DNA from: a virus
Length of the DNA: 24,636 bases
IMG/VR virus record: IMGVR_UViG_3300042910_000059
Location: 1-24,636 of that record
Direction: 5' to 3' (one strand)
The translations under genes were made by a program, and so were the position numbers. How positions within the stretch are numbered: the stretch's first letter is position 1; each line of letters begins with the position of its first letter. This document shows positions 1 through 24,636 of this stretch, piece after piece. The notes below the pieces were generated by a model that ran no database searches, was not told the DNA's origin, and saw nothing but the letters and a program-made list of their open reading frames with translations.

Positions 1-225
1 GGTCGCGTTCTGCTGCATTCTATCCTCCAGGTATTTTGCGGCGCTGTTACTCCACGCTACGTCCTTTTCCACGCACCTAAGGGTCCAGACGCGTTTAACC
101 CCGTAGATGAAGCGTTTGACGGTTAGCTGCTGGTTTTCCCAGGCGTTCCACTCGGACGCTATGGGCAGGGCGGTTTCGGCGAACTCCACCACGTTCAGCG
201 ACAGGAAATCCACCTGGAAGGTCAT
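1..225 (-). CDS. tail protein, partial (runs off left edge)
   Basis: This open frame starts at an ATG at 225 and runs 75 codons to the edge of the window without a stop, so the protein is incomplete. A GAGGTGA ribosome site lies just upstream, and the preceding gene stops only four bases before the start, so the two are probably translated together. The visible part is soluble, mixed alpha/beta and rich in Trp; it has no motif I recognise. Its place two genes after the tape measure suggests a distal-tail or baseplate component. That is inference from gene order only. Confidence 0.7.
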   Translation of the reverse strand, partial: MTFQVDFLSLNVVEFAETALPIASEWNAWENQQLTVKRFIYGVKRVWTLRCVEKDVAWSNSAAKYLEDRMQQNAT

Positions 226-229
226 CTGG

Positions 230-1339
230 TCACCTCACGTCCACGGCTATCACGCTTATGCAGCCGCCGTATCCGCCGACAAACAAGCCCACGTTTTTGA
301 CTTCAACGCTTTCAAAAGTGTAGTTCCACGGGAGAATGCCTGTCCCGCTCGCCGTGCTATAGTAGTCTGTGGAGTCTCCGAAGCTGATGAAGCGGGGCCA
401 GCCGAGCTTAACGGTTTTGGTCGCGTCCGCCGTGAGGGGTTCCATGACAAGGTAAAGGGTTGAGCCCTGTGGGAAATCCAGGGTCAGCGGCTGATGGGAG
501 TCTATGAGTATCCATGGGCACATGACAATGTTTAGGACAACCCTCGCGGTTTGGGTTGTCGTAAACCTGTTTGTGGCTTTGACTTCAAGGGTATAAGTCC
601 GATTAGTGTCCATGGCGAAGAAAGTCCGCCCAAAGCATCCCTCGCTGTAGGAGGGGTTCGTGTAGATGGCGATGTAGTCGGTCTGGCGTTCCATCCACGG
701 AAGCCCAACTCCGTCGAGGTAAATCTTGAAGTTCATCACGTCCGAGGTTAATTCCGACTCGCCTGGGTTGACCAGGTAGCTTCCACGCTTGTCCACCATC
801 TCGCAGTAGGCTGTGACTATGCAGGCGTATTGCTTTATCATCCCCGCCGGCGTCCTCCTGCCGTAGAGGGGGCCCAGGTCGAGGGACAGGACGGTCGCGT
901 TCTGCCCGGACCCCACGCTCACAGAGTTGGCGGCCTCTTGGCCCGAAAGGTCTGGAAAGTCGAGGTTGAAGAATGAGAACTCGGATATGTTCACAACTTC
1001 GTTGTTGTTTGGACTGTTGTAGACGGCGGTTTGGAGCGCGAAGCTGTGGTTTCCGGAGCCGAGATACATCAGCAGCCCCCGCTCGGCGCCTGGGCTGAAC
1101 GGAAGCGTCTGATAGACGAGGACCGGGTTGGTGCCGTGCAGAAGCCTCAAGCTGCCCATGGCGTTGCTTCCGCTGCTGTATCCCCTGAACTTCGCGTAGA
1201 CAAGCGTGGGGGTGGCAATGTTCAGGGTTGTGGTTTTCCTGGTTGTCCAGTCGTGGAGGGTTGGGCTTGTGTATAGCGTAGTGTCCTTGTAAAGGGGTCC
1301 CTCGCTTTTGACGTGCCTAACCATTTCGCTCAGCAGCAT
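230..1339 (-). CDS. distal tail / virion structural protein
   Basis: A 369-residue protein directly after the tape measure gene. The stop of the tape measure and this start share one base (TAATG), which indicates translational coupling. The sequence is beta-rich, with many Ser, Thr, Asn, Tyr and Gly residues and alternating hydrophobic strands; there is no signal peptide or membrane segment. In siphovirus gene order the gene after the tape measure encodes the distal tail protein, so a tail-tip role is the best guess. No specific family motif is visible, and an adhesin-like or carbohydrate-binding role is equally possible. Confidence 0.6.
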   Translation of the reverse strand: MLLSEMVRHVKSEGPLYKDTTLYTSPTLHDWTTRKTTTLNIATPTLVYAKFRGYSSGSNAMGSLRLLHGTNPVLVYQTLPFSPGAERGLLMYLGSGNHSFALQTAVYNSPNNNEVVNISEFSFFNLDFPDLSGQEAANSVSVGSGQNATVLSLDLGPLYGRRTPAGMIKQYACIVTAYCEMVDKRGSYLVNPGESELTSDVMNFKIYLDGVGLPWMERQTDYIAIYTNPSYSEGCFGRTFFAMDTNRTYTLEVKATNRFTTTQTARVVLNIVMCPWILIDSHQPLTLDFPQGSTLYLVMEPLTADATKTVKLGWPRFISFGDSTDYYSTASGTGILPWNYTFESVEVKNVGLFVGGYGGCISVIAVDVR

Positions 1340-3423
1340 TAGAAGACGACACCTCCAAACACGCGGATCCGCTTGGTCGGCGCGGCCGCAGACGTGGCTT
1401 CAATGAGCGTGGTTTTCAAGGCTTCCTTCACCTTCTCCACGGCCAACTCAACCGTCCGCCTGTCCGCCGAACCCTCAACGTTGACAAGCGGGGCTGTTAT
1501 GTTGACTGTTACGGGCGCAGGGGCTGGCGGAGGCATAGGCGGGGCCCCAACCGGGGCGGCGGCCCCCGCACGGACCCCGCTTAAGGCTAAAGCCGCGGGC
1601 TTCCCGATTTCGGCGACAAAACTTTTAACGCTTTCAACACCCTTGCTCATGCTCTCCTTGACGGCGCCAACCCACTTGCCGAGGTCTTTTATGCTTGATT
1701 CGACGGCGTTGTGGATGGCGTGGGCGAAACATATGCTTGTTATGAAGTTCCAGACGGCCTGCCCAGCCTGGCTCAGGGCGCTCCCCGCCTGGCTCGCGAA
1801 GTTGCTGAAGGCGTTGCCTGCTGCTTTGGCTGCTCCGCCCACGGTGTCCTGGATGCCCTTCCATGCGTTTGCAACGGCGTTCCAAGCGTTTTGGGCCGCG
1901 CTGCAAATATTGTTCCATATCGAGCCGAGGGTGTCTTCAAGCCAGCGGAAGGCGTTTACAACGGCGTCGCAGAACCCTCTAATGGTGTCTATGAGGGGTG
2001 CGACAACGCTGTTCCATATGCCCACAATGCCTTTACATAGGTCTGTCCAAAGGCTTCCGCCTATAAGCCAGCCGAAAAGCCACTTGAAAGCGTTGTAAAC
2101 GGACTCACAGAACCATTTAACCGCATCCACAACGGGCTTCACAAGGGTGTCCCAAGCCCAGCCAATCCCCTTACACACGGCGTTCCAAACTTCGCCAAGC
2201 TTCTGGGCCACATTCATCCAGAACTGCAGGTTCGCTATGAGCACCATGCGGATGAAGTCCACAATGGGCCGGATGTATTTGTCCCAGAAGCCGCTTATAG
2301 CCGAGCAAATGCCGCCCCATACGTCGCCCAAAGCCTTGAAGACGTTCATCCACAGCCGAATGTTAGCGACCAAGACGGAAACTATGAAGTCTCCAATGGG
2401 CTTGATATAGGTGTTCCAGAAGCCGCTTATGGCCGAGCAGACGCTGTTCCACGCGTCGCCCAGAGCCTTAAAAGCTTCCATCCACAGTCGGATATTGAAG
2501 ACTAGGACGGAAACTATAAAGTCCGCAATGGGCTTGATATAAGTGTTCCAGAAACCGCTTATGGCGCTTGTAACCGCGCCCCAAACGTCTCCGAGGGCTT
2601 TGAAGGCTGCTGCCCACATGTTTATGTTGGCGACCAGGACGGCGACTATGAAGTCGGCCAGGGGCTTCAGGACGTTGTCCCAGAACCATGTTAAAGCCCC
2701 GCAGATGGCGTCTATGGCCGGCTTGAGGAAGTTATAGAGGGCTTGGCCGATCGCGTTGACCGCGTTCCTGAAGGGCTCGCATGTCTGGTAGGCCGTGATC
2801 AAGGCGCCGACGAGCAGCCCGATGGCCATTATGGCTGCCATGATTGGGTTGGCGGCCAGAAAGGCGGTTACCTTGTTAACCATGTCAATGGCTGCGTGGA
2901 AGCTCTGGAAGGCTTTGACGCCGCTGTCAATCATGGTTATTACCGTTGGGACAACGGAGAGGGCGAACTGCATCACCGTCTGGTTCACGTTGTTCTGCAT
3001 AATTTGGGCTCTTTCAGCTGCAAGCTGATACTTTTCCTGGGCGAGGGCGAGGTTTTTGGCTGCTTCTTGGGCTTTCTCGCTTTCAGGGCCGTATTTGGCT
3101 ACAGCTTCGTTGTATTTCCGCTGGGCTTCCTCCAAGGCTTTTTGGGCTACTTCAAGCTGATAGGAGGCTCTCGAAGCAGCATATTGCGCCTTCTCAATCC
3201 TGTCTAAGCCCATGTAGAGGCTGAAGCCTGCTGTCAGAACCCCGCTGAAGCCCGTGGCCAGGTTCCGCGCCGAGGCGACGGCGCTTTCCTGGGCTTTGGC
3301 TACCCGCTCGTTCGCCTCTTCGACGCGCCCCATGGCTTCCGCTGTCTGGTCGCCTAGTTCGCGGACGGCAGCCAAGGCTTCGTCAACCTTGGCTGTTATG
3401 CGCATTTCAAGCTCTTGGCTCAT
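1339..3423 (-). CDS. tail tape measure protein
   Basis: A 694-residue tape measure protein, which sets tail length and helps genome delivery. Residues 1-150 are highly charged and predicted coiled coil (Ala, Glu, Lys, Gln rich). Residues about 187-212 form a long hydrophobic segment. Residues 247 to about 440 hold five units of an exact 44-residue period, each with an FWxxxIKPxxDFIVxVL-type core followed by FKALGDVW; the Trp-Asp/Asn pairs start at 247, 291, 335, 379 and 423. A Gly/Ala-rich region and a Pro/Ala-rich linker (about 615-640) precede the C-terminus. By the usual 0.15 nm per residue the tail would be about 100 nm. It follows the tail chaperone gene directly, the normal siphovirus arrangement. 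The ATG at 3423 abuts the stop of the frameshift product at 3424. Confidence 0.93.
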   Translation of the reverse strand: MSQELEMRITAKVDEALAAVRELGDQTAEAMGRVEEANERVAKAQESAVASARNLATGFSGVLTAGFSLYMGLDRIEKAQYAASRASYQLEVAQKALEEAQRKYNEAVAKYGPESEKAQEAAKNLALAQEKYQLAAERAQIMQNNVNQTVMQFALSVVPTVITMIDSGVKAFQSFHAAIDMVNKVTAFLAANPIMAAIMAIGLLVGALITAYQTCEPFRNAVNAIGQALYNFLKPAIDAICGALTWFWDNVLKPLADFIVAVLVANINMWAAAFKALGDVWGAVTSAISGFWNTYIKPIADFIVSVLVFNIRLWMEAFKALGDAWNSVCSAISGFWNTYIKPIGDFIVSVLVANIRLWMNVFKALGDVWGGICSAISGFWDKYIRPIVDFIRMVLIANLQFWMNVAQKLGEVWNAVCKGIGWAWDTLVKPVVDAVKWFCESVYNAFKWLFGWLIGGSLWTDLCKGIVGIWNSVVAPLIDTIRGFCDAVVNAFRWLEDTLGSIWNNICSAAQNAWNAVANAWKGIQDTVGGAAKAAGNAFSNFASQAGSALSQAGQAVWNFITSICFAHAIHNAVESSIKDLGKWVGAVKESMSKGVESVKSFVAEIGKPAALALSGVRAGAAAPVGAPPMPPPAPAPVTVNITAPLVNVEGSADRRTVELAVEKVKEALKTTLIEATSAAAPTKRIRVFGGVVF
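2104..2685 (-). repeat. 132-bp tandem repeats in tape measure gene
   Basis: About five direct tandem units of 132 bp encode the 44-residue period of the tape measure protein. The middle three units are most alike; on the plus strand, versions of gtgttccagaagccgctta recur at 132-base spacing. Such in-frame repeats can expand or shrink by recombination and thereby change tail length. Confidence 0.85.
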
Positions 3424-3935
3424 TCACCTGCCCCTTCTCCTGTAGAACCAGTTAAGCCAGGAAACGAGAAACTGGAACTGGAAGGGTGTGAGGCTGCCTA
3501 TGTATTCAAGCGGGTAGCCGTATTCGTGGGCGATTAGGCCTATGTGCTGGGCGTTAACATTGGCTCTAACCCAGTCTTCGACGTCCTGCCAACTGTAAAA
3601 CCCATGTCCCTGCTTAAGGCTGTCATAAGTTTAGCTGCGACTTCCAACGGTAGGGCTTTGACGTCCTCGAGGGTTAAGTCCTTGTTCGCCTTATGCAGCA
3701 TCAGCCAAAGAGTCATAACGCCCCGCTCTTCAGGAGTCTTGCACTTGCCGAGCTCAATGCTGTCCGCCAGCGTTAAGACTCCGTATTCGACAACGCCCAA
3801 GCCTTCAACTTCAACCCTGCGAATCTCCCTGCTGCTTTGAATTAAAGCCTTGACGTCGAATTTGGCGGCCTTCGCAGCCTTCTCTTGCTCGTATTGCTCA
3901 AGCTTTTTGGCATATTCCTCCACTTTCCCGCTCAA
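3424..3935 (-). CDS. tail assembly chaperone, long form by -1 frameshift
   Basis: This is the gpG-T-type fusion predicted from a -1 ribosomal frameshift. The zero frame is read from TTG at 3935 to the slippery heptamer GGGTTTT (plus-strand 3597-3603, phased G GGT TTT). A slip of one base enters a frame that continues 57 codons to a TGA at 3424, directly before the tape measure ATG. The product would be 170 residues: 113 from the first frame and 57 from the second (beginning YSWQDVEDWV, ending FYRRRGR). The second frame has no start of its own and fills what would otherwise be a 116-base gap. In dsDNA tailed phages the same arrangement makes the two tail chaperones gpG and gpGT that coat the tape measure. 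Frameshifting here is predicted, not shown. Confidence 0.8.
3540..3935 (-). CDS. tail assembly chaperone, short form (gpG-like)
   Basis: A 131-residue soluble protein, Lys/Glu-rich at the N-terminus and helical in the middle. It lies between the tail tube genes and the tape measure, the place of the tail assembly chaperone. It starts with TTG at 3935; the choice is supported by an almost perfect Shine-Dalgarno sequence GGGAGGTGAT seven bases upstream. The last 18 codons overlap the -1 frame that encodes the long form. No family motif is visible; the call rests on position, size and the slippery heptamer. Confidence 0.8.
   Translation of the reverse strand: MSGKVEEYAKKLEQYEQEKAAKAAKFDVKALIQSSREIRRVEVEGLGVVEYGVLTLADSIELGKCKTPEERGVMTLWLMLHKANKDLTLEDVKALPLEVAAKLMTALSRDMGFTVGRTSKTGLEPMLTPST
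3597..3603 (-). promoter_or_regulatory. -1 frameshift slippery heptamer GGGTTTT
   Basis: The heptamer fits the X XXY YYZ rule in the correct phase (zero-frame codons GGT TTT become GGG TTT). It lies 54 bases before the end of the zero frame and opens the frame that runs exactly to the tape measure gene. I did not identify a clear downstream stem-loop or pseudoknot by eye. Confidence 0.75.
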
Positions 3936-3941
3936 AGCGAA

Positions 3942-4019
3942 TCACCTCCCTTCTCCAGTGACTTTTCTTTCGGCAAGTTTCCGCCTAATTCGTTCAAGCT
4001 TGCTTTTCCCCGGCCTCAT
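3942..4019 (-). CDS. 25-residue basic peptide
   Basis: A tiny frame of 25 codons starting at ATG 4019, overlapping the previous stop as ATGA. It ends in a TGA that is itself part of the ribosome site of the tail chaperone gene. The product is strongly basic (MRPGKSKLERIRRKLAERK and a short tail). The coupled start and stop make translation likely, but it may serve mainly to carry ribosomes through the gap. Function unknown. Confidence 0.45.
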   Translation of the reverse strand: MRPGKSKLERIRRKLAERKVTGEGR

Positions 4020-4255
4020 TTAGAGTCTCCCCTAAACGTGGTTTTAATGCCAAAAACAGGCGGGTTACCGGGTTCAGAACCCGGTGAGACTTTGACAAGC
4101 TTCAGCCTTTTCGCAGAAACAGTTTGATAGACTATTTTTAGACCTTTGCAGTCGCGGATAACCATTTGCTGAAGCTTTTCGATCTCCCTTAACGGTCCAA
4201 CGGCTATTAAACCAAAGTTTAGTATCACGTCTTTGTTGCGTTCCAAATTTTCCAT
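4016..4255 (-). CDS. hypothetical tail-module protein
   Basis: A protein of 79 residues between the tail tube genes and the tail chaperone. I chose the ATG at 4255 because GGAGG lies eight bases upstream; the TTG at 4270 would overlap that ribosome site. The protein is mixed alpha/beta with a hydrophobic core (VILNFGLIAVGP), no Cys and no membrane segment. A 19-bp palindrome lies within its 3' part. I do not recognise the family; the position suggests a small tail assembly factor. Confidence 0.6.
   Translation of the reverse strand: MENLERNKDVILNFGLIAVGPLREIEKLQQMVIRDCKGLKIVYQTVSAKRLKLVKVSPGSEPGNPPVFGIKTTFRGDSK
4067..4085. repeat. 19-bp palindrome inside a tail gene
   Basis: The sequence ACCGGGTTC-A-GAACCCGGT is a perfect inverted repeat with nine-base arms around a single central base. 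It lies within the coding region of the 79-residue protein. It could be a protein-binding site or a very tight RNA hairpin; it may also be chance. Confidence 0.6.
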
Positions 4256-4302
4256 AAATTTTCCCTCCAATCAAGGTTTTAAACAGACTAAAAATTGGGA
4301 TT

Positions 4303-5019
4303 CTATGGTTGTGTCTCAAACAGTATGTTGTCGCCTTCGCCTTCCAGGCTTTCGGCTATCACGCCGTCCTGCTCTATGCTTTGCTCCCAGCTGTTTAACG
4401 TGACGTTTCTGAGCGTTATTAGCGGTTTGCCGGATCCCCATCCGTCCGGAGCTATCATGATGTCGAACTTTTCGCCGGCGAGGATTTTGTTGGCGAATTT
4501 GCTGCTCACATACAGCAGGTCAATGCTGACCTTGAAGGTTTTGTTTCCGCTTGAAAGGACGGCGGGCTTATCGCTTCCAAACACGTATTCCTTGACCAAG
4601 TCCACGTCAACGCTTGCGCTGACTGTCTTGGCGTAGCCTATGAGAAGCCTCTCCGTCATGCCCGAGAAAGTCGCGGTTCCGGATGTTGAACCGCTTGTCG
4701 CCCTCACGCCGAACCGGAAGCTGTAAGCGTTGTCCGGCGCCGTGTATTCGTCGGTCCTCGTCTCAACGGTGTTAGGCGTCAAGTTCACAGTGTTTCTGCT
4801 CAGCTCGGAGCCGGCGCTGTTCAGCCAGCTGAAAACTGCCTGCAGGGCGGTTATGTTAGCGTTGCTTATGTATGTGTATGTGACTCGGGCTGTTTCTCCG
4901 GGGTCAACGCGCTCAGCCGGCGTGAACGCTTCGCTTGTGCTGTTTGGGGGCGGCGAAACGCTGATCGTTAAAGGGTAAAGTGTCCGGTAAAGCAGCGCGT
5001 TTCTGCCTAGAATCGGCAT
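4303..5019 (-). CDS. long tail tube protein paralogue with Ig-like insertion
   Basis: A 238-residue paralogue of the next upstream gene. Both begin MPILGR and share a C-terminal tube domain, with matching stretches such as SVDVDLVKEY / SIDVDLIKEY, SGNKTFKVSI / SGNKSFKVSI and SIEQDGV. In the long form about 110 residues (roughly 14-124) are inserted after the N-terminal arm. The insert is Thr/Ser/Asn-rich and beta-stranded with no Cys, as expected of an Ig-like or FN3-like domain of the kind that decorates tail tubes. The ATG at 5019 follows an AGGAG site. It may be a minor tube component carrying surface domains, or a divergent second tail tube protein. Confidence 0.8.
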   Translation of the reverse strand: MPILGRNALLYRTLYPLTISVSPPPNSTSEAFTPAERVDPGETARVTYTYISNANITALQAVFSWLNSAGSELSRNTVNLTPNTVETRTDEYTAPDNAYSFRFGVRATSGSTSGTATFSGMTERLLIGYAKTVSASVDVDLVKEYVFGSDKPAVLSSGNKTFKVSIDLLYVSSKFANKILAGEKFDIMIAPDGWGSGKPLITLRNVTLNSWEQSIEQDGVIAESLEGEGDNILFETQP

Positions 5020-5049
5020 TGGAGATCACGCTCCTAAAGGTTAGGGCTG

Positions 5050-5442
5050 TCACTGTGTGCCCCAAGTGATGTTGGTTCCTTCGCCCTCAATGCTTTCCAT
5101 TACCACGCCGTCTTGCTCGATGCTCAGCTCCCAGCTTGTGAAGACAACGTTGCTCAGAGTTATCTTCGGCTTACCTGTGCCTGTTCCTTCAGGGCGAATT
5201 TCGATTGTCACGGCTGTCCCGTTGAGAACGTCGTTGGCGTATGTGCCGTCCACGTAAGCCTTTTCAATGCTAACCTTGAAGCTCTTGTTTCCGCTGGCGA
5301 GAAACGCCGGCTTGTCCGGGCTTGACCCGCTGATGTAATATTCCTTGATCAGGTCCACGTCTATGCTGACGCTGACGCTTGTGCAGTATCCAATTTCAGT
5401 CGTCCCCTTATAGATCGAGGCGCTTCTACCCAGTATCGGCAT
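5050..5442 (-). CDS. major tail tube protein
   Basis: A 130-residue beta-rich protein, the probable major tail tube subunit. It lies just after the gp10-like tail completion gene and before its longer paralogue, the normal place in siphoviruses. It has an N-terminal arm (MPILGRSASIY) followed by alternating strands and a conserved C-terminal region with SIEQDGV and SIEGEG. GAGGTGA lies a few bases before the ATG at 5442. A 43-base gap without gene separates it from the upstream stop. The identification rests on size, beta content, position and duplication, not on a diagnostic motif. Confidence 0.78.
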   Translation of the reverse strand: MPILGRSASIYKGTTEIGYCTSVSVSIDVDLIKEYYISGSSPDKPAFLASGNKSFKVSIEKAYVDGTYANDVLNGTAVTIEIRPEGTGTGKPKITLSNVVFTSWELSIEQDGVVMESIEGEGTNITWGTQ

Positions 5443-5485
5443 TCACACTCACCTCGCTTGCGGGCCACCCGCTTGTGATGGCCCT

Positions 5486-5851
5486 TTACAAGCTTTCCCA
5501 AGCCTTGCTGATGGCTTCCTGCATGGCGAAAGTTAGGAGAGGCATGCACTCGTTTATCGCCCGGGTTAGGAAATACCTGGGCGCAATATAGCGGGTTCCA
5601 AACTCCTGGAATATGGCGTAATAAACGTATGCGCCGACGCGGAGAACCAGGTCGCGGGTTATCGTGTGATATATGCTTGCCCGAAGGGCTCCGGTCCTAA
5701 CAGGCGCGTAAGCCCTTGCCCGGACAACAATCTGCTGGCCTATTTCACCCAAAACCTCGGCAAACCTGTCCCTTAAACCCTCGCTCATCTGCTTGAGGGC
5801 TTCGGCGAAAGCCTCAACCTCTGAAGGGTCAATTTGGATTTTAACAGTCAC
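5486..5851 (-). CDS. HK97 gp10-like tail completion protein
   Basis: A protein of 121 residues of the HK97 gp10-like head-tail joining/tail completion family. Recognisable features are the APVRTGALRASI motif at about residues 49-60, followed by a strand pair and FGTRYIAPRYFLTRAI at about 86-101; these are typical of this family. The start is GTG at 5851, overlapping the previous TGA (GTGA), so translation is coupled. In related virions these proteins act at the interface between the portal-connector and the tail. Confidence 0.9.
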   Translation of the reverse strand: MTVKIQIDPSEVEAFAEALKQMSEGLRDRFAEVLGEIGQQIVVRARAYAPVRTGALRASIYHTITRDLVLRVGAYVYYAIFQEFGTRYIAPRYFLTRAINECMPLLTFAMQEAISKAWESL

Positions 5852-6270
5852 GCCAAGCTCACCATTTTAACCTGAAGGCTTAGCCGAACCAAATCCGGGC
5901 TCTCGTTCTTGTTGAACTCTCGGGTGATGTCCGCGAAGCCGAAACCGCTTGGCGTGGACGCTTTCAAAATGCGGTAAACCTCGCCGCGCATGTTTTCCCT
6001 CACAGCGACCGCGCTGCCCACGGACGTTGAAACCTTTACGAGGATGTCAACCATAACGTTCTGTTCAGCCAATAAAACGCCTTTAGCCAACACTCGAACG
6101 TTTGCAGCAGTCATAGGCGCGTAACAGGCTACAACATAGTTTTTGCCCATCTTCGTGAAGTCTATGGCTTCAACCTTGCTTTTAGCCCAATAAATGTCCG
6201 CCTTAGAGGGGCTGGAAAGGCTCCAGTTGTCCTGTAAATGCTGGCATAAAACTTCAGCTGCGTCCGCCAT
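5848..6270 (-). CDS. minor tail / tail terminator-like protein
   Basis: A 140-residue mixed alpha/beta protein between the head-tail connector and the gp10-like protein. It starts at ATG 6270, sharing one base with the stop of the preceding 38-codon gene. It has a hydrophobic strand (VMVDILVKVST) and a helical stretch with REFNKNESPDLVRLSLQVK near the end. The length and position fit head closure or tail terminator proteins, but I cannot choose between these from sequence alone. Confidence 0.65.
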   Translation of the reverse strand: MADAAEVLCQHLQDNWSLSSPSKADIYWAKSKVEAIDFTKMGKNYVVACYAPMTAANVRVLAKGVLLAEQNVMVDILVKVSTSVGSAVAVRENMRGEVYRILKASTPSGFGFADITREFNKNESPDLVRLSLQVKMVSLA

Positions 6271-6386
6271 CAGCTACTACACGGCTCCACTTCATAATAT
6301 TCGGCGAGCTTCTCAATGTCCACGCCCGGATCCAAAATTGTTATTCGCCCGTTAAGCTTCAATTTCACATAGTTTTTGAACGTCAT
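6270..6386 (-). CDS. 38-residue connector-module microprotein
   Basis: A short frame whose ATG at 6386 overlaps the upstream stop as ATGA and whose TGA shares one base with the next ATG (TGATG). Junctions of this kind at both ends are strong evidence that it is translated. The product begins MTFKNYVKLKLNGRITIL and has a short acidic helix before a CSS end. Its beta-hairpin-plus-helix look resembles small phage morphogenesis proteins, but I do not recognise the family. Confidence 0.7.
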   Translation of the reverse strand: MTFKNYVKLKLNGRITILDPGVDIEKLAEYYEVEPCSS

Positions 6387-6847
6387 GGACTAATCAGCCC
6401 GCCCCTATATTTCGGAACCTCTTCAGCAGCCGTGGCCTCCGCAGCCTTAACTGGCGTTGTCAAGTTAACTAGCTGGCGGACGAAATCCTCCTGGAAGCCT
6501 TTGATTGTGCGTTCAATGGCTTCTGCGTAGGGGCCGGCTCTTGACACACGCAAATCGCCCAGGAAGTAGTCGAAGGCGCCTATCATGGCTCCGCCGCTTG
6601 AGACGACGAGGATGCGCATGCAAGCCAAATCTAAAGCCGCCATCTTCGCAACCGGGTATTTCGGGTCGTCCGCGGTTAGGTCTCTACCCAGCAACGCGTT
6701 TATGTAAGTGTTTGCGAAGTCCACGTGGGCTTGAACGCTTGCCTCGGCGATTGTTAAGCCGTAAACCGTGTAAACCTTGTTTACGCTGTCGTATGTCATG
6801 TTTAAGGCTGCTTGAACATCAGACGCGGATACATATTGCACGGTCAT
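6383..6847 (-). CDS. head-tail connector (gp6-like adaptor)
   Basis: A 154-residue mostly helical protein. It has a central pattern (DFANTYINALLGRDL, then a long Ala/Leu-rich helix and a Gly-rich loop) that resembles phage connector or adaptor proteins that dock onto the portal. It lies between the capsid region and the gp10-like gene, which is the normal place. The C-terminus is Ala/Glu-rich and probably flexible. ATG at 6847 follows the preceding stop by one base. Confidence in the structural class is moderate. Confidence 0.72.
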   Translation of the reverse strand: MTVQYVSASDVQAALNMTYDSVNKVYTVYGLTIAEASVQAHVDFANTYINALLGRDLTADDPKYPVAKMAALDLACMRILVVSSGGAMIGAFDYFLGDLRVSRAGPYAEAIERTIKGFQEDFVRQLVNLTTPVKAAEATAAEEVPKYRGGLISP

Positions 6848-6848
6848 G

Positions 6849-7094
6849 TTAATCCCAGAACCACAGGCTCAGGAATTGGATTATAAACGCGAGGACTATC
6901 ACGCCATACATTATGTCGCGGGCAAGCCAAATGTCAACGCTTGGAAGCATGTAGAAGGGCCAATCAAACGTCTTAAGCCCTAATGAAAGGCGGAATTCCA
7001 CGATTTCAAGCTGCCAAAGCCCCGCGACAAGCATGAAAACGCTTAGGGCTATACAGCAAACGTTTTTCAAATGTTTAAGGCGTCTTAAACGCAT
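6849..7094 (-). CDS. small membrane protein (third of three)
   Basis: A protein of 81 residues with two hydrophobic segments (about residues 13-28 and 57-76) and a basic N-terminus (MRLRRLKHLK). I chose ATG 7094, which overlaps the preceding gene by ten bases, over the ATG at 7133, which has no ribosome site. It is the last of three consecutive small membrane proteins between capsid and connector genes. Such genes could encode holin-like lysis proteins, or virion membrane factors; nothing in the sequence decides. Confidence 0.6.
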   Translation of the reverse strand: MRLRRLKHLKNVCCIALSVFMLVAGLWQLEIVEFRLSLGLKTFDWPFYMLPSVDIWLARDIMYGVIVLAFIIQFLSLWFWD

Positions 7095-7306
7095 AAGCCC
7101 AGCACCAAGCCGATTATGAAGCCGAAACTCCATTCGCGAAGCTCGTGGAACATTTCATCGCGGATTTTCGACTCTTCAACAAACTCGTAAAGGAAAAACT
7201 GGGCGTAGAGAAAAAGGGAGATTGCTAAGCCAAGCCACCCTTTAGGGGCTAGGAAGCCCGCCGTCAAGCCGTGTAAAACGTGGCAGAGGATGGAAAGTTT
7301 ACTCAT
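7085..7306 (-). CDS. small membrane protein (second of three)
   Basis: A protein of 73 residues with hydrophobic stretches at about residues 5-40 and a Gly-rich one at the C-terminus (FIIGLVLGLCV), separated by a charged loop with VEESKIRDEMFHEL. The ATG at 7306 overlaps the end of the preceding gene by eight bases, consistent with coupling; TTG at 7315 is less likely. Function unknown; see the neighbouring membrane proteins. Confidence 0.6.
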   Translation of the reverse strand: MSKLSILCHVLHGLTAGFLAPKGWLGLAISLFLYAQFFLYEFVEESKIRDEMFHELREWSFGFIIGLVLGLCV

Positions 7307-7535
7307 GGCTTTCAAGCCAGTCGCTGTATTCGACGGCTGTTCCGGCTACCACGGAAGCGCCGAAAATCAAAGCTGCCCAAATTGCTGGGGCGAATGGCAG
7401 CGGGGCTATCTGGTTTACGGCTGAAGCCAGCAGATAAAGCGCTGAGCCGAAAACCATGCCTATGACGCTTCCGTAGATCAGCCCCTTCATCAGGTGGAAC
7501 AGCACGCGCTTAGGCTTCTTGTTGTTTTCAGACAT
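7299..7535 (-). CDS. small membrane protein (first of three)
   Basis: A protein of 78 residues with a basic cytoplasmic N-terminus (MSENNKKPKR) and two transmembrane segments (about 17-38 and 45-64), ending in an acidic tail. A strong GAGGTGAG ribosome site lies seven bases before the ATG at 7535. That site is close to, and partly paired into, the base of the stem-loop at 7557-7594. The topology is holin-like, but small membrane proteins of other roles look the same. Confidence 0.65.
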   Translation of the reverse strand: MSENNKKPKRVLFHLMKGLIYGSVIGMVFGSALYLLASAVNQIAPLPFAPAIWAALIFGASVVAGTAVEYSDWLESHE

Positions 7536-7556
7536 TTTTTAACTCACCTCTTTTTT

Positions 7557-7594
7557 GTTCCGCCAGCCCCGCAGACGTGAGCTGGCTCTGGAAC
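7557..7594 (-). promoter_or_regulatory. stem-loop between capsid and membrane genes
   Basis: On the minus-strand RNA, GTTCC-AGA-GCCAGC, a 13-base loop and GCTGGC-GGAAC form an 11-bp stem with a three-base bulge. Flanking U-rich (upstream) and A-rich (downstream) tracts could extend it, drawing in the ribosome site of the next gene at 7543-7550. It could attenuate transcription after the very highly expressed capsid gene, set mRNA processing, or control translation of the membrane proteins. Confidence 0.6.
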
Positions 7595-7642
7595 AGAAAA
7601 ACAAAGAGGGGAACTGGAAAAGATGGGAAATTGTTAGGCTGT

Positions 7643-8586
7643 TTAGCTTGTCGCCAAGCCTGTAACCTTTACGATTGCTTCACCGTAAGTGACTACAGGC
7701 GCATACCTTGTTGAAAGCACCACTTCAACAGCGTCAAACTCCTTCTTGATTTCCACGTCGGTTGTCAGCGGCCTCTTTATTTCGCTGGTGCAAGGGTTTA
7801 TCCCGCTATACTTAAACCCTTAACACCATTTACGAAGAAGCCCAACGGGGCGTAGGCCGCTGACGCGTTTTGTCCAGTGCTGAGGATGTAGGCTGTTCCA
7901 GCCGGTATAACTGGGCTTACGTAGACGTTCATGCCGTAGATTATGCCGACAGCGCCGGTTTGTATAACTTCCTCGCCGTAGTAGGCGTATAGCGAGAACT
8001 GTGGCAGGTAGTAAACGTCTCTCGCGTTTATCGGGTTCAATAGGATGGTGTCTGGTATCAAGCCGTAGCTTTCAATTATGGCTTTGGCTGCCAGAATGTC
8101 CTTTGTTCCAAGCCCGCCTGTTATCGTGAACTCTGTGCCCGTTGCCGAGAGGCTTTTGCCCGTTGCGGTGATGGTGTTTCCAGCAGCTGTGTCTATGACT
8201 GTTTGGCAGTCCTTGTCGATTGTGTAGGCCATACGCCTTGCTAATCGGCGCAGCTGGTCCTCGATGACGGGTATGTATAGGTCTTCGATTGCTTCTCGGG
8301 TTATCCTTTCCCTGAGGCCTTTCTTGTATGGCGTGACTGTTATGTAGGTATATGGCGTGTAGTCCATTGGGAACTCTGTGCCCTCGGCGACCTCGGTGAT
8401 CGCTGCAGCCCTTGAGCCTTGCTGCTTTACGAATGTTGCCGTTTTGCCCGCTACAAGCGGAAACTCTGGGAACAAGCGTTTAACCACTAGGGCGGGCATG
8501 GTTAGCTCGATTATCTTTTTGTGCAGGGCTGGATAGGCTATTGCGCCCGTGTCAACCCAGGTGAAAGCGTCACGGAACATAGCCAT
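7643..8586 (-). CDS. major capsid protein (needs -1 shift for C-terminus)
   Basis: HK97-fold-type major capsid protein. The zero frame runs from ATG 8586 (GGGGTGATT site upstream) to a TAA at 7798-7800, 262 residues, with capsid-like features: an N-terminal arm, a glutamate-rich E-loop area (EVAEGTEFP), a spine helix (EDQLRRLARRMAYTID) and APLGFFV near the end. The frame stops just before the usual last strands. The -1 frame then continues without a start for 56 codons, with KRPLTTDVEI, a strand AVEVVLSTRYAPVV and GEAIVKVTGL, exactly what the end of such a capsid protein should look like. The full product would be 314 residues. The overlap of the two frames contains GGGTTTA in slippery phase. 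Either programmed frameshifting or a one-base sequence error joins the parts. Confidence 0.85.
7813..7819 (-). promoter_or_regulatory. possible -1 slippery heptamer GGGTTTA in capsid gene
   Basis: The heptamer is phased G GGT TTA in the capsid frame. In the -1 frame a TAA stop lies immediately upstream and the capsid stop follows five codons downstream, so the shift must occur within about 22 bases, and the heptamer lies in that span. Nearby genes also have frame breaks without slippery sites, which weakens the case. Confidence 0.45.
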
Positions 8587-8601
8587 AGTCAATCACCCCT
8601 T

Positions 8602-8997
8602 CTAATACACGTGCGGGTTAACAGCCACCAGTATTACGTCGCCAGCAGCTGATGCGGCTTCCAAGGCATAGCCTAAAGCCCTGTTTCCGGCCTGTAGCGA
8701 CCGCCACAGCTCTTGCCGAAGAGTCTGAGCCGACAACGGCGCCGGCTGAGACTGGCTCCGCCGGCGGTCACGTAAACTATTGGGCAGCCCATGATGACGG
8801 GAACCTTTGAGCCTGCAGAGGCGCTTCCGGCAGCAACGCCTATAACCGGCGTCCGTTGCACCAGCAGCGGGGCCAACAGTCATTGAACCCGTCACTTTGA
8901 CAAGCTGGCCTTTCGTTACGGCTGCGCTTGCAGTGAAGGTGACTATGTCTCCGGGTAGGCTGAATATGTTTCCTGGAACACGTGCTTCAAAAGACAT
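8602..8997 (-). pseudogene. capsid decoration protein, three frame breaks
   Basis: The frame from ATG 8997 to TAG 8602 is open but its middle (Arg/Cys-rich) is plainly out of frame. A normal decoration protein of about 130 residues (small, Ala/Gly/Val-rich, DUF2190-like) appears if one extra base is removed near 8845-8849, one near 8753-8758 and one near 8688-8692. The pieces are a start SFEARVPGNIFSLPGD, then VIGVAAGSASAGSKVPVIMG, then VSAGAVVGSDSSARAVAVAT, then NRALGYALEAASAAGD. The three single-base insertions return to the starting frame. A GAGGGGTGA site precedes the start. The gene lies directly before the capsid gene, as decoration genes usually do. Confidence 0.75.
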
Positions 8998-9043
8998 GGC
9001 AAATCACCCCTCTACTGGAAGCCTACAAGCTTGCGGTGAGCCT

Positions 9044-10213
9044 TCAAAAGGTCCTTTGAACCAGTCGTAGTTCGCCTAAAACATCCTTTTCGAGGACGTC
9101 AACGGCAACAATGCCCTTTCCAGCAGAGCCTTTCTTTTTAGCCTCGCTGACAGGGGTCGGCGCTTTAGCCTCTTCTGCCTCTTCTGCTTCCTCGCTTCTT
9201 CTGCCTCTTCAGCCTCTTCGCCCTTTTTGGCTTCAAGCTCAGCCAAGCGTTTAGACAACTCGCTCAGCTTCTTGCTGAGGGTTGCCTTCTTAACGCGCTT
9301 GGCCAGTTCAGCCTCAAGGGCGCGGACTTTAGCCTCCAAAGCCTCGATTGCTTCCTCGCTTGTTTCGCCCTTAATCTGCTCCATGAGTTTTTCGAGCTGC
9401 TTCATGAAGTCCTCGTATTCCACTTGTTTAGGCGAAGTTTCTCCAGGGCGCAACGTTCACTGTTGCCTGAGCCACTTGCGGTGAAGCCTTCTGCTCCGCG
9501 TTAACGGACATGGGCTTCACCTCGTCCGCTTTTTGAACAGTTTTTGTTTCGGGTTCTTGCAGCCCTTCCACGGGCTTAGAACCCACATTATCATCCGGTG
9601 AAACGGATGACTGTGAAGGAGAAGGCTCCAAAACACCCGATTTGGTTAAAGACTCAATTATTGCGCCCCACTGAGCCTCGTTCATAGCTGCATAGAAGCC
9701 TAAAGGCTGAAAGCTTGTGTTCTCGTAAGCCGGGCTTGCGACAATGCTTAATTCGCGCACTTTTGGCTTTCGGACAACTTCCCAAGCGCCGGGCAGAGGT
9801 GGACAAGCCTGCCCTCTTTGCGTGTGGGACGCTTGCATTTGCTGCATTCAACCTCGTCGCTGTCAACTTGAATACTAACATGGGTGACGTAGCCCCTTAT
9901 GATCTTGTCAATGAGCCTTTCATCGCCAACCTCAGCCTCTGAACAATACGCGGTCTCCGTCAAGGCTTGCATCCACAACTTTCCCAACGACCATAAGCGC
10001 TGATTCAGCGTGGTCAACGCGGAGCTGGGCGCCTTTCAAGGTTTCAACGATATATTCAAGGTCTTCTCTTGGCACCTGCCACTTGTTCTTGTTGACGCTT
10101 GTGTCTATCGCGACGCCTTCGATTACCACAAGCTGCTCTTTAATTGGAAACTGGGCTTCCTTCTGGTCGGCGCTCTGAACTGCCTTAAAAGGCACATAAT
10201 ACCTGAGCTGCAT
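9044..10213 (-). pseudogene. prohead protease-scaffold fusion, four frame breaks
   Basis: Five consecutive open pieces in shifting frames join into one coherent protein of about 389 residues from ATG 10213 (GAGGTG upstream) to TGA 9044. The N-terminal part (IEGVAIDTSVNKNKW, GAQLRVDHAES, then GYVTHVSIQV, then VRELSIVASPAYENT) has the His and Ser context of XkdF/U35-type prohead proteases, with an inserted CxxC...C zinc-like loop. The C-terminal part is a long Glu/Lys/Ala coiled coil, typical of a capsid scaffold. Breaks lie near 9937 (+1 base), 9790 (-1), 9449 (+1) and 9195 (-1); the net is zero and the span is a multiple of three. No residues seem lost, which favours sequence error over decay. 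Function would be capsid assembly and maturation. Confidence 0.75.
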
Positions 10214-10225
10214 GCTTTCACACCT

Positions 10226-10288
10226 CTAAATCAAGCCGAGAATCTTTAAACGGCGAAGCTTGCGCCTTTTCTTCTGGTTTCTGCCCAT
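10226..10288 (-). CDS. 20-residue basic peptide
   Basis: A tiny frame MGRNQKKRRKLRRLKILGLI, starting at ATG 10288, four bases after the upstream stop and with GTGGAGTGA upstream. Twelve of its first fifteen residues are charged or polar and it carries ten basic side chains. It lies between the XkdF-like gene and the protease-scaffold gene. It may be a leader, a capsid-interior peptide or chance; the strong bias to Lys/Arg and tight fit between neighbours favour a translated peptide. Confidence 0.4.
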   Translation of the reverse strand: MGRNQKKRRKLRRLKILGLI

Positions 10289-10291
10289 GTT

Positions 10292-10745
10292 TCACTCCAC
10301 GATCGCTGGAAACACGGCGCCTGGATACTTCCGCCTCAAGTAGGCTTCACGCCAAGCAGCAAACGCCTGCCAGTCTTCAAGCATGCTTTTCTTCTCCTCT
10401 TGCGGGGTGTAGCCTTCGCATTTAATGCCAAGCCTGTTGACCTCGCAGGGCTGATGTGGAATCTTCAGCTCCTTGTAGTGGCGTAGAAGGTGCGCGTGGG
10501 CTTTTTCAACAGCCTCTTTCTTGGGCATGTTTTTAGGCTTGATATGGGTGACCCTGGCCATAGCGTTGCGCAAGGTGTGGCAGGTCAATGCTTCCGTCGG
10601 GCTTATGATGTGGTAGATGGCGCAGGGTCCTCGGAACAGTTTTGCCCTCTTCGTCCTTTTCGCCGCCGGGCTCGATTAGGGCGAAGGCGTCGTCTGGAAG
10701 GTCGTTGATGTATTTGGTTGTCCACTTTGCAGCTTCAAAACTCAT
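10292..10745 (-). pseudogene. XkdF-like head protein, one frame break
   Basis: Two overlapping frames (starting at 10745 and ending at 10292) join into one protein of about 150 residues after removal of one base near 10567-10572. The first piece has YINDLPDDAFALIEPGG and RTLRHLPHHKPDGSIDLPHL; the second continues RNAMARV. Proteins with DLPDxAFAxIEPGG, HLPHH and LPHLRNAxARV occur in many tailed phages in or near the head protease gene. The start is ATG 10745, with GAGAGGTG eight bases upstream. The single extra base sits in CTTGCGC. Exact biochemical role unknown; probably part of the capsid assembly module. Confidence 0.72.
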
Positions 10746-10782
10746 TCTTTTACACCTCTCTATAATTTGATACCTGTGAAGT

Positions 10783-11094
10783 TTAGTCAATGCGGGAAAT
10801 GTCAAGGTAAGCTTTCAAAAACCGCATGCGAAGCTCGTTCCAAGCTTTAAAGTCCAAAAGAAGCTGCAGCTCGCTTTTCAAGTGCTTTTCAAGCCAATTT
10901 TTAACGCTTTCCTTGTCCTTGAACCGCGTCTTGTCGAAAATGTAGCTTTGAATCTCCCAGCGGTTTGTGCCTTTAACCCTTCCCAACGTTATCTTCACGC
11001 CTTGAGTGATGGGCTTAACCCTAAACTTGTCAAACTTATCCGGGTCTTGAACCCGATAACGGAAAGTGTTAGTTGTCTCATCGATTCCCGGCAT
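10783..11094 (-). CDS. hypothetical head-module protein
   Basis: A 103-residue protein with a beta-rich, basic first half (TFRYRVQDPDKFDKFRVKPI, then strands around VKITLGRVKGTNRW) and a helical second half (ESVKNWLEKHLKSELQLLLDF). ATG 11094 has GAGGAAT upstream; the previous stop is three bases earlier. Proteins of this look occur next to the XkdF-like gene in related phages, so it belongs to the head module. I do not know a function for it. Confidence 0.62.
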   Translation of the reverse strand: MPGIDETTNTFRYRVQDPDKFDKFRVKPITQGVKITLGRVKGTNRWEIQSYIFDKTRFKDKESVKNWLEKHLKSELQLLLDFKAWNELRMRFLKAYLDISRID

Positions 11095-11096
11095 CT

Positions 11097-11465
11097 TTAT
11101 TCCTCTCTGTTAACGTCAACAAGCTCAAGCCAGCAGCGACAATGCGGATGCAAGTTGACTTTCCAAGAGTCTATCTCCTCATCCCACTGCTCGGCATACT
11201 CGAAATAGCGGGTTGGATCCTCATCCGCCTCGCAGACAAACTCATGCCCGTCCAAGGCGGAACACTCATCGCAAACCTTCTCGTCCCGCATGGTCCGATA
11301 AGCGTAAACCCGCTGCTCGCCCCGCCTTGGAAAGCCGAAAAACGCCATTAAATCACGCTCAATAATATTAAGCATATAAAAAGGGCATTGAGCAAGCGTT
11401 AAGCAGTTACGGTTTAAGCCTGAACATTTATCGCAGTGCGATAAGCAGTTACGGTTTAACTCCAT
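11097..11465 (-). CDS. MuF-like minor head protein
   Basis: A 122-residue protein that follows the portal gene and overlaps its 3' end by 17 bases. Residues about 54-110 carry the MuF-type pattern: RTMRDEKVCDECSALDG, followed by HPHCRCWLEL, with Cys and His residues suited to metal binding. MuF proteins are minor capsid proteins made next to the portal and packaged in the head. The protein is short for the family, holding only the C-terminal motif. The first 28 residues contain a duplicated 14-residue unit (LNRNCLSHCDKC, then LNRNCLTLAQC) from an 18-bp direct repeat. Confidence 0.75.
   Translation of the reverse strand: MELNRNCLSHCDKCSGLNRNCLTLAQCPFYMLNIIERDLMAFFGFPRRGEQRVYAYRTMRDEKVCDECSALDGHEFVCEADEDPTRYFEYAEQWDEEIDSWKVNLHPHCRCWLELVDVNREE
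11400..11459. repeat. 18-bp direct repeat spanning the portal stop
   Basis: The 18 bases taagcagttacggtttaa occur at 11400-11417 and at 11442-11459, 42 bases apart (14 codons). The right copy covers the portal stop codon; both copies encode LNRNCL in the MuF-like frame. It looks like a recent in-frame duplication that lengthened the N-terminus of the MuF-like protein. Confidence 0.85.
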
Positions 11466-12798
11466 TACGTTTCAAAATGGCTTGAAGCTCTTCAGGCGTG
11501 GTTATTGGATACTCTTCTGGGAAACCAAGTTGCACACGGGCTTCTTTGGGCAATATTATGCCTTTGTCCACGAGGTCGCCGAGCACTTTAGCCTTATCCT
11601 GGAACGTCGGCTCCCATATAGGTCTCCACTTAACCTTCGGGATTTCAACGCCCTCGCCGAACTCGTCCCTAATAAGCTGCTTGAACAAGACTGTTTCAAG
11701 CGTGTCGCCGATAATCTCCTGCATCATCCTTAAACGCGTCACATATTCTTGCATTACAACTTCCGCGGTCGCCCTGTTGGTTCCCTCTGAGTAGCCCAGG
11801 AAAATTTTTGGCACGCCTAAAACGGCTTCACGCTGCCTTAACAAATAGTCAAGCCAAAACGTTACGTTGACGTCTTTGGTTAGGCTTGGAACAACGTCAA
11901 CTTCCACGTCTCCACGCACGAAAACATCTGTGGCCGGTTTTCGGTCTCTGAAGGCTTCAACAAGCTGCTGTAATTGCTGGTCTGTCCAAGGTCTTTCGGG
12001 CGTTCCAGCCTTCACCACGAGCATTGGTTTGGCGTAAGTGTGCACGATTACAGCCATGTCGTCTTCCAATTGGTCGATTAAAGCCTGGATTTTTAAGAGC
12101 GGGCGGAGAAGGCTTGTCCCGTAACAACTTTCAAACCACCAGCTCTTTGCACCCCATTTGAAATGGCATATTTCATCGCTTGCGAAGACGACCGGCGGGA
12201 AAGTCAGCAGCTGAATGTAGCCGAGCACTTGCCCGTAAGCGTCTCGGCGGACCCTCATGTGGACGGGGTCCAAAGGCTTAAGCCACTCGATTTTGCCCGT
12301 GTCTTCGTTTCTGCACATTTCAAGGTAGGCGTTTCCAAAAACAAGCATGTCCGTCGCGATAATTCTCAAGGTTTCGAGGATGTTTTGCTCGTCAAGCCAG
12401 TTTGAAAGCCACTCTCGAACTTGGTCTTCTCCGCCTTCAAGCTCGAACCCGTTGCTTATAGCTAAGTTAACGGTTACATCGATTGAGGCTTTGATGTAGG
12501 GCGTGAAAGTGTAAAGATCCTTGTATTTGGGCAGATCCTCGATTGGAACGGTTCCCCAGAGCCTTTCCCAGTAGGCTGTGTAGGGCGGGGTTACGAAGCC
12601 TGCGCCGCTGCCCTTCAGCATGTATTTTGTCACGTAGCCCCATAGGACGTTGTCGGCTTTCCAGCTTACGGGCACTTCTTCTTCAATTTGGCGCCTGCTA
12701 ACGTCTGGCGGGTAAAGCCTCTGAGCTGCAAAGGGCCTTCTAACGGCTTCTACTACGGCTTTCAAGCCTTTGCGAATTCGGTCCGCGACGAAACTCAT
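11449..12798 (-). CDS. portal protein
   Basis: A 449-residue portal protein (SPP1/HK97-type dodecameric DNA gate). Visible landmarks are TPYIKASIDVTVNLAISNGFEL at the start of the core, LEMCRNEDTGKIEWLKPLDPVHMRVRRD, the sheet region GYIQLLTFPPVVFASDEICHFKW, the helical stem area (LRPLLKIQALIDQLEDDMAV) and YSEGTNRATAEVVMQEYVTRL, which is typical of portal proteins. It follows the terminase gene directly. I prefer ATG 12798, with AAGGTGA at good distance, over GTG 12807, which lies inside that site. Confidence 0.92.
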   Translation of the reverse strand: MSFVADRIRKGLKAVVEAVRRPFAAQRLYPPDVSRRQIEEEVPVSWKADNVLWGYVTKYMLKGSGAGFVTPPYTAYWERLWGTVPIEDLPKYKDLYTFTPYIKASIDVTVNLAISNGFELEGGEDQVREWLSNWLDEQNILETLRIIATDMLVFGNAYLEMCRNEDTGKIEWLKPLDPVHMRVRRDAYGQVLGYIQLLTFPPVVFASDEICHFKWGAKSWWFESCYGTSLLRPLLKIQALIDQLEDDMAVIVHTYAKPMLVVKAGTPERPWTDQQLQQLVEAFRDRKPATDVFVRGDVEVDVVPSLTKDVNVTFWLDYLLRQREAVLGVPKIFLGYSEGTNRATAEVVMQEYVTRLRMMQEIIGDTLETVLFKQLIRDEFGEGVEIPKVKWRPIWEPTFQDKAKVLGDLVDKGIILPKEARVQLGFPEEYPITTPEELQAILKRNGVKP

Positions 12799-12808
12799 GC
12801 GAATCACC

Positions 12809-14203
12809 TTAATGGGGCAGTAAAACGGCGCCTTTACCGGGGAGGGGCGACTGGACGGCTGCGTAAACGGCTAGAGCCGTCGCCCAGAACACGTCATCGT
12901 GGCTTCCCTCCGGATGGCTGAACCGTATGTGGCCGGTTTTCATAAGCTCATATTTTTCAACGTTAAGCTCGGCGCACAGGTCAATGTCTTGGCGTCTTCG
13001 GACAGGCTCATAGGGTATTAGAAACTCCTTCTGCCTCATTTTCTCCCTTAGAACCGTCGCCATATCTTCTTTGGTTTGAACCGTGAAGGTTACGCCCTGC
13101 ACGTTTTGTATTCCGCTGTGCACCATGTCCTCGACAATGTAGCCGCCGACGCCTGTAATGTCGGCGTAAACGGCGCGAACAGTTTTCCAACGATCCTGGA
13201 GGCTTTTAACATAGCCTATCACGCTCGCATACTCCGTGTTCAACGGGAACCGGTGCACATGGACAAGCTTCAATATATTATTAGGAAACCTTTCGACGAC
13301 CACGACAACCGAGTAGTCTTGTTGTTTGCCGAAGTCAACGCCGATGTAGAAGTCTCCTTGAGGCTGGTCGTGGAAGTCGTAGGGCTGAAGCTTAGCGTCA
13401 ATGCATGAAGTTATCAGGCTTTGGGGTAGCCAAGCGTCAATGTCCTCCACGAACTTGCTTTCAAACTCGCGCTGGAAACGCTCTTCGGGAATGCTTAGGC
13501 GCATTTCCTCGATGAACTCGCGTTTAACTAAGCCGGCTTTGACAACGTCCTCCCACGTGACAACGTGCTGGCTGTATTCGGGGTTCATGCACATTTTGTA
13601 GAAGACGCTGTCGGTGCTCCAAGGCGTGCTTGAAACGATAAGCGTCCCGTCCGTTGTGCTTAGCATAGGCATGAGCACGTTGTAGAACACAAGCTCGTCG
13701 TCTCGGAAGAAGGCAGCCTCGTCGCATATAACTTGATGAGCCGTGTAGCCCCTCAAAAGGTTTGGGCTGTTTGGCAGCGCAACGATTCTTGAAGCGTTTT
13801 TGAAGCGGATGACTGTTCGCTGCAGCTTATCTATGATCGCTTTCCGTGAACTCGGTGGCAGGCCGGTTAAGAAGTCTTGAAGTTTATCCGCCAAAATCAT
13901 GCTTTGCCTAAGCGAAGGAGCCACTATAAGCGTCAACGTTTTCGGATGTTTAAGCGCGAACCATATTGCCCTTAAGGCGAGGCTTGTTGTTTTGCCTGCT
14001 TGCCGGCACCATCGGACAACAATTCGCTTGCTTTTGTCTCGGAGAAGCCTCGCCTGGTATTCTGTGGGCGTTAAGTTGAACCATTTCCGGCAAAACTCAA
14101 CAGGATCGTTGGATACTTCAAGCCTTTCCTCAGCTGCCTCGCCTTCTTCAAGCGACTGGAGTTCCCGTTTGAGCCTTTCCAGCTCGCTTTTTCGCCTGTT
14201 CAA
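12809..14203 (-). CDS. terminase large subunit
   Basis: A 464-residue TerL, the ATP-driven DNA packaging motor and headful nuclease. The ATPase domain shows Walker A CRQAGKTT at residues 66-73, Walker B VICDEA at 158-163 and a coupling motif SSTPW at about 190. The RNase H-like nuclease domain shows GVDFGKQQDYS at about 288, YADITGVG at about 346 and HDDVFWATAL near 443, giving the acidic metal ligands. The length is normal. Its start at 14203 lies inside the 3' end of the preceding gene (56-base overlap). An N-terminal charged helix may contact the small subunit. Uninterrupted, unlike several head genes. Confidence 0.96.
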   Translation of the reverse strand: MNRRKSELERLKRELQSLEEGEAAEERLEVSNDPVEFCRKWFNLTPTEYQARLLRDKSKRIVVRWCRQAGKTTSLALRAIWFALKHPKTLTLIVAPSLRQSMILADKLQDFLTGLPPSSRKAIIDKLQRTVIRFKNASRIVALPNSPNLLRGYTAHQVICDEAAFFRDDELVFYNVLMPMLSTTDGTLIVSSTPWSTDSVFYKMCMNPEYSQHVVTWEDVVKAGLVKREFIEEMRLSIPEERFQREFESKFVEDIDAWLPQSLITSCIDAKLQPYDFHDQPQGDFYIGVDFGKQQDYSVVVVVERFPNNILKLVHVHRFPLNTEYASVIGYVKSLQDRWKTVRAVYADITGVGGYIVEDMVHSGIQNVQGVTFTVQTKEDMATVLREKMRQKEFLIPYEPVRRRQDIDLCAELNVEKYELMKTGHIRFSHPEGSHDDVFWATALAVYAAVQSPLPGKGAVLLPH

Positions 14204-14471
14204 TCAGCCTTTCCAGCTCCTTCATTTGCTCGTTAAACCTTGTTTCATCGTAGCTTTTAGCTAGGCTGTTGATGGTTTGCGCTATGAACACGGCTACGCG
14301 AATCCAGTCTTCCTGGTTTTCAGCCGTTTCAGCCATGTCCTTCGCAATCTGGAAAAGCCTTTCCAAATCCGCGATAAGCTTCACACGTAAATCCTGGGTT
14401 TTCAATTCGCAGAATTTCTCGATTTTTTTAACCAGTTCCTCAGCGTAAATTAAACGTTTTTTCCGAGCCAT
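14148..14471 (-). CDS. putative small terminase subunit
   Basis: A 107-residue all-helical, charged protein immediately upstream of and overlapping TerL. The N-terminus (MARKKRLIYAEELVKKIEKF) is basic, the remainder is heptad-like, suggesting oligomerisation by coiled coil; the C-terminus is Lys/Thr/Gly-rich. Position, size and helical content fit a small terminase subunit that selects viral DNA. No helix-turn-helix is obvious by eye, so the call is by context. Confidence 0.6.
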   Translation of the reverse strand: MARKKRLIYAEELVKKIEKFCELKTQDLRVKLIADLERLFQIAKDMAETAENQEDWIRVAVFIAQTINSLAKSYDETRFNEQMKELERLIEQAKKRAGKAQTGTPVA

Positions 14472-14478
14472 TTTCAGC

Positions 14479-14955
14479 CTACCCCCTCCCCCACGACGCT
14501 GTAAACGTGTATGTGAACCGGGGTATGCCCATGTAAAGGCTGATCTTTCTGATTTTCAAGCCCTTGTAGGGGATGAGCACTTTCCGCTCTGGAACATCCA
14601 CGTGGATTCCGAGAACCCGCATGACGTCTAAGCCTAAAATCGGCGTGAAACCTTTGTCGTAAATGGTCCACGTGTAAAGTTTGCGTCCGCCAACCTCTAT
14701 CAGTATATATGCAGCCTTCACGCGTTTCGAGCTGCCGTCAGCCAACCCCACGTCAACCACTCCGCTAGCTTCCAGATCAAGCTTTTCAGCCAACTCGCTG
14801 CTTATAGCGCAGCCTGTGGCCCCCGTGTCGACGAGAAACTCAACCTTCTCCGATTTTTTAGGATCCATTGGGTTGGCTATTTTCGCGTCTATGAAAATGT
14901 AGTCTTGGTCGTCTATTTGGCGAATATGCCAACGTTTCAAATGAAACCACACCAT
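14479..14955 (-). CDS. retropepsin-like aspartyl protease
   Basis: A 158-residue protein with a single-copy retropepsin (clan AA) signature: FLVDTGATGCAIS at about residues 40-52, giving the catalytic DTGA, followed by strands, GLADGSSKRVKAAYILIEVGG and the matching hydrophobic-Gly motif FTPILGLDVMRVLGI at about 109-123. Proteases of this fold act as homodimers, each subunit giving one Asp. It lies between a small membrane protein and the small terminase gene, in the late operon, so it could process virion or host proteins. There is already a serine-type prohead protease, so its target is unclear. The family call is strong; the role is inference. Confidence 0.85.
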   Translation of the reverse strand: MVWFHLKRWHIRQIDDQDYIFIDAKIANPMDPKKSEKVEFLVDTGATGCAISSELAEKLDLEASGVVDVGLADGSSKRVKAAYILIEVGGRKLYTWTIYDKGFTPILGLDVMRVLGIHVDVPERKVLIPYKGLKIRKISLYMGIPRFTYTFTASWGRG

Positions 14956-14961
14956 GAAAGC

Positions 14962-15171
14962 TCACTTTAAAACCTCATACATGAAGTAGGCGGCTGCGGA
15001 AATCAGCCCGCTTAAAACAGCCACGTTCAAGGCTTGAGTCGCCTGCAAACCAACCGTATAGCCTGAAACAAACCCTACAAAAGCATGTGCCAAAGCCTTT
15101 TTCAAGCTTCTCTTCGCATACAAGCCTAGAAAACGCTTTTTCCTGACGAGGCGCGCGTAAAACCTGCCCAT
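14962..15171 (-). CDS. small basic membrane protein, holin-like
   Basis: A 69-residue protein with a very basic N-terminus (RLVRKKRFLGLYAKRSLKK) and two hydrophobic helices (about 27-43 and 46-66). Its ATG at 15171 shares one base with the upstream stop (TAATG). The topology fits a small holin or a membrane anchor; no motif proves either. Confidence 0.6.
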   Translation of the reverse strand: MGRFYARLVRKKRFLGLYAKRSLKKALAHAFVGFVSGYTVGLQATQALNVAVLSGLISAAAYFMYEVLK

Positions 15172-15314
15172 TAAATGTCACCTTGAAAGCGGGCAGCCTT
15201 CTCGTAAGTCCACCAAGTGCATTTCTCGTCGCAGCGGTTTTGACGCATGAAACAGTTTTTAGCCGGACAAGTGTTCCGCGAAAAAAGATGTTTAGTCAAC
15301 GTTTCAACAGGCAT
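15171..15314 (-). CDS. 47-residue four-Cys mini zinc protein
   Basis: A short frame from ATG 15314 to TAA 15171. The product has four Cys in a CxxxxC-x6-CxxxC pattern (CPAKNCFMRQNRCDEKCTWW), very likely one zinc site, then a short basic helix. It overlaps the previous gene by 19 bases and the next by one. The layout resembles the 48-residue protein at 23149-23295. Function unknown. Confidence 0.65.
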   Translation of the reverse strand: MPVETLTKHLFSRNTCPAKNCFMRQNRCDEKCTWWTYEKAARFQGDI

Positions 15315-15553
15315 TTAGGCTGACCCCTCCGCTGAAGGCTTCCCTCACCCCGACTGTCAACAAGCACTTCGCCCCTTTCAACGTCTGGAACATCTGAAAC
15401 CCTGAACTCGCCGAGGCTTAACAGTTTAACAATATCAGCGCGGTCCAACGTGGAAACGATTTCGCCTTTTTTCTTATCTAAAAACGCATGCTCGAAGACA
15501 AGTTTTAAAGCAGCTCTCCGCGCAAGATTCACAGGGCTTCTTTTGCCGGGCAT
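15296..15553 (-). CDS. hypothetical first gene of the late region
   Basis: An 85-residue protein from ATG 15553, chosen for the AGAGGAC ribosome site upstream; the ATG at 15619 would lie in the palindromic control region. The N-terminal half is helical and basic (KRSPVNLARRAALKLVFEHAFLDKKKGE), with a middle LDRADIVKLLSLGEFRV that could form a DNA-binding helical unit. The C-terminus is Arg/Gly-rich. It is the first gene after the largest non-coding control region and might be a regulator or packaging factor. No family recognised. Confidence 0.55.
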   Translation of the reverse strand: MPGKRSPVNLARRAALKLVFEHAFLDKKKGEIVSTLDRADIVKLLSLGEFRVSDVPDVERGEVLVDSRGEGSLQRRGQPKCLLKR

Positions 15554-15593
15554 CGATAAAGTCCTCTGAACGCCACTCTGAGGCGGCGGCTCA

Positions 15594-15670
15594 CCCCGGT
15601 TTTCGCCGGGGACCCACATAGTTAATTTTAGTCAAACCACAGCCAAATGGGTCCCCGGCCGGTTCACCGG
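15594..15670. promoter_or_regulatory. GC-rich palindromic cluster, operator candidate
   Basis: Three palindromic elements in 77 bases. A perfect 12-bp inverted repeat has arms gccggggaccca (15605-15616) and tgggtccccggc (15648-15659), 31 bases apart. A hairpin CCCCGG-TTTTCG-CCGGGG lies at 15594-15611. CCGGT-TC-ACCGG lies at about 15659-15670. They sit between a candidate TATA box and the first late gene, so they may bind a regulator, or form RNA structure in the leader. Confidence 0.6.
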
Positions 15671-15700
15671 AAACCAGCATAAAAGGGGGGTTCCGACCAA

Positions 15701-15710
15701 TATAAAAAAT
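15701..15710 (-). promoter_or_regulatory. candidate archaeal TATA box for late genes
   Basis: On the minus strand ATTTTTTATA matches the archaeal TATA-box type. A start site some 25 bases on (near 15680) would give a leader of about 125 bases before ATG 15553. The AT-rich box is conspicuous between the 77-residue gene and the GC-rich palindromes. Not tested; start and strength are inference. Confidence 0.4.
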
Positions 15711-15738
15711 CCCATTTTTAAATTGAAAATTTAAAGCG
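15711..15738 (-). terminator. possible T-rich terminator
   Basis: Right after the stop of the 77-residue zinc protein the minus strand is AT-rich with runs TTTT, TTTAAAAA and then TTTTTT. Archaeal transcription often ends at such T-tracts without a hairpin. It would separate the early from the late transcript. Weak evidence. Confidence 0.3.
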
Positions 15739-15972
15739 TTATTTAACGAGTTTTTGAGCACTTTTCAACGCTTGTCTGTGTTTTCGGCTTAGGCTATAAA
15801 TGGGCCTCGAACGAAGCTGAATATGGTGAATAGGGCAAACTGGAACCCTGCGGGTGATTAGAACAATGTTTCCATCCGCATCTTCAAAACGTGTTTCCAA
15901 CCACAGGATTTCTTCAGCTGGATACCACTTCTCGCACCTAGGGCAATAATAGTTGCCGTCGTATTTCGGCAC
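15739..15972 (-). CDS. zinc-ribbon protein
   Basis: A 77-residue protein from GTG 15972 (GGAGGGGG seven bases upstream). CPRC at about residues 10-13 and CPIH at about 46-49 give a four-ligand zinc ribbon with Cys3-His; the C-terminus is a basic helix (RKHRQALKSAQKLVK). Such small proteins often bind DNA or RNA and act as transcription regulators in archaeal viruses. It is the first gene downstream of the GCTNN array, whose near edge is about 33 bases from the start, so the array would lie in its 5' leader. Confidence 0.68.
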   Translation of the reverse strand: MPKYDGNYYCPRCEKWYPAEEILWLETRFEDADGNIVLITRRVPVCPIHHIQLRSRPIYSLSRKHRQALKSAQKLVK

Positions 15973-16005
15973 CTTTCCCCCTCCAATTTATGGTATTTCA
16001 ACACC

Positions 16006-16360
16006 GCTTTGCTTCGCTTCGCTCTGCTTGGCTTCGCTCAGCTAAGCTAAGCTGCGCTTTGCTTGGTTCAGCTTCGCTATGCTGGGCTCCGCTTTGCTTA
16101 GCTGCGCTTTGCTTTGCTCAGCTCTACTCGGCTAGGCTTGGCTATGCTTTGCTGGGCTATGCTTCGCTTCGCTAGGCTCAGCTTAGCTGCGCTTTGCTTA
16201 GCTCGGCTAGGCTCCGCTTTGCTTTGCTAAGCTTCGCTATGCTTTGCTTTGCTTTGCTAAGCTAAGCTAAGCTAAGCTATGCTTCGCTCGGCTAAGCTGG
16301 GCTCCGCTCTACTCAGCTAAGCTCTGCTATGCTGCGCTACGCTAAGCTAAACTAAACTCA
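16006..16360. repeat. degenerate pentanucleotide array (GCTNN)69
   Basis: From 16006 to 16350 the plus strand is 69 consecutive 5-base units, of which 66 begin GCT; the exceptions are gttca (16066), actcg (16126) and actca (16311). Two decayed units (actaa, actca) follow to 16360. There is not one insertion or deletion in phase. The last two bases vary widely: TT 12, AA 11, TC 8, AT 6, CA 5, CT 4, GC 4, six others 3 each, AC 1, while GA and GT never occur. The period is not a multiple of three and all frames meet stops, so it is not coding, except that the last codons and stop of the RAMP-like gene lie in it. It fills the only gene-free stretch over 300 bases (15973-16341). Confidence 0.97.
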
Positions 16361-16872
16361 AGGACTTTGAATCGTCCGAAGCCGTTGACGCGGTTGCTTC
16401 CTATGCCAATTTCAATACCGGCTTGTTCAAAGTCGTTTTTCAACTCTTCAGCCGTTTTTTCCAGTGTTGTGACGAGGAATCCTTCGGCTTGCCATCGGTC
16501 TATCCGTGGTCTAACGCAGAAGTCTCTCACGCCTCCCCGGCTTATGTTTCCGGATGGAACGCTGCGTTTGTCGATTATGTAGTTTTTTATGCCTAGGTCA
16601 AGCATGTATGGTTCTACGCGTATTCGTGGGGCTACTTGAAGCCTTGTTTCGCTTTTCTTTTTGGGCGGAGCGTTTAGGATGTAATAGTCTATTAGGCAGC
16701 CGCGGATCCATTCGCATGGGATGCCAAGGTTTCCGTTTGGAAGGCGGTAGGCGTGGGCTTCAGCCTGTTCAGCGTCGCTTTTCTGTTTAAGCAGTTTTTC
16801 TTCTTCAATCCCGTTGAACTTGTGCATTAGGATGGGTGTTAAGCCTTCAATTCTAAATTTACACTTCAACAT
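16342..16872 (-). CDS. RAMP-like small protein of viral type
   Basis: A 176-residue protein. It opens with a strand and IEGLTPILMHKFNG, a motif common in uncharacterised phage proteins, has a Pro/Arg-rich middle (PRIRVEPY, VRPRIDRWQAEGF) and ends GIEIGIGSNRVNGFGRFKVLEF. The last segment looks like the glycine-rich loop and final strand of RAMP/Cas7-like ferredoxin-fold RNA-binding proteins. No Cas genes are nearby, so a stand-alone nucleic-acid-binding role is more likely. The ATG at 16872 overlaps the upstream stop by seven bases. Its last codons and TAG lie within the GCTNN array, so the array has grown into, or out of, its 3' end. RAMP relationship is a motif-level inference. Confidence 0.65.
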   Translation of the reverse strand: MLKCKFRIEGLTPILMHKFNGIEEEKLLKQKSDAEQAEAHAYRLPNGNLGIPCEWIRGCLIDYYILNAPPKKKSETRLQVAPRIRVEPYMLDLGIKNYIIDKRSVPSGNISRGGVRDFCVRPRIDRWQAEGFLVTTLEKTAEELKNDFEQAGIEIGIGSNRVNGFGRFKVLEFSLA

Positions 16873-17876
16873 GGAGGCAGCACCGTTCCCTTGCTTTTAA
16901 GCTTGTAAAAACAAATTGTTTGGGGGGCTAGTGGGATTCCTTTTACGGCGGGTTTGAAGCCGAAATCTAAAAGGTCGCTGCAGTCCACGTTTGCACGTCG
17001 GTAGAATTCTCCGCCCTTCAGGAAATAGTCTTTGTATCTTATGCGGGGGTCAATGTATTCGACTCCGCTGCTGTCCGCGTAAAACCTCACGATTGGCGCG
17101 CCTATGTCGCTGACGGGCAGGCTTCCTTCCTCGGCGTATCCTGGGTAGCGTAGGAAGCAGCCTGTGCTTAGAAGGTATTGGCGTATAACAAGCCTTCCGA
17201 AAACTTTTCCGTCTCCTGCAACCGTGAACATTGTCATGGGGTGCCAGTCCATTTTGTGGATGTGACCGTGGGCTATTATCGTGGTCGCCCAGATTCCCCG
17301 GCTTCGCCTCAATTGAGCGTCTAGAATGGTTGTGGCTTTCGAGCGTCCGTGAAGCATGTAAACGCTGTAAAGCTGGTCGCCTGCTTTAACCGCAGCCAAT
17401 ATTCCACGTTGAGGCGGAGCCGTGTAAATGTCTGGGTTTTCAAGTTTCTCCTTGCAGTATTCAAACAGGTCCACAACCATTCTGCCCTGTTTAGCGTAGC
17501 GTTTCTCATGGTTGCCCCAAATCAAGGTTTTAATGCGTTTGGCGAAGGGTTTGAAGTCGCTGAGGAACATTTCAACCTGCAGTCTTTCAGGAACCTCGGC
17601 TTCCTTCACGAAGTCGGCGAGGTCCTGCATTTCAAAAACGTCGCCCATCATGCAGATTTGCACGTGTTTCCGTTTTTCAAGCAAGCCTAGATACTTGTGG
17701 AGGTGGCTGAAGCTGTGCTGGTTGTGTCCATAATGGAAGTCGCCCATGAAGATTATTTCGCCGAAACTCCGCGTCTGCCCCTCAATTTTTTCTTTGACAA
17801 CGGGCAGGTCAATCAAAACGAAGTTTTCAAAGTCAAGGTCAAGCTTTTCGCCGAAAACAATCTGCATGTCCTTCAT
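16866..17876 (-). CDS. calcineurin-like metallophosphoesterase
   Basis: A 336-residue metallophosphoesterase with all the usual metal-binding blocks: GDFHYGH at residues 45-51, GDVFE at 78-82, GNHEKR at 121-126, a lone His in MLHGRSK at about 176, and GHIHKMD at 204-210. The family contains Mre11/SbcD nucleases and phage nucleases or phosphatases. The unusual C-terminal 110 residues, with several aromatic strands, are not those of canonical Mre11. No Rad50-like partner lies in the window. Next to the helicase, methyltransferases and RAMP-like gene, a DNA or RNA processing role is likely; the substrate cannot be told. Confidence 0.88.
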   Translation of the reverse strand: MKDMQIVFGEKLDLDFENFVLIDLPVVKEKIEGQTRSFGEIIFMGDFHYGHNQHSFSHLHKYLGLLEKRKHVQICMMGDVFEMQDLADFVKEAEVPERLQVEMFLSDFKPFAKRIKTLIWGNHEKRYAKQGRMVVDLFEYCKEKLENPDIYTAPPQRGILAAVKAGDQLYSVYMLHGRSKATTILDAQLRRSRGIWATTIIAHGHIHKMDWHPMTMFTVAGDGKVFGRLVIRQYLLSTGCFLRYPGYAEEGSLPVSDIGAPIVRFYADSSGVEYIDPRIRYKDYFLKGGEFYRRANVDCSDLLDFGFKPAVKGIPLAPQTICFYKLKSKGTVLPPC

Positions 17877-17907
17877 TGAAGCCCGAAAGAAAACGGGAAG
17901 GAATCAT

Positions 17908-18165
17908 CTAATAGACGTTTCGCTTTTTGAACAGTATGGCGGGGCCTTCAGGCAAATCTATTCGTTTCCACCAGGCTTTGAAGAAGGGGCTGTAAACCAA
18001 GTTTGAGTTTTCATAGTTTCGATGGCATTTCACGCATTCATAGCGGTATCCGCTGGACCTTTTGATCTGGTAGGCTTTCTCCCCCTTCAATATTACTGAA
18101 CCGCAGATTCTGCAGATTCTGTCAGCCTTCACATGGACAAGTTTGCACGCCACTTGTTTCCCCAC
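17908..18165 (-). CDS. treble-clef zinc protein
   Basis: About 85 residues from GTG 18165, or about 75 from GTG 18134; both lie inside the end of the preceding methyltransferase gene, so the start is uncertain. ICRICGSVILKGEKAYQIKR followed by YECVKCHRNYE gives two CxxC pairs about 26 residues apart, the look of small PARP-finger-like or HNH-associated archaeal zinc proteins. The C-terminal part is aromatic and basic. Function unknown; nucleic-acid binding is likely. Confidence 0.65.
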   Translation of the reverse strand: MGKQVACKLVHVKADRICRICGSVILKGEKAYQIKRSSGYRYECVKCHRNYENSNLVYSPFFKAWWKRIDLPEGPAILFKKRNVY

Positions 18166-18631
18166 ACTCCCTTAAAACCTCATTTAGAGTTTTGTTTTCC
18201 CGTTCCCAAACATAAACAAGTTTAACTTGTGGTGAAACCTTCTTTAAGACATAGATCTGTTTCAAAACAAACGGCTTAGGCAACAAGTAAATCAAGTTTC
18301 CAAGAATAAAGATAACCCTTCTTCTTGTAACACGGACAATTTCATGCATTAGATTTTCCCATTTATCCCAATTTTGTGGTCCCGCCCATGGAGGATCAGC
18401 TATTGTCGTGTCAAACTCCAAATCTTTGAAAGGCAGCTTACCCTCTGAAAGGTCAATTTTATGCGTGGCAACTGGACTGTCTATATCTACACGAATGTCG
18501 CCAAGAAGACTACGCCCGCTAAACAAATGTAAAACCCTACCGATACAAAGCTTGGCGTAGAGACGTTCTTCTTGTTCACTCCACACCCAAGCTTCTCTAA
18601 ACAACATCACTGGTTGTTTCCGCTTATCCAC
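18122..18631 (-). CDS. DPPW-motif amino-methyltransferase
   Basis: A 169-residue SAM-dependent methyltransferase. VLHLFSGRSLLGDIRVDID is the SAM-binding motif with its acidic end, and FDTTIADPPWAG holds the catalytic DPPW of N6-adenine or N4-cytosine enzymes. It is short and has no target-recognition domain that I can see. GTG 18631 is chosen since GGAGGGGTG lies directly upstream and the start overlaps the preceding stop by eight bases. It may modify viral DNA against host restriction; an RNA substrate is possible. Some stretches are more AT-rich than neighbours, which could mean a separate origin. Confidence 0.78.
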   Translation of the reverse strand: MDKRKQPVMLFREAWVWSEQEERLYAKLCIGRVLHLFSGRSLLGDIRVDIDSPVATHKIDLSEGKLPFKDLEFDTTIADPPWAGPQNWDKWENLMHEIVRVTRRRVIFILGNLIYLLPKPFVLKQIYVLKKVSPQVKLVYVWERENKTLNEVLRECGETSGVQTCPCEG

Positions 18632-18842
18632 AGTTGCACCCCTCCTCAGCAACAGGAGCTTCTTTCTCCAACGCGTCCAAATCCTCAATTTTCAACTCCA
18701 ACAGAAACGGGCATTTCTCACAGTCGCCGACGCCGTTACACCACACGTGGTAATTACAGACTATGGCAACTTTCCTAGGAAGCTTTTCGGCTTCCTCTTG
18801 CATCCGCCTTAAACGTTCAAACTCGCGGCTGCACACTCTCAT
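18624..18842 (-). CDS. small Cys-rich protein
   Basis: A 72-residue protein from ATG 18842 with a charged N-terminal helix and a Cys cluster (CNYHVWCNGVGDCEKC) suggesting one zinc or iron-sulfur site, then an acidic tail ending GCNCG. It overlaps the genes on both sides. It lies between two methyltransferases, so it may help one of them. Function unknown. Confidence 0.62.
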   Translation of the reverse strand: MRVCSREFERLRRMQEEAEKLPRKVAIVCNYHVWCNGVGDCEKCPFLLELKIEDLDALEKEAPVAEEGCNCG

Positions 18843-19017
18843 CTTCCCCCCGTAGCTCGAGGATCCTACGGATAATGATTGCTGTTTCGTCGAGCTTCTT
18901 GAGGAGGCTCTTAAGCTGCTTCGTTAGGACGATCCTTTCCCCGTAAATCGGACATGTTGGATTCTGCTCGCACCTCTGGCACGGTTCATCCGATTTGGCG
19001 CACCTAATTTCCCTCAA
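18817..19017 (-). CDS. small zinc-binding coiled-coil protein
   Basis: A 66-residue protein from TTG 19017, overlapping the end of the cytosine methyltransferase by 14 bases. The N-terminus has C-x6-CxxC-x5-C (CAKSDEPCQRCEQNPTC), a likely zinc site; the rest is a Leu/Lys/Glu-rich helix that could dimerise. There is no good ribosome site, so translation probably depends on coupling. Function unknown. Confidence 0.58.
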   Translation of the reverse strand: MREIRCAKSDEPCQRCEQNPTCPIYGERIVLTKQLKSLLKKLDETAIIIRRILELRGEDESVQPRV

Positions 19018-20119
19018 GTTGCATCACTTCCGTTAACCTCCTACCGAGAAACTCTACAACGTTTACCGTGACTGCGTTTCCTAGTAGCTTGTAGCGTCGC
19101 GTATCTGAAAGCTCCACGACTTTGCCGCCGCGCGTTAGCCCCCATCTTGTCCAGTCGTCCGGGAAACCTTGCAGCCTCTCACACTCCCTTGGGGTTAACC
19201 TTCTAATTCTCAAGTTAGCGCGAATCCAAACAAAGGGATCCCACGAGCTTCGGAGGCAGGGGCTTAAACCAGAAACCTCAACAACTCTACCAGCGTGCCC
19301 TCTAGAGGGGTAAACGTAACCACATACAACAATGCCTCTACGCTCTACGGTATTTAGGGAGCAAACCACTCCATCCACCTTTAACCTACGCCCCCACTTC
19401 CACTTCTCAATCCTTGAGACGTCGTCGATCGGGATAACTTGCCTAAATCGTGTTCCATAACCGCGACTAATAGTTCCCTTGTTTCCTCCTCCGATAGGAA
19501 ATATTTGTCGGGAACTTGTTCCTCTAAGATGTCCAACAATGAACACTCTCTCCCTATTCTGGGGAACCCCGAAATACCTGCTGTTAAGCACCTGCCATTC
19601 GACATCATACCCCAAACCATCCAGCGCTTGAAGGATTCTGGCAAAGGTTCTTCCCTTGTCGTTGCTAAGGAGTCCCTTGACGTTTTCCAGCAGTAATAAT
19701 GGAGGTTTTTTAGTACTCGCAACTCTGGTAATATCGCAGAATAGCGTTCCACGAGCGTCCTCGAAACCTTTCCGTTTCCCTGCAATTGAGAAACTTTGGC
19801 AAGGAAATCCAGCAGTGAGAAGCGTGTGGTCTGGGATTGTTGAGGCATCCATCTGTCTAATGTCTCCCTCGACGAGCTCTCCGGCTCCGAAGCGGTAACG
19901 GTAAACCATGCAGGCATATTTGTCGATGTCGTTTGCCCAGACGCACCTCCAACCACTCCGTTCGAGTCCAAGCCTAAACCCTCCGATGCCACAGAACATT
20001 TCGATAAACGTTAGCTCCGTTAATCTCCACCCCTTTGATTCATTTTGCCCTCTTGGTGTATTTTTTCGAGTTGTCTTCCGCATTCTTCGCATAGTAAGCC
20101 CCAAGAGCCGTCTAGCCAT
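19004..20119 (-). CDS. DNA cytosine-5 methyltransferase
   Basis: A C5-cytosine methyltransferase of up to 371 residues. Motif I MFCGIGGFRLGLE at about 41-53, motif IV GFPCQSFS with the catalytic Cys at about 109-116, motif VI LLENVKG, motif VIII QNRERVFIVG, a variable target-recognition region, then TPRECERLQGFPDDW (motif IX) and LLGNAV (motif X) are all present. The long frame overlaps the helicase gene by 100 bases; the first 35 or so residues may not be real, and the true start may lie nearer 20020, where GGGGTGGAG could serve as ribosome site. It probably protects viral DNA from host restriction. No partner restriction enzyme is visible. Target site unknown. Confidence 0.95.
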   Translation of the reverse strand: MARRLLGLTMRRMRKTTRKNTPRGQNESKGWRLTELTFIEMFCGIGGFRLGLERSGWRCVWANDIDKYACMVYRYRFGAGELVEGDIRQMDASTIPDHTLLTAGFPCQSFSIAGKRKGFEDARGTLFCDITRVASTKKPPLLLLENVKGLLSNDKGRTFARILQALDGLGYDVEWQVLNSRYFGVPQNRERVFIVGHLRGTSSRQIFPIGGGNKGTISRGYGTRFRQVIPIDDVSRIEKWKWGRRLKVDGVVCSLNTVERRGIVVCGYVYPSRGHAGRVVEVSGLSPCLRSSWDPFVWIRANLRIRRLTPRECERLQGFPDDWTRWGLTRGGKVVELSDTRRYKLLGNAVTVNVVEFLGRRLTEVMQLEGN

Positions 20120-21714
20120 GTAACTTGATAGTCTACTGGATGTTTACCGCAGAGGCAACACTTCTCCGTTGGAAGAATCTTCCTATCGACTCTGTCCAAA
20201 CACTTCAAATTCGCGTAAATTTGCGCAAAATCGATTTTTGCGTGAATTTCAGGCTTCTTTTCCAAAACAGGGCTGTAAAAGACGCTGTAAAATTTGCGCA
20301 AACACGTCTTATTATATATTATATATGTGTGAAGCTGGTCAACCGTGACGGGTTTTTCTGTTCCATCCTCTTTATTTATTATATTAATAGGGAAATTGTT
20401 TCGCAAATTTTTGCGCCATTTTTCAAAGTTTTCTTGCAAATCGGAGGTTAAAATTCGCGCAAAATCGGAATTTGCGTGATTTTGCGCAAATTTCTGTGTT
20501 TGAATCGCCCTGTAGATCAGTTTACGTTTGTCGTTGGGGTCTTCGTCGCTAGTCAGGTAGCTGGTTTCCTCCAGGATTTTGAGGTAGTTTTCAATGGTCC
20601 GCTTGCTGCGCCGAGGCTTGAAGGTTTCATTGTATTTTTCGACAGCCTCGCTGGTGTGGAAGCTTCCAAGCGGCACTAGGCACTTGTAATAGAAGTCTAA
20701 AAGGTGCTGGCTTAGGCCTGTTCTGCTGGTTTCGAAAAGGTTTAGGAATATTGCCCAGCCGTCTTTCACGTCGCTTTCCGACGCCAGCAGGATTTCGCCC
20801 ATGTCGGTTTTCAGGCGGGGCCTCTGGTAATAGTTGAGGGCTGCGATGGTTTTGATGAAGTTTTCGAGAAAGCTGAATTCAGTCATGTCCGCGGTTACTT
20901 CAGCCGGGTAAAACTTGTCAATGTCCTCGAAGGGTATGCAGATGTCCGCTAGCTTCAGAAGGTTCGCTTTCAAGTTTGAAAGCCAAACTCTGGCCCGGTC
21001 GTAGTCAAGCTCGATTTCCCGTTTAGTCCACGGGTAAGCGTTCAATTTATGTGTTAAAGCGTTAACCTTTTCAACCTTTTCCTTCCCTTCTTCGGGGCAA
21101 ACTATGAGGCAGCGGCGGCGAAACTCTTCCGGAACGGTTTCCTCTCGGCCCCTTATGAAAACCGTTGCGGGCCAGCCGACGATTTTCACATGTTTGGTTT
21201 GAAGGCCTCCCCACTTGGTTTTCTCGGTTATGCGGTAGTCGATTTCCCACTCGTCATGGCTTAGAATCGGATACAACATGTGGAAGGTTTCGGGGTGAGG
21301 TGCATCCAGAAACAGCAGGATTTTCCCATGCATGAAGACGCGGTAATGTCCGCTTCTAGCTTTCTCCTCATATTCACGTCGCGCCTTCCTATACTCGTTT
21401 AAGTCGCCGTATTCCTCGCGTTTCGGCATCTCAAGTTTGCAGCCGTCCTCGCTGTATAATTCACCCCTCTGGTGGACAAGCGCTGTTGGGCTAAGCTTAC
21501 CGATCTTCCAAACGTCTTCTTTCGGGAAAATCCGTAAAACACGGGTGGCGTTGTAGCTTTTACCGCTGCCGGGTGTCCCCCTCAAATAGAGGTTTAGCGG
21601 GCATGGAGTGTAGGCGCTTACGCCCGTTAACAAAACGCTAACTTTGGTTTTGTAGTCTCCAACAATTTGCTTGTCTAAAACCTCGATTAGGTCTTCGAGG
21701 GGCTGTTGCAACAT
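20020..21714 (-). CDS. AAA+ ATPase, putative replicative helicase
   Basis: A 564-residue P-loop protein. GTPGSGKS (46-53) is Walker A, KILLFLDA (131-138) Walker B, PATVFIRG (182-189) fits sensor 1 and EEFRRRC (about 197-203) an arginine finger. The middle resembles MCM-like helicase domains of viral and plasmid replication proteins. A helical, probably winged-helix part follows (RSKRTIENYLKIL around 390). The C-terminus has a zinc ribbon, CCLCGKH and CEECGRQ. ATG 21714 has AAGGTGA upstream. No primase or polymerase gene is in the window, so it probably recruits host replication enzymes. Its 3' half holds the TTTGCGCAAA cluster and AT-rich tracts. MCM relationship is inference. Confidence 0.78.
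   Translation of the reverse strand: MLQQPLEDLIEVLDKQIVGDYKTKVSVLLTGVSAYTPCPLNLYLRGTPGSGKSYNATRVLRIFPKEDVWKIGKLSPTALVHQRGELYSEDGCKLEMPKREEYGDLNEYRKARREYEEKARSGHYRVFMHGKILLFLDAPHPETFHMLYPILSHDEWEIDYRITEKTKWGGLQTKHVKIVGWPATVFIRGREETVPEEFRRRCLIVCPEEGKEKVEKVNALTHKLNAYPWTKREIELDYDRARVWLSNLKANLLKLADICIPFEDIDKFYPAEVTADMTEFSFLENFIKTIAALNYYQRPRLKTDMGEILLASESDVKDGWAIFLNLFETSRTGLSQHLLDFYYKCLVPLGSFHTSEAVEKYNETFKPRRSKRTIENYLKILEETSYLTSDEDPNDKRKLIYRAIQTQKFAQNHANSDFARILTSDLQENFEKWRKNLRNNFPINIINKEDGTEKPVTVDQLHTYIIYNKTCLRKFYSVFYSPVLEKKPEIHAKIDFAQIYANLKCLDRVDRKILPTEKCCLCGKHPVDYQVTWLDGSWGLLCEECGRQLEKIHQEGKMNQRGGD
20213..20490. repeat. TTTGCGCAAA palindrome cluster, origin candidate
   Basis: The perfect palindrome TTTGCGCAAA occurs at 20220-20229, 20293-20302 and 20481-20490. 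At least four near copies share the TTTGCG or CGCAAA core (about 20236, 20401-20416, 20453-20464 and 20471-20479). Two very AT-rich tracts lie among them (about 20308-20338 and 20369-20404). All is within the coding part of the helicase gene. Iterons with AT-rich tracts near a replication gene suggest an origin or an autoregulatory site. Confidence 0.6.
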
Positions 21715-21753
21715 GTTTTCACCTTCATTGGGCGGGTGGGGGAGACAAACTAG

Positions 21754-21987
21754 CTATTCCGGCCAAAATAAAGGTTCAATAATTGGCTTAGCCCGGTTGT
21801 GCGCTTTCGGCTTCCGCCTTAAACGGGAATGGCAGCAGGGGCAGACGGGGCCGAGGGGTGATTTAATCGCTGCGTTTTTGGGAATTGGATGACCACACCT
21901 GCCACAGTAATAGTGAGTTTTGTAAAGTCCGCGTCCTCTTGGCGGCGACGGAAAAGTTTTGCATAAGCCTTTACAGACGCAGGTCAT
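21754..21987 (-). CDS. zinc-ribbon protein
   Basis: A 77-residue protein with CxC and C near the N-terminus (MTCVCKGLC) and a clear ribbon YYCGRCGHPIP ... VCPCCHSRLRRK; the C-terminus is basic. It starts two bases after the preceding stop, with AGAAGG upstream. It lies directly before the helicase gene and could be a DNA-binding helper or a transcription regulator. Confidence 0.68.
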   Translation of the reverse strand: MTCVCKGLCKTFPSPPRGRGLYKTHYYCGRCGHPIPKNAAIKSPLGPVCPCCHSRLRRKPKAHNRAKPIIEPLFWPE

Positions 21988-21989
21988 TG

Positions 21990-22421
21990 TTACGCCTTCT
22001 TTTTGGGTATGCGGAAGTGGCTTTCTTTGCCCGCGCTAACGTAGTCTCCGCCAGCTTCCCGGACAACGTCGGCTATTCGCTTGAAGTTTTCCGCTCCTAA
22101 AAATTGGCGGGGCTCCAACACTATGTATTCGCTGGTGTCGATGAACTTGAGGTAGTCGCGCAGGTCGTCTGGAAACAGCTTTTTGGCTTCCTCAACCGTT
22201 AAAACCTTTTCCCCGCCCTTTTGGACTTCAGACTTCGCCTCTGTTTTCACCGTTTTAAACTCGGGATGCGCCGTAAGCCAGCCGTCCACTATGCCTTCAA
22301 GCCTCTCCTTCGCCGCGAAAAGGTCCTGCTCGTCATCCACGTCCGCTATAACCGTGTATTCAACGCGGACACCCCGCCTAATGAAGCCCTTGCGAACCCT
22401 CAACTCCTTAACCTTACCCAT
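21990..22421 (-). CDS. hypothetical early protein
   Basis: A 143-residue protein. The N-terminus is basic strands (KELRVRKGFIRRGVRVEYTVIADV), then a charged helix (DLFAAKERLEGIVDGWL), a linker rich in Lys and Glu, and a compact C-terminal domain from about residue 75 with YLKFIDTSEYIVLEPRQFLGAENFKRIADVVREAGGDYVSAGKESHFRIPKKK. That last part looks like a stand-alone conserved domain, perhaps nucleic-acid binding, but I cannot name it. GGAGGTGA precedes ATG 22421; this site is part of the 22-bp repeat. Confidence 0.65.
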   Translation of the reverse strand: MGKVKELRVRKGFIRRGVRVEYTVIADVDDEQDLFAAKERLEGIVDGWLTAHPEFKTVKTEAKSEVQKGGEKVLTVEEAKKLFPDDLRDYLKFIDTSEYIVLEPRQFLGAENFKRIADVVREAGGDYVSAGKESHFRIPKKKA

Positions 22422-22423
22422 AC

Positions 22424-22768
22424 TTATTTCACCTCCAAAACTTTCTTTATTTGCTCTCGCAGAAACTCGCTTCCGCCTAAATCTGAACCATGAAAATCAA
22501 AATCGTCAATTTTTAGTCCAAGTTCATTAATCATGCGAACACAAAAGGCTAATAACTCTTCAAAGTTCCATGCATGGTAGTTGCCAATATATCTGATGCC
22601 CCTATCTTTCCAGTGGCAACGGTAGTTTTTAACAGAACTTTTTAATGCAACATTAAAAGAGCCGAAAGGTTGTGGAAAAGCAATATGCCATACTTCAACC
22701 CAAATGCTGTTTGGCGGATAATTTGCAAGCGTTTTTTTAGTTATATTATGCCATTTATACATTCTCAA
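22424..22768 (-). CDS. AT-rich orphan gene between direct repeats
   Basis: A 114-residue protein, aromatic-rich (many Trp, Phe, Tyr, His), with NYHAWNFEELLAFCVRMINELGL and FDFHGSDLGGSEFLREQIKK. The gene is visibly richer in A and T than its neighbours. TTG 22768 is chosen since it lies at the same 10-base distance from GGAGG as the ATG of the next gene does in the other repeat copy; ATG 22762 is the alternative. It is flanked by 22-bp direct repeats, so it looks inserted. I do not recognise the family. Confidence 0.62.
   Translation of the reverse strand: MRMYKWHNITKKTLANYPPNSIWVEVWHIAFPQPFGSFNVALKSSVKNYRCHWKDRGIRYIGNYHAWNFEELLAFCVRMINELGLKIDDFDFHGSDLGGSEFLREQIKKVLEVK
22425..22446. repeat. 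22-bp direct repeat, left copy
   Basis: Matches 22772-22793 in 21 of 22 bases. On the minus strand it reads AGAAAGTTTTGGAGGTGAAA and then TA. It encodes KVLEVK at the end of the AT-rich gene and supplies GGAGG for the next gene. Confidence 0.9.
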
Positions 22769-22770
22769 AC

Positions 22771-22938
22771 CTATTTCGCCTCCAAAACTTTCTCCAACTT
22801 TCCTCGGGAAGGTTTCCTACGGGTGAAGCCGTCGCACCGCAACGATTTCTCAGCGCTTTTTCGCGTGACGTATGCGTTGCACCAGCTGCAGAAGCCGTCC
22901 TTTTTCCGGTAGTTGGCACAGTCAACACAGCGGGGCAT
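22771..22938 (-). CDS. 55-residue four-Cys zinc protein
   Basis: A short frame from ATG 22938 to TAG 22771, too short for a usual gene caller. It has RCVDCANYRKKDGFCSWC, a CxxC-x9-CxxC zinc site, one further Cys and a basic C-terminal helix ending EKVLEAK. It stops just before the AT-rich gene. Likely a small nucleic-acid-binding protein. Confidence 0.68.
   Translation of the reverse strand: MPRCVDCANYRKKDGFCSWCNAYVTRKSAEKSLRCDGFTRRKPSRGKLEKVLEAK
22772..22793. repeat. 22-bp direct repeat, right copy
   Basis: Matches 22425-22446 with one A/G difference. It encodes KVLEAK at the end of the 55-residue protein and supplies GGAGG for the AT-rich gene. The pair brackets that gene exactly. Confidence 0.9.
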
Positions 22939-22940
22939 GT

Positions 22941-23156
22941 TTACCTCACGCTCATCATTGTGGGTTTTCCGAGCTTACAATGCGGTGACTTCCGGACGTA
23001 GGCGCGGCAGATTTTATAATGAATGAGGCTGCAGTCCAGCACAGTGCCTTGGACAACGTCGCCGTAAACGGAACCTCCAACGTTTAAAATAACCATGTCG
23101 CCAGCAGCCGGACAATAACACTCAACACTTACCGCGATTACCCGCGCCTCAACCAT
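22941..23156 (-). CDS. hypothetical small beta protein
   Basis: A 71-residue protein from ATG 23156, which overlaps the preceding stop by eight bases. It has strands around VIAVSVECYCP, GDMVILNVGGSVYGDVVQGTVLDC and four Cys. The Gly/Val hairpin pattern resembles a small OB- or SH3-like barrel, but no family is recognised. Confidence 0.6.
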   Translation of the reverse strand: MVEARVIAVSVECYCPAAGDMVILNVGGSVYGDVVQGTVLDCSLIHYKICRAYVRKSPHCKLGKPTMMSVR

Positions 23157-23295
23157 TCACGGTCACCCAGTCTCGGAACCAGAAAAACTGGCAATCATGC
23201 CGGCATCCTTCACGCCTGTGTGGGCAAAAGTTGTCGCAGAACTTTTGAAACTCCCTTGTGTTAATCAAGTCTTCAATGAGTTTGCGGGCTTTCAT
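23149..23295 (-). CDS. 48-residue four-Cys mini protein
   Basis: A short frame from ATG 23295 (AAGGAGGAT eight bases upstream) to TGA 23149. The pattern FCDNFCPHRREGCRHDCQFFWFRDW is CxxxC-x6-CxxxC, close to that of the 47-residue protein at 15171-15314. Zinc binding is likely; function unknown. It overlaps both neighbours. Confidence 0.68.
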   Translation of the reverse strand: MKARKLIEDLINTREFQKFCDNFCPHRREGCRHDCQFFWFRDWVTVNG

Positions 23296-23587
23296 TAGAA
23301 TCCTCCTTTTCAAGCTGTTCAATAACCCATTTCAGCACAGTTTCATGTGCAAGGCTTCGGCTCATTATCCCCGCGTCGACAAGAGCGTGGAAAACGTCGT
23401 TGATTATGTCAAACGGGTTGGCTAGTCCAACCATAACGTAGTGAAATTGGTCAACATCTCTGCTCATCAAAACGAAAACAAAGTTAACTCCGTCTGTGGG
23501 AATTTGTTTCAAGCCAACCTCAGCGTAGGCGTCGCTGATCCTTTCAGCCAACAGCTGAGCTTCATTCAACACTTTTCCCCGCTGCAT
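23273..23587 (-). CDS. hypothetical early protein
   Basis: A 104-residue soluble, helical protein from ATG 23587 with GGAGGG eight bases upstream. Features are RISDAYAEVGLKQIP, a hydrophobic strand VNFVFVLMSRD and a DIINDVFHALVDAG helix; the C-terminus is charged. No Cys. It overlaps the next gene by 23 bases. I do not recognise the family. Confidence 0.62.
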   Translation of the reverse strand: MQRGKVLNEAQLLAERISDAYAEVGLKQIPTDGVNFVFVLMSRDVDQFHYVMVGLANPFDIINDVFHALVDAGIMSRSLAHETVLKWVIEQLEKEDSNESPQTH

Positions 23588-23747
23588 CGAGAACCCTCCT
23601 TTCCAGTTTTTCCAGCCTTTTCTTCCAGTCTAAATGCGCCCGCCTCATCCATTTTTCAACGGGCTGGTCGTAAACGCCGGACTTAGGGTTGAATGTGCAC
23701 AGGGCCCCGTCCGGCTGCCGATGGTGGGCTAAAACGGTTTTTTTCAA
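23562..23747 (-). CDS. hypothetical protein overlapping integrase end
   Basis: A 61-residue basic protein from TTG 23747, chosen for GGGAGGTGG eight bases upstream; a longer frame to 23807 lacks such a site. It starts LKKTVLAHHRQPDGALCTF, with VEKWMRRAHLDWKKRLEKLERRV as a probable helix. It overlaps the integrase 3' end by 65 bases in another frame. Function unknown; excision or regulation is possible given position. Confidence 0.5.
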   Translation of the reverse strand: MKKTVLAHHRQPDGALCTFNPKSGVYDQPVEKWMRRAHLDWKKRLEKLERRVLDAAGKSVE

Positions 23748-24636
23748 CTGAAACCACCTCCCTTTTATATCGGCAGCCGGTGGCCCAGACGGGCATTTGG
23801 TCCACAAGCCTGCAGATTGGAAGGTTGCCGCATGTCCGGCAAACTTCTGGAAGGGTTGGCTGCGTCACCTGGGTTTGCGGGGGCTGCTTTGGCGCATAAG
23901 CCTCGTCCAATATTGGCCCGCTTTGAAGCTTCTGATATTCGCCCTGCAAATCTTCAAAATAGACGAGGCGGCTTAAGTAGAACTGGGTGTAGGCGAGGCT
24001 TTTATGGCGGAGTATTCGCCTAAGAAGTTCAAGGCTTCCGCCCCGCCTATGCCATTCAGCTGCGAAAAAGTGCCTCAGAAGCCTTGGAGTGAAGCCTTTT
24101 ACGCCCGCAGCCTCAGCGATCCTTTTCACTCGAACCTCAACTGTTCCAACCCTTAGAGGCAAACCGGCTTTAGCGTGGCTCCAGCTTCTGCTGTAAACGT
24201 CCCGCGTAAACACGTAGCCTTCACGGCGGGATCCAACAAGGTCCTGAATAAGCTGAAGCGTTACGGCGTCAAGGGGCAGCGGATACAATCTTTTCTTCTT
24301 GCTGTCCAAAACCAGGAAAGTTCTCTCTTGAAAGTTTATGTCTTCAACGCGGAGGCTGCATATTTCGCCTGTTCTCAAGCCGATTTTCATTGGAAGCCGG
24401 ATAAGCAGGTAGTCGCGGAGGCAACAGTGCTGCCGGGCGTAGTCGTGGACTTTTAGAACGTCCGCTCGGCGAATAATGATGGCGTCAGCTTGCCAACAGT
24501 ATTTTCGCCCGCCGTTCGTCAAGGTAAAAGTTACCTTGGCGCGGATCCTCCATTTAAGCAAGGCGACTGATTGGACGCCCCGGCCTGTGGAGAGAGTTGA
24601 ATTAAAGTGAAATCTAGATTTGCAATCCTTATTCAA
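23683..24636 (-). CDS. int: tyrosine recombinase (integrase), start at edge
   Basis: A tyrosine recombinase of at least 317 residues; the frame reaches the window edge at a TTG, so it may be longer. The catalytic domain shows Arg I in GLRTGEICSL (R88), a beta-hairpin Lys in LDSKKKRLYPL, box II as RLLRHFFA (R188), His/Lys in ILRHKSLAYTQ (H211) and the nucleophile Tyr220 in QFYLSRL. The first His of the usual HxxR is Arg185 here. The N-terminal core-binding domain is short or divergent. A Pro/Gln linker and a Cys cluster (CRTCGNLPIC ... GC, about residues 266-288) form an added C-terminal zinc site. It would integrate the virus into the host chromosome; no attachment site is visible within the window. 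Confidence 0.9.
   Translation of the reverse strand: MNKDCKSRFHFNSTLSTGRGVQSVALLKWRIRAKVTFTLTNGGRKYCWQADAIIIRRADVLKVHDYARQHCCLRDYLLIRLPMKIGLRTGEICSLRVEDINFQERTFLVLDSKKKRLYPLPLDAVTLQLIQDLVGSRREGYVFTRDVYSRSWSHAKAGLPLRVGTVEVRVKRIAEAAGVKGFTPRLLRHFFAAEWHRRGGSLELLRRILRHKSLAYTQFYLSRLVYFEDLQGEYQKLQSGPILDEAYAPKQPPQTQVTQPTLPEVCRTCGNLPICRLVDQMPVWATGCRYKREVVSVEKNRFSPPSAAGRGPVHIQP

Follow-up and report, generated by a model that had tools for sequence, protein, structure and literature searches.

A phased pentanucleotide array beside a RAMP gene

The window (the whole 24,636-nucleotide stretch analysed, positions 1 to 24,636 of IMG/VR record IMGVR_UViG_3300042910_000059) carries terminase, portal, capsid, tape-measure and integrase genes, and by gene content the virus looks archaeal. 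Nearly all genes in the window are encoded on the minus strand. Between a gene for a RAMP-like protein and one for a small zinc-ribbon-like protein lies an array of five-base units, which starts within the final codons of the RAMP-like gene, in its stop-codon region, and ends ~33 nt before the start of the zinc-ribbon gene (Table 1). Elsewhere in the window, the tape-measure gene contains about three tandem copies of a ~132-bp repeat (2252–2667), a C5 cytosine DNA methyltransferase gene (PF00145) lies at 19004–20119 and, beside the terminase region, there is a retropepsin-like aspartyl protease domain (PF13975/PF13650; 14479–14955) that is possibly a head maturation protease.

Table 1 Features of the array locus
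Feature	Position	Strand	Basis
Zinc-ribbon-like protein, 77 aa (CxxC...CPxHH), own ribosome-binding site, directly downstream	15739..15972	-	Conserved beside both cassettes
Possible short 3' hairpin GGTGTTGAAATACC, 14 nt, directly after array	15992..16005	-	Weak; read from sequence
vrRNA-like array, 71 contiguous (AGY NN) units in RNA sense	16006..16360	-	Unit count, phase
Dinucleotide block of ~12 units common to window and sibling L020, guide-sized; most of the rest differs	16143..16205	-	Alignment
vipr gene (RAMP/Cas7-like, 176 aa), last codons overlap array start	16342..16872	-	phrog_4652, profiles, fold
Metallophosphoesterase (SbcD-like), upstream border of variable slot	16866..17876	-	PF00149, phrog_7339

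Unit counting on the plus strand found GCTNN in 66 of 69 in-phase units (16006–16350), the same unit counts as in an earlier sequence-only reading of this DNA, and two ACTNN units extend the array to 16360, for a total of 71 units. Four of the five units that depart from GCT are ACT, which is AGT on the opposite strand, so that AGY holds on the minus strand in 70 of the 71 units, with no phase slip. The division into three fixed and two free positions was confirmed. The free dinucleotide takes 14 of the 16 possible values, and GA and GT are missing; this absence is real in the window but does not extend to a rule, as TC and AC, their equivalents in the sense strand, account for 57 of 514 dinucleotides in other AGY arrays. 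Elsewhere in the window, the best 69-unit stretch has 7 GCT units, the maximum in 200 first-order Markov simulations was 9, and a search with the same pattern written backwards gave no match. Neighbouring units are only weakly alike (lag-1 identity 15% versus 10% expected) and 71 of them run without a slip, which argues against a decayed or slipping microsatellite, as the sequence-only reading had concluded. A coding reading was rejected: the A-x-L-x-x period of the plus frame, which resembles pentapeptide repeats, is forced by GCTNN itself, and this frame is open for 61 aa only and runs opposite to the genes.

The array RNA is no more structured than shuffled sequences (z=-1.5), and no known RNA family, hammerhead included, scored above threshold in the window and ten related loci. 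The short hairpin that may follow the array is absent at the corresponding place in the sibling L020. Neither CRISPR repeats and spacers nor other cas genes were found in the window, and its tandem repeat list contains no CRISPR-like array.

The neighbouring protein is related to a solved Vipr

The RAMP-like protein, which the sequence-only reading rightly singled out as a candidate for testing, matches phrog_4652 (E=3e-7). A profile of the window's clade (A4) found a single significant match in the PDB, Vipr of Escherichia phage SUSP1 (PDB 36pp; E=1e-6), and a wider family profile built without SUSP1 (A3) found the same protein with E=5.8e-33; profile–profile comparison of the window family and SUSP1 Vipr gave 98% probability. 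An AlphaFold model of the window protein (pLDDT 87) retrieved Csm3 and type VII/III Cas7 chains by Foldseek (best E=2.6e-7), and a Cas6 match stayed below threshold (E=0.005). The Cas7/Csm3 fold, together with a family profile that finds the solved SUSP1 protein, is the ground on which we assign the locus to VIPR (Viral Interference Programmable Repeat). According to a preprint of June 2026, VIPR pairs a Vipr RAMP with guide RNAs of the form GGY/NN 'or a related consensus', which skip one base for every two paired DNA bases and act against competing phages (PMC13142463). The sequence-only reading's statement that no element of this form had been described is superseded by that preprint.

The downstream zinc-ribbon protein had no match in Pfam or NCBIfam. 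It is conserved beside both AGY and GGA cassettes (see below), with 67–70% identity versus 91–98% for the backbone, and is a candidate accessory, Vap-like protein. The metallophosphoesterase on the other side is 94–99% identical in relatives carrying either cassette.

Variable arrays travel with Vipr homologues in sense orientation

Twelve exact GCTNN units, searched as a pattern in IMG/VR, were found at 46 loci, of which approximately 22 have variable dinucleotides and 24 are uniform microsatellites; variable runs exist in other viral contigs, a check that the sequence-only reading had proposed. GCTNN loci in bacterial genomes were essentially all uniform microsatellites, among the matches listed. 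A semi-degenerate array in an Oscillospiraceae contig (L160 572–682; dinucleotides TG, TA, GA and AA only) lies in a bacterial genome and is unlike the other uniform repeats there.

The variable arrays lie mainly between genes and are antisense to genes on the GCT strand. All-against-all comparison showed that the ~190-aa phrog_4652 RAMP-like protein recurs beside them, and a profile detected a Vipr homologue in 15 of 22 variable-array contigs and in none of the 24 with uniform arrays (Fisher p=3.3e-7). The Vipr-linked AGY arrays, 55 in all, lie without exception on the sense strand of vipr, most of them no more than a few hundred bases from it, and several arrays can occur at one locus on both sides of the gene. 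Since every linked array runs in the sense of the RAMP gene, the minus strand is the functional one and the element is (AGY NN)n; the GCTNN pattern of the sequence-only reading is real, but it had been read from the other strand. Vipr loci fetched by protein carry GGY, GGN or GGA arrays where arrays were detected, never on the opposite strand, and no RGN scaffold array was found on the opposite strand in 34 Vipr loci. The AGY loci were chosen by the GCT pattern and so give no frequency of AGY among Viprs. In a small Vipr tree AGY occurs in more than one branch, one of them beside the GGY-bearing SUSP1 branch, deep support being weak. The same script recovered the GGY arrays of SUSP1 and wV8 as a positive control.

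Homologous AGY loci mostly have 7–16 units, a few 22–35. The nearest in length to the window array are the long seamless arrays of L027 (4031–4185 and 8732–10307) and L024 (558–692), with 26–35 units. In L030 (1576–2166), about ten AGY arrays of 8–13 units, separated by gaps of only a few bases (AGGC), lie downstream of a divergent Vipr and resemble arrays called 'staggered' in the preprint (PMC13142463). Two arrays of L039 (~3640–3765 and ~4315–4455) are preceded by the same ~18-nt AT-rich sequence and followed by the same ~20-nt sequence, flanks that suggest that each vrRNA has a promoter and a 3' end of its own. Degenerate AGY arrays also occur in L013 (6524–7092), L029 (327–590), L026 (2585–2774) and L053 (7661–7722), with no Vipr in the stretch examined; either vipr lies farther off, or these are vrRNAs without a vipr of their own.

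Scaffold and reader change together in one slot

Comparison of dinucleotide content and length with a close sibling, as the sequence-only reading had advised, separated constant from variable parts. In L020 (a contig shared with L175 and L191), the RAMP is 98% identical to that of the window and the AGC scaffold is kept, and most dinucleotides and the array length differ, apart from the guide-sized block listed in Table 1.

A larger change was seen in L176, L177 and L178, which are ~91–98% identical to the window over most of the backbone. In the same slot these relatives encode a different Vipr, ~25% identical to that of the window, flanked on either side by GGA/NN arrays that reach 14 units (L176 2019–2911, L177 1761–2515, L178 6122–7144); a direct match to SUSP1 Vipr was obtained with the L177 protein (E=2.5e-6). 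One 12-unit block, AT GT TT GT AC CT AG GT CC GT AA GT, is identical in all three, and the other blocks differ. Because GGA/NN arrays and a different Vipr share the slot in near-identical relatives, the scaffold changes with the reader (AGY to GGA) in an otherwise stable genome, as predicted for a reader–scaffold pair.

The array has 18 AGCT sites. The sequence-only reading had named AGCT as a possible methylation target, a suggestion for which we find no support, as the GGA/NN arrays of relatives have no built-in AGCT. That the element travels with its RAMP gene likewise leaves a partition or packaging site, and a product of untemplated extension, without support.

Target search

The searches yielded no convincing target. 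Read with a 1-nt skip, the 10-unit shared guide had no exact match in IMG/VR, and the matches of two 8-unit guides in an exact IMG/VR scan do not extend, which marks them as chance. Related viruses were searched with skips of 0–3 and lengths of 9–16 units against shuffled guides, and none of the 1-nt-skip matches exceeded the shuffled guides. At zero skip, the last nine units have an exact 18-nt match in an L177 gene, the homologue of the window gene at 15296–15619. None of 578 shuffles gave such a match at zero skip; over all skips, 3 of 2,312 did. Four skip rules and several lengths entered the search, so this match is a lead only, and unproven.

Interpretation

The reading that we favour, at a probability of about 90%, is that the array is the vrRNA guide of a VIPR system, with the neighbouring Vipr as its reader. 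It is based on phase, scaffold, sense orientation, RAMP linkage, fold, SUSP1 homology, dinucleotide change and scaffold swap. Each AGY triplet would serve as scaffold and be held by a subunit of Vipr, at one subunit for every five nucleotides, and the two free nucleotides of each unit would be displayed, together spelling, with gaps, the DNA to be bound. Vipr would coat the RNA, then bind and silence DNA that it matches in a competing virus or another mobile element. By analogy with what the preprint reports, the array may be transcribed as a small RNA, assembled into a ribonucleoprotein and read with a 1-nt skip, leading to transcriptional silencing (PMC13142463). Against this reading count the lack of a target in the searches above, an array far longer than the 9–16 units described, the want of a clear 3' tail and a scaffold of AGY rather than GGY. 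The sequence-only reading had already raised a five-nucleotide RNA period read by a polymerising protein, which is plausible; it did not see that the guide information is probably carried by the free dinucleotides.

Three other explanations were weighed. The best of them, although improbable, is that the array is a RAMP-binding RNA with a purely regulatory role, such as a TRAP-like leader for the zinc-ribbon gene or vipr, in which the free dinucleotides are uninformative. Arrays usually lie between co-oriented genes, many of them close upstream of a ribosome-binding site, and the lack of RNA structure beyond that of shuffles would suit a leader. However, siblings keep a guide-sized block while the neighbouring dinucleotides have wholly changed, the single 12-unit block is identical in three relatives whose other blocks differ, several arrays can flank vipr on both sides, and arrays of the same build in SUSP1 are described as proven guides in the preprint (PMC13142463). 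An element acting as DNA, in which a partition, packaging or nucleoid protein meets GCT on alternating faces of the helix, is very unlikely: five bases make up about half a turn of the helix and the array is intergenic, but neither the strict strand bias to vipr nor the co-variation of the triplet with the Vipr allele would be expected, and no arrays were seen in close relatives' stretches without a detected vipr, stretches that mostly stop short of the slot. Equally remote is a degenerate microsatellite or assembly artefact, for which the listing of the array by Tandem Repeats Finder and its few identical neighbours speak, against unbroken phase and scaffold-specific constancy, the same build in independent contigs and relatives, and period 5 as the only one among periods 4–9 in a set partly chosen for period 5.

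If the locus is a VIPR guide and reader, the system reaches a distant virus group, where the scaffold is AGY and the guide seamless and very long. The natural exchange of Vipr in backbones 91–98% identical makes reading of the scaffold triplet by Vipr, and orthogonality, directly testable; guide renewal is testable as well, since siblings have one guide-sized block in common and the rest differs. A further proposal, possible but doubtful, is that AGY/NN and GGA/NN cassettes, each comprising Vipr, scaffold and guides, are swapped in one slot among near-identical viruses and are mutually orthogonal, and that the 71-unit tail-less RNA serves as one long filament or as many overlapping guides, possibly with another skip rule, for which the zero-skip match in the rival virus L177 is the lead.

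Comparison with known systems

The TRAP-binding RNAs of Bacillus consist of (G/U)AG repeats with spacers of 2–3 nt that carry no information, in a fixed leader of ~11 triplets. The window array shares with them a five-nucleotide period, a conserved AG and one subunit per repeat, but the TRAP protein is unrelated and recognises a fixed leader. With the RAMPs of class 1 CRISPR systems (Csm3/Cas7, types III and VII) the window shares the protein fold and, putatively, the coating of a guide by repeated subunits; it differs in that CRISPR repeats, spacers and further cas genes are absent, and its guide information is interrupted every two bases.

The closest system is type II VIPR of Escherichia phage SUSP1 (PMC13142463; PDB 36pp), one of seven VIPR types. 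VIPR has been proposed as an ancestor of CRISPR, and its description so far comes from this one preprint, with GGY/NN guides (PMC13142463). Both viral loci have a small single-domain RAMP, the two proteins being homologous, and an adjacent intergenic RNA of pentanucleotides, each with three fixed bases and two hypervariable ones, that runs in the sense of vipr. The RRM core expected of such a RAMP is indicated in the window by the SUSP1 profile match and the Cas7/Csm3 fold, and the array lies in a virus, next to vipr and co-oriented with it. In contrast to the several SUSP1 arrays of 9–16 units, described for type II as separate transcripts with an invariable structured 3' tail (PMC13142463), the window has one seamless array of 71 contiguous units, without a clear tail beyond at most the 14-nt hairpin, and a zinc-ribbon neighbour that distinguishes it from SUSP1. 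The figure of 9–16 repeats per vrRNA is that of type II and may not bind all seven types. We regard the window system as a VIPR variant whose scaffold is AGY and whose array is long and seamless, with the reservation that the preprint itself allows for 'a related consensus' (PMC13142463): AGY/NN, found in 70 of 71 units, is not GGY itself, but differs from it by one transition at the first position, the second G and the pyrimidine being kept.

Follow-up and report, generated by a model that had tools for sequence, protein, structure and literature searches.

What is the function of a long, strictly periodic array of DNA pentamers that begins inside the last codons of a small viral gene, and does the product of that gene act on it? 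The locus lies in a 24,636-base stretch of prokaryotic-virus DNA (an IMG/VR record, label G000), hereafter referred to as the window, whose gene content includes a portal, a terminase, a capsid protein, a Mu-F-like protein, an integrase and a C5 DNA methylase. The region at 14479-14955, which adjoins the terminase genes of a head-tail virus, encodes a retroviral-type aspartyl protease domain (PF13975, E 1.7e-9) and is possibly a prohead protease gene. A TerL search of genome_contigs found no provirus. Three close relatives of the virus are used for comparison throughout: G1 (L001; L128 and L129), G2 (L123, L130) and G3 (L124, L131). The coordinates of the features discussed below are collected in Table 1.

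Table 1. Features of the vipr locus in the window (window coordinates).
Feature	Position	Strand	Description
vipr gene	16342..16872	-	RAMP/Cas7-fold protein, 176 aa, as predicted from profile matches and model
vrRNA-type array	16004..16360	-	AGCNN on the vipr strand (GCTNN on the plus strand), 69-71 units, spacerless
Ten-unit block	16149..16198	-	NN letters the same in the G1 array; candidate kept guide
Codon of C119	16516..16518	-	Vipr residue tracking the repeat triplet, two before invariant R121
Metallophosphoesterase	16866..17876	-	Overlaps vipr by 7 bases; PF00149, phrog_7339
Exchanged cassette	15971..16949		blastn blocks end at 15970 and restart at 16950 in G2 and G3

An earlier note on this DNA had described an ORF with a C-terminal G-x-G-x5-GFGRF pattern, a stop codon within the array and an overlap of seven bases with a metallophosphoesterase gene. 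All three features are present: the 176-residue ORF ends in GIGSNRVNGFGRFKVLEFSLA, its last codons and stop fall within the first array units on the vipr strand, and bases 16866-16872 are common to both ORFs. The array itself follows a strict five-base period that is far above chance, with 66 of 71 consecutive units at 16006-16360 starting with GCT and 0 in the other phases. Both N positions take all four bases, and 14 of the 16 dinucleotides are used. No other run of four or more GCTNN units occurs on the plus strand of the window, and the single one on the other strand falls within the array. At 69 units, this is the longest of 517 high-diversity arrays located within 2.5 kb of 136 non-redundant Viprs at the loci listed; one GGY run of 140 units (L262), also among the loci listed, lies outside that comparison. 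Ten consecutive NN units are common, in order, to the window and G1 arrays, the maximum over 1000 shuffles of the window units being six. Examination of two array ends (window and G2) for a structured 3' tail revealed no clear fold, and no Rfam family was matched.

Pfam returned no match for the protein, tblastn against named phages returned none, PADLOC gave a weak Cas6 match (E 0.0048), and the sole clear match in a family library was to phrog_4652 (E 3e-7, residues 7-170), to which PHROGs assigns no function. A profile built on an alignment of 28 relatives, the window protein included (A1), matched PDB entry 36pp_D, 'SUSP1 Vipr protein', at E 2.1e-48. When 7715 ORFs were searched with a second profile, built on 33 array-associated relatives with the window, L001, L123 and L124 omitted, the window protein was recovered at E 1.4e-19. 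A single-sequence structure model was discarded (pLDDT 34) and a model based on alignment A1 was used instead (pLDDT 92). The top PDB rows in a Foldseek search with this model are type III and type VII CRISPR subunits of the Csm3/Cas7 type (best E 2.5e-7), and structural re-comparison superposed it on the Csm3-type chain 6ifk_E of a Csm complex with a Z of 11.9 and an rmsd of 3.9 over 157 residues; the ten best structural rows share 10-14% identity with the window protein. In line with an RRM core that carries a glycine-rich loop, the model matches Csm3/Cas7 best and the protein has GIGSNRVNGFGRF at its C terminus. Profiles and predicted structure thus place the 176-residue protein in the Vipr family, with a Cas7/Csm3 RAMP fold, as the earlier description of a RAMP-like protein had anticipated.

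VIPR (Viral Interference Programmable Repeat) was described in a bioRxiv preprint of April 2026 (PMC13142463), beyond which the library searched gave no further literature on VIPR and vrRNA. In the systems studied there, which include that of Escherichia phage SUSP1, Vipr is a RAMP homologue that binds vrRNAs of 9-16 YNNGG units, whose NN pairs recognise DNA with one skipped base, and competing phages are repressed (PMC13142463). We assign the window locus to VIPR because protein family, fold and array agree. As in SUSP1, a small RAMP of one family is encoded by a phage beside a pentamer array that lies on the gene strand and combines a fixed triplet with hypervariable NN letters, the arrays of relatives having about 12 units. 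The triplet differs, being AGC in the window or GGA in relatives where the published one is GGY. So does the array length, with 69-71 units in one run against the published 9-16 (G1 carries AGC arrays of 28 and 11 units, and the GGANN arrays of G2 and G3 have 12-14); the window locus also differs in showing no visible tail structure and in having a phosphoesterase neighbour. The preprint words the repeat as 'GGY/NN motifs, or a related consensus' (PMC13142463), and we count AGC as such a related consensus because 27 of the 136 labelled non-redundant Viprs at the loci listed carry it; AGC may already be listed under this wording in fig. S17 of the preprint.

Under this assignment, the array would be transcribed on the vipr strand and Vipr would bind the resulting AGCNN RNA, each pentamer being occupied by a single subunit that holds the fixed AGC while the variable NN letters stay free to pair. 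With one target base skipped, the NN pairs would then guide the complex to DNA belonging to a rival virus or plasmid, where the bound complex would block transcription. RNA binding, the skip rule and repression are carried over from the other VIPRs (PMC13142463), and one subunit per pentamer and the same steps for AGC arrays are inferred by analogy with them. What was observed here is the fold, the family, the array, its strand, the association across viruses and the exchange of the cassette. On this basis we hold with considerable confidence that the locus is a viral VIPR system of this kind, mobile as a cassette, in which AGC replaces GGY. The earlier proposal of a protein coating repeat RNA or DNA at fixed spacing, outside ordinary CRISPR, comes close to the published mechanism, whereas the phosphoesterase partner that it included is not supported.

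To examine the association between Vipr and pentamer arrays, viral_contigs was scanned by DNA pattern alone, without protein information. The (GCTNN)x8 scan yielded at least 119 stretches, with Vipr encoded in 39 of the 119 listed (L035 being the same contig as L001), and the GGANN scan gave Vipr in 33 of 118 new loci among the matches listed; loci were selected by triplet, and these counts do not give the natural share of each code. With a Vipr profile iterated on the same scanned loci, Vipr was found among those listed at 38/52 AGC loci with high NN diversity versus 2/69 with low diversity, at 34/56 versus 1/66 GGA loci, and at 84/114 versus 1/47 GGY loci. A composition-matched control of loci holding CTGNN only gave Vipr in 1 of 44. 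Around the 136 non-redundant Viprs (loci listed), median array length is 13 units for AGC and 12 for both GGA and GGY, in keeping with the 9-16 units of the preprint (PMC13142463). In the opposite direction, five named phages were found to carry Vipr by protein similarity alone, and in three of them 10-12 GGT or GGC units form a clean run: SUSP1 with 12 GGT units, LESphi2 with 10 GGC and LittleE with 12 GGC. MakoManhole and Medea1 have weak runs only, of 4-6 units. Relatives of the gene, the earlier note had reasoned, ought to have the array, and Vipr relatives do repeatedly adjoin pentamer arrays. The Vipr homologues of LESphi2, MakoManhole, LittleE and Medea1 (L437, L438, L439 and L440) are annotated 'hypothetical protein'.

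Comparison with the three close relatives reveals how the locus changes over short distances. The Vipr of G1 is 98% identical to that of the window, and its stop codon lies at the array edge, unlike that of the window, which lies within the array. Against G2 and G3, blastn blocks are mostly 92-98% identical, the exceptions being one 2.7-kb block of 85% in G2 and a few short blocks of 79-92%. Alignment is interrupted in both at the cassette delimited in Table 1, where G2 and G3 carry a different Vipr together with their GGANN arrays; protein and repeat code have therefore been exchanged together. We propose that vipr and array move as one cassette because each Vipr reads only its own triplet. 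Two arrays are exactly identical between G2 and G3, and, judged by their sequences, their middle arrays look recombined. In G2, two GGANN arrays enclose a remnant of a further vipr C terminus (L123 2680-2740, read by eye as GGSFGLFEVAEFREVN), which is a trace of earlier cassette recombination. Elsewhere in the window, positions 18181-18675, which cover most of an ORF weakly resembling a DNA methyltransferase, are missing in G1 and G2.

The phosphoesterase raises the possibility of a nuclease-armed VIPR, in which this protein would be a vap accessory that cuts the bound target, leading to destruction instead of repression. That the two genes overlap by seven bases in the window is suggestive of such a role, the phosphoesterase family (PF00149, E 4.7e-6; phrog_7339, E 5.4e-21) includes members named 'DNA repair exonuclease', and VIPR types III-V have predicted nucleases or helicases (PMC13142463). 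However, at phmmer-level sensitivity and among the loci listed, no loci other than those of the window, L001, L123 and L124, all related viruses, have the phosphoesterase next to vipr. The gene also stays in place in G2 and G3 where vipr has been exchanged, with only its last ~28 codons altered, and phages recovered independently of VIPR also carry related phosphoesterases. We consider this alternative unlikely. With its vicinity to vipr limited, at phmmer-level sensitivity, to four related viruses, the phosphoesterase was rejected as a general Vipr partner, and the earlier proposal that it belongs to the unit is not supported; it may be a lineage-specific accessory or a mere neighbour.

A different reading dispenses with guide RNA and takes the array as a double-stranded DNA site, such as origin iterons, a partition site or a recombination hot spot, to which the RAMP-fold protein would bind. 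The borders of the exchanged cassette coincide with array borders and arrays have recombined with one another, both of which such a site would accommodate. A double-stranded site would not, however, be expected to obey a strand rule, and among the loci listed the arrays lie on the vipr strand in 107/114 cases for AGC, 167/168 for GGA and 319/320 for GGY. The fold is that of an RNA-binding RAMP, and RNA has been shown for homologous loci (PMC13142463), which together leave this reading with a low probability.

The RAMP subunits of class 1 CRISPR systems coat RNA periodically. Vipr shares with these subunits (Csm3/Cas7) both the fold and the periodic coating of RNA (PMC13142463), but their period is six bases where that of the window is five, and no other cas gene was found among the window ORFs searched. 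Fold and weak Cas6 match are what one would see in a stand-alone Cas7 relative captured from a CRISPR system; against such a capture, the sequence family is that of Vipr, and no cas gene besides the RAMP was found among 20 window ORFs searched with Pfam, five of them also with PADLOC, in agreement with the absence of Cas genes asserted earlier. Capture is thus very improbable. Least probable of all is a slippage-generated tandem repeat beside an unrelated gene: plain GCTNN repeats are indeed common, and the 117 (GCTNN)x13 loci found in cellular genomes, with 0 Viprs and 0 diverse NN, are therefore plain repeats, but the window NN letters are diverse and belong to the array class linked to Vipr.

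If the window array encodes VIPR guides, their targets might be recognisable. For the window array, a search of the window itself and the three relatives brought out no target, one high score being obtained (a window guide against G3, 19/20 at skip 0), and none was found in 8.06 Mb of fetched virus DNA searched on both strands. An exact 8-unit window pattern had four matches in viral_contigs, of which 0 extended by one unit on either side, and the same kind of pattern search with the GGA guides of G2 gave 17 matches, the best with 23/28 letters and none convincing. For AGC guides as a whole, matches of at least 18/20 letters numbered 18 observed against 4 shuffled at skip 1, 6 against 9 at skip 0, 9 against 4 at skip 2 and 2 against 8 at skip 3; 10 of the 18 skip-1 matches come from two locus groups and none from the window array, and the skip-1 excess is suggestive only. 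GGA and GGY arrays gave no clear excess in the same small DNA pool. In the first of the two AGC locus groups, 11 units of a long AGC array in L051 (10142, minus-strand index) match L025 (~2746) and L074 (~3412) in 21/22 NN letters with a 1-nt skip. In the second, the AGC guides of L072 (~7017) and L093 (~6931) match array-near sites in their own and each other's locus, also with a 1-nt skip, possibly reflecting self-regulation or cross-targeting.

The coexistence of several triplets within one protein family allows the repeat code to be set against Vipr sequence. The labels AGC, GGA and GGY require 25 changes among themselves on a quickly built tree of 139 Viprs, and all six triplet labels require 28 versus 48.6 when shuffled, a value as low being reached in 0 of 200 shuffles; the codes are therefore clustered but often switched. 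The window groups with L046, L086, L033, L040 and L095 (AGC) and seven GGY rows, on a long branch with an SH-aLRT of 85 (not starred) that makes its placement unsure. At a few Vipr loci, the best run of diverse pentamers along the vipr strand has another triplet, GTT (L202, L208, L237), CAG (L435) or GCT (L059), which may be further codes or false labels. These three labels, with one representative each after removal of copies at 90%, were omitted from the code comparisons, which used the 136 labelled Viprs introduced above.

Selected as the best among all well-filled alignment columns, column 119 is the one most tied to the code (z 14.8, the next 9.3), holding Cys in the window and Lys in L123. 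Arg or Lys occupies it in 1/27 AGC, 21/23 GGA and 79/85 GGY proteins, or in 100 of the 108 GG-code proteins with a letter there, one GGY row being gapped. SUSP1, a GGY system, has Ser at this column; residue 119 is therefore not the whole code. Supported branches provide five independent pairs, of which a mean of 4.4 change in the expected direction and 0 in the opposite one, five pairs being a number that cannot reach 0.05. The column of Q36 was considered as a second code position and set aside, its association (Q/P in 18/27 AGC proteins, E/D in 76/108 GG-code proteins with a letter) being weaker than that of C119. From these sequence comparisons we infer that residue 119 contributes to the recognition of the first triplet base. 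A more general proposal, which we put forward tentatively and judge to be somewhat short of an even chance, is that VIPRs use at least three codes (GGY, GGA and AGC) with many switches between them, that position 119 of the x-x-R-P motif largely sets the first triplet base, Arg/Lys specifying G and its loss A, and that exchange of the vipr and array cassette swaps orthogonal systems in an otherwise unchanged virus.

Discovered only months ago, VIPR has a bearing on how CRISPR originated. The different code of this locus, together with natural code swaps between close viruses, suggests that orthogonal VIPR guides exist in nature, and a candidate code-reading residue makes the recognition by Vipr of its own RNA directly testable.
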